Of a stretch of DNA of 64,000 bases, positions 1 to 64,000 are shown piece by piece. The position numbers and the translations under genes are program-made. The first letter of the stretch is position 1. Each line of letters opens with the position of its first letter. The notes beneath the pieces were generated by a model. That model searched no databases and had not been told where the DNA came from. It saw nothing but the letters and a program-made list of their open reading frames with translations. The DNA comes from Bacillus sp. ISL-37 (GTDB lineage Bacteria > Bacillota > Bacilli > Bacillales > Cytobacillaceae). The stretch spans positions 101,384 to 165,383 of the forward strand of contig NZ_JAGGQL010000006.1 of NCBI RefSeq assembly GCF_018613315.1, written 5' to 3'.

Positions 1-92
1 TTGACAGCTTTTCGGCTTCCACACCCTAACCTGTCACGATTCCGAGCTTTTCTTGACAGCTTTTCGGCTTCCACAGCTCAACCTGTCATAAT
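1..92. repeat. 52-bp tandem array, version A, left-edge part
   Basis: Two units spaced exactly 52 bp (GACAGC at 3 and 55) that match the larger array at 63215-63668. Each unit has inverted arms TGACAG and CTGTCA about 23 bases apart. The array runs off the left edge and ends just before the stop codon of the acyl-CoA dehydrogenase gene. Confidence 0.85.
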
Positions 93-99
93 AAAGTGC

Positions 100-1230
100 T
101 TACAACTGCTTACTAATAACAATCTTCTGAATCTCGCTCGTGCCTTCGTAGATTTCGGTTACTTTGGCGTCGCGGAAGTAGCGTTCGACTGGGTATTCTT
201 TTGTATAGCCGTAGCCGCCGAATACCTGGATGGCTTCTGTGGTGACTTCTACTGCTGTGCGTGATGTGAAAAGTTTTGCCATGGAGGCTTCGATTCCGCA
301 CTTTTGGCCCTCTGAGCGTAGCTGGGCAGCGCGATAGATTAGTAGTTTTGCAGCTTCGACTGATGTTGCCATGTCTGCCAGCTTAAAGCCGACGCCTTGC
401 TGGGCAGCGATTGACTTGCCGAACTGGACTCTTTCTTTTGCGTAGTCAGTTGCCGCTTCCAAGGCAGCTTCTGCAATTCCGAGAGCCTGAGCGGCAATGC
501 CAATACGGCCGGAGTCAAGATTGTTCATTGCGATTTTGAATCCTTCGCCTTCCTGGCCGAGCAGGTTTTCTTCTGGCACCTTCATGTCTTCAAATGTCAG
601 CTGGACTGTGCGTGAGCCGTAAAGTCCCATTTTGTGCTCATCCTTGCCAACGATGAAGCCCGGTGTGTCTTTTTCAACGATAAAAGCGGAAACGCCTTTT
701 GGACCTGCTTCCGGATTAGTAGAAGCGAAAACAATATACACGTCTGCTTCGCCGCCGTTCGTGATGAACACCTTCGAGCCGTTCAACACATAGTGTCCAT
801 CTTTCTTGACCGCCCTTGTTTTCATGCTTGCAGCATCAGAGCCGGCACTTGGTTCTGTCAAACAGAATGCACCGAGATATTCACCTGCAGCAAGCTTAGG
901 CACATATTTTTTCTTTTGTTCTTCCGTACCAAAATACAAGATCGGGTTCGTTCCGACCGATGTATGGACTGACAGGATGACGCCAACCGTGGCGCTGACC
1001 TTTGATATTTCATGGATCGCGATGATGTAGGAGATGAAATCCATCTCCGATCCGCCATACTCTTCGGGAACCGGTATTCCCATCAGGCCAAGCTCGCCCA
1101 TCTTCTTTAAAATCTCCCTCGGGAACTCGCCCTCTTCCATTTTTTCAACAAATGGAGCGATTTCGGTTTGTGCGAAATCTCGCACCATTTTGCGCATCAT
1201 TTCCTGCTCTTCTGTAAATCTCAGATTCAT
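100..1230 (-). CDS. acdA: Acyl-CoA dehydrogenase
   Basis: FAD enzyme of the first beta-oxidation step, oxidising short or branched acyl-CoA to the 2-enoyl-CoA and passing electrons to electron-transfer flavoprotein. The 376 residues are full length for the family. The C-terminal motif [10 protein letters not shown] carries the expected catalytic glutamate (about residue 362), and the FAD/substrate segment [11 protein letters not shown] is present. The ATG follows GGGAGG. It is the last gene of a minus-strand operon after the thiolase and 3-hydroxybutyryl-CoA dehydrogenase genes; in B. subtilis acdA lies next to fadF, as here. Chain-length preference cannot be read from the sequence, so MmgC- or Bcd-like activity is equally possible. 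Confidence 0.9.
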
Positions 1231-1289
1231 TCTTAACCCTCCCCACGTCCAGACAAAAATTTATGTAAGGACGGATTCACGAAAAATAA

Positions 1290-2141
1290 TTACTCGTATG
1301 TGTAGAAACCGCGGCCTGATTTTTTGCCTAACCAGCCTGCTTTTACGTATTTCCTTAATAGTGGGCAAGGGCGGTATTTGTCATCGCCAAAGCCTTCGTG
1401 AAGTGTTTCCATAATGTAAAGGCAAGTATCAAGGCCAATGAAGTCTGCAAGAGTCAGCGGTCCCATTGGGTGGTTCATGCCTAACTTCATAACATCGTCG
1501 ATTGCTTCCTTGGTCGCTACTCCCTCGTACAATGTGTAGATTGCTTCATTTATCATTGGCATCAGAATACGGTTAGAAACGAAGCCTGGGAAGTCGTTCA
1601 CTTCAACAGGGACTTTTTCCAATGTTTTTGTGATGTCTTCGATTGTTTGATAGACTTCGTCTGCAGTCGCCAATCCACGGATGATTTCGACGAGCTTCAT
1701 GACCGGCACCGGATTCATGAAGTGCATCCCAATGACTTTTTCTGGACGCTTTGTTGCTGAAGCGATTTCAGTAATCGGTAATGATGAAGTATTGGAAGCA
1801 AGGATTGCATGTTCAGGTGCAATTTCATCAAGTTGCGCAAAGATTTTTGCCTTGATATCCATATTTTCAACCGCTGCTTCAATGATAAGGTCTGCATTTT
1901 TGGCATCCTGCAGGTCTGAAGAGGAAGTAATTCTTCCGACAATCCCATCAAGCTGTTCAGCTGTCATTCGCCCTTTGTCTACCTGGCGGCCGAGGTTTTT
2001 CTTGATGCCTGAAAGACCGCGTTCAACAAATTCTGGCTTCAGGTCATTCAAAAACACATCGTATCCTGCCTGGGCGCATACCTGGGCGATACCTGAGCCC
2101 ATTTGTCCTGCGCCAATTACCATAATCGTTTTAACACTCAT
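1290..2141 (-). CDS. mmgB: 3-hydroxybutyryl-CoA dehydrogenase
   Basis: NAD-dependent oxidation of 3-hydroxyacyl-CoA to 3-ketoacyl-CoA. The 283-residue protein starts with the Rossmann motif GAGQMGSG (about residues 10-17) and has the family segment GMHFMNPVPVMKLVEI, with the catalytic histidine, near residue 140, plus the C-terminal helical dimerisation domain. Length fits MmgB/Hbd (about 283-287). The ATG lies behind AGGAGGAGAAAGA. It sits between the thiolase (70 bases) and the acyl-CoA dehydrogenase (59 bases), so all three are probably cotranscribed and cover successive beta-oxidation or butanoate steps. Confidence 0.92.
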   Translation of the reverse strand: MSVKTIMVIGAGQMGSGIAQVCAQAGYDVFLNDLKPEFVERGLSGIKKNLGRQVDKGRMTAEQLDGIVGRITSSSDLQDAKNADLIIEAAVENMDIKAKIFAQLDEIAPEHAILASNTSSLPITEIASATKRPEKVIGMHFMNPVPVMKLVEIIRGLATADEVYQTIEDITKTLEKVPVEVNDFPGFVSNRILMPMINEAIYTLYEGVATKEAIDDVMKLGMNHPMGPLTLADFIGLDTCLYIMETLHEGFGDDKYRPCPLLRKYVKAGWLGKKSGRGFYTYE

Positions 2142-2212
2142 TCTTTCTCCTCCTATAAATTCATTTCAATGGAGGGCAATATGTCTTGCCCTCCCGTCTA
2201 TTGTCAGAATCC

Positions 2213-3400
2213 TTATTGCTTCGGTACCTCGATCATCACTGCGTCTCCCTGGCCTCCGCCCGAGCAGATTGCCGCAATGCCGACCCCGCCGCCGCGGCGC
2301 TTCAGTTCATGCATCAAAGTAAGGATGATGCGTGCCCCACTTGCTCCGATAGGATGGCCAAGGGCAACCGCACCGCCGTTCACATTGACCTTTTCTGGAT
2401 CAAGGTTCGCAATTCGTCCACTCGTCAATGCGACTGCAGCAAAAGCTTCATTGATTTCAAAAAGGTCAATTTCATCCAGCGACTTGCCGGTCTTTTTCAA
2501 TAACTCATTGATGACAATTCCAGGTGTTTTCGGGAAGTCCTTCGCTTCTGTTGCGATGGCTGCATGCCCAAGGATGACTGCCTGCGGTGTCCTGCCTTCA
2601 CGCTGTGCTCGCTCTTCACTCATCAGCACGAGGGCCGCCGCGCCGTCATTGATTCCAGGTGCGTTACCGGCAGTAATCGTGCCATCTGAGTTGAAAACTG
2701 GGCCTAACTTAGCTAGCTTTTCTACTGATGTATCCTTCCTTGGTGCTTCATCATGCTGGACCAAGATTGGGTCGCCCTTCCGCTGCGGCACTTCAACTTG
2801 AACGATTTCCTCAGCAAGCTTGCCTGATTCTATCGCTTCAATTGCCTTCTGGTGACTGCGATATGACCACTCATCCTGCTCCTCGCGGCTGATTTCATAT
2901 TCTTTAGCAACTTCATTTCCGTAAGTGCCCATGTGGACTCCCTTGAAGCTGCAAGTCAGTCCATCATGGATCATCAAATCCTTCACCTGGCCGTCTCCCA
3001 TTCTGAAGCCCCAGCGTGCTTTCGGAAGAATATATGGTGCGTTGCTCATCGACTCCATTCCGCCGGCAACAATCACTTCCTCGTCTCCAGCGCGAATAAT
3101 CTGATCTCCGAGTGTCAAGCTGCGCATGCCTGATGCACAAACCTTATTGATTGTTTCCGTTTTAACTTCCCACGGGATTCCAGCTTCTCTTGCAGCCTGG
3201 CGTGAAGGGAGCTGTCCCTGGCCTCCCTGCAATACTGTGCCAAGAATGACCTCACCGATTTCTTCTGGCTTTACTTCCGCGCGTGCCATTGCTTCTTTTA
3301 CCGCGATTCCGCCAAGCTGGCTCGCCGTGAATCCGCTCAAAGCTCCGCCAAGCTTACCGAATGGTGTTCTAGCTCCTGCTAAAATGACTGTCTTCCCCAT
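2213..3400 (-). CDS. mmgA: Acetyl-CoA acetyltransferase (thiolase)
   Basis: Thiolase cleaving acetoacetyl-CoA or 3-ketoacyl-CoA with CoA (or condensing two acetyl-CoA). The nucleophilic cysteine is Cys88 in NKVCASGM; the catalytic His is in GHPIGASG (about 350) and the second Cys in CSGGGQGDA near the C terminus. I chose the ATG at 3400, eight bases behind AAAGGGAG; an in-frame ATG at 3406 is too close to the ribosome binding site. The 395 residues are a normal length. The upstream gap carries a cre-like site and a FadR-like half-site, so this gene may have its own promoter besides read-through from fadF. Confidence 0.92.
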   Translation of the reverse strand: MGKTVILAGARTPFGKLGGALSGFTASQLGGIAVKEAMARAEVKPEEIGEVILGTVLQGGQGQLPSRQAAREAGIPWEVKTETINKVCASGMRSLTLGDQIIRAGDEEVIVAGGMESMSNAPYILPKARWGFRMGDGQVKDLMIHDGLTCSFKGVHMGTYGNEVAKEYEISREEQDEWSYRSHQKAIEAIESGKLAEEIVQVEVPQRKGDPILVQHDEAPRKDTSVEKLAKLGPVFNSDGTITAGNAPGINDGAAALVLMSEERAQREGRTPQAVILGHAAIATEAKDFPKTPGIVINELLKKTGKSLDEIDLFEINEAFAAVALTSGRIANLDPEKVNVNGGAVALGHPIGASGARIILTLMHELKRRGGGVGIAAICSGGGQGDAVMIEVPKQ

Positions 3401-3470
3401 TGTCATCTCTCCCTTTCAATCTATTAATTTTGGAAAATGAAAAATAAATCTCAATCCAGTCTTTTTTGAT

Positions 3471-3488
3471 TGACTGAACGCTCGCTCG
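3471..3488 (-). promoter_or_regulatory. Possible degenerate FadR-type operator upstream of mmgA
   Basis: TGACTGAACGCTCGCTCG keeps one good half-site (TGACTGA) of the FadR operator form TGAATGA-N-TA-N-TCATTCA, but the other half is weak. It lies 70 bases before the thiolase start. A better copy is at 5898-5915. Confidence 0.35.
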
Positions 3489-3559
3489 AAACTGGTCCTA
3501 AAAAATAAGCAAGCAATTGATTCTGTGAGGTTCTAAGGTGGTTTCTTGCTGAAGGTTAA

Positions 3560-3573
3560 TGTAAGCGCTTTAT
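3560..3573 (-). promoter_or_regulatory. cre-like CcpA site overlapping a possible -10
   Basis: TGTAAGCGCTTTAT matches the catabolite-responsive element TGWAANCGNTNWCA at 12 of 14 positions. On the minus strand a TATAAT hexamer (3577-3572) abuts it, so bound CcpA would block a promoter for mmgA. The -35 is poor, so the promoter is tentative. Catabolite control of the B. subtilis mmg operon is established knowledge. Confidence 0.5.
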
Positions 3574-3596
3574 TATATTATTCATTTTACTTTAAA

Positions 3597-3672
3597 AATA
3601 GTAGAAATTGAAACACTTTGCTAAAAATTCTGTCTTATATCGAATTTTTACTGTGAGTCAACTTCTACTATT
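3597..3672. repeat. Nested inverted repeat between fadF and mmgA
   Basis: Outer arms of 15 bases (3597-3611 and 3658-3672) pair with one mismatch. Inside, TAAAAATTC (3622-3630) and GAATTTTTA (3642-3650) pair perfectly. No T-run follows, so it is not an ordinary terminator; an mRNA processing or stabilising element is possible. Confidence 0.7.
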
Positions 3673-3695
3673 CATGTTTTAAGTATTAATTTGTA

Positions 3696-5807
3696 TTAAG
3701 AAACAAGCGGTTTGATTTCACCGAAAACGGATTTTTCAAGTAGTTCTGCTACGTCTAGTGTATCGACGTTTTCTTCTACTTCCTTCGCTTTTGTTCCATC
3801 GGATAGCATTGTCAGGCAGTATGGGCATCCGGAACTGATAACGGATGGGTTCACAGCAAGTGCCTGTTCTGTACGGGATACATTGATTCTGTGACCTGTT
3901 TCTTCTTCCATCCACATCAAGCCGCCGCCAGCGCCACAGCACATTGCGGTATCACGGTTACGTTCCATTTCCTTAAGATCCACACCAGGGATCGCCTTGA
4001 GGATATCACGCGGTGCGTCATATACTTCGTTATAGCGTCCAAGGTAGCAGGAATCATGGAAAGTGATCGTTTCGTTCACTGCATGCTTCGGAACCAGCTT
4101 TCCTTCTTTCACTAATTGTGCAAGAAGTTCAGTATGGTGGTAGACCTCGCCTTCAAAGCCGAAATCAGGATACTCGTTCTTAAAGATATTGTATGCGTGA
4201 GGGTCGATCGTCACGATCTTCTTCACTTCATTTTTCTCGAATTCTTCGATATTCTTTGTCGCAAGCTCCTGGAATAGGAACTCGTTACCAAGGCGGCGTG
4301 GTGTATCGCCGGAGTTCTTTTCCTTGTTTCCTAGAATCGCGAACTTGACGCCTGCTTCGTTCAATAACTTAGCAAACGAAAGGGCGATCTTCTGGCTGCG
4401 GTTGTCAAATGAACCCATCGCACCAACCCAGAATAAGTATTCGAATTCTTCGTCTGCCTTTTTCATTTCTTTTACCGTAGGAATGACTACATCATCGCGA
4501 AGCTCGCGCCAGTTTTCTTTTTCCTTACGGTTCAAGCCCCAAGGGTTGCCCTGGCGCTCGATATTCGTCATCGCGCGCTGTGCGTCAGCGTCCATCTTAC
4601 CTTCAGTCAATACAAGATAACGACGGAGGTCGATGATTTTGTCAACGTGTTCGTTCATAACCGGACACTGGTCTTCACAGTTTCGGCAAGTTGTACATGC
4701 CCAAATTTCTTCTTCTGTGATGACATCGCCGATCATGCTTGGGCTGTAAGCAAGGCCTGCTGCTGCTTCATTCGCGCCCTGACCTGCTGCTGCCAATGCG
4801 ATCTGGTTGCCCTTTGTGTTTGAAAAAGCAAATGTCGGAACCCAAGGCTGTTTGGAAGTGACAGCGGCACCGTGAAGCGTCAAATGGTCACGCAGCTTGA
4901 CGATCAAGTCCATTGGCGACAGCATTTTCCCAGTGCCTGTTGCTGGACACATATTCGTACAGCGTCCGCATTCTACACAAGCATAGAAGTCAATCATCTG
5001 CTCGTAATTGAAATCAGTGATTTTACCGGCACCGAATGTTTCCTGTGTTTCATCTTCAAAATCGATCTTTGTAATCTTTCCTGGTGAATCAACCCTTGTT
5101 AAATAAACATTGGCTGGACCGGCGATCAAGTGAGCATGCTTGGATTGTGGTACATATACCAGGAACGCAAGCAAGAACAGCAAATGAATCCACCATGCGA
5201 TATAGAAAATCGTGATGGCAGCTGCCTGAGGAATTCCGCTGAATGCTGCCGCAATAAGTGATGCGACCGGTTCAGTCCATGTTCCTTCATGGCCGTGCCA
5301 GATCATGCTCATTCCGTTTCCGAGCAATACAGATAGCATCAATCCGCCGATGAACAGCAATACGAGCCCGTTCTTGAAGCCGCGCTTCAGACGGACAAGC
5401 TTTTCAACATAACGGCGGTAAAAAGCCCATACTACCGCTACAAGAATTGTAAGCGTAACGAGCTCCTGAAAAAACGTGAAACCTGGATATAAAGGGCCTA
5501 ATGGCAAATGCGAGCCAGGCTTGATTCCTTTCCAGATAAAATCAATTGCCCCAAACTGGACAAGAAGAAATCCATAGAAAAACATAACGTGGATCGCACC
5601 GCTTTTCTTGTCCTTCAAAAGCCTTTTCTGGCCAAATACATGGACAAGGATTCTTCTCCAGCGATCTTTGATATCATCATCAAACTCTGATTTCTTGCCG
5701 AGCTTGATGTACTCGATTCTCGTCTTTACCACGTATACAAACAAGCTGACAGCGTAAGCGGTTACAAGTAAGAACGCGATAAGGTTAATCCATAGCAGAC
5801 CGTTCAT
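3696..5807 (-). CDS. fadF: FadF-type membrane Fe-S oxidoreductase (ETF-linked)
   Basis: A 703-residue fusion of an N-terminal membrane part (several hydrophobic helices within residues 1-220, nitrate-reductase-gamma-like) and a cytosolic iron-sulfur part. Two ferredoxin motifs are visible: CVECGRCTNMCP (277-288) and CTTCRNCEDQCP (371-382). Two CCG-type cysteine-rich domains follow, the last with MCCGAGGG. B. subtilis FadF (YwjF) has this layout and sits beside acdA; it is thought to move electrons from acyl-CoA dehydrogenase/ETF to the quinone pool. It is the first gene after the promoter at 5889-5916, whose spacer contains a FadR-like operator. Confidence 0.9.
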   Translation of the reverse strand: MNGLLWINLIAFLLVTAYAVSLFVYVVKTRIEYIKLGKKSEFDDDIKDRWRRILVHVFGQKRLLKDKKSGAIHVMFFYGFLLVQFGAIDFIWKGIKPGSHLPLGPLYPGFTFFQELVTLTILVAVVWAFYRRYVEKLVRLKRGFKNGLVLLFIGGLMLSVLLGNGMSMIWHGHEGTWTEPVASLIAAAFSGIPQAAAITIFYIAWWIHLLFLLAFLVYVPQSKHAHLIAGPANVYLTRVDSPGKITKIDFEDETQETFGAGKITDFNYEQMIDFYACVECGRCTNMCPATGTGKMLSPMDLIVKLRDHLTLHGAAVTSKQPWVPTFAFSNTKGNQIALAAAGQGANEAAAGLAYSPSMIGDVITEEEIWACTTCRNCEDQCPVMNEHVDKIIDLRRYLVLTEGKMDADAQRAMTNIERQGNPWGLNRKEKENWRELRDDVVIPTVKEMKKADEEFEYLFWVGAMGSFDNRSQKIALSFAKLLNEAGVKFAILGNKEKNSGDTPRRLGNEFLFQELATKNIEEFEKNEVKKIVTIDPHAYNIFKNEYPDFGFEGEVYHHTELLAQLVKEGKLVPKHAVNETITFHDSCYLGRYNEVYDAPRDILKAIPGVDLKEMERNRDTAMCCGAGGGLMWMEEETGHRINVSRTEQALAVNPSVISSGCPYCLTMLSDGTKAKEVEENVDTLDVAELLEKSVFGEIKPLVS

Positions 5808-5888
5808 AAAATCATTTACCCCTTTCGATGCTGATTTTTGGACGAAAATTTTTAACCAAACAAATTTTCTGAATATACCTTTAACTAC

Positions 5889-5916
5889 ATTATATAATGA
5901 ATGAGCATTCAGTCAA
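5889..5916 (-). promoter_or_regulatory. SigA promoter of fadF with overlapping FadR-like operator
   Basis: Read on the minus strand: TTGACT (5916-5911), a 16-base spacer, then TATAAT (5894-5889). Within it TGAATGAGCATTCAGTCA (5898-5915) matches 14 of 16 fixed positions of the B. subtilis FadR operator, covering the -35 and spacer. This geometry predicts repression that long-chain acyl-CoA would relieve. Confidence 0.75.
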
Positions 5917-6031
5917 CTCATTTCCTTTCATTTCTGAAAATTGTTTACACTTCCTCTTTTACAGGAACTTAACATATATGAAGCAATTTCGGCAAAAATA
6001 AAAGAAATACTTTCAAGGGAGCCGAATTGCG

Positions 6032-7219
6032 ATGAATTTTGGATTAATTTTAATTGCAATAATAGCAGGGCTGGTCCTATGGCTCTACGCAGACTTCACG
6101 ATTGGCAGGAAAAAGCATCTGGCAAGTGCCAAAACAAATACGTTGCCAGTCCGGGAAAGCAACCTTGCCATTTTTGCGGAAGGTCCTAAATTGTTCGACG
6201 ACCTTTTTTCGGAACTAAAAAACGCAAAGCAGCACATTCATATTTTGTTTTACATCGTCCAGGATGATAAAATCAGCCAGGAATTTCTCACTATTTTAAA
6301 AGAAAAAGTTAAAGCCGGGGTCGAGGTGCGCCTTATGGTGGATTGGGTGGGCAGCGGGCTGAATCGCAAGACAATAAACTCGCTGAAGGCTGCCGGAGTG
6401 GAGTTCGCCTATTCCCAAATGCCCAAATTGCCGTTCTTATTTTACTCGTCTCAGGTGCGTAACCACCGGAAAATCACCGTGATTGACGGCAAAATTGCCT
6501 ATCTCGGCGGCTTTAATATCGGCGATGAATACAACAATCATGATCCGAAACTTTCTCCTTGGCGTGATTACCATCTGAAAATGACAGGTGAAGGAGTCAC
6601 TGATCTGCAGTCAGAGTTCCTTGAGGATTGGCATGCAGCGGCAAAAGTCAATCTGCTGCAAAACATAGGCTACTTCCCTGCTCTTGAAAAAGGAGCAATT
6701 CGGCATCAGATCGTTCCTACTGAAGGCATCCTGCTTGAGGAAATGATGTCTGACCTGATCAGCAATGCAAAGACCTCTATTTTCATCGGGACACCGTACT
6801 TCATCCCGAGTAAAAGGGTTTTCAATTTATTAAGGGATGCGATCACAAGAGGTGTATCAGTTACGGTGCTTGTCCCGCTCGTTTCCGACCATGTACTTGT
6901 CAAAGAAGCATCACATCCATATCTGAGGACTCTGATCAAAGATGGAGCCGAAATTTACCAGTATTTAAATGGCTTTTACCATGCAAAGGTCCTGCTAGTG
7001 GATGATGAGGTTTGTGACGTTGGCACCGCCAATTTCGATAAAAGAAGCATGTTCTTGAATTATGAATTGAACTGCCTGATTTATGATGTTGATTTTATAA
7101 AAAAAGTTAAACGGATTTTGACAGAGGACATCCTGAACGCAAGGAAGGCTGCATTGGATGATTTCAACCGTGCGCTGCTGAAGGAAAAAGCAGCGAGTAC
7201 AATATCCTACTTTTTGTAA
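6032..7219 (+). CDS. Cardiolipin synthase-like phospholipase D family protein
   Basis: Membrane enzyme that would join two phosphatidylglycerols into cardiolipin and glycerol. The first 20 residues form one hydrophobic anchor. Two HKD phosphodiesterase motifs are complete: HRKITVIDG from His145 and HAKVLLVDD from His317, each followed by GG/GT-N-phi-D. The 395 residues match the short YwjE group rather than the two-helix ClsA type of about 480 residues. The ATG lies behind AAGGGAG. Location between fadF and uvsE is as for B. subtilis ywjE. The next gene starts 35 bases on and may be cotranscribed. Confidence 0.88.
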   Translation: MNFGLILIAIIAGLVLWLYADFTIGRKKHLASAKTNTLPVRESNLAIFAEGPKLFDDLFSELKNAKQHIHILFYIVQDDKISQEFLTILKEKVKAGVEVRLMVDWVGSGLNRKTINSLKAAGVEFAYSQMPKLPFLFYSSQVRNHRKITVIDGKIAYLGGFNIGDEYNNHDPKLSPWRDYHLKMTGEGVTDLQSEFLEDWHAAAKVNLLQNIGYFPALEKGAIRHQIVPTEGILLEEMMSDLISNAKTSIFIGTPYFIPSKRVFNLLRDAITRGVSVTVLVPLVSDHVLVKEASHPYLRTLIKDGAEIYQYLNGFYHAKVLLVDDEVCDVGTANFDKRSMFLNYELNCLIYDVDFIKKVKRILTEDILNARKAALDDFNRALLKEKAASTISYFL

Positions 7220-7254
7220 AAGAACCGGCATCCAGGCATTGAAGGAGTGTACCT

Positions 7255-8214
7255 ATGATTATTCGGTTGGGCTATGTATCCACCGCCATCAGCCTGTGGG
7301 ATGCATCTCCCTCAAAGGCACTTACATTCGCTCGTTACGGTCAGCTGCCAAAGGAAGAACGTCATGAAAAGCTGCTTTCCGTGACCTACCAGAACCTGAT
7401 GAACACAGAAAGAATGATACACTACAATATCGCCCATGATATTCCCTTGTATCGCTTTTCAAGCTCGATTGCGCCGCTGGCAACCCATCCGGAGGTTAAA
7501 TGGGATTATGTCACTCCGTTTCGGGACAAATGGCTTGAGATAGGCGCATTAGTGAAACAGCATGGGGTGAGGACGAGTTTTCATCCGAACCAGTTTACCT
7601 TGTTCACATCTCAAAGGGAAGAAGTAACTGCAAATGCGATTCTTGATATGGAATACCATTATGGCATGCTGAAAGCAATGGGACTGGAAAACGAAGCAAT
7701 CATCAATATCCATATTGGCGGAGCATACGGAAACAAAGAAGAAACAATTTTGCGCTTCCATGAAAACTTCGCCAAGCTGCCAGCTCATATCAAAAAAATC
7801 ACCACGCTTGAAAATGATGATAAAACGTACAATGCAGAAGAAACACTGACAGCATGCTTGAAAGAGGATGTGCCATACATGTTCGATTATCATCACCATA
7901 TGGCGAATCTTTGTGAGGTTTCCCTGGAAAAGTTGCTTCCCGCCGGCTTCGCAACCTGGGAACGGACTGGCCTGAAGCCTAAAATCCATATCTCCTCCCC
8001 TAAATCGGAAAAAGCATATCGATCACATGCAGATTATGTTGACTGGGAATTCATCCTGCCATTAATTGATATACTGCGCGGCATCGGCCAGGACGTGGAT
8101 TTCATGATCGAAGCGAAGGAGAAGGACAAAGCAGCGCTCAAGCTGGTTGAGGATTTGGCTAAAATTCGGGGAGTTAAACGGATTGGCGGGACTGTTTTGG
8201 AGTGGAAGACATAA
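7255..8214 (+). CDS. uvsE: UV damage endonuclease UvdE
   Basis: TIM-barrel endonuclease nicking DNA 5' of cyclobutane dimers and 6-4 photoproducts, an alternative to nucleotide excision. The 319 residues start with MIIRLGYVS and contain the family metal-site segments [29 protein letters not shown] and MFDYHHH. The ATG follows AAGGAGTG. It is equivalent to B. subtilis ywjD and shares its neighbour ywjE. Its 3' end faces argS, with a tandem array in between. Confidence 0.93.
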
Positions 8215-8245
8215 AATAGCATGTTTTTTTATGAAAAAAATTTGA

Positions 8246-8387
8246 CTTTATAGCGGGGAACTCATTTTTATAGCGGAAAAAGCCTTTTTAAAGCGAGAAT
8301 TTGAATATTATAGCGAAAATCAACTTTTTATAGCGACTTTCTAATTTTTATAGCGAATTGGAAATTCCGCTTGATTTTTTCCAATTC
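8246..8387. repeat. 20-bp-period array, word TATAGCG, with terminal hairpin
   Basis: The core AGCG recurs at exact 20-base steps: the units begin at 8251, 8271, 8291, 8311, 8331 and 8351. The last unit runs into a hairpin of GAATTGGAAA and TTTTTTCCAATTC (about 8355-8387). The array fills the gap between the convergent genes uvsE and argS and abuts the argS terminator. Related arrays lie at 10969-11227, 48176-48262 and 54090-54211. Confidence 0.85.
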
Positions 8388-8421
8388 CAAAAAGAGACCC
8401 AACCATCTTCGGCTGGGTCTC
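8388..8421 (-). terminator. Terminator of argS
   Basis: GAGACCCA and TGGGTCTC form a GC-rich stem (8394-8421). On the minus strand it is followed by TTTTT. Confidence 0.85.
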
Positions 8422-8433
8422 ACTATTTTCAAC

Positions 8434-10104
8434 TTACATCTTCTCCGGAGCAGATACCCCAATTATTTCAAGTGCATTCTTCAAGGTGATCTGCGCTGTC
8501 TTGATCAGCGACAGGCGTGCCACTGTTCTTTCTTTATTGTCCAGATCCAATACTTTCTCAGCGTTGTAGAAGCTGTGGAATACGGATGCCAGTTCGAAAA
8601 TGTAGTTAGAGATTCGATGCGGCATGCGCTTCTGTGCTGCTTCGGCAACGGCCAGCGGGAATTCGCCTAGCTTTTTCAGCAGGTCGATTTCCTTCTCGGA
8701 CTGGATGTGCTTGAAATCTGCCTCGATGTCAAAAATCAAACCTTGCTCTGCTGCAGAACGCAGGATGCTGTTAATACGAGCATGTGCATACTGTGCGTAG
8801 AATACTGGGTTTTCATTGGACTGAGATACGGCCAAATCAAGGTCGAAGTCCATATGAGTGTCCGCGCTTCTCATTGCAAAGAAGTAACGGACTGCATCCA
8901 GGCCAACTTCATCAATCAGGTCACGCATGGTGACAGCCTTTCCTGTACGCTTGCTCATCTTCATCTTCTCGCCATTCTTGTACAGGTGGACAAGCTGGAT
9001 GATTTCAACTTCAAGCACATCCCGGCCATAGCCTAACGCCTCGATCGCTGCCTTCATACGAGGGATATAGCCATGGTGGTCCGCTCCCCAGATGTTGATC
9101 AGCTTTTCAAAACCACGCTCAAGCTTGTCCTTATGGTAAGCGATATCCGGCAGTAGGTACGTATAAGAGCCATCTTGCTTAATCAGTACGCGATCCTTGT
9201 CATCGCCAAGCTCTGTTGAACGGAACCAAGTCGCACCATCCTCTTCATATATATGGCCATTCGAACGCAGTGCATCAAGCGCCACGTCAATTTTTCCATT
9301 CTGGTAGAGAGAAGTTTCTGAGTACCAAACATCGAACTTTACACGGAAGTTCTCAAGGTCCTGCTTCAGCTTTTCCATTTCATATTTCAACCCGTACTCA
9401 CGGAAAGCATCGAAGCGTTCCTGATCAGGAACATTCACATACTTATCTCCGTACTCTTCAGCCAGGGTTTTCCCGATCCCGATGATATCCGCACCATGAT
9501 AACCATCCTCTGGCATCGGCTTGTCCATGCCAAGCGCCTGGAAGTAACGTGCCTCAACAGAAAGAGCCAAATTGTTAATCTGGTTTCCAGCGTCGTTGAT
9601 GTAATATTCACGAGATACATCATATCCAGCCTTAGCAAGCACATTGCACAGTGAATCACCGACAGCCGCGCCGCGCGCATGGCCAAGGTGAAGATCGCCA
9701 GTCGGGTTGGCAGAAACGAACTCGACCTGGATCTTCTGTCCGTTTCCTACATTCGATTCACCATAATTGTCGCCTGCTTCAAGGATTGCCGGAATCAAGT
9801 CCGTCAAATAGCTGTTATCCATGTAAAAGTTGATGAAGCCTGGTCCGGCGATTTCAATTTTCTCGATGGATGCTTTGCTTTTATCGAAGTTTTCGATTAG
9901 CTGCTCCGCAATCTGGCGAGGTGCTTTCTTCGCAACGCGCGCGAGCTGCATCGCCATATTCGTGGAGTAATCCCCGTGCGCTTTTTCCTTAGGCGTCTCT
10001 AAAATAACGGCCGGAATTTGCGCTTCCTCAGCTAGACCAGCTTTGATGATCGCCTGCTTGATTTCTTCCTTCAGCTTCAATTGAACTTGTTCAACTATAT
10101 TCAT
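8434..10104 (-). CDS. argS: Arginyl-tRNA synthetase
   Basis: Class I synthetase charging tRNA-Arg. The 556 residues contain the HIGH-type motif HLGH (in [12 protein letters not shown], about residues 132-143) and the KMSKS-type motif KMSKRTG near 380, then the all-helical DALR anticodon-binding domain. An N-terminal Add1 tRNA-binding domain precedes the catalytic core. The start overlaps the stop of ywiB by four bases (ATGA), so the two form one operon as in B. subtilis. No T-box leader is visible upstream of the pair. Confidence 0.96.
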
Positions 10105-10544
10105 TTGCCTTCCTCCTTATAATTGATCGTCAAATGGTATGTACCTGCAGTCGCGCCCTGTATCGCCATATCGTACAGCAAGTCCACATGGCCCTCCTGC
10201 TTTGTCTCGTTAAAATCAGTATCGAGCCGCTTCGTGAGCGCAGAAGTCTGCAGCAGCCCATATTGGGTCTGATAATTGCCCGGAGTTTTTTTATTCAGCA
10301 GAAAAAGAAGCCTCATCTTGATCGCACCGCTGCGCAAAATCAGCACTTCATCCCCTGATATTTTTACCGTCGTATGGACATCCCCTTCCTCCATCACTTC
10401 ATCATATTGGAGGTAAGAGCTGTTTGCCTTTTTATAGTATCGGCCAAAAGTGGTCAATTCAAAAGTTTCCTTCTCTTTGCCACTGTAAATCGCCGTTTTT
10501 ACCGTCACCTTGACAGGAATCTGATCAGCGGGTTTACTAGACAC
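10101..10544 (-). CDS. ywiB: YwiB family protein (DUF1934)
   Basis: Small conserved protein of unknown function, a predicted calycin-like beta-barrel, always upstream of argS in bacilli. The core from [10 protein letters not shown] to the C terminus aligns with B. subtilis YwiB. I chose GTG at 10544 (147 residues) because the frame upstream, open to 10595, is a decayed copy of the dispersed GC-rich repeat and YwiB is normally about 142 residues. A purine-rich AAAAGG precedes this GTG by 10 bases. A GTG nine bases further upstream is an alternative. Confidence 0.75.
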
Positions 10545-10616
10545 CGTTAACACGCCCTTTTCTTGTCCAGCTTCAGCGCTTGTCGGTTTTGACAAAGTCG
10601 CCTGTGCTTTTCTATC
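10545..10616 (-). repeat. Decayed copy of dispersed GC-rich repeat
   Basis: On the minus strand the words GAAAAGC, CCGACAAGCGCTG and AGCTGGAC appear in the same order as in the intergenic elements at 23769-24003 and 42676-42915. The copy forms the immediate upstream region of ywiB and stays open in its frame. Confidence 0.6.
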
Positions 10617-10779
10617 TTCATTATAACTTTATAAGTATAAATATTCTCCTTTGAAAGTGCAAGGAGCGCAGAGGGAATTGCCATATGAATCATGAGGGAA
10701 ATTTAGGTATATACGTATAGGGTTAGTCCCCCTCTAAACCGGGTATTGATTATCAAAACCTTTTAAGGAGGTGGCATAC

Positions 10780-10932
10780 ATGAAAATCGAAGTTAAATGC
10801 GAAGTAGAAAACTGCAAATATTGGGCTGAAGGCGATCAATGTGTTGCCGATTCAATCCTTGTAGTAGCGAATACAGGAAAACAAGCACTAAATGAACGTG
10901 AAACCATTTGTGATACATTCGAAAAGATGTAA
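10780..10932 (+). CDS. Small DUF1540 protein
   Basis: A 50-residue protein with four cysteines spaced as in DUF1540 (Cys7, Cys12, Cys21, Cys44) around NCKYW and GDQC, suggesting a small metal-binding fold. The ATG follows a strong AAGGAGGTG. Such proteins are common in spore formers and have no assigned function. It stands alone, with a strong terminator directly after its stop. Confidence 0.85.
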   Translation: MKIEVKCEVENCKYWAEGDQCVADSILVVANTGKQALNERETICDTFEKM

Positions 10933-10967
10933 AAAAAAAACTGGATAGCGCTGCTGTCCAGTTTTTT
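10931..10967 (+). terminator. Terminator of the DUF1540 gene
   Basis: AAAACTGGA and TCCAGTTTT pair around a short GC-containing loop. A T-run follows on the plus strand and the A-run upstream allows use in both directions. Confidence 0.85.
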
Positions 10968-10968
10968 C

Positions 10969-11227
10969 ATTTCAAACTGAAGATTCTGCGGAAAAGTGTT
11001 GGAATTCAGTAAACTCTATCACCCTACTACCCAATATTTCGTTTCACCTTGAAAATTCCCGCGAAAAACCACCTTAATCCCTCAAACTCTTTTACGCTCC
11101 GACCCAATTTTTCATTTCAACTTGATAATTCCGCGAAAATCTTAGTTTATTCCGCGAAAAATCCTTTGGATTCCGCGAATTTCAGGCTTAATACCGCGAA
11201 CTGGAAATTATCCGCGATTTTTTCCAA
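10969..11227. repeat. 21-bp-period array, word CCGCGAA, with terminal hairpin
   Basis: CCGCG recurs at 11131, 11152, 11173, 11194 and 11212, mostly 21 bases apart, ending in a hairpin GAACTGGAAA ... TTTTTTCC. Upstream are three diverged longer copies starting near 10969, 11040 and 11113, each of the form TTTC-RTTTCA followed by a CGCGAA-like word. The array lies between the convergent DUF1540 and AtoE genes. Confidence 0.8.
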
Positions 11228-11230
11228 ATA

Positions 11231-11257
11231 GAAAAGGAGAAGCAATCTGCTCCTCCT
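11231..11257 (-). terminator. Terminator of the AtoE-type gene
   Basis: On the minus strand GGAGGAGCA pairs with TGCTTCTCC, followed by TTTT. It abuts the hairpin of the adjacent array. Confidence 0.75.
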
Positions 11258-11273
11258 CCTAAAAATCCCCTAA

Positions 11274-12593
11274 TTAGAAAAACAGCATTCCTGCCGAAAT
11301 AACGATACCCGAAACAATCAGTGTCAATACACAGTATCCCATGATATCCTTTGCTTTCAGTCCGGCAATCGCCAGTGCAGGCAATGCCCAGAATGGCTGG
11401 ATCAGGTTGGTCCACGCGTCGCCCCAGGCAACGGCCATCGCTGTTTTCGGGATGGATACTCCAAGGGTCTGGGCTGCTTCAAGCATGACTGGTGCCTGGA
11501 CCGCCCACTGTCCTCCGCCTGATGGAACGAAGAAGTTGACCAATCCCGCACTCAGAAAGGCGAAGAATGGGAATGTAAATTCATTCGAGATCGATACGAA
11601 TCCTTCTGACATAACAGCAGCCAGGCCAGATGCCGTCATCATCCCCATGATTCCCGCGTAAAAAGGGAATTGGATGATGATTCCGCTTGCCCCTTTTACC
11701 GCGTTCACGACCGCCTCAAGGAAACGCTTTGGCGTGCCATGGAACAGGATGCCGAGGAACAGGAACAGGAAGTTGACGATATCAAGATTTAGCTTAAATC
11801 CATTTGTAGCAAAATAGTAAAATAAGAACACAAGTCCAAGGATACCGGTCATCAATGAAACGATCCGGCTATTTTCCAGCTTTTCGGCAGGCGTCAATGC
11901 TCCCTGCTCGAGGGCCGCAGCCTGTACGTCATTCTCCAGCAATACAGGGTCGACCGTCACTGTTTGATCCTTCGACGGCATCATCAGGCGGTTAACAACT
12001 GGCAATACGAGAAGCAAGATTAAGATAATGAGTAGATTGAAGCCGGCAAAAATCGTTTGATCTGTCGAGATGATACCAATCAAATCCTGCGAGAAGTGGC
12101 CTTCTGTCGCGATTGTCAGTGGAATTGAACCCGAAATACCGCCATGCCATACGATGAATCCTGCGTAAGCGCTTGCAATTAACAGCCTGTAATCCACGTT
12201 CTTAACCTTTTTCGCTAGTTCCTTCGCAAATAACGCTCCAATGACCAACCCAAATCCCCAGTTAATCAAGCTGGCAATCATGGATACAACCGTGACAATG
12301 ACGATCGCCTGCCCTGGAGATTTCGCAAGTGAAGCAAGTGCTCCCAGACCCTTTTTAAATACATTGCTGCTCGCGAGCACATGACCTGTAACCAGGACAA
12401 GCACCATCTGCATCGAGAACGTCAGCAATCCCCAGAATCCTCCGCCCCAATGCTGAACCATCTGGTACGGACCGCTGTCGGTAAAAATAAGGCCTAATCC
12501 AAATACAACAAAAGTTAAGATGATGACAAATAGAAACGGATCAGGCAAATAACGCTGCATGATGCGGTTGAAAAAAGAAACCAACATTTTCAT
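11274..12593 (-). CDS. atoE: Short-chain fatty acid transporter, AtoE family
   Basis: Integral membrane protein of 439 residues with about 10-12 hydrophobic helices across its length. It has the family N terminus (FNRIMQRYLPDPFLFVIILT) and the conserved FFVPSGGGQWAVQAP segment near residue 350. AtoE carriers import acetoacetate or butyrate, which fits the beta-oxidation genes at the left of the window. ATG behind AAAGGAGG. Not adjacent to any CoA-transferase gene, so the substrate stays open. Inverted repeats in the upstream gap suggest a specific regulator. Confidence 0.85.
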   Translation of the reverse strand: MKMLVSFFNRIMQRYLPDPFLFVIILTFVVFGLGLIFTDSGPYQMVQHWGGGFWGLLTFSMQMVLVLVTGHVLASSNVFKKGLGALASLAKSPGQAIVIVTVVSMIASLINWGFGLVIGALFAKELAKKVKNVDYRLLIASAYAGFIVWHGGISGSIPLTIATEGHFSQDLIGIISTDQTIFAGFNLLIILILLLVLPVVNRLMMPSKDQTVTVDPVLLENDVQAAALEQGALTPAEKLENSRIVSLMTGILGLVFLFYYFATNGFKLNLDIVNFLFLFLGILFHGTPKRFLEAVVNAVKGASGIIIQFPFYAGIMGMMTASGLAAVMSEGFVSISNEFTFPFFAFLSAGLVNFFVPSGGGQWAVQAPVMLEAAQTLGVSIPKTAMAVAWGDAWTNLIQPFWALPALAIAGLKAKDIMGYCVLTLIVSGIVISAGMLFF

Positions 12594-12613
12594 CCTTTTT
12601 ACCTCCTTTTTAT

Positions 12614-12679
12614 TAGTTACTTACATAATCTTTATATTTTCTATATTATTCAGAATTTCCCTTCCTATGAAAGTAACTA
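12614..12679 (-). promoter_or_regulatory. Separated inverted repeats upstream of the AtoE gene
   Basis: TAGTTACTT (12614-12622) and AAGTAACTA (12671-12679) are perfect complements, and a further TAGTAAC lies at 12681. The arms may be operator half-sites for an unknown regulator of the AtoE gene. No regulator gene is next to it. Confidence 0.4.
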
Positions 12680-12707
12680 TTAGTAACAGGTCTTTATTTT
12701 TTTACAC

Positions 12708-12739
12708 AAAAAAACGCCCCCCTTTTAAAAAAGGGAGCG
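12708..12739 (-). terminator. Terminator of speB
   Basis: On the minus strand CGCTCCCTTTT pairs with AAAAGGGGGGCG and seven T follow. Confidence 0.85.
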
Positions 12740-12754
12740 AAGCGGCAACTAATT

Positions 12755-13627
12755 TTATTTTACAAAACCAAGCAGCATTTCACGGATGATTTTGCTTGCT
12801 GTGTTTGCTGTCATTTCGGATGTATCATAGATTGGCGCGACTTCGACAAGGTCTGCACCGACTACGTTCACGCCTGAGTTTGCGATTGCATGGATCGATG
12901 CAAGCAGCTCTTTGGAAGTGATTCCGCCAGCGTCGACTGTTCCTGTTCCAGGTGCATGTGCAGGATCAAGTACGTCAATGTCGATCGTGACATATACCGG
13001 ACGGCCAGCTAGCTTAGGCAATACTTCCTTTAAAGGCTCGAGAACCTCAAACTTGGAAATATGCATGCCCACTTCCTTCGCCCACTGGAATTCTTCTTTC
13101 ATTCCAGAGCGGATTCCGAATGAATAGACATTTTTCGGTCCAATGTGCTCGGCAATCTTGCGGATTGGCGTTGAGTGGGACAATGGCTCGCCTTCATAGT
13201 GTTCACGCAGGTCTGTATGGGCGTCAAAGTGGATAATGGCAAGGTCTTCATATCTTTTCGCAACTGCCTTCATGACCGGCCATGATACCAGGTGCTCGCC
13301 GCCCATTCCAAGCGGGAACTTCTCTTCAGCCAAAAGCTTGTCCACGTATTCCTCGATCAAATCAAGGCTTTTCTGTGCATTCCCGAATGGCAGCGGAATA
13401 TCTCCTGCATCGAAATAGTTAAGATCAGCCATCTCGCGATCAAGATAGGGGCTGTATTCTTCAAGGCCAATCGACACCTCACGGATGCGGGTTGGGCCAA
13501 AACGTGAACCCGGACGGTAGCTGACTGTCCAGTCCATTGGCATACCGTAAAGTACTGCCTTGCTTTCTTCAAAATTAGAATGGCTGCCGATAAACACATT
13601 GCCTGAATATGCTTCATCAAAACGCAT
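12755..13627 (-). CDS. speB: Agmatinase
   Basis: Binuclear Mn ureohydrolase converting agmatine to putrescine and urea. Metal-binding motifs HFDAHTDLR and TIDIDVLDPAHAPGTGT are intact, as is GGEHLVSWP. The start at 13627 (MRFDEAYSG) gives 290 residues, equal to B. subtilis SpeB, and follows AAAGAGGTG; six extra in-frame codons upstream have no ribosome binding site. It lies 82 bases after speE and completes the arginine-agmatine-putrescine-spermidine route with it. Confidence 0.96.
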   Translation of the reverse strand: MRFDEAYSGNVFIGSHSNFEESKAVLYGMPMDWTVSYRPGSRFGPTRIREVSIGLEEYSPYLDREMADLNYFDAGDIPLPFGNAQKSLDLIEEYVDKLLAEEKFPLGMGGEHLVSWPVMKAVAKRYEDLAIIHFDAHTDLREHYEGEPLSHSTPIRKIAEHIGPKNVYSFGIRSGMKEEFQWAKEVGMHISKFEVLEPLKEVLPKLAGRPVYVTIDIDVLDPAHAPGTGTVDAGGITSKELLASIHAIANSGVNVVGADLVEVAPIYDTSEMTANTASKIIREMLLGFVK

Positions 13628-13709
13628 TCCCAACACCTCTTTCAATTTATTTTTTTACAGTAAAATGGCCCCCGGATTTGCCGGGAAGCCGAATAAATAT
13701 TGTGCTGAA

Positions 13710-14537
13710 TTATTTTACAAGGTCGCCAACGAATTTAGGCAATACAAAAGCTGCTTTGTGAAGCTCTTTCGTGTAGTACTTTGTTTCGATATCGTGGAAG
13801 CGGTCCTCGCTCACTTCTAGTGGATCGTGCTTCTTTGACCCAAGTGTGAATGCCCACATTCCGCTTGGGTATGTTGGGATGTTTGCAATGTAAAGGCGTG
13901 TGATCGGGAAGATTTCCTTAACATCCTTCTGTACATTGCGGATAAGGTCAGCCTTGAACCATGGGTTGTCAGACTGGGCAACGAAAATTCCGTCTTCCTT
14001 CAACGCTTTTGAGATTCCAGCATAGAAGCCTTTTGTAAACAGGTTTACTGCCGGTCCAACTGGTTCCGTAGAGTCAACCATGATGACATCGTACTGGTTT
14101 TCGCTTTCCGCGATATGCATGAATCCGTCGCCAACCTGAACATCAACGCGAGGATCATCTAACTTGCCTGCGATTTCTGGCAGATATTTCTTAGAGTACT
14201 CGATGACCTTACCATCGATATCAACAAGAGTCGCCTTTTTCACGCTAGGGTGCTTAAGCACTTCACGGATAACGCCTCCATCTCCGCCTCCAACAACTAG
14301 TACATGCTCAGGATTTGGGTGAGTGAACAATGGAATATGCGCAACCATCTCATGGTAAACGAACTCATCTTTAACAGAAGTCATGACCATGTCATCAAGA
14401 AGAAGCATATTGCCCCACTCTTCTGTTTCCACCATATCAAGCTTCTGGAATTCTGTCTGTTCTGTATGTAACGTCTTGTTCACTTTCATTGTAATACCAA
14501 AGTTCTCTGTCTGTTTTTCTGTAAACCAAAGACCCAT
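13710..14537 (-). CDS. speE: Spermidine synthase
   Basis: Transfers aminopropyl from decarboxylated S-adenosylmethionine to putrescine. The 275 residues hold the nucleotide motif [13 protein letters not shown] (about 80-92), the catalytic aspartate segment [15 protein letters not shown] and the N-terminal [12 protein letters not shown] region. ATG behind AAGGAAG. A short hairpin without a strong T-run (about 13655-13680) separates it from speB, so the pair is probably cotranscribed with some attenuation, as in B. subtilis. Confidence 0.96.
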
Positions 14538-14809
14538 TTTTCTTCCTTCCTTTCGGCAAAAAAATTTCCGTTATGATGCGGCGAATTTCAGGCAATGGAC
14601 TGATGAACTGTCCAAATTTATATAGTGCAAGCATGACGCGCTCATATTATTTTTTATACTTCCCCAACATCACAAATACAAACATCAGAAAAAGTATAGT
14701 TGAATCTAGCAAAAATGCAAGCAAAATTTAATGATCTTTGATTCTATGTTTAAAATCTGGTGTTTTTTTTCATACTGATAATATCTATCTTTTTTTAGGA
14801 GGAAGCATT

Positions 14810-16873
14810 ATGGAGCTGATGACAGACCAGCGATTTCGCAAGACGATTAAATATTTGCGTGCTTTGATTTTCTTCGGGCTTGCAGGACTTGCTTTGGCGA
14901 CTGTACTCTACTTTTCCCTGATTGGGTATGCGAAGCTTCAGGGTCCGCCTCCTCTGGCCGTGCCGCAATCGACCTTGTTCTTTTCTGATGATGGTACGGT
15001 GATTGGTGAGAGCCATTCCGGCCAGAAACGCTATTGGGTTGCGCTCAAGGATATATCGCCTCATTTAATCAATGCGACGATTTCTATAGAGGATAAAACC
15101 TTTTTTACCCATAATGGGTTTGATTATAAGCGGATTGCTGGTGCTGCGCTTGCTGACTTGAAGGCGATGGCCAAGGTTCAGGGTGCGAGCACGATCACTC
15201 AGCAATATGCAAGGAATCTTTATCTGGAACATGATAAGACTTGGAAACGGAAAGCGACAGAAGCGCTTTACACTTTGCGCCTTGAGATGAATTATTCCAA
15301 GGATGAGATCCTCGAAGGCTATCTAAATACGATTTATTATGGCAATGGTGCATACGGCATCCAGGCAGCAAGCCGTTATTATTTTGGCAAGGACGCGAAG
15401 GATTTATCCCTGGCGGAAGCTTCCATGCTGGCAGGAATCCCGAAAGGTCCCAGCATTTACTCGCCTTTCGCCTCTATGGAAAAAGCAAAGCAGCGTCAGC
15501 GGACCATTTTAAATACGATGAAGACAAACGGTTATATCACTGAACTTGCCGCGCAAAAAGCGAGCATTGAAAAACTGAAGCTTGTCGGAGAGCATCAGCA
15601 TTCACGGATTGGAGCGGCTCCATACTTCCAGGACGCTGTCCAGAATGCGCTTAAGAATTCATTAAATTTCGATGACCGGACCATTTCGCTCGGCGGATTA
15701 AGGGTTTATACGACACTTAATCTTGACCAGCAGGAAATCGCGGAACAATCGATCGATAAAATGATTGCTTCCGATTCAGAAATCCAGGCTGGCTTTGTGG
15801 CGATGAACCCGAAGAATGGGCACGTGGTGGCGCTTGTCGGTGGCAGGAATTATGAGGAGAGTCCGTTCAACCGTGCTGTGCAGGCTGTCAGGCAGCCAGG
15901 TTCGACAATGAAACCGATCCTGTATTATGCGGCACTCGAGAATGGCTTCACCCCATCGTCCACAATGAAAAGCCAGCTGACAACGTTCATGTTCGATGAT
16001 GGACGTTCTGAATATACGCCGCATAACTTTAACAATAAATACGCTGAAGATGATATTACGATGGCACAGGCTTTGGCGTTGTCGGATAATGTATACGCCG
16101 TGAAAACCCATCTGTTCCTGGGGGAAGAAACTCTCGTTGAAACAGCAAAACGTTTTGGAATCAAGTCGGATATGGACGAGGTTCCGTCGCTTGCCCTTGG
16201 CACATCAGGCGTCAGGGTAATTGATATGGCCAATGCCTACAGTATTTTAGCGAATGGCGGCAAAAAAGTAGATCCCGTGCTGGTTAAAAGGGTCGAAAAC
16301 CATAAGGGTGAAGTGATATACGAGCATAAGACTGAAAAAGCTGAGGTATTGAAGCCGGAACTCGCCTCGGTGATGACCCATATGCTGACAGGCATTTTTG
16401 ATAAAAAACTCAATGGCTATTCTTCTGTTACAGGCAGCACGCTGATTAAAAAGATGACACGGCCGTACGCGGCTAAGTCGGGGACGACCGAAACGGACAG
16501 TTGGATGATCGGCTATACCCCTCAGCTTGTTTCTGCTGTTTGGACAGGGTACGATAAAGGCAAGCCCATTGAACTGACAGTGGAGAAATCTTATGCGAAG
16601 AATATCTGGCTCGATTTTATGGAAAAATCACTTGATAATGAGCCTGCGAAAAAATTCAAGGCAGCGAAAGGTACTGTTGCCGTCTATGTTGACCCTGCCA
16701 GTGGCAAGCTCGCTTCTGACGGATGTCCGGTAAAAAGGCTGACATTATTCGCTGCAGGTACAGAGCCTACTGAATACTGCACAGATCATTTGGATCATGA
16801 AGAGCATAAGGAAGAAAAGCCTAAGAAGGAAAAGGAAAAGAAGCCTTGGTACAAGCGGATTTTCGGGTTATAG
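14810..16873 (+). CDS. pbpG: Class A penicillin-binding protein
   Basis: Bifunctional peptidoglycan synthase outside one N-terminal membrane helix (about residues 20-42). The glycosyltransferase domain has IEDKTFFTHNGFDYKRI and GASTITQQYARN. The transpeptidase domain has the SxxK motif STMK, the SDN motif and KSGTTETDSW. The start at 14810 follows AGGAGGAAGC and gives 687 residues, against 691 for B. subtilis PbpG; the frame is open upstream but lacks a ribosome binding site. Position opposite speE/speB matches B. subtilis, where pbpG is forespore-expressed and acts in spore cortex assembly. The tail is lysine-rich. Confidence 0.92.
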   Translation: MELMTDQRFRKTIKYLRALIFFGLAGLALATVLYFSLIGYAKLQGPPPLAVPQSTLFFSDDGTVIGESHSGQKRYWVALKDISPHLINATISIEDKTFFTHNGFDYKRIAGAALADLKAMAKVQGASTITQQYARNLYLEHDKTWKRKATEALYTLRLEMNYSKDEILEGYLNTIYYGNGAYGIQAASRYYFGKDAKDLSLAEASMLAGIPKGPSIYSPFASMEKAKQRQRTILNTMKTNGYITELAAQKASIEKLKLVGEHQHSRIGAAPYFQDAVQNALKNSLNFDDRTISLGGLRVYTTLNLDQQEIAEQSIDKMIASDSEIQAGFVAMNPKNGHVVALVGGRNYEESPFNRAVQAVRQPGSTMKPILYYAALENGFTPSSTMKSQLTTFMFDDGRSEYTPHNFNNKYAEDDITMAQALALSDNVYAVKTHLFLGEETLVETAKRFGIKSDMDEVPSLALGTSGVRVIDMANAYSILANGGKKVDPVLVKRVENHKGEVIYEHKTEKAEVLKPELASVMTHMLTGIFDKKLNGYSSVTGSTLIKKMTRPYAAKSGTTETDSWMIGYTPQLVSAVWTGYDKGKPIELTVEKSYAKNIWLDFMEKSLDNEPAKKFKAAKGTVAVYVDPASGKLASDGCPVKRLTLFAAGTEPTEYCTDHLDHEEHKEEKPKKEKEKKPWYKRIFGL

Positions 16874-16946
16874 AACATCCTATATACCATACGGTGTCAA
16901 CAACAATTATCTCACTATAATAAGAAAAAGTTCTTCTTTTCAAAAG

Positions 16947-16978
16947 AAAAACCCCGGAAGCAAGCCTCCGGGGTTTTT
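16947..16978 (+). terminator. Terminator of pbpG
   Basis: AAACCCCGGA and TCCGGGGTTT pair perfectly around a short loop, followed by T residues. The A-run on the other side would also let it act on ywhD transcripts. Confidence 0.9.
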
Positions 16979-17112
16979 CTCGTCCTAGCATAAAATGTGT
17001 TTTACGCTGATATCAGTTTACTTTTTTTATTGAATTTGAGCAAGCCAGATATTGTCACTTGCTGTTAAATGTCACAATTTAGACAAATTATTAGGAGAAT
17101 TATCCAAATATA

Positions 17113-17625
17113 TTAATTGGCTAATAAATCACTCTTTAGCTTGTCTTCAGAACGTTCCCACATTCCCGGATCATGATTTTTCAGGAAATCAGCTAGGATC
17201 TGTTTTGATTTTTCATCCATATGGTCCACAATGATATGGCGCTTGATAGACTTATCAAGACGGTTCACATGTTCAGGCAGCAATTTGTAGCCGCGGCGGA
17301 TTTCGCGGTTGACGGTCATTTCACAAGCTGTGACACCTGCATAATAAGGACCTTCTTCCTTCCTGTCAATCGTCACCCAGACTACCCAATATGGCTTTGC
17401 ATCAGGCACTTCATTTCGGTCAGGGAGAAACTTGATCCCTTTCTCAACAGCACTGCGCGCGTGCATCGCACCAACTTCTACAGCTGCCTCGCCCGCATCC
17501 ACGTCAATGATGACCGGCGAAACATTATCAAGTGTGAGAACACCTTTTCCAAAGCCCTTATGACCGTCCATCGGGTCATTTTTGATAATATTGAAGCCAA
17601 TATTCTTGCCCTTTTTTTCTTCCAT
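17113..17625 (-). CDS. ywhD: YwhD family protein
   Basis: A 170-residue conserved protein of Bacillaceae with no assigned function. No signal peptide or membrane helix is visible; the C terminus is helical and charged. It lies 23 bases downstream of the M50 protease gene ywhC with ATG behind AAGGAGG, so the two form an operon, as in B. subtilis. Confidence 0.88.
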   Translation of the reverse strand: MEEKKGKNIGFNIIKNDPMDGHKGFGKGVLTLDNVSPVIIDVDAGEAAVEVGAMHARSAVEKGIKFLPDRNEVPDAKPYWVVWVTIDRKEEGPYYAGVTACEMTVNREIRRGYKLLPEHVNRLDKSIKRHIIVDHMDEKSKQILADFLKNHDPGMWERSEDKLKSDLLAN

Positions 17626-17648
17626 GTTGGAAACCTCCTTAAAATGTA

Positions 17649-18287
17649 TCAGAAAAATAGATTGTATATTCCATCAGTCACAGCCGGAATCAAGTAGTGG
17701 AAAATCGGCTGGATTGTATATTGGTCAAGGGGCGTAATCACAAGTATCAAGAAAATGATCGATCCATACGCTTCATACTGGGTCATTTTTGCCCTGATGT
17801 CCGCTGGTGCCAGGTCCTCGATGATTCGGTAACCATCAAGCGGTGGGAACGGCAATAGGTTGAAGACGAACAGCATCGCATTCAGTCCGATAAAGATATT
17901 CAGGAAGTCCAGGAAAAACTCTGGAACCCCGGGCGCCAATCCAAGCATCACAAATATGTACCAGATGGCAAATGCCAGGAAGACAAGAATAAGATTGCTT
18001 ACTGGCCCGGCAACCGACACGAGCACTCCGGCAAGCTTTGGATTTTTGAACATGAAGCGATTGACCGGAACCGGTCTTGCCCAGCCGAATCCAGCGATGA
18101 AAATCAAGATAGTACCCAGCGGGTCCAGATGCTTGATTGGATTCAGAGTCAACCGCCCCTGTCTCTGGGCGGTCGGGTCGCCAAATTTATACGCAACCCA
18201 AGCGTGCGCGAATTCATGGACCGCGAAAGCGATCATTAATGCGGCAGCCACATACGGAATTTCCTCTAACGAATAGGGTAAGCTCAC
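17649..18287 (-). CDS. ywhC: Site-2 type intramembrane metalloprotease (M50)
   Basis: Predicted zinc protease within the membrane, 212 residues with about five hydrophobic segments. The HExxH motif is HEFAH near residue 24 and the second metal-ligand region NLLPFPPLDG is near residue 145. It lacks a PDZ domain, as in the short YwhC group. The start is GTG behind AAGGGG. Its substrate is unknown. It is followed by ywhD and divergent from ywhB. Confidence 0.9.
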   Translation of the reverse strand: MSLPYSLEEIPYVAAALMIAFAVHEFAHAWVAYKFGDPTAQRQGRLTLNPIKHLDPLGTILIFIAGFGWARPVPVNRFMFKNPKLAGVLVSVAGPVSNLILVFLAFAIWYIFVMLGLAPGVPEFFLDFLNIFIGLNAMLFVFNLLPFPPLDGYRIIEDLAPADIRAKMTQYEAYGSIIFLILVITPLDQYTIQPIFHYLIPAVTDGIYNLFF

Positions 18288-18439
18288 ATTCCATTCCCCT
18301 TTTTATCTTTTCTCTAAAGTATAACTCATTCTTGTTGTAATGTGAAAAAGACAATCTTCCACCGAACTTGCGAATTTTCGCGAATTATGAAAAACTCAAT
18401 TTAGATTTACATATCTATCATTTTAAGGAGGCAAAACAA

Positions 18440-18625
18440 ATGCCATACGTAACAGTAAAAATGATTGAAGGCCGCACAGAGGACCAAAAGAAAGCGCTTG
18501 TTGAAAAGGTAACGGACGCTGTCAGCGAAACAACCGGCGCACCCAAAGAGAAAGTCGTCGTGTTCATCGAGGAAATGGCGAAGAACCACTATGCGGTAGC
18601 AGGCAAGAGGTTGAGTGACGAGTAG
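18440..18625 (+). CDS. ywhB: 4-oxalocrotonate tautomerase family protein
   Basis: Small tautomerase-fold protein of 61 residues with the catalytic amino-terminal proline (MPYVTVKMIEGR; Pro1 after Met removal). The segment GAPKEKVVVFIEEM is typical. Keto-enol tautomerisation of a 2-hydroxydienoate-like substrate is the family reaction; the natural substrate is unknown. ATG behind AAGGAGG. Short for a gene but strongly supported by homology and position next to ywhC. Confidence 0.9.
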   Translation: MPYVTVKMIEGRTEDQKKALVEKVTDAVSETTGAPKEKVVVFIEEMAKNHYAVAGKRLSDE

Positions 18626-18634
18626 GAACGAACG

Positions 18635-18666
18635 AAAAGCTCAGATGATTCTGGGCTTTTTCTTTT
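18635..18666 (+). terminator. Terminator of ywhB
   Basis: AAAAGCTCAG pairs with CTGGGCTTTT (one G-T pair), followed by a T-rich tract. Confidence 0.75.
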
Positions 18667-18670
18667 TATG

Positions 18671-19075
18671 TGACAAGTTACTTGTGCCTTCCCTTTTCCA
18701 GGCACATGCCTCCCTTTCTTGTGACCGTGATCCTCGATTTCTCCTTTTCACGGGCACATGTTTCCCTTTCTTGTGACCGTGAACCGCCGTTTCCCCTTTT
18801 CACGGGCACATGTTTCCCTTTTTTGTGACCGTGAACCGCCGTTTCCCCTTTTCACGGGCACATGTTTCCCTTTCTTGTGACCGTGATCCGCGGTTCCTCC
18901 TTTTCACGGGCACATGTTACCCTTTCTTGTGACCGTGAACCGCGGTTTCCTCTTTTCACGGGCACATGTTTCCCTTTCTTGTGACCGTGAACCGCCGTTT
19001 CCTCTTTTCACGGGCACATGTTTCCCTTTCTTGTGACCGTGATCCGCTATTTCACCTTTTCACGGGCACAAACTG
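18671..19075. repeat. 52-bp tandem array, version B
   Basis: The word GGGCACA starts at exact 52-base steps (CGGG at 18751, 18803, 18855, 18907, 18959, 19011, 19063), with a decayed unit at 18699. Each unit carries inverted arms TCACGGGCACA and TGTGACCGTGA (one mismatch in 11) around TTTCCCTTTCT. Point differences between units show drift without loss of period. It fills the convergent gap between ywhB and ywgA; apart from the ywhB terminator I see nothing else there. Confidence 0.95.
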
Positions 19076-19166
19076 TTTACTACCTAACTAACCCTTCTTC
19101 CACATAACAAAAAACCGAGCACAAAACCCTAAAAGGTCCCATACTCGATTCATAATAAAAATCTTC

Positions 19167-19682
19167 TTATGCCAACAATTGCTTTGACTTATTTTTCAAG
19201 CTCGCGATATACGCATATGCTTCATCGATCTCTTCGTCTGTGTACTTCTGGCTCTTTTTCACGGTCTGGATCTTTTCCCGGACTTCAGCTTCTGGCAAGT
19301 TATCAAAATACAAAACAGTTGAAACGAGTTCAAGGAATCTTGCATTCTGGTCGTTAATGTCTGTCAGGCAGTCACCAAGGCATGGCATTTCGACGCTGTT
19401 TTCACCGAGGAATTCCTGGCCTGATTCAGTCAATGTGTAGCGGTACTGGTAGTAGCCGCCTTTCTTTTCCTTCACTTCGTCCAAAAAGCCCATGTTGCAA
19501 AGCTCTTCTACCCGCAATGTAAGTTCTTCGGAATATGGTCCGTAAAAATGGAACTGGAAGCGTTCCTGGAACGGGAATTCCATCTTTTTTGCAATATAGA
19601 TCATTTTCTGCAGTTTTTTCCTGCCGATGACCTCTCCGGAAACTGAAATGGCATGTATGATTTTAGCGTGGTCTTTTAGCAA
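19167..19682 (-). CDS. ywgA: YwgA family protein
   Basis: A 171-residue protein of unknown function. The N-terminal half (KIIHAISVSGEVIGRKKLQK, then FHFYGPYSEEL) resembles the winged-helix, antitoxin-like domain shared with SocA/GepA-type proteins; the C-terminal half is helical. It starts at TTG behind AGGAG and lies 18 bases after ywfO, so the two are cotranscribed as in B. subtilis. A regulatory role is only a guess. Confidence 0.85.
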   Translation of the reverse strand: MLKDHAKIIHAISVSGEVIGRKKLQKMIYIAKKMEFPFQERFQFHFYGPYSEELTLRVEELCNMGFLDEVKEKKGGYYQYRYTLTESGQEFLGENSVEMPCLGDCLTDINDQNARFLELVSTVLYFDNLPEAEVREKIQTVKKSQKYTDEEIDEAYAYIASLKNKSKQLLA

Positions 19683-19700
19683 AACGCGTCAACTCCTGTA

Positions 19701-21017
19701 TCAAATGGTCCCATTGTCTAAGTTCAGCTCAAGAATCTGTGCAATCTGTTCAATCTCAGGGCGTGCTTTCTCCTTTTCCAGGAAATCGGAAGGATAATAT
19801 AGTTTATGGTCTGTCCGTCTTTTACCTGAAATGGCGTCGACAATATCAGACTCTCTCGAAAGCTCGCGAATTTCGCCGTTTTTCTTCAGCAGATGGATCG
19901 GAAGGCGTTCTTCCTCTTCACCCGGACGGTAAAAATCGTAAGGCAGGTCTGATGATGAATCGACCACCAGGTAATATTCTGGATCCAGTCCCGCCTGCTC
20001 AAATAACATGGAAAGCTTCGCAAGCTTCTTGTATTCCTTGGCAGGGTCGAACTCGACATATTTAAATAGATTGCGGTTATTGAAGCGGCGGCACAAATCG
20101 CTCAGGATTTCGTCCTCTTCTTCCTCCCAACTCTGGAAATAGTAGAGGAACACGGCTTCATCCAACTTTAAATAGTCTTCCAGTGTCATGCGATCTTCAA
20201 ATATTGAATAAAAATGATGCGGTTTATGTTTAAAGGTGTAGTTTTGCTCGTGAAGGTGTTTGGCACGGTGCAGGATTTTCGTCAGTATGACCTCGGCACT
20301 CCTAGTCACTGGATGGAAATAAACCTGCCAGTACATCTGATAGCGGCTCATTATGTAGTCCTCGACAGCATGCATCCCGCTTTGCTTGATCACAACCTGG
20401 TCCTCGCGCGGACGCATCACACGCAAAATCCGTTCCATATCAAAATGTCCGTAGCTGACTCCGGTAAAATAGGCATCCCTCTGCAGGTAATCCATCCTGT
20501 CAGCATCAATCTGGCTTGAAATCAGGCTGATGACAAGCTTGTTCTCATACGTTTTTTCTATGACCTCAGCGACTTTTTTCGGGAAGTCCGGCGCGACTCT
20601 CGATAGCACTTGATTCACTTCTGTATCGCCAAGGATGATTTCCCTGGTAAAATCCTCATGGTCAAGGTCGAATACCTTCTCGAACGAATGAGAGAACGGC
20701 CCATGGCCAAGGTCATGAAGCAGGGCCGCGCATAATGATAAAAGCCGCTCCCCTTCGTTCCATTCAGGACGGGACGCAAATGCATTGTCGACAATCCGGC
20801 GCGTGATTTCATAGACGCCCAGTGAATGGTTGAACCGGCTATGTTCAGCTCCGTGGAAGGTTAGATACGTCGTGCCGAGCTGCTTGATCCTTCTCAAACG
20901 TTGGAACTCCTTCGTCCCGATCAAATCCCAGATCACCCGGTCACGAACATGGACATAGCGGTGTACTGGATCTTTGAAAACTTTTTCTTCAAGTAATTTT
21001 TCTTCCGAATATCCCAT
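19701..21017 (-). CDS. ywfO: HD-domain phosphohydrolase, YwfO family
   Basis: A 438-residue metal-dependent phosphohydrolase related to dNTP triphosphohydrolases. The HD motif is in LLHDLGHGPFSHSFE, preceded by HSRFNHSLGVYEITR; the downstream SSQIDADRMDYLQRDA segment provides the final metal-site aspartate. Hydrolysis of nucleoside triphosphates is the likely reaction, by family. ATG behind AAGGAG. It is first in a two-gene unit with ywgA. Confidence 0.9.
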   Translation of the reverse strand: MGYSEEKLLEEKVFKDPVHRYVHVRDRVIWDLIGTKEFQRLRRIKQLGTTYLTFHGAEHSRFNHSLGVYEITRRIVDNAFASRPEWNEGERLLSLCAALLHDLGHGPFSHSFEKVFDLDHEDFTREIILGDTEVNQVLSRVAPDFPKKVAEVIEKTYENKLVISLISSQIDADRMDYLQRDAYFTGVSYGHFDMERILRVMRPREDQVVIKQSGMHAVEDYIMSRYQMYWQVYFHPVTRSAEVILTKILHRAKHLHEQNYTFKHKPHHFYSIFEDRMTLEDYLKLDEAVFLYYFQSWEEEEDEILSDLCRRFNNRNLFKYVEFDPAKEYKKLAKLSMLFEQAGLDPEYYLVVDSSSDLPYDFYRPGEEEERLPIHLLKKNGEIRELSRESDIVDAISGKRRTDHKLYYPSDFLEKEKARPEIEQIAQILELNLDNGTI

Positions 21018-21190
21018 CGTTCTCCTTCTTCCTGATTAGCTTGTTTTTATTATAGCCTGTTTCGTTCGTCAATTCATCTCGATTTTCTGCAAATTTTTAC
21101 AAAAATTGCATATACAAATGCAGAAACTTTCCCTATTCCCTTTCATTCCTATATTCCCGGAGTTATAAACTAGTTTGCAAGTTTCCCTGG

Positions 21191-21229
21191 AAAAAAAATC
21201 ACCTCTAAACGGTTGTTTAAAGGTGATTT
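21191..21229 (-). terminator. Terminator of the DUF1450 gene
   Basis: On the minus strand AAATCACCTTTAAAC pairs with GTTTAGAGGTGATTT and a run of T follows. Confidence 0.85.
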
Positions 21230-21274
21230 ATATAGGCTTTTATTCGGAAGCCATTATATTAAAGATAAAAAAAC

Positions 21275-21496
21275 TTATTTAAGCTTCTTCTGGACTTTCT
21301 CCATAAGCTCTTCTTCTGTCATTGCAGCAACTGGCCGGTTATTGACGAACGCGAATGTTTTTTTTCTGCCTGGTCCGCAATAAGACTGGCAGCCGATGTC
21401 GACAGTCGCTTCAGGATCCAGCTGTTTCAGCTTCGGAATCAATGTTTTAAGGTTTACGGCCTGACAATCGTCGCAAACACGGAATTCGTTTGCCAT
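21275..21496 (-). CDS. DUF1450 family small protein
   Basis: A 73-residue protein with CDDCQAVN near the N terminus and [18 protein letters not shown] in the middle. The four cysteines suggest a thioredoxin-like ferredoxin fold binding a metal or Fe-S cluster, as predicted for the YuzB/DUF1450 group. It is monocistronic, with its own terminator, and divergent from rsfA. Function unknown. Confidence 0.8.
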
Positions 21497-21520
21497 TTAG
21501 GACAACCCTTTCTATAAATA

Positions 21521-21611
21521 CTGTCAAGCGCCAGCGCCAGCCTCTCAAATCACAAGCATTCTCCCTGCAAAAATCAGGAAAGCCTGTACGCCTCCGCTTT
21601 TCGTTTTAGAC
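21521..21611. repeat. Decayed copy of dispersed GC-rich repeat
   Basis: On the minus strand it begins with CGAAAAGCGGAGGCG and ends with GGCGCTGGCGCTTGACA, the typical end words of the elements at 23769 and 42676, with a diverged middle. The remaining 200 bases to rsfA show no gene. Confidence 0.55.
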
Positions 21612-21812
21612 TAAAGGGTATTTTACCTCTTATTCAAGATGAATGCAAGCTGTTGAACAGGTCCATTTGCTTATCTATTTAAATGAAAAACACGTATTTT
21701 ACGCAAAAAATCTACTATCCTTCCATTTCACGATGTATAAGCTTTCCAATTTCCGGACAAGATTGAACTATAAGTTTTAATAGTTGACCAAAGTAAAAGG
21801 GAGTTGAAGGAA

Positions 21813-22679
21813 ATGAAGACACGACAGGATGCCTGGACGGAAGAAAATGATTTATTGCTAGCTGAAACCGTGCTGCGACATGTAAGAGAAGGCAGCACAC
21901 AATTGAATGCATTTGAAGAGGTGGGCGACAAGCTCGACCGCACTTCAGCCGCCTGCGGATTCCGCTGGAACGCAGTCGTTAGGCATAACTATGAAAAAGC
22001 ATTGCAGCTAGCGAAAAAGCAGAGAAAACAGAGACAGAGAATCCTAGGAAAAGATCAAGGCGGCAAGAAGAAACTGCTTTACAATCCACCGGTGCCTACG
22101 CTGGATGAAAGTTTGACAGGTTCGCTGCCAGCGGTGGAGCAGGAAGAAGCTCAACCAACCTTTGACCTGTCCATGCTCGAACAGGACGACAAGCAAATTG
22201 ACGCAGCACTTATGGCTGAAATGCAAGATTTAATGAACAAGAAGCAGGAACAAAAGGATTTCTCTACTGAAGCAGCTGCCGAAATGGTTGAAATGCCTGC
22301 CCAGGAGACGAAAAGAACTGTAACCCAGACGACACATACACCACCGGTCCGCCACACTGTTCCGCCAACCGGCATGACAATGGGACATGTGATTGCTTAC
22401 CTGCAAAGCCTAAGTGGTTCATCGCTTCAGGTAGATATTTATAAGAGTGAGAATGAAAGATTGAAGCGTGAAATCAATAGTTTAAGGAAACATAACGAAG
22501 AACTTCAAGGAAAAATAAACAGGCTTGAAGAAAATACGAACACGATGCAGGAAGATTACGAAACACTGATGAAAATCATGAACCGCGCCCGAAAGCTCAC
22601 CCTGTTTGAAGAAGAAGAACGTTCGGCAACAAAGTTCAAGATGGACCGCAACGGCAATCTCGAAAAAGTAGCGGAATAG
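21813..22679 (+). CDS. rsfA: RsfA-type prespore-specific regulator
   Basis: DNA-binding regulator of the sigma-F/G forespore programme. The N terminus ([16 protein letters not shown], then [16 protein letters not shown] and [10 protein letters not shown]) is the Myb/SANT-like domain of RsfA. A low-complexity linker follows and then a coiled coil (about residues 205-250, [19 protein letters not shown]). The start at 21813 has AAAGGGAG nine bases upstream; an in-frame TTG at 21804 touches that site and is less likely. Its position between ywfO and lipL matches B. subtilis rsfA (ywfN). Confidence 0.88.
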
Positions 22680-22817
22680 AAATCTAATTGCTAAATAGAT
22701 AGATGGTAGATGGAGAACGAGTTATGGCAACAGCCCCCTCTTAAGCTCTTATGAGACTTTTAAATTAGGAACTTGTAAATTTCAATTGTGAAAGGTCTCC
22801 GAAAAGAGCCTAAAACA

Positions 22818-22846
22818 AGCCGGAAAACATTGGTTTTCCGGCTTTT
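22818..22846 (+). terminator. Terminator of rsfA
   Basis: AGCCGGAAAAC and GTTTTCCGGCT form a perfect stem with T residues after it. Confidence 0.9.
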
Positions 22847-22870
22847 ATATATTATTCTGGATTGGGCTCG

Positions 22871-23716
22871 CTACTCCCTTGGCTCAAGGAATTTCTCATT
22901 CCGCTCAATGACCCGGTTGTAGTAGTGATCAAACAGTTCAATCTCATGGCCATCCAGGTAGCCTGATACCAGCTCATCGCTGTTGGCGTTCAGGAATTTT
23001 AAAAACCTCAGCATTACATCCTGAATCGTCATATCAACACCAAATAGTTCGGATAGCGAGGCCATGACCTCTGGCTGGACATCCGGATAGATGAACTTTG
23101 TCTGTTCACCTTTTTTAGAAGTGTCATAAAACTCACGGATCAATTCAGCTCTCTGACTTCCACTCCCAGTCACACAAAGATAGATTTGCACGGCGACCCC
23201 TTTTTTCAGGCGGCGCTGCGAGATTCCGGCAAATTTTTTTCCGTTAATGCTTAGATCATAGCTTCCCGGACAATAGGACGCAGAAATCTCCCTTGCCTCT
23301 ATATCTTTATTAAAATCAGCAAACATTTCCTTGATCAATAACCACATAGCATCATAGCCACGGTTGATATCTATCCCCTTTTCCTTCTCAGGTAAAATAA
23401 GTGATAGATTCAGGACACCTTCATCGAGCACGACGGCAAGTCCGCCAGAGTTGCGAACAATATATTGGTAGCCCTGCTCCTGAAGATAATTCAGTCCCTC
23501 CTGGAGATGGGGCAGCCTCGTATCCTGGATTCCAAGGACGACCGTGTCATGGTGCACCCACGCTCTCGCTGTGGCGGGTGACTGGCCTGTACCGACCGAT
23601 TCGCATAATGTATCGTCAGTCCCGAACGACTGAAGAGCATGAAAGTGTGCACCAAGCACCGACTGGTCGATCAATCTCCATTTATCCTGACGCAATAAAT
23701 TGAGCGCCTCATCCAT
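22871..23716 (-). CDS. lipL: Octanoyl-[GcvH]:protein N-octanoyltransferase
   Basis: Amidotransferase moving octanoyl from GcvH to E2 subunits in the bacillus-type lipoate pathway. At 281 residues it equals B. subtilis LipL. The thioester cysteine is Cys149 in [12 protein letters not shown], and the lysine pair of INGKKFAG follows at 160-161, as in the LipM/LplA fold. ATG behind AGAGGAAATC. It stands between rsfA and pta as in B. subtilis (ywfL). Confidence 0.93.
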
Positions 23717-23768
23717 CGTGATTTCCTCTTTTCTTTCTGTATCTTTCCGTTGATATTATAGCATATTC

Positions 23769-24003
23769 AGAAAAGCGCAAACGCCTTGGTCAGCCCCGAC
23801 AAGCGTTGCCCGCCTTAAAGCGCCACGTCCTCCCAAAAGCTACCGCTTTCGGTCGTGCGATGAATCGCTTCGAAGCTTTCCTTATCCTGTGGCTGGCGGG
23901 TCTAGCACATCGTGTGCCTCGGAGGGCGGACCAATGAAGTCGTTCTTTGACTTCATTGGGAGGACCGAAACGACTCGAGGGGTTAGGCGCTGGAGCTAAA
24001 CAT
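23769..24003. repeat. Dispersed GC-rich repeat element
   Basis: The element starts with GAAAAGCGCAAACGCC and holds a perfect 11-bp hairpin CCAATGAAGTC / GACTTCATTGG around GTTCTTT (23932-23960), ending in GCGCTGGAGCTAAAC. Elements of this type are common between genes in Bacillus relatives. It fills the gap between pta and lipL; no reading frame in it looks like a gene. Confidence 0.8.
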
Positions 24004-24081
24004 TTCTCGAAGTGTAAATCTACATATTTTCATTAAGCAAAAAAGCCGATCGAAAAATCCGACCGACTAGAACGCTTTATA

Positions 24082-25059
24082 TTACTTGCTAAGTGCCTGA
24101 GCTGCTGTAATCAACGCCAGCTTGTACACATCTTCCTCGCTGCAGCCGCGGGACAGGTCGTTTACCGGGCGGTTCAAACCTTGTAAAATTGGTCCAACTG
24201 CTTCAAATCCTCCTAGACGCTGAGCGATTTTATAGCCGATATTGCCTGCTTCAAGACTTGGGAATACGAATACATTCGCATTACCCATGATCACTGAATC
24301 CGGGGCTTTCTTTTCAGCAACAGATGGAACGAATGCCGCGTCGAATTGGAACTCTCCGTCAACAATCATTAACGGATCACGGAGCTTTGCTTCATCGACT
24401 GCCTTAGAAACTTTTTCAGTTTCAGGAGAAACGGCAGAACCCTTTGTTGAAAAGCTGAGCATTGCCACTCTTGGTTCGACATCGAACATCCTTGCTGTCT
24501 TCGCACTTTCAACCGCGATTTCTGCTAGGTCCTGGCTGTCAGGAGCAATGTTGATCGCACAGTCAGCGAAGACATACTTCTCATCTTCACGCACCATAAT
24601 GAAGACTCCAGACGTCTTGCGCACGCCTTCCTTCGTTTTGATGATCTGCAATGCAGGTCTTACCGTATCCGCAGTGGAGTGCGCTGCGCCACTTACAAGC
24701 CCATCTGCTTTGTTTGAGTACACGAGCATTGTTCCGAAGTAATTTTCATCAAGCAAAATTTTGCGCGCTTGCTCTTCCGTCGCTTTTCCTTTACGTCTTT
24801 CAACAAATGCAGCCACAAGCTCATCCATCATCGCAAAATTTACGGGATCGTAGATTTCAACCGCTTCAAGTGATACATCCATATCGGCTGCTTTCGCCTG
24901 GATCTGTTCAATATTACCCACTAAAATAGGTGTTAATACACCATCTGCAGCCAGTCTGCCAGCCGCTGCTAAAATCCGTTCGTCGAGGCCTTCCGGAAAC
25001 ACGATCCGTAAATTTTGTCCGCTTAATTTGGCTTTTAAGCCTTCAAATAAATCACTCAT
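24082..25059 (-). CDS. pta: Phosphate acetyltransferase
   Basis: Converts acetyl-CoA and phosphate to acetyl phosphate and CoA, the first step of acetate overflow. The 325-residue protein is the short single-domain type. Family segments GLVSGAAHSTADTVRPALQ, MLSFSTKGSA and NVFVFPSLEAGNIGYKI are all present. ATG behind AAGGAGGAG. Single gene, divergent from hemQ, same place as in B. subtilis. Acetyl-CoA from the fatty-acid genes could drain through it. Confidence 0.96.
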   Translation of the reverse strand: MSDLFEGLKAKLSGQNLRIVFPEGLDERILAAAGRLAADGVLTPILVGNIEQIQAKAADMDVSLEAVEIYDPVNFAMMDELVAAFVERRKGKATEEQARKILLDENYFGTMLVYSNKADGLVSGAAHSTADTVRPALQIIKTKEGVRKTSGVFIMVREDEKYVFADCAINIAPDSQDLAEIAVESAKTARMFDVEPRVAMLSFSTKGSAVSPETEKVSKAVDEAKLRDPLMIVDGEFQFDAAFVPSVAEKKAPDSVIMGNANVFVFPSLEAGNIGYKIAQRLGGFEAVGPILQGLNRPVNDLSRGCSEEDVYKLALITAAQALSK

Positions 25060-25313
25060 GCTGACTCCTCCTTTTATCTATACCTATAGCATACTTTACC
25101 AACCTTAAAATTCAAGAATGTTATCGTTTACAACCCTGAAGTCTTTTTATTGTAAATTTTCAAGCATGTTTTCCTGCCCCTTTTACTATTTGCAATCTTT
25201 AACAAAATATCCTTTTTCCGCGCAGTATAAACAATCAGGGTTTTATAAGCATGATGAATGGAGAAACTATGATATGATATTGGTATATTGATGATTTTTA
25301 GGAGTGATATAAA

Positions 25314-26057
25314 ATGACTGAAGCAGCACAAACTTTAGATGGCTGGTATGCCCTTCATGATTTCCGCACTGTAGATTGGACAACCTGGAAGATGCTTCCG
25401 GCTGAAGAGCGCCAGGAGATCACCCAGGAATTCCTTGGTCTTGTTGAAAAATGGAACAAGACACAGGCAGAAAAGCAAGGAAGCCATGCACTATATACAA
25501 TCGTTGGCCAAAAAGCAGATTTCATGATGATGATCCTGCGCCCAACTATGGAAGAATTGAATGAAATCGAAACAGAATTCAACAAGTCCAAACTTGCTGA
25601 ATACACAATCCCTGCTCATTCTTATGTCTCTGTTGTCGAGCTGAGCAACTACCTGCCAGCTGGCGAAGATCCATACCAGAATCCGCAAATCCTTGCACGC
25701 CTTTACCCTGAGCTTCCAAAGGCTAAGCATGTTTGCTTCTATCCAATGGACAAGCGCCGCCAGGGCGAAGATAACTGGTACATGCTTCCGATGGATGATC
25801 GCCGCAACATGATGCGCAGCCATGGCATGATCGGACGCCAGTATGCTGGCAAGGTTAAGCAAATCATCACAGGCTCTGTAGGCTTCGACGACTACGAGTG
25901 GGGCGTAACCCTGTTCGCGGACGATGTCCTTCAATTCAAGAAGCTTGTATATGAAATGCGCTTTGACGAAGTCAGCGCCCGCTATGGCGAATTTGGTTCA
26001 TTCTTCGTAGGAAACCTGCTAGAAGAAGACCGTGTAGCTTCATACTTGAACGTATAA
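25314..26057 (+). CDS. hemQ: Coproheme decarboxylase HemQ
   Basis: Final enzyme of the Gram-positive coproporphyrin-dependent haem pathway, decarboxylating coproheme with H2O2. The 247 residues belong to the chlorite dismutase superfamily. The active-site tyrosine is in [10 protein letters not shown] and the proximal haem histidine in [18 protein letters not shown] behind TAGGAGTG. The strong respiratory content of the window (cytochrome c, cytochrome b subunit) depends on this pathway. Monocistronic, with a terminator. Confidence 0.96.
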
Positions 26058-26068
26058 AACAAAAAATT

Positions 26069-26098
26069 GAACCCCAGGCATTTTGCCTGGGGTTTTTT
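26069..26098 (+). terminator. Terminator of hemQ
   Basis: ACCCCAGGCA and TGCCTGGGGT pair perfectly with six T after. Confidence 0.92.
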
Positions 26099-26297
26099 AT
26101 GTTATGGCCATGGAACTTCCTATCGAAAAGAGTTTTGTTTTTAAATGTTCGAGTCATAAAATCAAGCTTTCCTCATATGTATTGAATAGTGAGAATTCAT
26201 TTTACTTGTACCCCAACCTGTAAAGCTCAATTTCACCATTTACATAAATAAAGGTGAATTTGAAGGAAAGGAAAAATACTTTTAAGGAGGCTACACA

Positions 26298-26834
26298 ATG
26301 ACTCAATACAATAACCCCTATTATAACTACAGAACATATCCACAAATGTACCAGCCGTATAGCGGCAAAGAAGATCAGTCAACTGTTCAAGGACAGATGG
26401 CACAGATGGGACAAATGGGGCAAATGGGGCAAGCGGGATACCCACAAGCAACGCCGTTCCCAGCCCAATCGGGTGGGGTCATGCCTGGTGTTTCCATGCC
26501 AGGTGGTGCGATGCCTGGTGCAGGGGCAGGTGCCCAGGTCCCTGGAATGCTTCCAATTGAAGCATCCTATATTGAGAATATCCTTCGGTTGAATAAAGGC
26601 AAGCTCGCTACCGTATACGCGACTTTTGAAAACAACACGGAATGGAACGCGAAAATTTTCCAGGGAATCATCGAAGCCGCTGGAAGAGATCACCTAATCC
26701 TTAGTGACCCACAAACAGGAAAGCGGATTCTAATGCCGATGATTTACCTTGATTACGTCACATTCGATGAAGAAATCGAGTACGACTATCCATTCGGCGG
26801 CGGAGCGGGATTGACTGCTTATCCACCGAGATAA
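26298..26834 (+). CDS. gerQ: Spore coat protein GerQ
   Basis: Spore coat protein needed for localisation of the cortex-lytic enzyme CwlJ and cross-linked by transglutaminase in B. subtilis. The 178 residues comprise an N-terminal low-complexity part (Tyr/Asn, then QMGQMGQMGQAG and MPG repeats, about residues 1-85) and a conserved C-terminal domain starting at EASYIENILRLNKGKLATVY. The ATG follows AAGGAGG. B. subtilis gerQ (ywdL) is about 181 residues in the same context. Confidence 0.93.
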   Translation: MTQYNNPYYNYRTYPQMYQPYSGKEDQSTVQGQMAQMGQMGQMGQAGYPQATPFPAQSGGVMPGVSMPGGAMPGAGAGAQVPGMLPIEASYIENILRLNKGKLATVYATFENNTEWNAKIFQGIIEAAGRDHLILSDPQTGKRILMPMIYLDYVTFDEEIEYDYPFGGGAGLTAYPPR

Positions 26835-26848
26835 TGAAGGAGCAAAAA

Positions 26849-26873
26849 GGAGCACGCCAAAATGGCTTGCTCC
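26849..26873 (-). terminator. Terminator of ywdK/ywdI
   Basis: GGAGCA-GCC and GGC-TGCTCC pair; on the minus strand CCTTTTT follows the stem. Confidence 0.7.
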
Positions 26874-26905
26874 TCTTCATCTCTATTGCTTAAAATCCGT
26901 ATTTG

Positions 26906-27277
26906 TTACAAATACTTCACAGCAGCAATCATCAACAATACCCAGGCTGCCAGGAAGGCTACACCGCCAAGTGGGGTGATTGCACCAAGGATGCTGATTT
27001 TTGTCACACTCAAAACATACAGGCTGCCGGAAAATAACACGATTCCAATCAGCATCAGCCAGCCTGACCAGGAAAGAAGAGCACTTGCCGGAAGCTTTCC
27101 TAAAAGAACTCCAATGATTAAAAGTCCAGTTGCATGGAACATCTGATATGTAACACCTGTTTTCCAGGTTTCTAAATATTTCGGCTCAACCTTGCCTTCT
27201 AGTCCATGTGCACCAAATGCTCCAAGCGCGACTGCCAGGAAAGCATTGATGGCTCCGATCAATATAAATAACTTCAT
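26906..27277 (-). CDS. ywdK: DUF423 membrane protein
   Basis: A 123-residue protein with four hydrophobic helices and the family motif ALGAFGAHGLEGK near residue 20. Function unknown. The start at 27277 (MKLFILIGA) follows GAGGTG by six bases and gives the B. subtilis YwdK length; an in-frame GTG nine bases upstream lies inside that site. Nineteen bases after ywdI, so cotranscribed. Confidence 0.88.
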   Translation of the reverse strand: MKLFILIGAINAFLAVALGAFGAHGLEGKVEPKYLETWKTGVTYQMFHATGLLIIGVLLGKLPASALLSWSGWLMLIGIVLFSGSLYVLSVTKISILGAITPLGGVAFLAAWVLLMIAAVKYL

Positions 27278-27295
27278 CTCTTTCACCTCATAAAA

Positions 27296-27607
27296 TTAGA
27301 AATCGAAGAGCGAGTCTCCGTTTGCGTTATCTTCCATCTGCAGCTTTTTAGGCTGCGGAATCATTTGTGACGGCTGATTTACAGGTATCTGCTGCTGAGG
27401 AATGATAGGCTGTGCCGGGACAAATTGCTGTGCACTCTGTCTTACAGGTGTTGTAACATCTCCGCCCGACGGTTCATCAAGGACGAGCTCACAAAGCGTT
27501 TTAATCGAGTGGATTCTTTCCCGCTGGACTGCCTCCGACTCCGCAGATTTTGCCCGCTTTAATTCCTCTTCCATTTTCAATAATAATTTTTGCAATGAAA
27601 TATTCAT
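27296..27607 (-). CDS. ywdI: YwdI family protein
   Basis: A 103-residue hydrophilic protein: N-terminal helix (SLQKLLLKMEEELKRAKSAES), then a Gln/Pro-rich linker (about residues 60-90) and an acidic end DSLFDF. Found in Bacillaceae beside ung. Function unknown. ATG behind GGAGGTGAG. Confidence 0.8.
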   Translation of the reverse strand: MNISLQKLLLKMEEELKRAKSAESEAVQRERIHSIKTLCELVLDEPSGGDVTTPVRQSAQQFVPAQPIIPQQQIPVNQPSQMIPQPKKLQMEDNANGDSLFDF

Positions 27608-27735
27608 CGACTCACCTCCACAGGGTGTTATATATGTATATCCTACGAATCATGTAATAGTTGTACCGTTCCATTCTACAACAATTCACATGTTTTTTCG
27701 ACTTTCGGAATGGACCCTAACGTAACTTTAATGTA

Positions 27736-27751
27736 AGTTTCACGTGAAACA
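27736..27751. other. parS centromere-like site (Spo0J/ParB binding)
   Basis: AGTTTCACGTGAAACA matches the B. subtilis parS consensus TGTTTCACGTGAAACA at 15 of 16 bases and keeps the full 14-base palindrome GTTTCACGTGAAAC. It lies between ywdI and ung, outside any gene. B. subtilis has several parS sites in the origin-proximal fifth of its chromosome, so a site in this segment is expected. Confidence 0.85.
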
Positions 27752-27770
27752 TGTCGATTATTGCTCATGC

Positions 27771-27794
27771 AAAAAACTCTGGTTTCCCAGAGTT
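27771..27794 (-). terminator. Terminator of ung
   Basis: AACTCTGG and CCAGAGTT pair perfectly; on the minus strand TTTTTT follows. Confidence 0.85.
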
Positions 27795-27795
27795 C

Positions 27796-28476
27796 TTAAC
27801 TTTCCAAGTTTTCAATTTGCCAGTCAATCTCTTGTTCTCCCTGCTCTCTCAGCAGTTCGTTCACCTTAGAAAAAGGCTTGCTGCCGAAGAAGCCTCTTCT
27901 TGCTGACAGCGGACTTGGATGGACAGACATGATGATTTTGTGTTTGTTCTCGTCTATCAACTTTAGTTTACTTTGGGCCGGCTTTCCCCAGAGGATGAAA
28001 ATCACCGGCTTCTCGCGCTCATTCAATAGGGTAATCACCTTATCGGTAAAATGTTCCCAGCCTTTTCCCTTGTGTGAATTGGCTTCCCCTTCCCTTACTG
28101 TAAGGACAGTATTTAATAGAAGCACACCTTGCTCCGCCCATTTTTTTAAATAACCGTTATCCGGAACTTCATAGCCAAGGTCGGTATTCAGCTCCTTAAA
28201 GATGTTCCGAAGCGAAGGTGGAATCTTAACACCAGGTTTTACCGAAAAGCTCAAACCATGAGCCTGTCCATGGCCATGGTAAGGATCCTGACCGAGAATC
28301 ACAACTTTTACCTCCTCATAATCGGTGAACCTCAAAGCGTTAAAAATATTATCTTTTTCTGGAAAGATTGTCTTGGTTCGATATTCTTCTATTAAAAACT
28401 CTCTCAACTCAAGATAGTAGGCTTTTTCAAATTCCTCTGCCAGCAGAGGCTCCCAACCATTATTTAAAAGTGCCAT
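27796..28476 (-). CDS. ung: Uracil-DNA glycosylase
   Basis: Removes uracil from DNA to start base excision repair. The catalytic motif GQDPYHG (with the water-activating Asp) and the DNA-intercalation loop [13 protein letters not shown] are intact in 226 residues, a standard family-1 length. ATG behind GGGGAG. In B. subtilis ung lies in the ywd block near pdxK; here the molybdenum/FDH cluster follows instead. Confidence 0.97.
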
Positions 28477-28547
28477 CGTGACCAGCTCCCCTCATTGCTA
28501 TCCAACTACCCATTATTTTAAAAATATATGTGAACAATTCCCAGTAT

Positions 28548-28572
28548 GTTTAATAAAGCTTATACCGGTTAT
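28548..28572 (+). promoter_or_regulatory. Candidate SigB promoter of the YflT-like gene
   Basis: GTTTAA (28548-28553), 13 bases, then GGTTAT (28567-28572), against the SigB form GTTTAA-N12-15-GGGTAT. One mismatch. It sits 78 bases before the start of a gene whose family is a general-stress family. Confidence 0.6.
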
Positions 28573-28650
28573 ATAAATAGTGTAGACGGTGAAAGCTAAA
28601 AAAGCTTCCCAAAACTAGTATAGGCAAAAAATTTCAAGGAGGAAGATACT

Positions 28651-28977
28651 ATGTTGAAAGTAGAAGTTGTTGAAAACGGAGTACAAGCTACAGATAAGAT
28701 CAACTCTTTTGAAGCTGCAGGCTTTGGTAAAGAAAACATTTATATATTCGCACATGATGAGAAGCGCAGTGAGGACTTGACTAAGGCTACTGAAACAGGC
28801 GGCATGGGATTCAAGGAGCAAGGCTTCTTTGATTCCATCGGAAATATGTTCAAATCCCGCGGAGACGAGCTTCGCAATAAGTTTGAATCCCTTGGCCTTT
28901 CAAAGCAAGAGGCTGAGAAGTATGAAATGGAACTGGATAAAGGCCGTCTTGTGCTAGTCGCATCTGACGAAAAGTAA
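28651..28977 (+). CDS. General stress protein, YflT-like
   Basis: A 108-residue protein with the heat-induced stress protein YflT domain: beta-alpha start KVEVVENGVQATDKINSFEAAG, then DNIYIFAHDE-type strand (here ENIYIFAHDEKRSEDL) and a Gly-rich hinge. Molecular function unknown. ATG behind AAGGAGGAAG. Monocistronic with a SigB-like promoter and a terminator, which fits stress induction. Confidence 0.85.
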   Translation: MLKVEVVENGVQATDKINSFEAAGFGKENIYIFAHDEKRSEDLTKATETGGMGFKEQGFFDSIGNMFKSRGDELRNKFESLGLSKQEAEKYEMELDKGRLVLVASDEK

Positions 28978-29027
28978 TCCACTTTGAATGCACAGTCATA
29001 ACCGATCCATAGAGGTCGTTTATATAG

Positions 29028-29055
29028 AAACCCCCTGCTGATTAGGCAGGGGGTT
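29028..29055 (+). terminator. Terminator of the YflT-like gene
   Basis: AAACCCCCTG and CAGGGGGTTT pair (with one offset) around a short loop. The symmetric A/T flanks let it serve moeB on the minus strand too. Confidence 0.8.
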
Positions 29056-29073
29056 TGCGTGTGTATAGAATAA

Positions 29074-30093
29074 TTACCCGAAAAACCTCTGATAAATGCT
29101 TCGTGCCTGGGCCAGATCCTTCGTTCCATGAATAAGTGCACGACCATCCTGGAAAATAACCATCCTGTTGTCAACCATGTCAACGGATACTAGATATGGA
29201 TTCCCTTTAACCTGATAGCCTAAATCCCTCATTTTTTCAGCCGTTTCCTGCAGGTTAAGCTGCTGCTGTTTTGGGGGCCTGATTTGAACAGTATCACGTC
29301 CGCATAGGACGGTCGTCTTGGTCATATTCTCAACGTCTAAATAAGGGTATTCAGGATGTTCACCACAGCTTAGGCATCCAGGATCCTTTGCCTTGGACAT
29401 TTTCATGCTACTGTACTGGTTACGCCATAAATCAAAGCTGACGAATGAAGTCCGCACCGCATCCCAGTCTTCCACGAGGATTTTCAGTGCTTCCGCTCCC
29501 TGATGGGCAATGACCATCTGCACAGCAGGACCGATAATGCCTCCAGTATCACAAGTCATCCCCTGAAGCGGAACTGTTTTTAGCAGACAGTTTAGACATG
29601 GCGTTTGACCAGGAATGATCGAAAAACTCATCCCAAAGCTGCCTACACATGCACCGTAGATCCATGGAATCTTGTTTTTCTGTGAAATATCGTTAATAGC
29701 CATCCGTGTTTCAAAGTTATCCGTTGCATCAATGATGAGGTCGACTCCATCGACTAGCTGTGCCAATTTTTCAGGAGTAGCGTCAGCGATATGGGCACTG
29801 ATTTCAACATCAGAGTTAATCGCTCGGAGCCTTTTTTCTGCTGCAGCGGCCTTCGGAAGCTTTTCAGCAACATCATCCTCTGTATACAATTGCTGTCGCT
29901 GCAAATTACTCGCTTCAACATAATCACGGTCCACAATCGTCAGTCGGCCAACACCAGCCCTGACCAAAAGTTCAGCATTGCCTGAGCCAAGTGCTCCGGC
30001 ACCAATCATCAGTACATGCTTGCTGCGGATTTTCTCCTGACCGGCCTTGCCTATTGGAGGAAACAGCGTCTGGCGTGAATATCTTTCTGACAT
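29074..30093 (-). CDS. moeB: Molybdopterin-synthase adenylyltransferase MoeB
   Basis: E1-like enzyme that adenylates the C-terminal glycine of MoaD so it can be thiocarboxylated. The ATP motif GAGALGSGNAELL and the zinc-type cysteines (CLNC, CLSC) are present. ATG at 30093 behind AAGGAGG (339 residues, as B. subtilis MoeB); the open frame upstream lacks a site. The C-terminal 80 residues form a small extra domain like that of bacillus MoeB/ThiF. ThiF would be the alternative on sequence alone; the adjacent moaD/moaE decide for MoeB. Confidence 0.9.
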   Translation of the reverse strand: MSERYSRQTLFPPIGKAGQEKIRSKHVLMIGAGALGSGNAELLVRAGVGRLTIVDRDYVEASNLQRQQLYTEDDVAEKLPKAAAAEKRLRAINSDVEISAHIADATPEKLAQLVDGVDLIIDATDNFETRMAINDISQKNKIPWIYGACVGSFGMSFSIIPGQTPCLNCLLKTVPLQGMTCDTGGIIGPAVQMVIAHQGAEALKILVEDWDAVRTSFVSFDLWRNQYSSMKMSKAKDPGCLSCGEHPEYPYLDVENMTKTTVLCGRDTVQIRPPKQQQLNLQETAEKMRDLGYQVKGNPYLVSVDMVDNRMVIFQDGRALIHGTKDLAQARSIYQRFFG

Positions 30094-30178
30094 GGGTTTA
30101 CCCTCCTTGTAAAAACAAACGCCCTGATCCATCGACCATCAAGTCAACGGAACGGGCGCCGCAATCTTCTATGACGGA

Positions 30179-30412
30179 TCAACCGCCAGATACAGGCGGA
30201 ATGAAGGCGATTGTATCTCCTTCTTTAATAACTTCATCATTGGATGAAAATTCTTCATTGATCGCTGTCATTGAAGTATCGAGCTTTTGAACGCCATACT
30301 TTTCAGCGACCATTTCTTTTAACTGTGCAACTGTTTTGCCAGCTGCTTCTATTTCAACTGATTCATGGCCTGCTTCGTCTCGTAGATGGGCAAAAAATAA
30401 AATTTTATTCAT
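30179..30412 (-). CDS. moaD: Molybdopterin synthase small subunit MoaD
   Basis: Ubiquitin-like sulfur carrier of 77 residues ending in the required Gly-Gly (PPVSGG). Donates sulfur to cyclic pyranopterin monophosphate within the MoaD-MoaE complex. Its ATG overlaps the 3' end of moaE by eight bases, so translation is coupled. Confidence 0.93.
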   Translation of the reverse strand: MNKILFFAHLRDEAGHESVEIEAAGKTVAQLKEMVAEKYGVQKLDTSMTAINEEFSSNDEVIKEGDTIAFIPPVSGG

Positions 30413-30869
30413 TGAGATCCTTCTCCTCCGGTTTCCCTGTCGGATATGGGACAGTTTCTAGTTGATTGCCGATCCATTCTTCGCCGTCTTCCCAATGCTC
30501 TTTTTTCCAGATTGGGACGATTTCCTTAATGCGCTCGATTGCATAGCGATTTGCTTCATAGGCATCGTTGCGGTGTGGCGTGGATACAGCAATCACCACG
30601 GCGATATCCGTGATGTCAAGTTTGCCGACGCGGTGTGTAATCGCAACCTCAGCACCCTTCCAGCGCTCCTGGATTTCCGTGCCGATTTGCTCCAGCTTTT
30701 TCACCGCCATCGGTTCGTATGCTTCATATATAAGGTAAAGAGTTTTTTTACCTTTTGTCAATTCACGGACAGTGCCAATGAAAGTAGTAATTGCTCCCGC
30801 TTCACGCTGGACCACTTTATCAATGACGGATTGAACGTTGATTGGATCTTTCGCTATTTCATAATTCAT
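30405..30869 (-). CDS. moaE: Molybdopterin synthase catalytic subunit MoaE
   Basis: Catalytic half of molybdopterin synthase. The 154 residues hold GAITTFIGTVRE, the substrate segment RVGKLDI and the lysine-bearing VPIWKKEHWEDG that lines the active site with the MoaD tail. I chose ATG at 30869, six bases behind GAGGTG; three codons upstream are inside that site. First of the moaE-moaD-moeB trio. Confidence 0.94.
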   Translation of the reverse strand: MNYEIAKDPINVQSVIDKVVQREAGAITTFIGTVRELTKGKKTLYLIYEAYEPMAVKKLEQIGTEIQERWKGAEVAITHRVGKLDITDIAVVIAVSTPHRNDAYEANRYAIERIKEIVPIWKKEHWEDGEEWIGNQLETVPYPTGKPEEKDLNE

Positions 30870-30914
30870 CAATATCACCTCAATAAACTGATCCGGGTCA
30901 GGATGTATTTTTTA

Positions 30915-31021
30915 ATGGACACTTTTCCCCAGGTTCTGTCCCCGGTTTGGCCGTTAGAGCTCTTCTATCGGACACTTTCATAGGTTTCTCACTCCGGTTT
31001 GGCCGTTAGAGCCCTTCTATC
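30915..31021. repeat. 52-bp tandem array, version C, two units
   Basis: GGACAC starts at 30918 and 30970, exactly 52 bases apart, each unit ending in GGCCGTTAGAGC-CTTCTA. The right part matches the version C array at 43072-43285. This copy lies between two genes of the same strand (moeA fusion and moaE), unlike the other arrays. Confidence 0.85.
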
Positions 31022-31033
31022 ACGATAAGGATA

Positions 31034-32953
31034 CTAAAAATAAACCGGCTCTGGGTTCTCGACGACTGCGTAGCCGCCAATTTTGGCTACTTCTGCTTTG
31101 AACGCATCCGATTGAATCACGGACCTTAACCAGATACCCTTTTCGCTTTCGAAAAATGCCTTTGTCATCAGTAAATCGTAATTTTCGTCACCGACCGGGA
31201 TGAAGTCAAGCCCCATCGCGCGTGCGGCCGGGAAGATTCCGAGGCCTGCTGCGTTGTCATTTCCTTTCACTTCCGCAGCTACGCTCAAGTGTGAGAACAT
31301 TTCGCGGTCATAGCCGTTGACATCGTCTGCGTTCAGGCCTGCTTCTTTTAACAATAAATCGAATAATATACGAGTGCCGGCGCCCTTTTGCCTGTTGGCG
31401 TAATCTGCACCCTTTTCGGCAATGTCACTGACGCTCTCAATCCCAAGTGGATTGCCTTTTGGAAGCATCCAGCCCTGGGTTCTTTTTAAAAATGGATATA
31501 GGACTGCGTCTTGCCCTGCAAGGAATTTCCTTACGTAGGTAACATTATATTCCTTTGTCTCCGGGTCTAGCAAATGAATGCCCGCTACATGGGCTTCCCC
31601 TTTCCTGATTGCCATTAATCCGGCCATGCTGCCAACATGGGAAGAAACAATTTTCATGTCGGTTCGCTGCCTTTTGATCTGGGATGACAGCAGATCAATC
31701 GTCAGATCATGGCTGCCGCTGAAGACGATTGCGTTCTTGATTTCTTCGACAGGCCTGTATAGCTCAACCTCGACGATGTCTCCTTGTTCGTATCCCAGTT
31801 CTTCCGGCGGTACGACGAGCAGACCATCTGCACGTACAAGTGACATGGTGACGCCCGCCGCGCGTGTCAGCGGATTGGCGACAAATTGTCCATCCACATA
31901 GCCGATATTCATTCGGACAAAGTCCTCCGCCCCCATCGTGGAGACGATCCTGCGGCCAAGCTTTACCTTGAGCTTTGGCCTTTCCGGTTCCGGTATCCCT
32001 AAATATTTACAAACGAGCGGTCTTACAAACCACTCCATTGCCATGTACGCGGAAACTGGATAGCCCGGTACACCGACGACTACCTTATCTTTAATTTTCC
32101 CAAGGATAACTGGCTTCCCCGGCCTTGTTGCGACACCATGGGTAAAAACAGTGCCAAGCTCCTCAAGAATATGAACTGTATAATCCTTTGAACCAGCTGA
32201 TGACCCGGCATTGATGACGACAATATCAGATGTTTCCACGGCTTCCAGCAGTGCTTCTCTGATTTTTTCCGGCTCATCCTTCACGATTGGATGCAGATAT
32301 GGCTGTCCGCCCCAATCCTCTACATAGTTGCTAAAAACCGTTCCATTGAATTCAATGATCCTGCCCGATGACAGTGAAGAATCCGCGCTGACTAGTTCAT
32401 TTCCGGTCGGGATGATTGTCACGAGTGGCTTTTTGACGACAGCCACCTCTGTAACCTGCGCCGCAAGTAATGCCCCGAGGTCAGCTGGACGCAATTGATG
32501 TCCCTGTGTGAACAGCATTTCCTCCTGGACGATATCCTCGCCAATCGGGCGGATATGCTGCCAAGGTGTTGCCGGCTCGATGATTTCGATTGTCTCATCA
32601 TCGATGACCTGGATGTTTTCCACCATAATCACCGCATTATATTGAGGCGGAATCGCATTCCCGGTATCAACGTATTCGAACTGCTCACCCATTTTCAAAT
32701 GGAGAGGACGCTGTTCATGTGCTTCATAAGTATCCTCGGCGTTCACGGCAATCCCGTCCATCGCGGATGCATGGTAAAAAGGCATTGAAACATTGGCGAA
32801 GACAGGTTCAGCAGTAATTCGGCCCAGGGCGCCGGCAGCCGGGATCCACTCTTTTTCCTGAGGCAGGTCGAACGCGGCTAGCACTTCATTCCTGGCTTGT
32901 GCCCTCGGCTTGTCTTCAAGATAAATTTTTCTGTTATAGCGTATTTTATCCAT
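31034..32953 (-). CDS. MoeA fused to a periplasmic-binding-protein-like domain
   Basis: Molybdopterin molybdenumtransferase fusion of 639 residues. Residues 1-400 are MoeA-like, with PFYHASAMDGIAV, VEIQPTGNELV-type (here IIPTGNELV), NAGSSAGSKDY and GVPGYPVSAYM. Residues 410-620 match the PBP-like domain found after MoeA or ModE-type regulators (start IVFSGSHDLTIDLL, then HVGSMAGLMAIRKGEAHVAG). The C-terminal domain may sense molybdate or tungstate or a cofactor form. The adjacent moeA is a plain copy, so the two may differ in metal or step. ATG behind GGGGGAG. Confidence 0.9.
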   Translation of the reverse strand: MDKIRYNRKIYLEDKPRAQARNEVLAAFDLPQEKEWIPAAGALGRITAEPVFANVSMPFYHASAMDGIAVNAEDTYEAHEQRPLHLKMGEQFEYVDTGNAIPPQYNAVIMVENIQVIDDETIEIIEPATPWQHIRPIGEDIVQEEMLFTQGHQLRPADLGALLAAQVTEVAVVKKPLVTIIPTGNELVSADSSLSSGRIIEFNGTVFSNYVEDWGGQPYLHPIVKDEPEKIREALLEAVETSDIVVINAGSSAGSKDYTVHILEELGTVFTHGVATRPGKPVILGKIKDKVVVGVPGYPVSAYMAMEWFVRPLVCKYLGIPEPERPKLKVKLGRRIVSTMGAEDFVRMNIGYVDGQFVANPLTRAAGVTMSLVRADGLLVVPPEELGYEQGDIVEVELYRPVEEIKNAIVFSGSHDLTIDLLSSQIKRQRTDMKIVSSHVGSMAGLMAIRKGEAHVAGIHLLDPETKEYNVTYVRKFLAGQDAVLYPFLKRTQGWMLPKGNPLGIESVSDIAEKGADYANRQKGAGTRILFDLLLKEAGLNADDVNGYDREMFSHLSVAAEVKGNDNAAGLGIFPAARAMGLDFIPVGDENYDLLMTKAFFESEKGIWLRSVIQSDAFKAEVAKIGGYAVVENPEPVYF

Positions 32954-32966
32954 GATGCGGCTCCCC

Positions 32967-34199
32967 CTATCTCGTCAAAATCACTGGAACGTATTCGCCT
33001 TGTGAAATTCCTTCTTTTTCGGAAACAATCTCGACGATTCCATCGCTTTTTACCAATGTTGTAATCAGGCCTGACTTGCCAATGATCGGCTCGGCCCACC
33101 ATTCTCCATCCTTCTCCTCAAGTCTTACCCTGATATAATCGGATCTTCCTGGTGAGGAAGCAATATTTTTCACAATCCGGGCAAAAATTCGTTCAGGCTT
33201 ATGCTCGATTTTTTCACCCTTCAGCCTTCTGAAAACTCGTTCGCCAAACAGCTTGAAAATGATCATCGCCGATGCTGGATGACCCGGCAGTCCAATGACC
33301 GGCTTTCCGTCTGCGACAGCGAGGATTGTCGGCTTCCCGGGCTTGATGGAAATTCCATGGACAAAGACGCCTGGATCTCCAAGTGATTGGATGACCTCAG
33401 TCGTATAGTCCTTCGTGCCGACAGAACTTCCTCCTGATAAAATCAAGCAGTCAGCCTGTTCATACAATTCGCGTGCTCTTTGGGCGAATTCCTGGTAATC
33501 ATCGCGGGTGATTCCGCCGTATATAAGTTCGATATCCCACTCATTGACCAATCCCTTGACGGTCAAATAATTGATATCGCGAATTTGGCCTGTTTCCAGT
33601 GTTTTCGTTTCAAAAGGAACAATTTCGTCCCCTGAAGAAAGGTATGCAGCCTTCAGCTTTCGGTAGACTTTAACCTCGGAAACACCAAGTGCCGCCAGTG
33701 CTCCAAGCTCCTGCGGCCGCAATCTTGTCCCTTCGGATAATAGGACTTCTCCTGCCTTGATGTCTTCACCTTTTCTGATGACATTCTCGCCTGGTGCGAT
33801 TTGCTTGTACGTATTCAACAGCCCGCCGATTTCCTCGCAATGCTCGATCATCAGCACGCTGTCACTGCCTGGTGGCAGCATTCCGCCTGTCGGTACGTAT
33901 ATTGCCTCGCCCCTGCCCACTGGCTTGATCGCTTCTTCTCCCATATGGACCTCGCCGGCAACATTCAGGAAGCCTGGCATCGATTCAGATGAACCGTATG
34001 TGTCACGGGCGATGACGGCATAGCCATCGACGGTCGACCGGTCAAAACCAGGTACATTCTCACCTGCAGTGACATCCTCTGCCAGGATGTAGTGAAGCGA
34101 CTCATCAAGAGGACGGATTTCAGTATCCGTGATCTTGCCAATTTTCTCGTCAATTAACGCAAAGGTCTCCTCAACCGTTTTCACTTTGAAAAATTGCAT
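32967..34199 (-). CDS. moeA: Molybdopterin molybdenumtransferase MoeA
   Basis: Inserts molybdate into adenylylated molybdopterin. The 410-residue protein has the standard MoeA segments: PGFDRSTVDGYAV, SSGDEIVPFE, LSGGSSVGTKDYT and GLPGHPASAM. It starts 31 bases after mobA and is followed 13 bases later by the MoeA fusion gene, so the three are one transcript. Weak ribosome binding site AAAGGATG. Confidence 0.94.
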   Translation of the reverse strand: MQFFKVKTVEETFALIDEKIGKITDTEIRPLDESLHYILAEDVTAGENVPGFDRSTVDGYAVIARDTYGSSESMPGFLNVAGEVHMGEEAIKPVGRGEAIYVPTGGMLPPGSDSVLMIEHCEEIGGLLNTYKQIAPGENVIRKGEDIKAGEVLLSEGTRLRPQELGALAALGVSEVKVYRKLKAAYLSSGDEIVPFETKTLETGQIRDINYLTVKGLVNEWDIELIYGGITRDDYQEFAQRARELYEQADCLILSGGSSVGTKDYTTEVIQSLGDPGVFVHGISIKPGKPTILAVADGKPVIGLPGHPASAMIIFKLFGERVFRRLKGEKIEHKPERIFARIVKNIASSPGRSDYIRVRLEEKDGEWWAEPIIGKSGLITTLVKSDGIVEIVSEKEGISQGEYVPVILTR

Positions 34200-34230
34200 G
34201 CTGACTTACATCCTTTCTAGCACCTGAAAA

Positions 34231-34830
34231 CTATTCTCCGGATTCCGCCCATTTCTTTGCATCTTCATATTCCTCAGGATGGTTCATATTGAAAAACACC
34301 CGATCAAGGCTGCCCTCGAAATAGAGCTGAAGATCTGCCTCTTCGAGAAAGCGGACATTCAGCTTTTCAAGCATATGCTTGATTCTCAAATTTCCGTCTT
34401 CAATGCATTCCTTAGCTTCTCTTGCTACCCGTTTTTGATATGCCGCAAAAAGCGGATGCTGTCTGCCTTCACTGACCGGTACGACTGCATCGTGGTGTTT
34501 AAGCGCTTTTACAAGGCTTGAAGCTAGCTCTGAGGATACAAATGGCATGTCACAGGCTACGATAAAATTTTCCTCATAGTCTGATGCCTCGAGTCCCGCA
34601 TGGATTCCCGCAAGCGGGCCAGAACCCGGATACTGGTCTGTTACCATTTTAATATTTAAAAACTGATAGGTTTCAGGATCATTCGTTACTAGAATTATAT
34701 CATCAAATACGTGCTGTAACTCATCCTTAATTCTCTCAATATTCGTTTTTTCACGAAATTTCAGGAGAGCCTTGTTCGTTCCCATCCTGCTAGATTTGCC
34801 GCCTGATAAAATAATCGCTCCGGCTTTCAT
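34231..34830 (-). CDS. mobA: Molybdenum cofactor guanylyltransferase MobA
   Basis: Attaches GMP to the molybdenum cofactor, making the bis-guanine dinucleotide form used by formate dehydrogenase. The nucleotidyltransferase motif LSGGKSSRMGTNKALL is at residues 8-23 and the metal aspartate in VACDMPFVS. ATG at 34830 behind AGAAGGTG gives 199 residues, matching B. subtilis MobA; the longer frame overlaps fdhE with no ribosome binding site. Confidence 0.93.
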   Translation of the reverse strand: MKAGAIILSGGKSSRMGTNKALLKFREKTNIERIKDELQHVFDDIILVTNDPETYQFLNIKMVTDQYPGSGPLAGIHAGLEASDYEENFIVACDMPFVSSELASSLVKALKHHDAVVPVSEGRQHPLFAAYQKRVAREAKECIEDGNLRIKHMLEKLNVRFLEEADLQLYFEGSLDRVFFNMNHPEEYEDAKKWAESGE

Positions 34831-34846
34831 CCCACAGCACCTTCTT

Positions 34847-35656
34847 TTAGTTTGTCTGTTTTGTTTCGCCAGCGGATTTGTATCCATGCTCCTGGGCAAC
34901 AAAATCCAGGTGAATGGTGTTCAGATCAAGTATAGCTGGTGTTGGCTTAACAATATATTGTCTTGTATCAATTACTTTAGTATATCCTTTGCATTCTTCA
35001 CAAATCTGGATTTGTGCCGCCGATTCGCCTTCGATTGTCAGGATCTTCACTGTTTCGTGGTCGTTATTTCCGCAGTGTGAGCAGGCTACGCGCCGGTCAT
35101 TCCAGTGAGCCGAACAACGCGGGCAGTGCAGGACCTTTTTGCCTTCTCCTTCAAGCTGCGCCAGGCGTACTGGTTCTCCGCATACAGGGCAGCCGGCACC
35201 GTAAACGCCGTGATGAATTTCATCCTGAACCTTTGCCGCGGTCAGCTGCAGGTATGGACGAATAACTGTCTCTGCCACGAATTGAGGAATCCAGCCATCC
35301 AGATTATTTTCCTCAGCGAAACTAGCAAAATAAATATAGTTGAAAGCAAATGCTTCATCGATCCATCTCTTTGCTGTCTCTTCATCCAATAGACTTTTTA
35401 CAGATTGCATCGAGGTTTCTATCTCTGGTTGATACTTCGATAAAAGACCTCCTATATCCTCTATCCACTGTAAGAATAGGGAAATATCAAAGTCAATAGC
35501 CGCTAAAGCCGTGACAGGCACTCCCGCCTCCATTGCCGCTTTATCAAGGTTTGGCCGGACACAGTCAGGATCCAGGGAAGTCTTCCATTGCTCCTGCAAC
35601 TCTATAATATCCTTCTGCAATTTCTGGTACTCTTTTGAGACAACGGACTTTTTCAT
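34847..35656 (-). CDS. fdhE: Formate dehydrogenase accessory protein FdhE
   Basis: Assembly factor for respiratory formate dehydrogenase. The C-terminal half of the 269 residues carries the rubredoxin-like cysteine pairs GCPVCGEP, HCPRCSAHW, CSHCGN and CEECKGY. Sequence between is typical of FdhE. ATG behind AGAGGGGC. It stands just after the three structural genes and before mobA. Confidence 0.9.
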   Translation of the reverse strand: MKKSVVSKEYQKLQKDIIELQEQWKTSLDPDCVRPNLDKAAMEAGVPVTALAAIDFDISLFLQWIEDIGGLLSKYQPEIETSMQSVKSLLDEETAKRWIDEAFAFNYIYFASFAEENNLDGWIPQFVAETVIRPYLQLTAAKVQDEIHHGVYGAGCPVCGEPVRLAQLEGEGKKVLHCPRCSAHWNDRRVACSHCGNNDHETVKILTIEGESAAQIQICEECKGYTKVIDTRQYIVKPTPAILDLNTIHLDFVAQEHGYKSAGETKQTN

Positions 35657-35742
35657 TGCTGTAGCCCCTCTTTCATTCTAATATTCTAAATTTTGAAGGG
35701 AATGGAGCCCGGTCAGGGCAGCCATTCCCTCTATTAATGGTT

Positions 35743-36450
35743 TTACGCGCCTTTTTTCTTGTTCTTGTCTTTATCAAGGTCAGGGAAATTGCCCTTCTTG
35801 ACTTCTTCTTCATACCATTCTGTATAGTGATCCTTTGCCCACTCTGCCGGAACCTCACCCGTGATGACACCAGTGTATCCTGGTCTTGAGTTTTTGTGGA
35901 TGACACTCAGGTAGATATGGCCGACCACTACTGCAATCGCCAGCCCGAAGCCGACGTTATGAGCTACATACGCCCATTGGACAATTGCTTTCGGAAACAG
36001 GTCTGGGAACCACATTGGGAAGCCCGAACCGATGATCAGGATCGCAGTCAGGATCTGGATGATTGAGTTTATTTTTTCACCCGCGTTGAAGAATGTTTGT
36101 TTTACATGCTTGAACTTAAAGCCAAATAGTTCTTTAACGAACTCAGTGAAAAACTGGATATCTCTTTTCTTCCAAGTAACAAGCTCTTTTCCCCAGCGCA
36201 GGAAGCCCTTAGGGTCCATAATCAGCCAGATGAACGTAGGCGTAATGAAGGCAATCGCGAAAATCCTGTGGAGCAGGCGCGCTCCTTCTGGTCCGCCCAG
36301 TACTGGATAAAGCCAGTCAAACCACTCTGTATACATTGGCAAGGCCGTGATATACAGTGCAAAGAATGAAATGGCGTTCACAGCATGTGCGATTACGAAA
36401 CCTTTCGAGAATCGCTTTACCTTCACACCTGAATACTGCGTATTACTCAT
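35743..36450 (-). CDS. Formate dehydrogenase cytochrome b subunit (gamma)
   Basis: Membrane subunit that passes electrons from the Fe-S subunit to quinone. About four hydrophobic helices in 235 residues, with histidines placed in them as haem b ligands (HAVNAISFFALY, HRIFAIAF, VAHNVGFGLAIAVVVGHIYLS). The start at 36450 follows GGAGGTGG; its ATG overlaps the end of the beta-subunit gene by eight bases, giving coupled translation. The C-terminal tail is strongly basic. Confidence 0.92.
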   Translation of the reverse strand: MSNTQYSGVKVKRFSKGFVIAHAVNAISFFALYITALPMYTEWFDWLYPVLGGPEGARLLHRIFAIAFITPTFIWLIMDPKGFLRWGKELVTWKKRDIQFFTEFVKELFGFKFKHVKQTFFNAGEKINSIIQILTAILIIGSGFPMWFPDLFPKAIVQWAYVAHNVGFGLAIAVVVGHIYLSVIHKNSRPGYTGVITGEVPAEWAKDHYTEWYEEEVKKGNFPDLDKDKNKKKGA

Positions 36451-37270
36451 GGCTGCCACCTCCATCCTCTTCATGGCCTTTTCCTTCTTTATTGAATAAC
36501 TTATTGGACACAAAAGCACCTACAAGTGCCATGCTTGTTGCTCCAAGCATCATCTTGCCGATTGGCTGTGCGTAGTCCTTCCAGACAACAGCTGATGTTG
36601 GAACTTTTGGTTTTTCAGGCAGTCCATAGACAGATGGTTTTTCAGCCAGTACGTAAATCGTATGCGTACCGCCAACTCCTTCTGGGTTGTAAATCATTGC
36701 GTTAGGATACTTATCCTTGATTTCTCTCAGGCGCTTTTCAGCCTTCTTGAGCATTTCATCTTTCGTGCCGAATTCCATTGCATCAGTGTGGCAAGTAGTG
36801 ACACAAGCAGGCTGCATGCCTTCTTCAAGACGATCCACGCACATGGTGCATTTCTGTGCCTTCTTATACTCCTTGCCGTTCTTGTCTTTATATGTTGCCA
36901 ATTGAACAACATCAAATGGACAGTTCTGAACGCAGTAGCCGCATCCTACGCATTTATCACTATCAACATTTACAGTTCCGAAGTCAGTATAGTGCATGGC
37001 ATCTTCAGGACAAACCTTTACGCAAGCCGCATCCGTGCAATGGAAACAGGAGGAATGGCGGAAAAGGTAATCCAGATTGCCTTTAGAGTCTTCGTGCTCA
37101 ATAAATGACAGCACGTTCCATGTGTTCGCTGTCACATTTGCATGTGATTGGACACTGCCCTGGAACTCTTCCGGCTCAGCCGGAAGGTCGTTCCAGTTTT
37201 TGCAGGCGACCATACATGCGCGGCAGCCGTCACACTTTGTTACATCGACGTATTTAATATATTCCGCCAT
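36443..37270 (-). CDS. Formate dehydrogenase iron-sulfur subunit (beta)
   Basis: Electron-transfer subunit of FDH-N type, 275 residues. Four [4Fe-4S] cysteine groups are visible: CDGCRACMVACK, CFHCTDAACVKVCP, CVGCGYCVQNCP and the CTMCVDRL/CVTTC pair. A C-terminal hydrophobic helix (IGKMMLGATSMALVGAFV) anchors it. The ATG shares one base with the alpha-subunit stop (TAATG). Confidence 0.94.
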   Translation of the reverse strand: MAEYIKYVDVTKCDGCRACMVACKNWNDLPAEPEEFQGSVQSHANVTANTWNVLSFIEHEDSKGNLDYLFRHSSCFHCTDAACVKVCPEDAMHYTDFGTVNVDSDKCVGCGYCVQNCPFDVVQLATYKDKNGKEYKKAQKCTMCVDRLEEGMQPACVTTCHTDAMEFGTKDEMLKKAEKRLREIKDKYPNAMIYNPEGVGGTHTIYVLAEKPSVYGLPEKPKVPTSAVVWKDYAQPIGKMMLGATSMALVGAFVSNKLFNKEGKGHEEDGGGSHE

Positions 37271-40254
37271 TAGTCAGCCCTCCTTATATCACAGAGGAAT
37301 GCCTTATATTCAGGGATTGTCGTGTTTGCATCCCCAATATGAGGTGTTAAGCGGTTTGCTGTATCCCCTGTTGCGTATCCTTTATAGCCAAAGTGCCAAG
37401 GCATGCCGACCTGATGGACCTTCTTGCCGTTCATCATGTGAGGCTTGAATCGTTTTGTCACCATTGCATAGGCTTTGATATCGCCACGGGCAGAGCTGAC
37501 AATGATCTTATCTTTGTTCTTGATGCCTTTTTCCTTTGCGAGCTCTTCACTCATTTCGATATACATATGGCCTGCCAGTTCGGATAGCCATTCCTGGTTA
37601 CGTGTCATCGAACCGGACTGCCAGTGCTCAGATACCCTGTAAGTAGTACCGACGATCGGATACTTCTTGCTGTCGCCCTTCAGGTTGAATTCTCCTTCGA
37701 TGATGACAACTGCAGGGTTGATTTCCTGGCTTGAGAAAGTGTTTTTCACTGGGCTTTCAAACGGCTCGTAGTGTTCAGGGAACGGTCCGTCATTCAGTGT
37801 TGGTGCGTAGACTCCTGCGACTCCGCCGTTGATCATGATGAAAGGATTCGTTCCGCCTGGATCAGCTGGTGCAACAGTTGGCTTGAAGTCAGGAATGTCA
37901 TTTCCAGTCCATTTCTTCTGGCTTTCATCCCACCAGATGACCGCTTTTTTGTCGCTCCATGGCTTTCCGCTTGGATCAGCAGAAGCGCGGTTGTAAAGGA
38001 TTCGGCGGTTTGCTGGCCATGCATATGCCCAGTTCAGGAAGTTGCCGCCGCCAGTATCCTTATTGTCACGGTTTTTAGAGCGGTTCTTGCCTTCTTCTGG
38101 ATAGAAGCCTGAATAAATCCAGTTACCAGAGCTTGTAGTACCGTCATCCTTAAGGTCGCCAAAGCCTTTCAAAAGCTGGCCTGTCGTCAGGTCATAGCCG
38201 TTGATTTCCCTGGCCACAAGGTCGATATCAGGATGGTGTCCTTCTCCATAGTTCCAATACAGTGCATTGATTTGCTTAGCTGCAGCAGAACTTTCATTCT
38301 TATAAAGGCCTTTGATATTCTTGACCAGCATATGGATGATTTCCAAATCTGCCAGAGATTCTCCTTTTGGATCAATCGCCTTCCAGCGGTACTGCATCCA
38401 GCGGGAAGAGTTGGACACGCTGCCCTCTTTCTCATAGGAGCTTGCTGCCGGCAGAAGGAATACTTCTGTGTCAATCTTGGATGGGTCACTGCCAGCTTCC
38501 TCTTGCCAGAAAGCAGATGTTTCGGTTTCCCATAGGTCAACGGCAACCAGCCATTTAAGTTTGGATAGCGCTTCTTTTTCCTTGCCTGCATTCGGGCCTC
38601 CGACTACAGGGTTGGTTCCAAATAAGAACGCCCCTTCCAGTTCGCCTTTATACATAGCGTTGAACAGATTGATATGGGAGTAGTTCTTGTTTCCTTTTGG
38701 AAGGTACTGATATCCAAATTCATTCGCTTTTGTAGCATTCGGGCCGTACCAGGCCTTCAGCATGCTGACAAGGAACTTAGGCTTGTTGCTCCAGTATCCG
38801 CCAGAAGGTGTTTCCTTAGTGTTGTAACCTTCTAATGTTGCATGCTCAGGGATGGCAGTTGGCGCTCCAACATACCCTGGAAGCAGGTGATAAAGTAAAG
38901 CAAAGTCAGTGGAACCCTGAACATTGGACTCACCGCGCATCGCGTTGATTCCGCCGCCAGGCAAGCCGATATTTCCAAGCAGCAACTGGATGATTCCAAA
39001 GGCACGGACGTTTTGTGTTCCAACAGTATGCTGAGTAGTACCCATTGCATACATGATTGTTCCGGATTTTCCTATTTTGCTTGTTGAACAGAAAGTCTCA
39101 CAGACCTTCAGGTAATCTTCTTTAGGTGTTCCGGTTACTGCAATAACTGAGTCGACATCATAGCGTGAGAAATGCTTTCTCATCAATTGGAATACAGAAC
39201 GCGGATGTGTAAGGGTTTTATCCTTTTTCGGATTGCCCTCTTCATCTGTTTCAAAAGCCCATTTCGTTTTATCATACTTGCGGGTTGCTTCATCATACCC
39301 GCTGAATAAACCATCATTAAACTCAAAATCTTTCTTTATAATGAAAGATGCATTTGTATATTCAGCAACATACTCTCTGTGGATCAAGTTATTCTCTAAT
39401 GCATAGTTGATCATTCCGCCCATGAAAGCAATATCTGTTCCTGAGCGAAGCGAAGCATAGACGTCAGCCTTTGACGATGTCCTCGTGAAACGAGGGTCGA
39501 CAGAGATAATTTTGCCGCCTTTTTCTTTCGCTTTAGTCAACCATCTAAAAGAGATTGGGTGATTCTCGGCAGGATTTCCGCCCATGATCAATGCACAATC
39601 GGTATTTTGCAGATCGCTCCAATGGTTTGTCATTGCTCCACGCCCTACTGTAGGTGCCAGACCGGCAACCGTAGAACTGTGTCATATTCGTGCCTGGTGT
39701 TCGAGATAGACAACGCCAAGCCCTCTCATCATTTTCGCAAGCAGATATGTCTCTTCATTATCAAGAGCTGCCCCGCCTAAGCTCGCAATGGCTTCGGTTT
39801 TATTGACATACATTCCATTTTCTTTTTCAATAAATGATTTGTCGCGTGTTTCCTTTGTGCGTTTTGCAATTGTTTCATACATCCAGTCCCAGCTTTTCTC
39901 TTCCCATTTCTTGCTGCCAGGAGCACGATACAATGGCTTCGTTAAGCGCTTTTCGGATGTGAAAACTTGTCTGATGGTCGTACCTTTACTGCAAAGTGTA
40001 CCTTCGTTAACTGGGCTATCCGGATCCCCTTCCGTATAAACCACAGTATTGTCTTTTGTGTGTACCAAAATCCCGCATCCTACACCGCAAAATGCGCAAA
40101 TGGTTGGTGTTACAGTAGCTTTGGCAATCTTGAGTTCTTTCGTTTGTGCGTGGACCTCTTTTTCGTTAAAGCCCAACTCGACAACCGCCAGGGTCGCCGC
40201 AGTGGCACCTGACAGCTTCAAGAACTGCCGGCGATTCAGGTTGATTTCAACCAT
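37270..40254 (-). CDS. Selenocysteine-containing formate dehydrogenase alpha subunit
   Basis: Catalytic Mo-bis-MGD subunit oxidising formate to CO2. It is one 994-residue selenoprotein read through UGA at 39684-39682 (Sec191, followed by His192 as in E. coli FdnG ARV-Sec-HG). Reading continues in the same frame as HSSTVAGLAPTVGRGAMTNHW, so there is no frameshift. Twin-arginine motif NRRQFLK at residues 7-13 directs export by Tat. [4Fe-4S] ligands are Cys53, Cys56, Cys60 and Cys88. Later segments GGNPAENHPISFRW and DPRFTRTSSKADVY are typical. ATG behind AAGGAGAG. selA, selB, selC and selD must exist elsewhere in the genome. Standard gene callers split or truncate this gene. Confidence 0.95.
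39653..39684 (-). promoter_or_regulatory. Bacterial SECIS element with UGA Sec codon
   Basis: UGA at 39684-39682, 11 bases, then a stem-loop at 39670-39653: GGU-U-GCC pairs with GGC-ACC, one bulged U in the 5' arm and a GGUCU loop. E. coli fdhF has the same distance, the bulged U and an AGGUCU apical loop. CUAC (39674-39671) and GUAG (39648-39645) can extend the stem. SelB would bind here. Confidence 0.9.
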
Positions 40255-40309
40255 CTCTCTCTCTCCTTCCCAATAGTTGCTTAGAACATCCCTAATCCCA
40301 CAGGTGGTG

Positions 40310-41104
40310 TCAATTTAGTACTTGCTGGGCTTCCCCCCTTTCAAGTAAATCCTCAGAGGCAGCCGGCGGGTTTAAATCATCATTAATCCTTTTGGCAGAT
40401 GTATAGACAGTCGCCATTTTCCCGCGCAAGTAGCCAACGACTTCAATGTTAAGGAATCGGGCCAGCTGGATGGCCTGCTTTGTAGCCGCAGTGCGTGAGC
40501 CAATGACGGCAAAACCAAATTTTGCCGCTTTTGACAGCATTTCATATGAAACCCTGCCGGTCGTCAAAAGGACGAGTCGGTCAGGCTGCAAACGCTTTCG
40601 AATTGCGTGGCCGATAATTTTGTCGACAGCATTATGCCTGCCGATATCTTCCCGGACTTCAATGCTGCCATCCTCAAGGATGATACAGGCACCGTGCATG
40701 CCGCCTGTTTCCAGGTATAGCGGCGAATTTTGCGCAAATTCTGCGCGTTTTTTCAACAAGTATGTCAGCGAATAGGTTTCATCGGAATTCACTTTATTGA
40801 ACTTCTTGACGTCCGTCATCGAAAAAAAGGTCACTCCCCGTCCGCAGCCGGCTGTATAATGCTTCTTTTTCGAAAACATCTGCTCAGGATCAAAAGAATT
40901 ACATAATGCTACATCCAATGTGCCGGTCTTTTCACTGAATTGGACGCTGACAACATCCTCCGGCCCATCAATCAAACCTTCTGAAAAAAGGTAGCCATAT
41001 ACCCAATCTTCCAGATCCTGATTTGTCAGCTGGAATACCGCAATTTCATACCCATTCAGCTTCAGGCTGATTGGATACTCTTCAGGACAGCCTTTCTTGA
41101 TCAT
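40310..41104 (-). CDS. fdhD: Sulfur carrier FdhD, formate dehydrogenase activation
   Basis: Transfers sulfur from a cysteine desulfurase to the bis-MGD cofactor of formate dehydrogenase. Family segments GYLFSEGLI, TGGMHGACI, EDIGRHNAVDKIIG and LTTGRVSYEM are present. Only one cysteine remains in the usual Cys-x-x-Cys loop (YTAGCGRG), the normal bacillus form. ATG at 41104 is eight bases behind AAGGGG. First gene of the cluster; its 55-base gap to the alpha subunit suggests cotranscription. Confidence 0.92.
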   Translation of the reverse strand: MIKKGCPEEYPISLKLNGYEIAVFQLTNQDLEDWVYGYLFSEGLIDGPEDVVSVQFSEKTGTLDVALCNSFDPEQMFSKKKHYTAGCGRGVTFFSMTDVKKFNKVNSDETYSLTYLLKKRAEFAQNSPLYLETGGMHGACIILEDGSIEVREDIGRHNAVDKIIGHAIRKRLQPDRLVLLTTGRVSYEMLSKAAKFGFAVIGSRTAATKQAIQLARFLNIEVVGYLRGKMATVYTSAKRINDDLNPPAASEDLLERGEAQQVLN

Positions 41105-41260
41105 GTTCTTCACCCCTTATCTGGTACTTCATCTCCGGGCTCCGCTGCAACTATCGACTTCTTTCCGGCCATCAGTGGTGCGATGGGATTGAAAGACTGC
41201 TATGAATCTTGCAAGCTGGTAAACTTCTATATTCGGATCACATCACAAGCCTTATAATAA

Positions 41261-41447
41261 AAGGCTGTTTTCGTAAAGATTGTTGTTAAAATCCTAAAAC
41301 CGATTTTAACGTGATATATGCCTATTTTGCAGGTCGGTATTAAGTTTGCATGCTCTTTTCTCATAAGAAGCGTCAACTTTACGAAGGAATATAGGTAATC
41401 AATCCAATTTTGTATTCAATAGCATCAAAGTTTGAGAAAAGAGCCTA
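41261..41447. mobile_element. MITE-like element with imperfect terminal inverted repeats
   Basis: The left end AAGGCTGTTTTCGTAAAG and the inverted right end TAGGCTCTTTTCTCAAAC agree at 13 of 18 bases. Inside are a perfect 9-bp hairpin GTTAAAATC / GATTTTAAC (41285-41310) and the long-range pair GCTCTTTTCTCA (41352) / TGAGAAAAGAGC (41433). No coding capacity. It occupies part of the 700-base gap upstream of fdhD, which is otherwise AT-rich with no gene. Confidence 0.5.
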
Positions 41448-41516
41448 TTAAAAAACATTCCACTATGCAAAAAGGGATAATACCCCTATGCCTTTAATGT
41501 ACTGGAAATTCCATGG

Positions 41517-41540
41517 TTGTAACCGTTTCAATTGTTACAA
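41517..41540. promoter_or_regulatory. Palindromic candidate operator upstream of fdhD
   Basis: TTGTAAC and GTTACAA are perfect inverted halves separated by 10 bases. It lies in the fdhD-pdxK divergent gap. I cannot assign a regulator. Confidence 0.35.
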
Positions 41541-41750
41541 TAATATAGATGAAAATTGTCTATTTTTTTAACAAAGCCTGAAATTGAGATTTTTCATTTT
41601 CGAAAAATCTTTTAGTGGGTCAATTTTCACATAGTCAACTGTAAATCAATTTATTTTTTCCCTCAGTAACTTTCATCACGTCAATGCCCTAATGCCACAA
41701 AATCGTCAAAAGTTAATTTTATCCATACAAGCATCCTTCAAATCAATTCT

Positions 41751-41778
41751 TTGTCTAATTTTATAGAATTGGTATAAT
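41751..41778 (+). promoter_or_regulatory. SigA promoter of pdxK
   Basis: TTGTCT (41751-41756), a 16-base spacer, then a perfect TATAAT (41773-41778). The transcript would start near 41785, leaving a leader of about 68 bases. Confidence 0.75.
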
Positions 41779-41801
41779 CATAAGAAAGTGATGAAGGTGA
41801 C

Positions 41802-41852
41802 ATGCCTTGTGCTGATAAGGCAGTCGCCATTCTTATAATGGAGGTAGTATAG
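41802..41852 (+). CDS. Possible 16-residue leader peptide of pdxK
   Basis: ATG at 41802 opens a 16-codon frame (MPCADKAVAILIMEVV) whose TAG stop directly touches the pdxK ATG in the same frame. AAGGTG precedes it, though only two bases away. An imperfect hairpin (GGTGAC-TGCCTT with AAGGCA-GTCGCC, about 41796-41828) overlaps its start. It may be chance; if translated it would couple to pdxK. Confidence 0.3.
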   Translation: MPCADKAVAILIMEVV

Positions 41853-42677
41853 ATGAGTTTGAAAAAGGTGTTAACAATCGCAGGTTCAGATACAAGCGGC
41901 GGCGCTGGAATCCAGGCTGACCTTAAGACTTTTCAGGAGCTAGGCGTTTATGGAATGACTGCTCTGACTACGGTCGTGACTATGGACCCTAAAAATCACT
42001 GGCACCATGAAGTATTCCCACAGCCAGTTGAGCTCGTCGAAAAGCAGCTTGAAACGATTCTTTCCGTTGGAATAGATGCAATGAAAACAGGCATGCTCGG
42101 AACGGTTGAGATCATCGAGCTATCTGCGCGCAAAATTGATGAGCATAAATTGGACAGAGTGGTAATCGACCCTGTAATGGTATGTAAAGGGGAAGATGAA
42201 GTCTTAATGCCTGAAAACACAGATGCCATGAGAGAATTGCTGCTGCCAAGAGCAACAGTCGTCACACCGAACCTGTTCGAAGCATGGCAGCTGGCACAAA
42301 CCGGACCAATCCGCACAATCGATGACATGAAGGAAGCAGCGGCGAAAATCCATGATCTAGGCGCGAAGAACGTCATGATCAAGGGCGGAAACAAGCTGAA
42401 CCACGAAAAAGCCGTAGACCTTCTTTATGATGGAAAAGACTTCACTCTTTTCGAATCAGAAAAAGTCCAAACAAGCTTTACGCACGGCGCAGGCTGCACA
42501 TTCGCTTCCGCGATCACTGCACAGCTGGCTAAAGGCAAAACAGTCCCTGAAGCATTGGAAGTGGCTAAAGGCTTCATCACCGAAGCCATCAAGCACGGCT
42601 TCAGGCTGAACGAATACGTAGGCCCAACCGCTCACCTCGCATACAACAAGTACGCAGGCGGCAACCGCGGGGAATAG
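41853..42677 (+). CDS. pdxK: Pyridoxine/pyridoxal/HMP kinase
   Basis: Ribokinase-fold kinase phosphorylating pyridoxine-type vitamers and hydroxymethylpyrimidine. The substrate motif GSDTSGGAGIQADLKTF is at residues 11-27 and the anion hole with catalytic cysteine in THGAGCTFASA. At 274 residues it resembles B. subtilis PdxK (YwdB, once called ThiD) along its length, including GPTAHLAYN-type C terminus. ATG behind GGAGG. It marks the far side of the conserved ywd block interrupted by the FDH cluster. Confidence 0.93.
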   Translation: MSLKKVLTIAGSDTSGGAGIQADLKTFQELGVYGMTALTTVVTMDPKNHWHHEVFPQPVELVEKQLETILSVGIDAMKTGMLGTVEIIELSARKIDEHKLDRVVIDPVMVCKGEDEVLMPENTDAMRELLLPRATVVTPNLFEAWQLAQTGPIRTIDDMKEAAAKIHDLGAKNVMIKGGNKLNHEKAVDLLYDGKDFTLFESEKVQTSFTHGAGCTFASAITAQLAKGKTVPEALEVAKGFITEAIKHGFRLNEYVGPTAHLAYNKYAGGNRGE

Positions 42678-42915
42678 AAAAGCGCAAGCGCCTTGGTCAG
42701 CCCCGACAAGCGCTGGAGGGCCTGACAGTGAAGTCGTTCTTTGACTTCATTGGCAGGACCGAACTCGAAAAGCGTAGGCGACTGCCCAACTCCGACAAGC
42801 GCTGGAGGGCCTGACAGTGAAGTCGTTCTTTGACTTCATTGGCAGGACCGAAGCGTCTCGAGGAGTTAGGAGCCGCAGCTAGACAAGCGACTCGAGGGGC
42901 TAGGCCCTTGAGCTA
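42676..42915. repeat. Dispersed GC-rich repeat element, partly duplicated
   Basis: It begins GAAAAGCGCAAGCGCC just inside the pdxK stop. A segment from GACAAGCGCTGG to GCAGGACCGAA occurs twice (from 42705 and from 42794), 89 bases apart, each with the hairpin GAAGTC / GACTTC around GTTCTTT. Same element type as 23769-24003. Confidence 0.85.
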
Positions 42916-42969
42916 GACACTAATCTAAATGAAAAAATTTCACTTTCTTAAAAGGTAACAACAAAACAA

Positions 42970-43020
42970 AAAGAGGCTGTCTTCAAAGCTCATTATTTTG
43001 AGCTTATGACAGTCTCTTTT
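42970..43020. terminator. Bidirectional terminator
   Basis: AAGAGGCTGTC pairs with GACAGTCTCTT, and inside AAGCTCA pairs with TGAGCTT. A-run before and T-run after. It separates the GC-rich repeat from the 52-bp array. Confidence 0.8.
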
Positions 43021-43071
43021 CTGTTACTGAATGATATAAATACTAAATTCATGAATATGTCTGAAAGAACC

Positions 43072-43285
43072 TTTCTAACGGACACTTTTTTTGAGATTCC
43101 TCTATCGTTTGTCCGATAGAACCCTTCTAATGGACATTTTTCTCGTATTTTCACATGAGTTTGTCCGATAGAGCCCTTCTAATGGACACTTTTCTGGAAT
43201 TTCCTCATGTGTTTGTCCAATAGAGCCCCTCTAACGGACACTTTTCTGGAATTTCCTCATGTGTTTGTCCGTTAGAGCTCATCTC
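43072..43285. repeat. 52-bp tandem array, version C
   Basis: GACA starts at 43081, 43133, 43185 and 43237, exactly 52 bases apart. Arms TCTAACGGACA and TGTCCGTTAGA (11 bp, perfect in the last unit) flank CTTTTCTGGAATTTCC-like sequence. It lies in the convergent gap between pdxK and yndM. Confidence 0.95.
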
Positions 43286-43410
43286 CGGCCTCAACTTATA
43301 TGAACATGTACAGTTTCATGGAAATTTACATCTTAAAATGCATTAATCTAGCTACAGCACTCATTGGGACTCAACTGGACAGGACACTAGCGCTTATCTC
43401 TTTCCTTTTA

Positions 43411-43767
43411 TTATATCTTCCGATTAATACGAAGCACCCGATCTGCCATATAACTATGGAAGAACCATTCACCAGAGGCGATCAATACTGACGCAAAAAA
43501 GGCAGCGAAAACAATGCCATCGGTTTGCTCGAACAACATCAACCCAAGTCCCCATACCACGAAAAACGATAGAGCCAGGTCAGATAGAGAAGCGGTGAGA
43601 TTGCTTGTTTTCGGAAGAATAAACAAGTCACCGGCAAGATAGGAAATCGCTCCAAGCACGAGTGTGATGACGAGAATATCACCGATTCCCGCAAAACTTC
43701 CTAATAATAGAAGAAGAACAGCAAATGTCATGATGCCTTTAATTAATAAAGCCTTTACGTGTTTCAT
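43411..43767 (-). CDS. YndM-like membrane protein (DUF2512)
   Basis: A 118-residue protein of four hydrophobic helices covering most of its length, with DLFILPKTSN between helices two and three. DUF2512 proteins are found in bacilli and have no known function. ATG behind AAAGGAGG. Stands alone on the minus strand. Confidence 0.8.
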   Translation of the reverse strand: MKHVKALLIKGIMTFAVLLLLLGSFAGIGDILVITLVLGAISYLAGDLFILPKTSNLTASLSDLALSFFVVWGLGLMLFEQTDGIVFAAFFASVLIASGEWFFHSYMADRVLRINRKI

Positions 43768-44050
43768 AGGCTCCCTCCTTTCTAATCAATATTTCCATTG
43801 TCTTTCCTGATTAAACACTTTATGTAAAATCAGCTTTGTGGTTACATTTTTTATTTCCCCTTATAAAGTTGGTATCATTACTTTTAAAATGCATGTGGAA
43901 AATACGCTCCGTGAATAACTTTTCAGGCGTACATTTCGCTTTTAGAAGGATTTTTTAGTAATATAGATATTATTGATTTTTAACATAGAAGGCCATTCAT
44001 TCGGCTATTATAAACTGAAAAACTTCTAAGCCCGGGAAGGAGGAACAAAG

Positions 44051-44398
44051 ATGGATCCGGTGATATTATCAGAAGTCCAGGAAGCCCTGGACCGTTTTAA
44101 AGACAAAGAAGTCTATGTCCATTTAGAAACAACAAATGGAGCATACGCATCCCATAACAACGAGTCATTTTTCTCATCAGGTGCGTATATCCGCAATGCG
44201 AAGGTAATCTATGAACGCGCGAAAATTACTGGTGAAGGTCCGTATCGGACAGGTTTGAAGATACCTTTTGGCTGGGTGTACGCTGAGGGAATCACACACT
44301 TCGAAATTGATGATAAAGGAAGACTGTTGCTTGCCGGCCATGATTTTAACGGAAAGCTTGCCGTCGCCCTTGAAATAAGCGAAACACCGTTCGAATAA
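44051..44398 (+). CDS. yojF: YojF family protein (DUF1806)
   Basis: A 115-residue beta-rich protein with no catalytic motif that I recognise. It is placed directly upstream of bshB2, as yojF-yojG are in B. subtilis, with 35 bases between, so it likely works with bacillithiol synthesis or regulation. ATG behind GAAGGAGG. Confidence 0.85.
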   Translation: MDPVILSEVQEALDRFKDKEVYVHLETTNGAYASHNNESFFSSGAYIRNAKVIYERAKITGEGPYRTGLKIPFGWVYAEGITHFEIDDKGRLLLAGHDFNGKLAVALEISETPFE

Positions 44399-44433
44399 GT
44401 TATTTGGACTTGGCTGAAAGGAGAGATTTTACG

Positions 44434-45102
44434 ATGGAAAAAGAAAGGCACGTACTTGTCGTTTTTCCTCATCCTGATGATGAGGCATTCGGTGTTTCCG
44501 GAACAATCGCCTCCCATGTTAACATGGGAACGCCTGTCACATATGCCTGTTTGACACTTGGACAGATGGGACGTAATATGGGGAATCCCCCGTTCGCAAA
44601 CCGGGAAACCCTTCCTGCTATACGTAAAAAAGAATTAAAGGACGCCGCTCGCGCGATGGGAATCAATGATTTGCGCATGCTCGGTTTCCGTGACAAGACG
44701 GTTGAGTTCGAGGATGAGAACATGCTGACCAATCTCATGTCATCATTAATCACAGAATTAAATCCGTCGCTCGTGATCACCTTCTACCCAGGTTACTCCG
44801 TCCACCCGGACCATGAGGCAACAGGAGCTGCAGTGGTGCGCGCAGTCGAAAAAATCCCTGCAGCAGACAGGCCGAAGCTCCATTGCGTAGCGTTCTCACG
44901 AAACTGTGTCGAAGAGCTTGGCGAGCCGGATATCGTTTATGATATAAGTGCTGTCTCGGACATCAAGCTTGATGCAATCCGTGCACACCGCTCCCAGACT
45001 GAGCTGATGCTCGAAGAAATGGCTGATAAACTGAAGGAAAAGGATCCAAAAACGTTGGCGTGGCTCAACAATGAACGCTTCTGGACCTATAAATTCTCAT
45101 GA
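44434..45102 (+). CDS. bshB2: Bacillithiol biosynthesis deacetylase BshB2
   Basis: Zinc deacetylase removing acetate from N-acetylglucosaminyl-malate in bacillithiol synthesis. The metal motif PHPDDE is at residues 12-17 and HPDHEATG near 120. ATG at 44434 behind AAAGGAGAG gives 222 residues, as B. subtilis BshB2 (221); the frame is open ten codons further without a site. Confidence 0.93.
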   Translation: MEKERHVLVVFPHPDDEAFGVSGTIASHVNMGTPVTYACLTLGQMGRNMGNPPFANRETLPAIRKKELKDAARAMGINDLRMLGFRDKTVEFEDENMLTNLMSSLITELNPSLVITFYPGYSVHPDHEATGAAVVRAVEKIPAADRPKLHCVAFSRNCVEELGEPDIVYDISAVSDIKLDAIRAHRSQTELMLEEMADKLKEKDPKTLAWLNNERFWTYKFS

Positions 45103-45129
45103 TAAAATCCACCTTTTGGGTGGATTTTT
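45103..45129. terminator. Bidirectional terminator bshB2 / DUF3139
   Basis: AAAATCCACC and GGTGGATTTT pair with a TTTTGG loop; A- and T-runs flank both sides between converging genes. Confidence 0.85.
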
Positions 45130-45464
45130 CATTTGCGTTCATAAACTCCCTCAATCATCAAGCCTTTAACAAACACAACCTTGTCTTCCGGCTCTCCTTT
45201 GATCTTCCATACAGATTCTTTGAACCCAAGGAATTTGCTGTTATCAGTCTTGCCAATCAAGCGGTCGATTTCAAAGGTTTTCTCGCCATTCACATAATAT
45301 TTTTGATAGGTCTCATAGCCTCGGTGAAACTCTTTGTCTTTATGGACAATTACTCCGTCTGTTTTATTCATGTATACATCTAAATTCGCGTCATAGAAAT
45401 ACAGGCCAACTATCAGCAAAACCGGAACAAGAAACAGCACCAAACGCTTCTTTTTAAAAAACAA
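45129..45464 (-). CDS. Membrane-anchored protein, DUF3139-like
   Basis: A 111-residue protein with basic N terminus and one hydrophobic helix (residues 8-24), then an extracellular domain rich in Lys, Asp and Tyr. It may belong to DUF3139, a family without function. It starts at TTG after GGGGAAGTG. Weakly conserved; expression is likely but the role cannot be stated. Confidence 0.65.
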   Translation of the reverse strand: MFFKKKRLVLFLVPVLLIVGLYFYDANLDVYMNKTDGVIVHKDKEFHRGYETYQKYYVNGEKTFEIDRLIGKTDNSKFLGFKESVWKIKGEPEDKVVFVKGLMIEGVYERK

Positions 45465-45572
45465 GAGATCACTTCCCCCATTTTAAAAATTTTCAGTTAT
45501 CTCTACCTCGTATGATAGCACATAAACATCGAAATAGGCATTTACGTGACAATGTCAGAATTTAAGTTATTT

Positions 45573-45590
45573 TGTGAGTGATTACTCACT
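45573..45590. promoter_or_regulatory. TetR operator 1 of the ABC operon
   Basis: TGTGAGTGATTACTCACT with inverted arms GTGAGT and ACTCAC four bases apart. A possible promoter TTATTT-N17-TATACA spans it. Confidence 0.75.
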
Positions 45591-45621
45591 ATACAAATAT
45601 TTATTTTTGAGTTATCCTATT

Positions 45622-45639
45622 AGTGAGTGATTACTCACT
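45622..45639. promoter_or_regulatory. TetR operator 2 of the ABC operon
   Basis: AGTGAGTGATTACTCACT, identical to operator 1 in 17 of 18 bases and 49 bases from it. It ends 23 bases before the first start codon. Confidence 0.8.
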
Positions 45640-45662
45640 TTAAAAAGGATGGTGAAGATCCC

Positions 45663-46385
45663 ATGATTGTTTCAATCAAAAATGTAAGTAAACGCTATGG
45701 TAAGCAAGACGTCTTAAAAAATATCAACCTAGAAATTAAAAGCGGCGAAATTTTCGGGTTGCTTGGACCTTCTGGAGCAGGAAAAACGACTCTCGTTCGG
45801 CAGCTCGTCGGTCTGGAAACGCCCAGCGAAGGTGAAAATTATCTTTTCGGCGAAAAGATGCCTTCCTTAAAACTTATTGAAAGGATTGGCTACATGGCTC
45901 AATCGGACGCACTCTATACCGAATTATCCGCTAAAGAAAATCTTGAATTCTTTGCCTCCTTGTTCGGTCTTAAGGGCACGCATCGAAAAAAACGCATTTT
46001 AGAAGTAATGCAGCTTGTCGACTTATCTGAACATCTTAACAAACTGGTAACCAATTATTCTGGCGGTATGAAACGTCGTTTATCGCTTGCTGCAGCACTC
46101 CTGCATGAACCAGAGCTGTTGATTCTCGATGAACCGACTGTCGGCATCGATCCCGTTCTGCGCCAAAGCATCTGGTCGGGTTTTTATGATTTGAAAGGAC
46201 AGGGAAAAACGCTGATCGTTACAACACATGTCATGGATGAAGCGGAAAAATGCGACAGATTGGGACTGATTCGAGATGGTGTATTAATCGCTGTAGGCAC
46301 TCCTGCAGAATTGAAGGAAAAGACTGGCTCTGCCAGCGTAGAGGAAGCATTTTTAGCATATGGAGGTGTTCAGCATGAGAATTAG
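45663..46385 (+). CDS. ABC transporter ATP-binding protein
   Basis: ATPase of an ABC-2 type exporter, 240 residues. Walker A GPSGAGKTT, signature YSGGMKRRL, Walker B LLILDEPTVGID and the switch histidine in TTHVMDEAEKCD are intact. ATG at 45663 behind AAGGATGGTGA. The 3' end overlaps the permease gene. The C terminus is short, as in DrrA/NatA-like exporters of drugs or lipids. Confidence 0.9.
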   Translation: MIVSIKNVSKRYGKQDVLKNINLEIKSGEIFGLLGPSGAGKTTLVRQLVGLETPSEGENYLFGEKMPSLKLIERIGYMAQSDALYTELSAKENLEFFASLFGLKGTHRKKRILEVMQLVDLSEHLNKLVTNYSGGMKRRLSLAAALLHEPELLILDEPTVGIDPVLRQSIWSGFYDLKGQGKTLIVTTHVMDEAEKCDRLGLIRDGVLIAVGTPAELKEKTGSASVEEAFLAYGGVQHEN

Positions 46386-47406
46386 CGCCTTAGTGATTAG
46401 AATTATCCGGCAATTCCTGAGGGATAAAAGAACACTCGCAATGATGCTCGTTGCCCCACTCCTGATCCTGACGATGCTCCACCTTGTTTTTAATGGAGAA
46501 AACTATATCCCGAAGATTGGTTTGGTCGAGGTTCCGGACCCTGTGATGGAGAAACTCGATATAGAAGAAGCAAAAATAACAGAATATGAGTCTGTGAAAG
46601 TTGCTGAAGAGGATGCATTGAACCAAAAAATCGATGGGTATGTTGTTTTTGAGGGCCCTATGCTGGATAAAATTGTACTCGAAGGCAGCGACCCATCTGT
46701 GAACGGCGCTGTTATGAAATGGTTCCAGCAGGCAACAAAAAAGCTGTTGCCTTCACAGGGACAATCGGAACTGAACGTCGATTATATCCATGGTTCAGAC
46801 GATATGAGCCAGTTTGATTATTTCGGACCAGTTTTGTTAGGATTCTTCGCCTTCTTTTTTGTGTTCATCATTTCCGGGATTTCTTTTTTACGAGAAAGAA
46901 CGAGCGGCACGCTTGAAAAATTGCTCTCTAGCCCGTTGAGGAAATGGGAAATCGTCATCGGCTATGTTCTAGGCTTCGGAATCTTCACGATGCTGCAGGC
47001 TACGCTGATTGCCTGGTATGCGATTTATATCCTGGGAATGCTGATGGAAGGTTCGTTCATCTATGTATTGCTGATCACTTTATTGTTATCGATGACAGCA
47101 CTGACGCTCGGCACCCTGTTGTCGGCGTTTGCGAATAATGAATTCCAGATGATCCAGTTCATACCGATCATCATCGTGCCGCAGTTTTTCTTCTCTGGTT
47201 TGATCAATCTCGATACGATATCTGATTGGCTGAGCTGGCTTGGACCGATCACACCACTCTATTATGCCGCCGAGGCTTTGCGTGATATTATGGTGAGAGG
47301 ATATGGATGGGATGCCATCTATGGCAATTTGTTCATGCTGGCCGGGTTTTCCGCTTTATTCATATTCCTGAATATACTAGCACTGCGGAAACACCGCGCA
47401 GTTTAA
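46375..47406 (+). CDS. ABC-2 type permease
   Basis: Membrane partner of the preceding ATPase, 343 residues. One N-terminal helix (about 22-40), a large extracellular loop to residue 150, then five helices with SFLRERTSGTLEKLLSSPLRKWEI between the first two, the coupling helix of the family. Start at 46375 behind GGAGGTG. It overlaps the ATPase gene by 11 bases. Confidence 0.9.
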   Translation: MRISALVIRIIRQFLRDKRTLAMMLVAPLLILTMLHLVFNGENYIPKIGLVEVPDPVMEKLDIEEAKITEYESVKVAEEDALNQKIDGYVVFEGPMLDKIVLEGSDPSVNGAVMKWFQQATKKLLPSQGQSELNVDYIHGSDDMSQFDYFGPVLLGFFAFFFVFIISGISFLRERTSGTLEKLLSSPLRKWEIVIGYVLGFGIFTMLQATLIAWYAIYILGMLMEGSFIYVLLITLLLSMTALTLGTLLSAFANNEFQMIQFIPIIIVPQFFFSGLINLDTISDWLSWLGPITPLYYAAEALRDIMVRGYGWDAIYGNLFMLAGFSALFIFLNILALRKHRAV

Positions 47407-47427
47407 CCGTGGTGAAAGGAGTAAACG

Positions 47428-48087
47428 ATGACAGATCACGACTTTAAGATTGATGAGTTGATGGAAGGAGAAGAACTGACTGATAAGCAAAAGAAAATCA
47501 TCATTTCTGCTATTGAATCCTTCTCTGAAAAAGGGTTTTCCGCTACATCAACCAGTGAAATCGCCAAAAAGGCAGGCGTCGCTGAAGGTACGATTTTCAG
47601 ACACTATAAAACGAAAAAGGATTTGCTGCTGGCAATTGTCGCTCCAGTGATGGCTAAGTTTGTGGCACCTTTTATCATAAAAGATTTGAAGAAGGTCCTG
47701 GACCAGGACTATGAGCATGTGGAAGACTTTCTTAAGGCAATGCTTGAAAACCGCCGGGAATTCCTGATTAAAAACCTCCCGACAGTTAAAATATTGGTGC
47801 AGGAAATTCCGTTCCACCCTGAATTGAAGAATCTCTTCAAGGAACATATCGGACTAAGAATCTACGAGCGATTCGAAAAGCTTGTGGAGCATTATCAAGC
47901 AAAAGGGCAAATCATTGAGATACCAGCTTACAGCGTGTTCAGGATGACATTTTCTGCGATCTTCGGCTATTTAATCGCACGCTATATGATCCTACCCGAA
48001 GCCGAGTGGGACGATGAAGCAGAGACAGAGCGGACAATACAATTCATCCTGCATGGATTGGCTGGACCGAATCACAGCAAAAATTAA
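47428..48087 (+). CDS. TetR/AcrR family repressor
   Basis: The helix-turn-helix TSTSEIAKKAGVAEGTIFRH is at about residues 42-61 of 219. The larger C-terminal domain is ligand-binding and not conserved enough to name a ligand. ATG behind AAAGGAG, 21 bases after the permease gene. It most likely binds the two identical palindromes before the operon and so controls its own synthesis and the exporter. Confidence 0.9.
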   Translation: MTDHDFKIDELMEGEELTDKQKKIIISAIESFSEKGFSATSTSEIAKKAGVAEGTIFRHYKTKKDLLLAIVAPVMAKFVAPFIIKDLKKVLDQDYEHVEDFLKAMLENRREFLIKNLPTVKILVQEIPFHPELKNLFKEHIGLRIYERFEKLVEHYQAKGQIIEIPAYSVFRMTFSAIFGYLIARYMILPEAEWDDEAETERTIQFILHGLAGPNHSKN

Positions 48088-48088
48088 A

Positions 48089-48166
48089 CCGGGCGTGGGT
48101 GAACTGCACCAAAATTGTTAGACACAAAACTAACAATGGAAGTGCAGTTCATGGGTGTCCGGTTTT
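48089..48166 (+). terminator. Long hairpin after tetR made of IS-like inverted ends
   Basis: CCGG closes the base (48089 and 48159). Inside, TGAACTGCAC (48100-48109) pairs with GTGCAGTTCA (48142-48151) and ATTGTTAG with CTAACAAT (48113-48137), followed by TTTTT. Both arms read inward as TGAACTGCAC-N4-ATTGTTAG, which resembles the termini of IS3/IS150-group elements. It probably terminates the operon. Confidence 0.7.
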
Positions 48167-48175
48167 TGGTTTATG

Positions 48176-48262
48176 AACTGGAAAAAATCGCGGATAATTT
48201 CCAGTTCGCCAATAAAATTGTGAACTCCGCCAATAAAATTAAATTTTCGCCAATAACTATAT
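48176..48262. repeat. 21-bp-period array, word TTCGCCAATAA, with hairpin
   Basis: CGCCAATAA-type units start at 48207, 48228 and 48248, 20-21 bases apart, next to a hairpin of CTGGAAA and TTTCCAG (48179-48204). On the minus strand the hairpin reads GAACTGGAAATTATCCGCG..., the same as in the array at 10969-11227. Convergent gap between tetR and the sugar dehydrogenase gene. Confidence 0.8.
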
Positions 48263-48329
48263 AAGTAATCCTCTTTTGGACCTCCAAAACAAGAATAGGA
48301 GCACCATTTCAGGTACTCCCCCATCATTT

Positions 48330-49427
48330 TTAACGTAAATCCTGCAGTTTTACACGATAAAGCTTGTCATCGCCTTCGCCTGGGGTGCCGCGGCCGTCGG
48401 TATTGTTGCTGATGAAATACAGATCATCACCTTCCACAATCACATCGCGAATCCGGCCTATTCCAGTGACAACTTCTCTTGTAGTTTTCGCAGCGAGGTC
48501 GAACTCACGTAATGCATTGCCCCTCAAAGTTGCAACATATAACTTCCCTTCATACGCCGCCATTCCTGACGGTGCCCATGTGTCGCTTCCAGAATGAAAA
48601 ATTGGCGTTTCCATGCCCTGCTTCGTGGCGTCACCGGTTATCTCCGGCCAACCGTAGTTCTTCCCTGCCTGTATCAGATTGATTTCATCTTGCGCGGAGG
48701 GTCCGTGTTCACTGGCATAGAGCGTTCCATCCTCTGACCAGGCCAGTCCCTGCGGATTGCGGTGGCCATAGCTGTATACATAGGAGTTTTCAAATGGATT
48801 ATCTGCCGGAACAGATCCATCAAGGTTCAGACGCAGGATTTTGCCGCCGAGCGAACTTAAATCCTGGGCGATATCCGGATTGGTTGCCGCATCACCTGCC
48901 GTGGCATAAAGCTTTCCATCCGTACCGATTTTCAGCCTGCCTCCATGATGGAAGCGTCCGCTCGGGATGTTATCCAGCAGCAGCTTGCCTTCCACCCATT
49001 CACCATTGTTCAACGTCAGTTCGACAATCCGATTGAACTGCCCGGTGCCATTCTCGTATGTATAATAAGCAAATGCCTTGTTCAACTGCTCGAAATCAGG
49101 AGCGAGCACAAAGCCAAGAAATCCGGCTTCAGCTGCTTGTGACAATTCCTTTTTAAAAGCAACCTTCTGCCGCTCTTTGGTGTCGCCTTCCACTTTTACA
49201 ATCGAACCCGGGCGTTCACTCAAGTAAAATGTCTCACCGCTTTTATTGATTGACCACGGCACTTCCAGATTTTCTGCAACAACCTCAAGCTGGTCGGCCT
49301 GAGCAATCGCTTCTTTGTCTTCTGGTTTTTGATTCACTTCACCTGCAGGCTTCGTTTCATCACCGCCGCTTGAACAGCCTGCCATCACCATCAGCATTGC
49401 TAGCAACACATACGAGAATCTTTTCAT
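48330..49427 (-). CDS. PQQ-dependent sugar dehydrogenase-like lipoprotein
   Basis: Six-bladed beta-propeller of the glucose/sorbosone dehydrogenase family, 365 residues. The signal peptide ends in a lipobox (VMAGCSS), so it is held at the outer face of the membrane. Family segments FHHGGRLKIGTDGKLYATAGD, YSYGHRNPQGLAW, SEHGPSAQDEINLI and NYGWPEITG are clear. It is of the Asd/YliI type that oxidises aldoses if PQQ is available; a PQQ pathway is not visible here. ATG behind AAAGGACG. Confidence 0.9.
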   Translation of the reverse strand: MKRFSYVLLAMLMVMAGCSSGGDETKPAGEVNQKPEDKEAIAQADQLEVVAENLEVPWSINKSGETFYLSERPGSIVKVEGDTKERQKVAFKKELSQAAEAGFLGFVLAPDFEQLNKAFAYYTYENGTGQFNRIVELTLNNGEWVEGKLLLDNIPSGRFHHGGRLKIGTDGKLYATAGDAATNPDIAQDLSSLGGKILRLNLDGSVPADNPFENSYVYSYGHRNPQGLAWSEDGTLYASEHGPSAQDEINLIQAGKNYGWPEITGDATKQGMETPIFHSGSDTWAPSGMAAYEGKLYVATLRGNALREFDLAAKTTREVVTGIGRIRDVIVEGDDLYFISNNTDGRGTPGEGDDKLYRVKLQDLR

Positions 49428-49460
49428 GACACACGTCCTTTCCTATATATAGTCCATTCT

Positions 49461-49520
49461 AAAATCAGAAGTCCTAATCCACTGAAAATCAGATGTCCTA
49501 ATCCTCAAAAATTAGATGTC
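49461..49520. repeat. Short direct repeats, 22-24 bp period
   Basis: Three copies of AAAATCAGATGTCCTAATCC-like sequence start at 49461, 49485 and about 49507. The third overlaps the stop of the phosphatase gene. Confidence 0.6.
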
Positions 49521-50372
49521 CAGCACCTTCATAATCGCTTTTCCGACACCGCTATCTTCATTCGTCAATGTTACTTCGCCGCATAGTTCTTTGATTTCCT
49601 GAGCTGCATTGCCCATCGCTACAGGTTTGCCGACTTTTTTAAGCATCGACACATCATTGAAATTGTCACCAAGCGCCATCGTTTCCTCCAGGCTGATTCC
49701 TCTTGAAGCTACGAATTTTTCCAGGGCAACTCCCTTTTGAGCGTCGAGGCTTGTGATTTCAATGTTCTCACGCCCGGATGAACTGACCGCAAGCTCTGAA
49801 ATTTCCTTCAGGCCATCCTTTGCGGCCTCCAGCTTGTCATCATCTAGCGAAAAAGCCAGCAGCTTGTAAATCTCATATTGGTCGTCCTCGAATAATTCGT
49901 CATAATGATCAATCTTCTTAATTAGTCCTTTATGCATTCTCTCCTCAGCAGCCTCAGCGATTTTTTCGATTGGCACTTCAGGATTTGCGGTTGAAAAAAT
50001 ATCAACGATGATCGTGATCGCCATATCCTCATCTTCAGTAAAGGTACCCTTGTTGGTGTAAACCTCGAAATAAACGCCGCTTTCCACAAGCCTTAGCGCT
50101 GCCTGCCGGGCCTCGGCTTTATTCAACGGGCTTGAAGAAACAATTTCCCCATCCTTCGAACGAACCTCGGCTCCATTCACACAAATCATTGGCAGTTTAA
50201 GACCTGATTCCTCAAGAACGAACCTTGCTTCCTGGAACGAGCGTCCGGTTGCGACAACGACTTCGACTCCCTGCTCTTTTGCTTTTAAAATCGCTTCCCT
50301 ATTCTCTTTAGTAATCTGCTGGGTAGCAGTCAATAGAGTCCCATCCATATCTGTAGCTATGCACTTAATCAT
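49512..50372 (-). CDS. Cof-type HAD phosphatase
   Basis: HAD-superfamily phosphatase of 286 residues. Motif I is DMDGTLL near residue 8, motif II VATGRSFQEA, motif III the lysine before GVALEKF-type text (DAQKGVALEKF), motif IV GDNFNDVSML. Sugar phosphates or flavin/pyridoxal phosphates are usual substrates, so no precise one can be given. ATG at 50372 (MIKCIATD) behind GAAGGTGAAG. Confidence 0.9.
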   Translation of the reverse strand: MIKCIATDMDGTLLTATQQITKENREAILKAKEQGVEVVVATGRSFQEARFVLEESGLKLPMICVNGAEVRSKDGEIVSSSPLNKAEARQAALRLVESGVYFEVYTNKGTFTEDEDMAITIIVDIFSTANPEVPIEKIAEAAEERMHKGLIKKIDHYDELFEDDQYEIYKLLAFSLDDDKLEAAKDGLKEISELAVSSSGRENIEITSLDAQKGVALEKFVASRGISLEETMALGDNFNDVSMLKKVGKPVAMGNAAQEIKELCGEVTLTNEDSGVGKAIMKVLDI

Positions 50373-50526
50373 TTCTTCACCTTCAGTCATTATTTTTCAG
50401 TATTAACAATCATGATAGACCTTCAAACTCTCGACAGCAAATAATACGTGTATATACTAGTGATCAAATTTGCAAGCTAGGTTCATATTGTCATCAAAAG
50501 ATTCCTATGCTATTATGAATCCTGTC

Positions 50527-50540
50527 TGCAATCGTTTGCA
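50527..50540. promoter_or_regulatory. LacI-family operator-like palindrome
   Basis: TGCAATCGTTTGCA has perfect TGCAA/TTGCA arms and the central CG of LacI/GalR-type sites, and 12 of 14 matches to cre. It lies 116 bases before the glucosidase gene. Confidence 0.5.
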
Positions 50541-50655
50541 CAAACCAATAATTTTTAATCATTTTACCTTGCTTCAATACATGTTGGAGCACAAAAGAGC
50601 GTACGTTAAATATCAATGTAAAACAGCAAGAGTAAATATAGAAATGAGGGTTCAC

Positions 50656-52308
50656 ATGAAACACACATGGTGGAAAGAGGCTGTTGCCTATCAGGTATAC
50701 CCAAGGAGCTTCAAAGATTCCAATGGCGACGGCATCGGCGATTTACAGGGAATGATTTCAAAACTTGATTACTTAAAGGACTTAGGAATCGATGTGATCT
50801 GGATTTGTCCGATGTACAAATCTCCTAATGACGATAATGGTTATGATATCAGTGATTATCAGGATATCATGGATGAATTTGGGACGATGGAGGACTTTGA
50901 CCGGCTGCTTGCTGAAACACATAAACGCGGCATGAAGCTGATTATTGATCTTGTCATCAACCATTCGAGCGATGAGCACCAATGGTTCATCGAGTCCAGT
51001 GAATCCAAAGACAGTCCTAAACGTGACTGGTATATCTGGCGAGATGGCAAGGACGGCGCAGAGCCAAATAACTGGGAAAGCATTTTCGGCGGTTCTGCAT
51101 GGGAGTATGACGAAAAGACAGGTCAGTACTTCCTTCACATCTTCTCCCGCAAACAGCCAGATTTGAATTGGGAAAACAAAGAGGTCCGTACTGCGTTATA
51201 CGATATGATCAACTGGTGGCTTGAAAAAGGGATCGATGGTTTCCGCGTCGACGCAATCAGCCACATCAAAAAAGAAGAAGGCTTGAAAGACATGCCTAAT
51301 CCTGAAGGAGTGCAGTATGTTTCTTCTTTTGACAAGCATATGAATGTCGATGGTATCCAGACATTCCTCGAGGAATTGAAGAATGAGACATTCTCCAAAT
51401 ATGACATCATGACAGTCGGCGAGGCAAATGGCGTCAGCATCGAGGAAGCCGATCTCTGGGTTGGCGAGGAACAAGGCAAGTTCAATATGGTATTCCAATT
51501 TGAGCACCTTGACCTGTGGGACTCTGAAAAGAAGGCCCTCGACCTGGCAAAATTGAAGAAAACTTTTACCCGCTGGCAGAAAGGGCTTGAAGGTCACGGC
51601 TGGAATGCGTTATTCATTGAAAACCATGATAAAGCCCGGATTGTTTCGACTTGGGGCGATGACAAGGACTACTGGCGCGAAAGTGCAACTGCGCTGGCAT
51701 CGATGTATTTCTTGATGCAGGGCACGCCTTTCATCTATCAGGGGCAGGAAATCGGCATGACCAATGTCCAATTCCCTTCAATTGAGGATTATGATGATGT
51801 CGCAATCAAGAACCTCTATAAAATCCGCCGTGAAAACGGTGTGCCACATGAAGAAATTATGGATTTCATCTGGGCAACTAGCCGCGACAACTCACGTACG
51901 CCAATGCAATGGAATGACTCATCCAATGCCGGCTTCACAACAGGCAAGCCTTGGCTCGGGATGAATCCGAACTACAAAGAGGTCAATGTCGAAAATCAGC
52001 TTAATGACCCTGACTCCATTCTTCATTTTTACAAAAAAATGATCGAAATGAAGAAGGCCAATGACATTTTCACTTATGGCACATACGATTTGGTTCTCGA
52101 AAATCATGAACAAATCTATGCTTATACAAGAACATTGGACGACAAGCAAGCCCTTGTCATCTCAAACCTTACAAACGAGCCAGCAGCAGTTGAATTCAAT
52201 GGATTCCCGCTTGAATCAAGCCAATTGCTGTTGAACAACTACAAGGTTGAAGAACAGGGACCGTCATTCACATTGAAGCCATATGAAACAAGAGTATATT
52301 TGAAGTGA
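50656..52308 (+). CDS. malL: Alpha-glucosidase (oligo-1,6-glucosidase, GH13)
   Basis: Intracellular hydrolase of isomalto- and malto-oligosaccharides. The nucleophile Asp is in DGFRVDAISHI, the acid/base Glu in TVGEANG and the third carboxylate in IENHDKAR. The N terminus WWKEAVAYQVYPRSF and length of 550 are typical of the GH13_31 group; trehalose-6-phosphate hydrolase is the main alternative. I start at ATG 50656 behind GAGGG; the frame is open 62 codons upstream without a site. No sugar transporter is adjacent. Confidence 0.88.
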   Translation: MKHTWWKEAVAYQVYPRSFKDSNGDGIGDLQGMISKLDYLKDLGIDVIWICPMYKSPNDDNGYDISDYQDIMDEFGTMEDFDRLLAETHKRGMKLIIDLVINHSSDEHQWFIESSESKDSPKRDWYIWRDGKDGAEPNNWESIFGGSAWEYDEKTGQYFLHIFSRKQPDLNWENKEVRTALYDMINWWLEKGIDGFRVDAISHIKKEEGLKDMPNPEGVQYVSSFDKHMNVDGIQTFLEELKNETFSKYDIMTVGEANGVSIEEADLWVGEEQGKFNMVFQFEHLDLWDSEKKALDLAKLKKTFTRWQKGLEGHGWNALFIENHDKARIVSTWGDDKDYWRESATALASMYFLMQGTPFIYQGQEIGMTNVQFPSIEDYDDVAIKNLYKIRRENGVPHEEIMDFIWATSRDNSRTPMQWNDSSNAGFTTGKPWLGMNPNYKEVNVENQLNDPDSILHFYKKMIEMKKANDIFTYGTYDLVLENHEQIYAYTRTLDDKQALVISNLTNEPAAVEFNGFPLESSQLLLNNYKVEEQGPSFTLKPYETRVYLK

Positions 52309-52315
52309 TATTAAA

Positions 52316-52350
52316 GGGAGTGCCGGATTTTAAATGGCACTCCCTTTTTT
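52316..52350 (+). terminator. Terminator of the glucosidase gene
   Basis: GGGAGTGCC and GGCACTCCC pair perfectly, with seven T after. The following 270 bases to the next gene hold a short palindrome AGGAGGATTCCTCCT-like (52438-52452) and nothing else I can name. Confidence 0.9.
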
Positions 52351-52618
52351 TCTGGTCTGATTTTTTCCAAAATTACTTTCATTCTTTTTCTCCCTCATTA
52401 AATAAGGTAATAGTCCTATTAAGAATTCACGCTAAATAGGAGGAATCCTCCTGAAAAAATTGAATTCTACATTAAGGTGGTTGATTGGCGTTTAGCTTGC
52501 TTGCTTTAGGAGAATATAACACAGGAAGGAATTGGGCCGAGAAAAGTGTTGGCAAAACAGGGGTTATGCATTAAAATAATTTTTGGCTTATAAATATGTA
52601 TTTAAGGGTGAAATCATT

Positions 52619-53980
52619 TTGGAAAAACCATTGCGTAAAACGAGATCTACCGGGGACTTATTAGCATTTATCATTCCCTCATTAATAGGAATATTTTTCT
52701 TTATGTTACCAATCTCTTATAACGGAGAAATAACAATACCTATCGCTGTCCTATCAGGATGGCTGCAGGACTTACTTGGCGGCTCACTGCCTGCGATCAT
52801 GACTGTAATCATTGTTCTGACCCTAATCGGAACATTATTAATTAAAACAATCAAACCGGAAATTCTTAACCGCAACCATTTTCTGAAAGCATTGTTTGAT
52901 GTTCCAGTAGTCTGGCTGGTTGCCAGGGTATTAGGAGCAATTTTTGCGGTAATGACTTTATTTCAATTAGGACCGGAAGCAGTTTGGTCACCTAATACAG
53001 GCGGACTGCTGCTCAACGACCTTTTGCCAATCCTTTTCTCTGTATTTCTTTTTGCAGGATTGTTCCTGCCTTTATTGCTGAACTTCGGCCTTCTTGAATT
53101 GTTCGGAACCTTGATGGCCAAGATTATGCGTCCGATTTTCACATTGCCTGGACGTTCTTCGATCGATACTCTTACATCATGGCTTGGAGACGGCACGATT
53201 GGTGTTCTCCTAACAAGCAAGCAGTATGAAGAAGGGTATTATACAAGAAGAGAAGCGGCTGTCATTGGGACGACATTCTCTGTTGTCTCCATCACCTTCA
53301 GCCTAGTCGTTATTTCGCAGGTTGGTCTGGCCAAGATGTTTGTACCATTTTATTTAACTGTGACACTTGCTGGAGTGGTTGCGGCTATTATCCTTCCAAG
53401 AATCCCGCCTCTGTCAAGGAAGCAGGATACGTATTATGTGGAGCAGAACAACGACTACTCTGAGGAGAACATTCCTGATGGCTATACACCTTTCTCCTGG
53501 GGTATGGCACAGGCTGTCGATAAAGCAAGCAGCAATAAGAGCTTTAAAGATTTCTTCCTTGCCGGAATCCGCAATATCCTTGATATGTGGATGGGTGTTG
53601 CGCCAATCGTCATGGCGCTCGGAACGCTGGCGCTGATTGTCGCTGAATATACACCAGTATTTCAATGGCTAGGAATGCCGTTCATTCCGCTGCTTGAGCT
53701 GATGCAGGTTCCTGAAGCGAAGGCTGCATCAGAAACATTGATCGTCGGCTTTGCGGACATGTTCCTTCCTTCCGTAATCGGTGCTGATATTGCAAGCCCG
53801 ATGACAAGGTTCATCATTGCGTCTGTTTCCGTCACACAGCTCATCTATATGTCTGAGGTCGGCGGCCTGCTGCTGGGTTCAAAAATCCCTGTCAGTTTCG
53901 GGGAATTGTTCATTATCTTCCTGCAGCGTACACTTGTGACATTGCCGATCGTTGTACTGGTTGCGCATATCATTTTTTAA
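52619..53980 (+). CDS. YjiH family membrane protein (nucleoside-recognition Gate domain)
   Basis: Polytopic protein of about 453 residues with ten or so hydrophobic helices. Two Gate-type segments are recognisable by GRSSIDTLTSWLGDGTIGVLL and FADMFLPSVIGADI. The family is found in Firmicutes and may carry a solute, but the substrate is unknown. The start is probably TTG at 52619 behind AAGGGTG; a TTG at 52583 extends the frame by 12 codons without a site. Confidence 0.8.
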   Translation: MEKPLRKTRSTGDLLAFIIPSLIGIFFFMLPISYNGEITIPIAVLSGWLQDLLGGSLPAIMTVIIVLTLIGTLLIKTIKPEILNRNHFLKALFDVPVVWLVARVLGAIFAVMTLFQLGPEAVWSPNTGGLLLNDLLPILFSVFLFAGLFLPLLLNFGLLELFGTLMAKIMRPIFTLPGRSSIDTLTSWLGDGTIGVLLTSKQYEEGYYTRREAAVIGTTFSVVSITFSLVVISQVGLAKMFVPFYLTVTLAGVVAAIILPRIPPLSRKQDTYYVEQNNDYSEENIPDGYTPFSWGMAQAVDKASSNKSFKDFFLAGIRNILDMWMGVAPIVMALGTLALIVAEYTPVFQWLGMPFIPLLELMQVPEAKAASETLIVGFADMFLPSVIGADIASPMTRFIIASVSVTQLIYMSEVGGLLLGSKIPVSFGELFIIFLQRTLVTLPIVVLVAHIIF

Positions 53981-54045
53981 GTGATGAAAATACTTAAAAT
54001 GAACGTGAATCGATCTTAATACAACCGAAAAGATGTAAAACTGCG

Positions 54046-54079
54046 AAAACCGGATGGCGAAATGCCAGCCGGTTTTTTT
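54046..54079 (+). terminator. Terminator of the YjiH-type gene
   Basis: AAAACCGG-TGGC and GCCA-CCGGTTTT pair, followed by T residues. Confidence 0.85.
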
Positions 54080-54089
54080 ATATTTCAGG

Positions 54090-54211
54090 AATTCCGCGAA
54101 AATGGGGTGGGATTCCGCGAAATCAGACCACAATTCCGCGAAAACTCACATTAATTCCGCGAATTTCTACGTTAATTCCGCGAACTGGAAAAAATCACTG
54201 ATTTTTTCCAG
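54090..54211. repeat. 21-bp-period array, word CCGCGAA, second copy
   Basis: ATTCCGCGAA recurs with CCGCG at 54094, 54114, 54136, 54157 and 54178 (steps of 20-22). It ends in hairpin CTGGAAAAAATC / GATTTTTTCCAG (54184-54211). It lies between convergent genes, with a terminator on each side. Confidence 0.9.
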
Positions 54212-54212
54212 C

Positions 54213-54242
54213 AAAAAAGAGAAGCAACACGCTTCTCTTTTA
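54213..54242 (-). terminator. Terminator of the Gly/Pro-rich protein gene
   Basis: AAGAGAAGC and GCTTCTCTT pair perfectly around AACAC; on the minus strand TTTTTT follows. Confidence 0.85.
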
Positions 54243-54274
54243 AAATACTCACCTGATTTAAAACAGCTTACTTG

Positions 54275-54775
54275 TTAGCACTGGAAAGATCGAATCTGTC
54301 TCAGGTCCATTCCGTAGTAAACCCATCCGCGGCGGCGGCTCCATCTCCAGCCGGCAATCGAATTGCGGCCGAGGAAGACTGGATAGAACCAGAAGCTTCT
54401 GCCATCAACCAGCCAGACGTATGTGTATCGGAACATACAACGTCTGATTCCACCTGGGTCTACTGCAAAGGCAGTCGCCTGTTCTTGCGGCACGTATGCT
54501 GGCGGCGGAGATGATGGCGGGCCTCCACCCTGGCCTCCGCCTGGCGAACCTCCTGGACCTCCAGGAAAGCTACCTGGTCCTCCTGGATACCCACCTCCGG
54601 GAATGCCACCGCCTTGACCGGGAAATCCACCACCAGGTATGCCTCCACCCTGGCCTGGAAATCCGCCTGGTCCCCCAGGGAATGTCCTTAGATCTTCCTC
54701 TTGGTAAAAGTCATATTCATCTTCAAATTGCTGATTTGGTCCATATGGGTAGAAGTTATTATAATACAAACTCAT
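54275..54775 (-). CDS. Glycine/proline-rich collagen-like protein
   Basis: A 166-residue protein in three parts: a Tyr/Asp/Glu-rich N terminus (1-31), a low-complexity Gly-Pro block (about 33-90, PGGGFPGQGGGIPGG-like, not a strict Gly-X-Y collagen), and a conserved aromatic C-terminal domain with GGIRRCMFRYTYVWLVDGR, WFYPVFLGRNSIAGW and GMDLRQIRSFQC. Two cysteines may cross-link. Similar architecture is seen in spore surface proteins of bacilli; a coat role is inference. ATG behind AGAGGGG. Confidence 0.8.
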   Translation of the reverse strand: MSLYYNNFYPYGPNQQFEDEYDFYQEEDLRTFPGGPGGFPGQGGGIPGGGFPGQGGGIPGGGYPGGPGSFPGGPGGSPGGGQGGGPPSSPPPAYVPQEQATAFAVDPGGIRRCMFRYTYVWLVDGRSFWFYPVFLGRNSIAGWRWSRRRGWVYYGMDLRQIRSFQC

Positions 54776-54828
54776 ATCCCCTCTCTAAAAGTCTTCCTTG
54801 TAATGTATGCAATACGACCAATTCGGTG

Positions 54829-55926
54829 CTAGTTGGCACTCAGGCTTTCGATTTCTTTTTGCAGTTGGCCAGTGATTTCGTCTACCTTTGCAAAATCCAT
54901 TGCTCCAATATAGATTGATTCCAGCTGGTCGCGCAGTTCTTTTGCCCGCGCCAGTGAGGCAATCGCTTCGTTCATCTTCGCTTTATACCTTCCGCCGACA
55001 TCCTTGATTTCCGCTTCATATTTTTCATCTGTACCAGGTGTGATTAACTCTGAATACATATCAATGATTTCATCTGTCTCTCTTTCCGGAAAATACTCAT
55101 GTGGCGCCGTGCTGTCGAATATCGCAAAGTCGAGCTCGCGGACAATGACCATATCCAGGCTGTGCGGATCAAATCCGCAATGATAGACTTCAACGTCATA
55201 TCCGCGCGACTTTGCCTCGGCAGCAAGTTTTTTCAGCATGGTGGACTTTCCAGAGCCTGGACGACCTTTGATGAAGTACCTCTTGCCCACTGTTTCAGTC
55301 AGATTTGGAACAAAGTCGACTGCCCCAACCGGAGTGGCGGCACCAAGGAATCGGTCGTACACCCGCCCGCTGCCTTCTGTAGACTTACTCTCTCCGAAGA
55401 ATCTCTCAATCAATCTGTTCGTTAGCTCATTTGCTTTTTCAAAATCCATGTTTTCGATATAGATTTTTTCCCACTCGTCATGGATTCTCAACGCTTCGGC
55501 AAAAAGGCTGTAGGCAGAATTGAATGCCTCACTGATTTTTTCACTAAGCTGCAGGATGGTTCCCTTGTGCTCCTGAAGCTTTCCGGAATTCCACGCCTCA
55601 CCCAGATTGACATACTCCTCTACCGCTCCAGGTGCTTTCGGTTCGATGACGTGCGGCGCAGTTCCGTCAACGATCCCGGCATTCAATTTGGGAATTAACA
55701 CACCATCGATTGATTTGTTATCTGATGAGCAATACAGGAATTGAACATCATAGCCTTTTTCAAGCCATTCATTGCCGATCTTTTTCATGAGCGATGATTT
55801 TCCCGTTCCTGGTCCGCCCTTCAATATGAATAGCCGGGACAAGCCCTGCAAGCTGGAATCATATAAGCTGTAAAAACCGCGAGCCGTGTTGCCGCCGGCA
55901 AAGTAGTTCAGGATTTTTCCTGACAT
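54829..55926 (-). CDS. Double P-loop ATPase of unknown function (PRK06851-like)
   Basis: 365 residues made of two related halves. Each has a Walker A motif (KGGPGTGKSSLMKKI at about 36-50 and KGRPGSGKSTMLKKLA at about 218-233), a following strand with a Cys (FLYCSSDNKSIDG; VYHCGFDPHSLDM) and an acidic element VDGTAPH / FDSTAPH. The internal repeat shows ancient duplication. Members of this group are confined mostly to spore formers. Function unknown. ATG behind GGGAG; 53 bases upstream of the Gly/Pro-rich gene, so probably cotranscribed. Confidence 0.85.
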   Translation of the reverse strand: MSGKILNYFAGGNTARGFYSLYDSSLQGLSRLFILKGGPGTGKSSLMKKIGNEWLEKGYDVQFLYCSSDNKSIDGVLIPKLNAGIVDGTAPHVIEPKAPGAVEEYVNLGEAWNSGKLQEHKGTILQLSEKISEAFNSAYSLFAEALRIHDEWEKIYIENMDFEKANELTNRLIERFFGESKSTEGSGRVYDRFLGAATPVGAVDFVPNLTETVGKRYFIKGRPGSGKSTMLKKLAAEAKSRGYDVEVYHCGFDPHSLDMVIVRELDFAIFDSTAPHEYFPERETDEIIDMYSELITPGTDEKYEAEIKDVGGRYKAKMNEAIASLARAKELRDQLESIYIGAMDFAKVDEITGQLQKEIESLSAN

Positions 55927-56063
55927 AAAATCGCACTCCCTCCAGCCGTTCTTATAAACGGCAAGTTTTCGCTTCCTCCTTATCTATATGCAGGTGATTT
56001 GTTCTGGGTGAATGCCCAGACACCATTTCGAATTTGTCTATTTTGAGAACTATTTCCCGGGCA

Positions 56064-56079
56064 AGTGACGTTCTTCACA
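56064..56079 (+). promoter_or_regulatory. Upstream FNR-like box of the nos operon
   Basis: AGTGACGTTCTTCACA matches TGTGA-N6-TCACA in nine of ten fixed bases. It lies 63 bases (six helical turns) upstream of the main box. Several TTCACA words follow to 56112, as in ResD-bound regions. An overlapping ATTTCCCGGGCAAG (56052-56065) is 12 of 14 to the Noc site. Confidence 0.55.
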
Positions 56080-56126
56080 GATAATCACAGCGCTTTCACA
56101 AATCATTCACAATAAACACAAATATG

Positions 56127-56169
56127 TGTGCAGTACATCACACTACCGTTTTTTCCAAAAAGTTAGGAT
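56127..56169 (+). promoter_or_regulatory. FNR-type promoter of the nos operon
   Basis: TGTGC-AGTACA-TCACA (56127-56142) matches the FNR consensus TGTGA-N6-TCACA in nine of ten fixed bases. TAGGAT (56164-56169) is a suitable -10. A start at 56176 puts the box centre at -41.5, the exact class II activator position. This predicts anaerobic induction of nosCZBDYF. Confidence 0.7.
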
Positions 56170-56265
56170 GTAAGTGTGAAAGGCTCATTCAGATACATGG
56201 CTGGATTTGACTGCCTTATTTTTGGAGCGAAAAGAGCCTTGGAAAACAATCAAGGGGGGAAAAAA

Positions 56266-56712
56266 GTGAATAAACCTATCATCCATTTCATCATCAGTGC
56301 TCTTCTTGGACTCGGGATTGGTTATATAGCCTTCGATGTCATTCCTGGAAATGACGGCCAGGAACAAGAAGTCACGACTGTCAATGAGTCTTCAAAGCCT
56401 GCAGAAACGGCCAAGGAAGAAAAAGAGTCCACTGATACCACTTCCACTGCCGCTGGCGAGGAGAACATCCTTCAAGCGAAAGGCTGCCTTGGCTGCCACT
56501 CAGTAGAAGCCTTGAACCTTACTGGCGGAGCAACCGGACCTGATCTTTCCGATGCATTCACCAATGTCGAGGGCAAGCATGGCAAAGCAATCGAAGAATT
56601 CCTTAAAGAACCTACCTCAGCAGTCATGTCCGGCGTAATCGGCGGCAACCCGTTGACGGAGGAAGAAATAAATCAAGTTGTAGAAGTGTTGAAAGAAGCT
56701 TCTGAAAAATAA
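56266..56712 (+). CDS. nosC: Membrane-anchored monohaem cytochrome c (NosC)
   Basis: Small cytochrome c feeding electrons to the N2O reductase. An N-terminal helix (residues 5-25) anchors it, then an acidic Ser/Thr-rich linker (30-68), then the haem domain with CLGCH (Cys74, Cys77, His78) and the likely distal ligand Met121 in SAVMSGV. GTG start at 56266 behind AAGGGGGG; the frame is open 30 codons upstream but no site is there. Sixteen bases before nosZ. Confidence 0.9.
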   Translation: MNKPIIHFIISALLGLGIGYIAFDVIPGNDGQEQEVTTVNESSKPAETAKEEKESTDTTSTAAGEENILQAKGCLGCHSVEALNLTGGATGPDLSDAFTNVEGKHGKAIEEFLKEPTSAVMSGVIGGNPLTEEEINQVVEVLKEASEK

Positions 56713-56727
56713 ACCAAAGGTGGTGCA

Positions 56728-58605
56728 GTGTTAATGAAAAAATGGGTTCCCGCAGCTTCCGGGCTGCTAGCCGGCTTCATGGCGGCAACTGTATTCTTTG
56801 CTGATTTTTCAACAGGACCTAAAGGAACGGCAAGCAATGACACCGCAAACAAGTCAAACGCTGAAAAGGTCTATGTTCCTTATGGCGAGCTAGACGAGTA
56901 CTACATGCTTTCATCAGGCGGTCATTCAGGTCAGCTATTCGTATACGGATTGCCTTCCATGAGGAAGATCCGTACCGTGCCGGTGTTCACGCCTGATCCG
57001 GCCACTGGATATGGCTTCGACACAAAATCAAAAGAAATGCTTGGCGGTTACACATGGGGAGATTTCCACCACCCGGCCATTTCCGAGACAAATGGCGAAT
57101 ATGATGGCAAATTCGTGTTTGCGAATGACGTAGCCAATAACCGAATCGCGGCGGTTGACTTAAGCACCTTCCATACGGCAGACATCATGGAAATGCCGAA
57201 CATGGGTGGACCGCACGCAGGGACATTCGTTACACAGAACACGGAATACATTGTCATGCCTACCCGTTTCTCGGTTCCAATTGGAAAAGAGTACGCTCCA
57301 CTGGATGAATTCGAGGAGAAATATAAAGGCGTCGTTTCCATGGTCACATTCGACCAGGAAAAAAAGGACTTCGATCTGGCATATCAGATCATGCTTCCGC
57401 CTTGGTCATATGACCTTTCTGACGCTGGTAAAAAGGTCTCTGGCGACTGGATTGTCATGACAACTTACAACACAGAATTCGCAACGACGAATAACGAAAT
57501 CAACGCATCGCAGAATGACCGCGACTATATCGTCCTGCTGAACTGGAAAGAGCTTGAGAAAAAAGTGGCAGCTGGTGAGTATGAAGAAGTCAATGGCGCG
57601 AAGATGATTGACCCTCGGAAGCACAAGGGTTCGATTTACGCATTACCTGTAGCGAAATCACCGCACGGCGTTGATGTCACTCCGGACGGAACACGCTTCA
57701 TCGCATCTGGTAAGCTGGCACCATTAATGACTGTATTCTCATTCGAAAAAGCATTTGAAGCCATCAAGGCTGGCGATTTTGAAACCGAGAAATTCGGTAT
57801 TCCTGTCTTGCCTTATGACAAGGTTGTAGAACGTGAAGTTGATCCTCCTGGAGCATTAGGACCTCTTCACACTCAATTCGATGACAGAGGCAATGCCTAC
57901 AATACGATGTTCATTTCATCTGAGATCGTCAAATGGAAAATCGATACGGGAGAAATTCTTGACCGTACACCTGTCCACTATTCACCAGGACACTCAACGG
58001 CAACTGAAGGTGACACAGCATCTCCGGATGGCAAATGGATTGTGTCGCTGAACAAAATCGCGAAGGACAATTTCCTGTCAGTTGGACCTTCACACCCTGA
58101 ATCAATGGAACTGATCGATATCTCAGGAGATAAAATGTCCCTGACTTACACGGCTCCGGTCGATCCTGAACCGCACTACGCACAGACGATCCACCGTGAC
58201 AAAATCAAGACAATCACGATATACGAGAAAGATGAAAACCGCGAGCACTCCGTTTGGAAACAGGAAGACACACGGATTGAGCGCAAAGGCAATGAAGTCC
58301 ATGTATATGGTATCGCCATGCGTTCCAAGTTTGTCTTCGACGCAAAAGCGGAGCGTCCAGACGAAATTAAGGTCAAGCAGGGCGACAAGGTGGTTATCCA
58401 CTTAACAAACATTGACCTTGACCAGGATATCACCCACGGCTTCGGCATCATGGACCACGACCTGAACTATGAAGTCCAGCCTGGCCAGACAAGCACGATT
58501 GAATTTACCGCTGAAAAAGCTGGTACATTCCCAATCTACTGCACAAACTTCTGTTCAGCGCTCCACCAGGAAATGAGCGGCTACATGTTAGTTGAACCGA
58601 AATAA
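56728..58605 (+). CDS. nosZ: Nitrous oxide reductase, clade II
   Basis: Multicopper enzyme reducing N2O to N2 outside the membrane, 625 residues. The signal peptide (WVPAASGLLAGFMAATVFF) lacks twin arginines, so it is a Sec-type, the mark of clade II. The seven-bladed propeller has the CuZ histidine segments GDFHHPAIS, MGGPHAG and SPHGVDVTPDG. The C-terminal cupredoxin domain holds the CuA ligands Cys605, Cys609, His613 and Met616 in CTNFCSALHQEM, with the earlier His in DITHGFG. Start GTG 56728 fits AAAGG; ATG 56734 is possible. Confidence 0.97.
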   Translation: MLMKKWVPAASGLLAGFMAATVFFADFSTGPKGTASNDTANKSNAEKVYVPYGELDEYYMLSSGGHSGQLFVYGLPSMRKIRTVPVFTPDPATGYGFDTKSKEMLGGYTWGDFHHPAISETNGEYDGKFVFANDVANNRIAAVDLSTFHTADIMEMPNMGGPHAGTFVTQNTEYIVMPTRFSVPIGKEYAPLDEFEEKYKGVVSMVTFDQEKKDFDLAYQIMLPPWSYDLSDAGKKVSGDWIVMTTYNTEFATTNNEINASQNDRDYIVLLNWKELEKKVAAGEYEEVNGAKMIDPRKHKGSIYALPVAKSPHGVDVTPDGTRFIASGKLAPLMTVFSFEKAFEAIKAGDFETEKFGIPVLPYDKVVEREVDPPGALGPLHTQFDDRGNAYNTMFISSEIVKWKIDTGEILDRTPVHYSPGHSTATEGDTASPDGKWIVSLNKIAKDNFLSVGPSHPESMELIDISGDKMSLTYTAPVDPEPHYAQTIHRDKIKTITIYEKDENREHSVWKQEDTRIERKGNEVHVYGIAMRSKFVFDAKAERPDEIKVKQGDKVVIHLTNIDLDQDITHGFGIMDHDLNYEVQPGQTSTIEFTAEKAGTFPIYCTNFCSALHQEMSGYMLVEPK

Positions 58606-58625
58606 CTTGGCAAGCTGAATATGGA

Positions 58626-58657
58626 AAAGGGTATTGAGTTTTCAGCCGATACCCTTT
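58626..58657 (+). promoter_or_regulatory. Hairpin between nosZ and nosB
   Basis: AAAGGGTAT and ATACCCTTT pair perfectly, followed by CTCCCTTTTT, 20 bases after the nosZ stop. It could end some transcripts or protect the nosZ 3' end, letting nosZ outnumber the assembly genes. Confidence 0.65.
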
Positions 58658-58741
58658 CTCCCTTTTTAAAAAGTTTTAAGTCTAGAAATTTTGCAGCGCC
58701 AAAAATTGACGCTTGCAGATTTCTTTTAGGAGATGATTCAG

Positions 58742-59305
58742 ATGGCAAAGAAATTATCTGCTGGTTCTATGGCTAGTCTTATCGGGGCTGCAGCAATGAT
58801 TTTTGCCTCTATCAAATTCCCCTGGTGGGGGATGAAGTTTTACGCACCGCAATATATGGAGGGGCTGGATATCATCGTTTATCCCAGCAAGCTTGAAGGA
58901 GACATTGATATCGTAAACGGCTTGAATCATTACATCGGCATGGCGCCTTTCAGCAATGAAAGCTTTCCTGAACTGCAATATCTGCCTGGCCTGGTCATGG
59001 GACTTGTGGCAATCATCATCATTGTCGCTTTAGTGAGAAAGAAATTCTTGCTATATGTACCACCAGCACTGCTTGCTGTCGGTGGAGCCCTTGGCATTTA
59101 CGACATGAACCGCTGGCTTACGAAATTTGGAACAGAGCTTGACCCTAAGGCACCAATTGAGCTAGAACCGTTCGTTCCACCGATTATTGGAGAAAACATC
59201 CTTGCGAACTTTGTGACACACAGTTACTTTACGACAGGATCATTCCTGCTTGGAGCAGGCTTCCTGCTAACCCTTCTGCCATTCTGGCTGGAGCGTCGGA
59301 AATGA
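58742..59305 (+). CDS. nosB: Nos operon membrane protein NosB
   Basis: A 187-residue protein with four hydrophobic helices and a large loop between the first two (PWWGMKFYAPQYMEGL, then GLNHYIGM). NosB proteins are found next to clade II nosZ; their role in electron transfer or maturation is unproven. ATG at 58742, eight bases behind AGGAG; an ATG at 58733 touches the site. Its stop overlaps the nosD start. Confidence 0.85.
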   Translation: MAKKLSAGSMASLIGAAAMIFASIKFPWWGMKFYAPQYMEGLDIIVYPSKLEGDIDIVNGLNHYIGMAPFSNESFPELQYLPGLVMGLVAIIIIVALVRKKFLLYVPPALLAVGGALGIYDMNRWLTKFGTELDPKAPIELEPFVPPIIGENILANFVTHSYFTTGSFLLGAGFLLTLLPFWLERRK

Positions 59306-60615
59306 ACAGGATATTGATCTTATTTGTTGGGATAGGCGTCTGGATTTTATCCACCCTGCCTGTCTCGGCAGATGTATCCCTGCAGCAGCTGATTGATGAA
59401 ACTCCAATGAACGGTGAACTGATTTTAGAGAACAAGCAATACGAGGGCAATATCGAGATTACGAAACCGATTACGATTATCGGAAAAAAAGACACAACGA
59501 TCCGCGGCGACGGAAAAGGTAATGTCGTCCTGATCAAAGCCTCGAATGTCACAATGAAAAACTTAACAATACAAAACGGCAGCCTGAACAGGAACTCCGA
59601 TGAAGAATATTCGGGGATCCGCACGATGGGAGATCACAACCAGTTTATTAATCTAGTTATCCACGATGTTTACCATGGTCTCTATATTAATAGTTCTAAC
59701 CACACTCTCGTAAAAAATGTAAAAGTCACCGGGCAAGGCACCGGAAAGCTTGGCAGCCAGGGAAATGGCATCCAGCTTGTGCGCACGTCCAACAATATTA
59801 TTGAAGATTGCACGATTTCCAAGACACGCGACGGAATCTACGTCGAATACGCGGATAAAAACGAAATCCGCAACAATTATGTAAGTGAAACACGCTATGG
59901 CCTGCACTATATGTACTCAAACGATAATACCTTTTACAAAAACCGTTTCAATAAAAATACTGGCGGTGCGGCCATCATGCACTCCCAGAATATCGTGCTG
60001 AAGGAAAACCAATTCTCCTTTAATCAGGGATCCCGTTCATTCGGGCTCATCATCCAAACGAGCACCAGCAATACCGTTTTGGACAATGAATTTTACCTGA
60101 ACCAGCGCGGCATTTACCTGGAGCAATCCACGCAGAACAAGATTGAGGGAAACAAGTTTTTCCACAATGACATCGGTGTGGAGCTATGGACCACGTCCAC
60201 TTCCCAGGTATTCACGAAAAATCATTTCGAGCAGAACATTGCCAATGTCCTGACGATTGGCGCGGAATCTTATAATCAATGGAATCAAAACGGGATGGGC
60301 AACTACTGGGGCACAGAGCTTTCGGTCCTCGACCTGGACCAAAACCAGATTGGTGACTCTCCTGTTGAATATAGATCGTCCCTTTACAAACTGGTAGAGG
60401 ATAATGAGCTGGCTTATTTATTTTTAAAAAGCCCGGCCATCAAAATCTATGAAAAAATCAATGAAGTCTTAAGCACCCAGAAAGTGATGGTAGTGGATGA
60501 ATTCCCGCTGACTGAGAAGGAAAAGGAATCTCCACCATGGATGCTGCTTTTCATTCCGACTATCGCGATTGCGGGTTGGATTTTTACCAAAAAGAGAAGG
60601 AGTCGTTTATCATGA
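59302..60615 (+). CDS. nosD: NosD, copper-site maturation protein
   Basis: Exported right-handed beta-helix protein needed with NosF/NosY for CuZ assembly. The 437 residues begin with a signal peptide (ILFVGIGVWILSTLPVSA), then repeated CASH-type turns such as NSNHTLVKNV, SNNIIEDCTIS and SNDNTFYKNRF, and end in a C-terminal helix with KKRR. Start overlaps nosB and stop overlaps nosY (ATGA), so translation is coupled. Confidence 0.93.
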   Translation: MNRILILFVGIGVWILSTLPVSADVSLQQLIDETPMNGELILENKQYEGNIEITKPITIIGKKDTTIRGDGKGNVVLIKASNVTMKNLTIQNGSLNRNSDEEYSGIRTMGDHNQFINLVIHDVYHGLYINSSNHTLVKNVKVTGQGTGKLGSQGNGIQLVRTSNNIIEDCTISKTRDGIYVEYADKNEIRNNYVSETRYGLHYMYSNDNTFYKNRFNKNTGGAAIMHSQNIVLKENQFSFNQGSRSFGLIIQTSTSNTVLDNEFYLNQRGIYLEQSTQNKIEGNKFFHNDIGVELWTTSTSQVFTKNHFEQNIANVLTIGAESYNQWNQNGMGNYWGTELSVLDLDQNQIGDSPVEYRSSLYKLVEDNELAYLFLKSPAIKIYEKINEVLSTQKVMVVDEFPLTEKEKESPPWMLLFIPTIAIAGWIFTKKRRSRLS

Positions 60616-61409
60616 ACTACATTTGGAAGGAATGGCTTGAACAGTCACGCGGGAAAGGCCTCTGGCTCGGCCTGGCCATGGTCATGCTGACTTCCATCTT
60701 CCTGTTGATGGAAGCACGCTCATATCCAGATGAACTCGGATTTGACGCCTTTCTTCTCTCGCTATACGACATGAATATTTACCTTGTGCCAATCTTCGCG
60801 CTCTTCATTTCCTCATTTTCAATTTTCCAGGAAAAAGAGCTGAAGACCTCGATGATCTTATTGACGAAGAAAGAATCGAACCGAAGCCTGATGCTGAAAA
60901 AAACCATTGCGATCCAGACGGTCGTCATCGGCGTGTTTGTCGGCTGGTACTTCATTCTCGCCATCGCGATGAAATGGTTCCTGCAATTCCAGCTAACCAG
61001 CTTCATCTATTTTCTCGTAACAGTTGTGGTACTGCTGTTGATTTTCAACCAGCTGGGACTGTTTTTGGGGAACATCACGAACACGAAAATGCAGCTGATC
61101 GGCGCAACGATTTTCACATGGTTCCTGTTCGTATTCCTGATCGACCTGGCGTTCATCCAGTACGTACCTTCTGTTTCCTATGAAAATGTCAAACTGTTTT
61201 CGTGGCTCTACTTCCTGGATCCATTGCACACATTACGCTTTTTCCTAGAGACATCGCTCGGATTATTCTCGCTGAACAATATGTCGCGACTGATGGAAAA
61301 AATGATCTGGATGGCTCCATGGAAGTTTCTCTTGATTGACCTGGCCTTCTGGATGATTCTGTTCTTCGAGCTCTCCATCCTGTTCCGCAGCAAGGGGGAA
61401 AAATCATGA
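60612..61409 (+). CDS. nosY: NosY-type ABC permease
   Basis: Membrane part of the NosDFY complex, 265 residues and six hydrophobic helices. EKELKTSMILLTKKESNRSL near residue 75 resembles the coupling helix of ABC-2 permeases. ATG at 60612 behind GAAGGAG, overlapping the nosD stop by four bases. Sulfur- or copper-containing cargo for CuZ is the proposed substrate of the family. Confidence 0.9.
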   Translation: MNYIWKEWLEQSRGKGLWLGLAMVMLTSIFLLMEARSYPDELGFDAFLLSLYDMNIYLVPIFALFISSFSIFQEKELKTSMILLTKKESNRSLMLKKTIAIQTVVIGVFVGWYFILAIAMKWFLQFQLTSFIYFLVTVVVLLLIFNQLGLFLGNITNTKMQLIGATIFTWFLFVFLIDLAFIQYVPSVSYENVKLFSWLYFLDPLHTLRFFLETSLGLFSLNNMSRLMEKMIWMAPWKFLLIDLAFWMILFFELSILFRSKGEKS

Positions 61410-62077
61410 TTGAAATCAAGAACCTGTCACAATCCTATAAAAACAAGCAAGTCTTGAAAGATATCAATTTGACAATTGAAAAGAATGAATACTGCGCTCT
61501 GGTGGGACGGAACGGTGCCGGTAAGTCGACGCTGATCCGTTCGATTCTCGGTTTGCAGCCTGTTAAAAAAGGCTCGATTACGCTTGGAGGCTTTCCAAAT
61601 TCGAAAGGAGACTGGAAGAAAATCGTTTCCTATCTCCCTGAAAAATTCCACCTCTATCCGCATCTGACTGGTGAAGAGAATATGCGCTTTTTCGCATCGC
61701 TTGGAACTGAGGAGATTGACGAAAAGAAGATTGAGGAGAAACTGAAGATGGTCTCTTTATGGGAAGACCGGCATAACCAGGTGAAGGGCTACTCCAAAGG
61801 GATGCTCCAGCGCCTCGGACTCTGCGTCATGCTCTATTACGATACAGAAGTATTGATTCTCGATGAGCCAACAAGCGGACTTGATCCGCTCGGCCGTGAG
61901 GAAATTTTGCAAATCCTGAAGTCCCTATCCGGTAAAACGATTTTCATGGCATCGCACCATATGGATGAAATCAAACAAATCTGTAGCCATGTCGCATTTT
62001 TGGAAGATGGAAAAATGACAAAGTATACCGTTGATGAATTCCTGAATGAACACTTCAAAGGAGCGGATTACAAATGA
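61406..62077 (+). CDS. nosF: NosF, ABC ATPase
   Basis: Drives NosDFY. Walker A GRNGAGKST, signature YSKGMLQRL, Walker B VLILDEPTSGLD and SHHMDEIKQIC are intact in 223 residues. The first four bases overlap nosY and the last four the next gene. The shorter-than-usual C terminus is typical of NosF. Confidence 0.94.
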   Translation: MIEIKNLSQSYKNKQVLKDINLTIEKNEYCALVGRNGAGKSTLIRSILGLQPVKKGSITLGGFPNSKGDWKKIVSYLPEKFHLYPHLTGEENMRFFASLGTEEIDEKKIEEKLKMVSLWEDRHNQVKGYSKGMLQRLGLCVMLYYDTEVLILDEPTSGLDPLGREEILQILKSLSGKTIFMASHHMDEIKQICSHVAFLEDGKMTKYTVDEFLNEHFKGADYK

Positions 62078-62436
62078 AAAAATTACTCGCAGGCTTCGTA
62101 TTATTGATGCTTCTTCTAGCTGGCTGCAGCTCAGGTTCGGATTTTGAAATCAATTTAAAGGAAGCACCTAAGTACAAGGCTGGTGAAAGCTACCCAGTTG
62201 TCATTGAAGTTATGAAGGATGGCGAGCCGGTGAACGGCCTGAAATTTGTTGCTTTCCTTGAGATGGCGAAGATGGACCATGGCTCAATTGAACTTGATTT
62301 TAAGGACAAAGGAAATGGTATCTATGAATCCAGTGGCGAACTACCGATGGCGGGTGAATGGATTGCCAATATCGAAGGAGAAGCCGACGGCTCTGCTTTT
62401 GAACATGTGATTACATTCGAAGTGGAAAAGGAATGA
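62074..62436 (+). CDS. YtkA-like lipoprotein in the nos operon
   Basis: A 120-residue lipoprotein: signal peptide ending in LLAGCSS, then a YtkA-like beta-sandwich domain (YPVVIEVMKDGEPVNGLKF, GIYESSGELPMAGEW). Such domains resemble the copper chaperone group that includes PCuAC and FixH-like proteins. It has no Cys after the lipobox but conserved Met and His (MAKMDHGSIEL), a plausible copper site. It overlaps nosF, so a role in copper supply to NosZ is likely (inference). Confidence 0.8.
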   Translation: MKKLLAGFVLLMLLLAGCSSGSDFEINLKEAPKYKAGESYPVVIEVMKDGEPVNGLKFVAFLEMAKMDHGSIELDFKDKGNGIYESSGELPMAGEWIANIEGEADGSAFEHVITFEVEKE

Positions 62437-62442
62437 TCCAAC

Positions 62443-63147
62443 ATGAAACTTAAAACACTTCTGATACTTGTGCTGCTGGTGGCCGGTATGATTCTTGGGG
62501 GCTGCCAGCAGGATAACAAGGAACCTGTAGCTGAGAACAACTCAAGTGAGCAGAAAGCAGAGGAAAGCTCGAATGACGGATTTCAGGCTGATGACAAAGT
62601 CGTCACCATCAATGGCAAGGTGCTCAGCTATGAAGACCTGCAATTTTATCAGCTGATGAACAAGGTTGATATCGAGCTGAACCGCGCCGTCGATGAAAAG
62701 AATCTGCAGGGCGAGGAACTGACGGAAAAAATGGCCTATTGGGATGAGCAGTTAAAGTATCATGATAACTTCAACGTCAATCTATCAAAAATGATGGAGC
62801 AGCATACCATGTACCTGCTTGCCAGAGAAAAAGGACTTGGCGTAGAGACTGCTCAGGTTAGCAAGACCGTTGAAGATTTCACAGCCAAAGTCGCACAGAA
62901 TGAAGTGGCATCACAGCTAGTATCTGGCTTTCCTTCAGATGCGTACGAGAACAGGCTGAGCAACTATTTCACCGAAAAGCTGCTCACATTGCAAATTTAC
63001 GAAACTCTTAAGGCCGATGTCGTAAAAGAGAAGCCTAATGCTTCCGAAAAAGAAGTCGCTTATGACACTGCCAAGAATTACGAAGAACTATACCAATCCC
63101 AAATCGCTAGTTTGGAGATTAAAATTAATGCAACTGAGCATGAGTAG
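62443..63147 (+). CDS. SurA/PrsA-like chaperone lipoprotein in the nos operon
   Basis: A 234-residue lipoprotein (lipobox LGGCQQ), acidic linker, then a SurA_N-like helical domain (VVTINGKVLSYEDLQFYQLMNK, MEQHTMYLLAREKGLGV). No parvulin isomerase domain follows, so it would act as a holding chaperone rather than an isomerase. Six bases after the YtkA-like gene. It may fold exported NosZ or NosD; it could also be unrelated. Confidence 0.75.
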   Translation: MKLKTLLILVLLVAGMILGGCQQDNKEPVAENNSSEQKAEESSNDGFQADDKVVTINGKVLSYEDLQFYQLMNKVDIELNRAVDEKNLQGEELTEKMAYWDEQLKYHDNFNVNLSKMMEQHTMYLLAREKGLGVETAQVSKTVEDFTAKVAQNEVASQLVSGFPSDAYENRLSNYFTEKLLTLQIYETLKADVVKEKPNASEKEVAYDTAKNYEELYQSQIASLEIKINATEHE

Positions 63148-63160
63148 TTCAGTAATATGG

Positions 63161-63196
63161 AAAACAGCCTGAGCTCAATCTAAGGCTGTTTTTTGT
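63161..63196 (+). terminator. Terminator of the nos operon
   Basis: AAAACAGCCT and AGGCTGTTTT pair perfectly, six T after. Confidence 0.9.
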
Positions 63197-63214
63197 TTAA
63201 AGGATAGACCTTCG

Positions 63215-63668
63215 CACAATTATTCTGCTTTTGCTCATGAACCTGTCATAATTCAGGGCTTATCGTGACAGCTTTTCCGCTTTCACTCGCGAACCTGTCA
63301 CGATTCCGAGGTTTTCTTGACAGCTTTTCGGCTCTCACACCCAAACCTGTCACGATTCCGAGGTTTTCTTGACAGCTTTACGGTTCTTACACCCAAACCT
63401 GTCACGATTCCGAGGTTTTCTTGACAGCTTTTCGGCTCTCACACCCAAACCTGTCACGATTCCGGCGTTTTCATGACAGCTTTACGGCTCTTATACCCAA
63501 ACCTGTCACGATTCCGAGGTTTTCTTGACAGCTTTTCGGCTCTCACACCCAAACCTGTCACGATTCCAGGGTTTTCTTGACAGCTTTACGGCTCTTACAC
63601 CCAAACCTGTCACGATTCCGAGGTTTTCTTGACAGCTTTACGGCTCTTTCACCCAAACCTGTCAGAAT
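63215..63668. repeat. 52-bp tandem array, version A
   Basis: GACAGC starts at 63267, 63319, 63371, 63423, 63475, 63527, 63579 and 63631, exactly 52 bases apart, with a partial unit before. Each unit has arms TGACAG and CTGTCA and the linker CGATTCCGAGGTTTTC. Units alternate between TTTTCGG and TTTACGG. It fills the convergent gap between the nos operon and ybaK, and matches the left window edge. Confidence 0.97.
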
Positions 63669-63691
63669 CCTTATCCTATTAAGAAAAACAT

Positions 63692-64000
63692 CTATACTTT
63701 CACCAGTTCTGCATATTTCCCTGCAACGGCACTGATCAATTGGTTCGGTGCCAATTCGACCTGGAAGCCGATTTTCCCTGCACTGACGATGATTGTTTCA
63801 AGCTCCTGGGCGCTCTCATCCAAAAATGTCGGATAATCCTTCTTCATGCCAACTGGCGAACAGCCACCGCGAATGTAGCCGGTGAATTTCTGGATGTCCT
63901 TGACAGGAAGCATTTCCACATTCTTTTCCCCGGCTTCCCTCGCAGCTTTTTTCATGTCCAGCTCCGCTTCCACCGGGATGACAAAAACGTATATATCCTT
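63692..64000 (-). CDS. ybaK: Cys-tRNA(Pro) deacylase, YbaK family (3' part)
   Basis: C-terminal part of a YbaK/EbsC-type trans-editing enzyme that hydrolyses Cys-tRNA(Pro) made in error by ProRS. The gene runs off the right edge; about 102 codons are seen. GGCSPVGMKKDYPTFLD and the preceding lysine-rich segment match the family, with GYIRGG forming the substrate loop. No start codon is in the window. Confidence 0.88.
   Translation of the reverse strand, partial: KDIYVFVIPVEAELDMKKAAREAGEKNVEMLPVKDIQKFTGYIRGGCSPVGMKKDYPTFLDESAQELETIIVSAGKIGFQVELAPNQLISAVAGKYAELVKV

Follow-up and report, generated by a model that had tools for sequence, protein, structure and literature searches.

Tandem arrays with a unit of 52 nt have already been described in Bacillus, where they were found in about 30% of the species studied (176 genomes), keep a constant length while their sequence varies, and were suggested to involve nucleoid proteins or small RNAs (Subirana and Messeguer 2021, PMC8161180). 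The same account names B. selenatarsenatis, B. boroniphilus, and B. subterraneus as rich in these repeats, reports no sequence conservation other than short species-specific signals, and does not give orientation (PMC8161180). RNA-seq reads originating from B. coagulans arrays are reported in a passage of a second study (PMC8625621). Two other systems invite comparison. Like the arrays described here, REP/BIME elements with RAYT are imperfect hairpins with a conserved tetranucleotide foot, present in many copies; however, their foot is given as GT[AG]G in a passage of PMC6006769, rather than TGTC/GACA or CACA/TGTG, and the present arrays are strictly tandem at 52 nt. That source also states, in one of its passages, that the IS200/IS605 and REP enzymes act on single-strand DNA, of which the lagging strand is an important source (PMC6006769). 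The Y1 transposase (PF01797), found in 221 of 299 genomes of the order, gave no match at E <= 0.001 in the home genome of the arrays studied here or in a second array-bearing genome (G014). The different foot and the lack of a Y1 match in the home genome do not fit membership in the REP/RAYT system, and a RAYT or Y1 transposase is not supported as the present driver of the arrays. CRISPR loci likewise have a fixed repeat-plus-linker geometry, a likeness that was raised and then dismissed in print (PMC8161180). Their spacers are unique, whereas the linkers here are repeated within arrays, which does not fit CRISPR membership, and the arrays are many and dispersed.

The window, by which we mean the whole 64-kb stretch of DNA analysed (part of contig C60 of a 4.74-Mb draft genome, the home genome), contains five 52-bp arrays (Table 1). 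Three were recovered by Tandem Repeats Finder at period 52, namely B (18691-19070, 7.3 copies, 0% indels), C2 (43058-43278, 4.2 copies, 1% indels), and A2 (63240-63664, 8.2 copies, 0% indels), while A1 and C1, of about two units each, were identified by direct reading. The nearest named relatives of the home genome in a protein-based scan were Bacillus sp. ISL-41, Mesobacillus selenatarsenatis, and M. subterraneus. The window arrays belong to the published Bacillus 52-nt class: the tandem unit lies within 51 to 53 nt, several families occur per genome, the arrays are non-coding (genes being longest-ORF calls), and array length varies, between strains in the published account and between species of the genus here. 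The preliminary description, which knew of no such family, was mistaken on this point, since 52-nt arrays of variable sequence had been published along with ideas of nucleoid proteins and RNA. Unlike the published account, the present analysis finds a core shared across genera, covarying arms, persistence of sites with turnover of their sequence, and polarity relative to replication with one clear exception, none of which was found in the literature searched, Subirana and Messeguer (2020) lying outside it.

Table 1. Arrays and neighbouring genes in the window; the strand given for an array is its purine-rich strand
Feature	Position	Strand	Description
A1	1..92	-	T1 array, right end, ~1.8 units inside the window
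B	18671..19075 (core 18694-19074)	-	T2 array, 7.3 units; outer arms TCACGG/CCGTGA
C1	30915..31021	-	T1 array, ~2 units; left core decayed to TGGCC
C2	43056..43284	-	T1 array, 4.4 units; core TGTCC(17)GGACA
A2	63223..63670	-	T1 array, 8.6 units; core TGTCA(17)TGACA
Tautomerase gene	18440-18625	+	convergent neighbour of array B
Gene without Pfam match	19167-19682	-	convergent neighbour of array B
moaE-like gene	30405-30878	-	neighbour of array C1
moeA-like gene	31034-32953	-	neighbour of array C1
A2 left neighbour gene	62443-63147	+	array A2 follows
A2 right neighbour gene	3' end ~63691	-	beyond array A2

Convergent genes flank three of the five window arrays and C1 sits between two minus-strand genes; the left neighbour of A1 lies outside the window. 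By eye, terminator-like hairpins were seen on either side of B (about 18635-18668 and 19108-19147), one for each gene and located before the array. In G010, G016, G018, and G019, arrays of the A family likewise preceded the B array by about 19 to 21 kb, and arrays of 7.8 units (G018) and 5.8 units (G019) lay about 12 kb from B, a spacing like that of C1; judged by this distance alone, the latter two would be orthologous to C1. Three contigs of the draft genome (C39, C13, and C41) end at most about 125 bases from 52-nt arrays, so assembly may fail at arrays and their count may be too low.

The periodicity of the arrays at 52 bp is beyond chance. Across 449 kb of the home genome, 5516 array bases fell at period 52, compared with 615 at 51, 190 at 53, and 144 at 54, and none at periods 49, 50, or 55. 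A similar profile was obtained for 400 kb of the array-rich genome G282, with 7907 array bases at period 52 versus 168 (50), 835 (51), 165 (53), and 343 (54). Some of the bases at the neighbouring periods may merely reflect 52-bp arrays, as their shadows. The arrays that the preliminary description had reported are therefore real, with five in the window and 52 dominating array bases across the 449 kb; its inverted arms are present in the units, those of B carrying one mismatch, and its fixed period with changing unit sequence holds both in the home genome and across genera. The further claim that no insertion or deletion breaks the period stands for B and A2, with 0% indels, but not for every array, as rare indels occur elsewhere: one unit on contig C39 of the home genome has one extra base, and one two-unit step in G016 measures 103 rather than 104. 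That 52 bases amount to five helical turns is arithmetic, not evidence. As a whole, the interpretation put forward at that stage is partly supported.

Sequence versions A, B, and C, originally thought unrelated, were found to fall under two cores. Versions A and C have TGTC-N19-GACA-N25 in common (T1), and version B is held by a second core, CACA-N13-TGTG with outer arms (T2). Among 126 distinct array units, 64 were T1 (at most one mismatch), 49 were T2, and 13 were neither, and this classification rules out unrelated versions; the share of 113/126 is inflated, because 30 loci were fetched by the T1 pattern and many others by likeness to B. The exact two-unit pattern TGTC-N19-GACA-N25-TGTC-N19-GACA matched 506 times in the home genome and, read backwards, not once. 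Of 299 Bacillales genomes, 51 carried it, the home genome among them; these represent 26 of 117 genera. The backwards control had a match in one of the 299. When genomes were drawn from across the phylum, the only one of 299 with the pattern was the home genome. By eye, five of the 20 consensus units in Table 1 of PMC8161180 fit TGTC-N19-GACA, two of them from coagulans and one each from litoralis, thermoamylovorans, and alkalitelluris. A stricter geometry of 5-bp arms with 17/25 spacing, which visual reading had suggested for all three versions, was dropped as a universal rule because some units of that published table do not fit. Array boundaries were also considered as a clue to element ends. 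T2 arrays started (30/48) and ended (30/48) inside the CACA-spacer-TGTG stretch, and T1 boundaries formed two clusters, so that no single element end was defined.

Positions outside the conserved letters changed in a compensatory manner. The inner stem of T1 (8 base pairs, 55 units) was paired at 0.639, compared with 0.363 ± 0.020 in shuffled sets (maximum of 1000, 0.434), with a covariation score of 0.255 versus 0.058 ± 0.009. When the partner was slid by 1 to 3 bases, pairing fell to or below the shuffled level and the score to between 0.018 and 0.060. One T1 pair was standard in 53 of 55 units, as AT (19), TA (17), CG (15), or GC (2), a range of pairings that is difficult to reach without covariation. 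The T1 signal persisted when the 17 units of the home genus and the 38 units of other genera were each analysed separately. The outer stem of T2 (25 units) scored 0.102 versus 0.022 ± 0.007 for shuffled sets, and at pair 51-21 a T.C mismatch was kept in 24 of the 25 otherwise covarying stems, as if it belonged to what is recognised. These statistics ignore the relatedness of sequences; units at >=85% identity had been dropped and one coagulans row left out of T2. Within arrays, stem positions varied less than other positions (0.048 versus 0.095 in T2, 0.058 versus 0.143 in T1). On the purine strand, G.T exceeded A.C (114:52 in T2, 69:42 in T1), a weak signal in counts that include related units. 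Mutation that tends to perfect palindromes could leave the same pattern as selection on stems, a possibility against which the kept T.C mismatch argues. The covarying arms fit a folding strand better than a protein that reads sequence alone.

The sites of arrays outlast their sequence. The gene without Pfam match beside B was located in 120 of 121 genomes, and 22 of the 30 fetched loci were read beyond its 3' end. De novo array detection at the B-orthologous site succeeded in 13 of the 18 closest loci (L031-L048, all in the genus); the other five, by eye, had one or two units or reached a contig end. No array was present at this site in G007, counted in the genus, or in the three loci of other genera that were read. 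Units at the orthologous site were 0.46 to 0.94 identical to the B consensus of the window, and depending on the species their outer stem was TCACGG/CCGTGA, TTATC/GATAA, or CCGG/CCGG; the arms covary, the array being kept while its letters changed. The comparison of relatives that had been proposed at the outset thus shows both unit number and sequence to differ at one orthologous site between species of the genus. T2 units were more alike at different sites of one genome (identity 0.714, 119 pairs) than at the same site in different genomes (0.652, 103 pairs) or otherwise (0.631, 904 pairs), which suggests homogenisation of units inside each genome. Records titled Chryseobacterium sp. ISL-80 (L206), Pseudomonas sp. 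ISL-84 (L252), and Cytobacillus oceanisediminis 2691 strain DE0166 (L205) contained Bacillaceae-type loci with 98, 75, and 96% protein identity to the query, respectively, and their names look doubtful.

Relative to replication, arrays nearly always take the same orientation in three of the four families examined closely. With the leading strand called from the GC skew of each locus after masking the arrays, the purine-rich strand was leading in 64 of 68 Mesobacillus arrays and in 61 of the 63 with a clear bias; in the four arrays that deviated, purine bias was weak (0.42-0.55). One of the 68 (L152 19788) resembles a coding collagen-type repeat, and its removal gives 63/67; a second (L185) has a skew of -0.002, such that its sign means little, and removal of both gives 62/66. 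Mean purine content of the leading strand was 0.636 in arrays and 0.519 (SD 0.044) in 739 other intergenic gaps. Many of the 68 arrays come from loci fetched by likeness to B. In stretches that had not been selected for a listed array, the purine strand was leading in 20 of 23 arrays, a set drawn from contiguous or evenly spaced stretches, although the presence of a B array was known beforehand for contig C33 and for the regions around the B orthologue.

Clusters along complete chromosomes, tallied by hand, gave the same picture. All 36 B-type clusters among those listed for six complete genomes agreed with the skew measured locally or next to them; many are already among the 68 arrays, and skews here were taken without array masking. 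Among the A-type clusters listed for four complete genomes, 42 of the 43 that could be placed agreed (placement by chromosome half, skew without array masking); the exception lay at 526 kb of G010, and a 44th, near the terminus, was left unplaced. In two genomes of other GTDB families with different units, all clusters switched strand between chromosome halves (26/26 in G187 and 8/8 in G173), placement being by chromosome half with local skew measured at one array each. By local skew, the purine strand was leading in 28 of 30 arrays at named Mesobacillus, Neobacillus, Cytobacillus, and other Bacillus loci, a set that overlaps the 68 at some sites of the same species. At 20 loci of other genera or families, it was leading in 17 of 25 arrays and in 14 of the 18 with a clear bias. 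Counted by array family, the figure was 36/44, or 35/43 without the collagen-type repeat. The clear exception was G282, which is array-rich and without polarity (8/14 arrays); among the rows listed, two of its families had both strands interleaved along the chromosome, with purine content nearly balanced. We refer to this genome as Bacillus coagulans-like because its units match coagulans families of the published table.

Signals read by DNA translocases are polar, and an orientation of this kind could be set by polar binding of a chromosome-organising or translocating protein, with a protein polymer on double-stranded DNA needing the 52-bp step of five turns. We regard this explanation as unlikely, though deserving of serious weight. 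It is favoured by a period that is constant across genera, by two half-sites per unit, and by polarity resembling that of translocase signals, and a role for nucleoid proteins has been proposed in print (PMC8161180). Compensatory arm changes within and between genomes are not predicted by a protein that reads sequence alone, however, and the arrays of G282 are unpolarised. Furthermore, none of 44 families had the SpoIIIE signal of B. subtilis, GAGAAGGG, as an exact leading-strand octamer, so the arrays do not qualify as SpoIIIE signals. No candidate protein emerged for the arrays.

Covarying stems and the slight G.T excess on the purine strand would equally be expected of non-coding RNA genes, whose hairpins would form in the RNA and whose orientation would come from co-directional transcription, and a passage of PMC8625621 documents RNA-seq reads from the B. 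coagulans arrays; we nevertheless consider this rather improbable. In crude motif scans, promoter-like sites upstream of arrays showed no excess on the leading strand (19/68, versus 20/68 on the lagging strand), and terminator-like hairpins separated the array from the gene end in 34 of 71 cases, compared with 340 of 843 other gene ends; 37 of the 71 had no terminator before the array, and 17 of the 71 had such a hairpin beyond it. Nor does the direction of flanking genes (longest-ORF calls, as in the terminator counts) affect polarity: between two genes both running against the fork, the purine strand was leading in 12 of 12 arrays (11/11 without the locus of skew -0.002). Since polarity persists there and promoter-like sites are equal between strands, replication rather than transcription appears to set it; transcription is not supported as its cause, and the polarity, promoter, and terminator data speak against a plain transcript role. 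At gathering score, Rfam gave no match in the window and none on the arrays of 20 of the 30 loci L061-L090, where two T-box matches and one SAM match lay outside the arrays. As a separate observation within the genus, arrays were enriched between two fork-opposed genes (12/63, versus 59/739 other gaps; p 0.008), although skew is near zero at one of these 12.

Satellites without function, with slippage and recombination amplifying quasi-palindromic units, palindrome correction keeping the arms complementary, and orientation-dependent loss sparing one orientation, are distinctly improbable: turnover of copy number and sequence at a fixed site and the greater likeness of units within genomes would be expected of them, but the same 52 and T1 core in 26 genera, the kept T.C mismatch, and the lower variation of stems would go unexplained by these processes alone.

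The interpretation that we tentatively favour, at somewhat less than even confidence, is that the arrays are hairpin satellites, coupled to chromosome replication, whose action and spread take place at the DNA level. It starts from the observed period, two cores, compensatory stems, site persistence, within-genome likeness, and orientation in three GTDB families. Each 52-nt unit would be one self-complementary module, in which a short conserved foot (TGTC/GACA or CACA/TGTG) is joined to a stem with covarying arms and to a linker or loop rich in purines. At the fork, where it is exposed as the template of the lagging strand, the purine-rich strand would fold into hairpins; predicted hairpin stability was equal between strands (higher for the leading strand in 66 of 123), which leaves the polarity unexplained by folding energy. 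A folding strand, within-genome likeness, and an orientation set by the fork together suggest copying or exchange of single strands at the lagging strand, which is reasonable given that the IS200/IS605 and REP enzymes work on single-strand DNA. At the fork, arrays may duplicate or lose whole modules and trade them with one another in single-strand form, such that period and polarity would be kept while the letters drift. Most speculatively, a putative protein might read the hairpin by shape and fix the 52-nt step, equivalent to five helical turns. A broader version of these hairpin satellites is conceivable, although we think it rather unlikely: a chromosome-wide system of the Bacillales, in which single-strand hairpins oriented with replication, set exactly 52 nt apart along the lagging-strand template and occupying fixed sites with replaced sequence, would be read by shape by a putative protein or a component of the fork.

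Core, stems, and polarity turn a description of constant size without conserved sequence into testable constraints, which concern the strand that folds, the fork process that copies or reads this strand, and the measure of 52 nt. Mesobacillus and the two other polarised families, set against the unpolarised coagulans-like genome, offer a natural comparison. The window also holds repeats of other kinds. A non-coding 20-nt tandem repeat (TTTATAGCGAAAATC...) at 8247-8366 is close to the second size class known in Bacillus, that of 20-21 nt, and, with a purine content of 0.48, is without strand bias. At 42680-42920, an interspersed repeat (GCGCCTTGGTCAGCCCCGACAAGCGCTGGAGG...TGAAGTCGTTCTTTGACTTCATTGG...) is present in about two tandem copies, and similar copies were found near the orthologous locus in L038 and L044.
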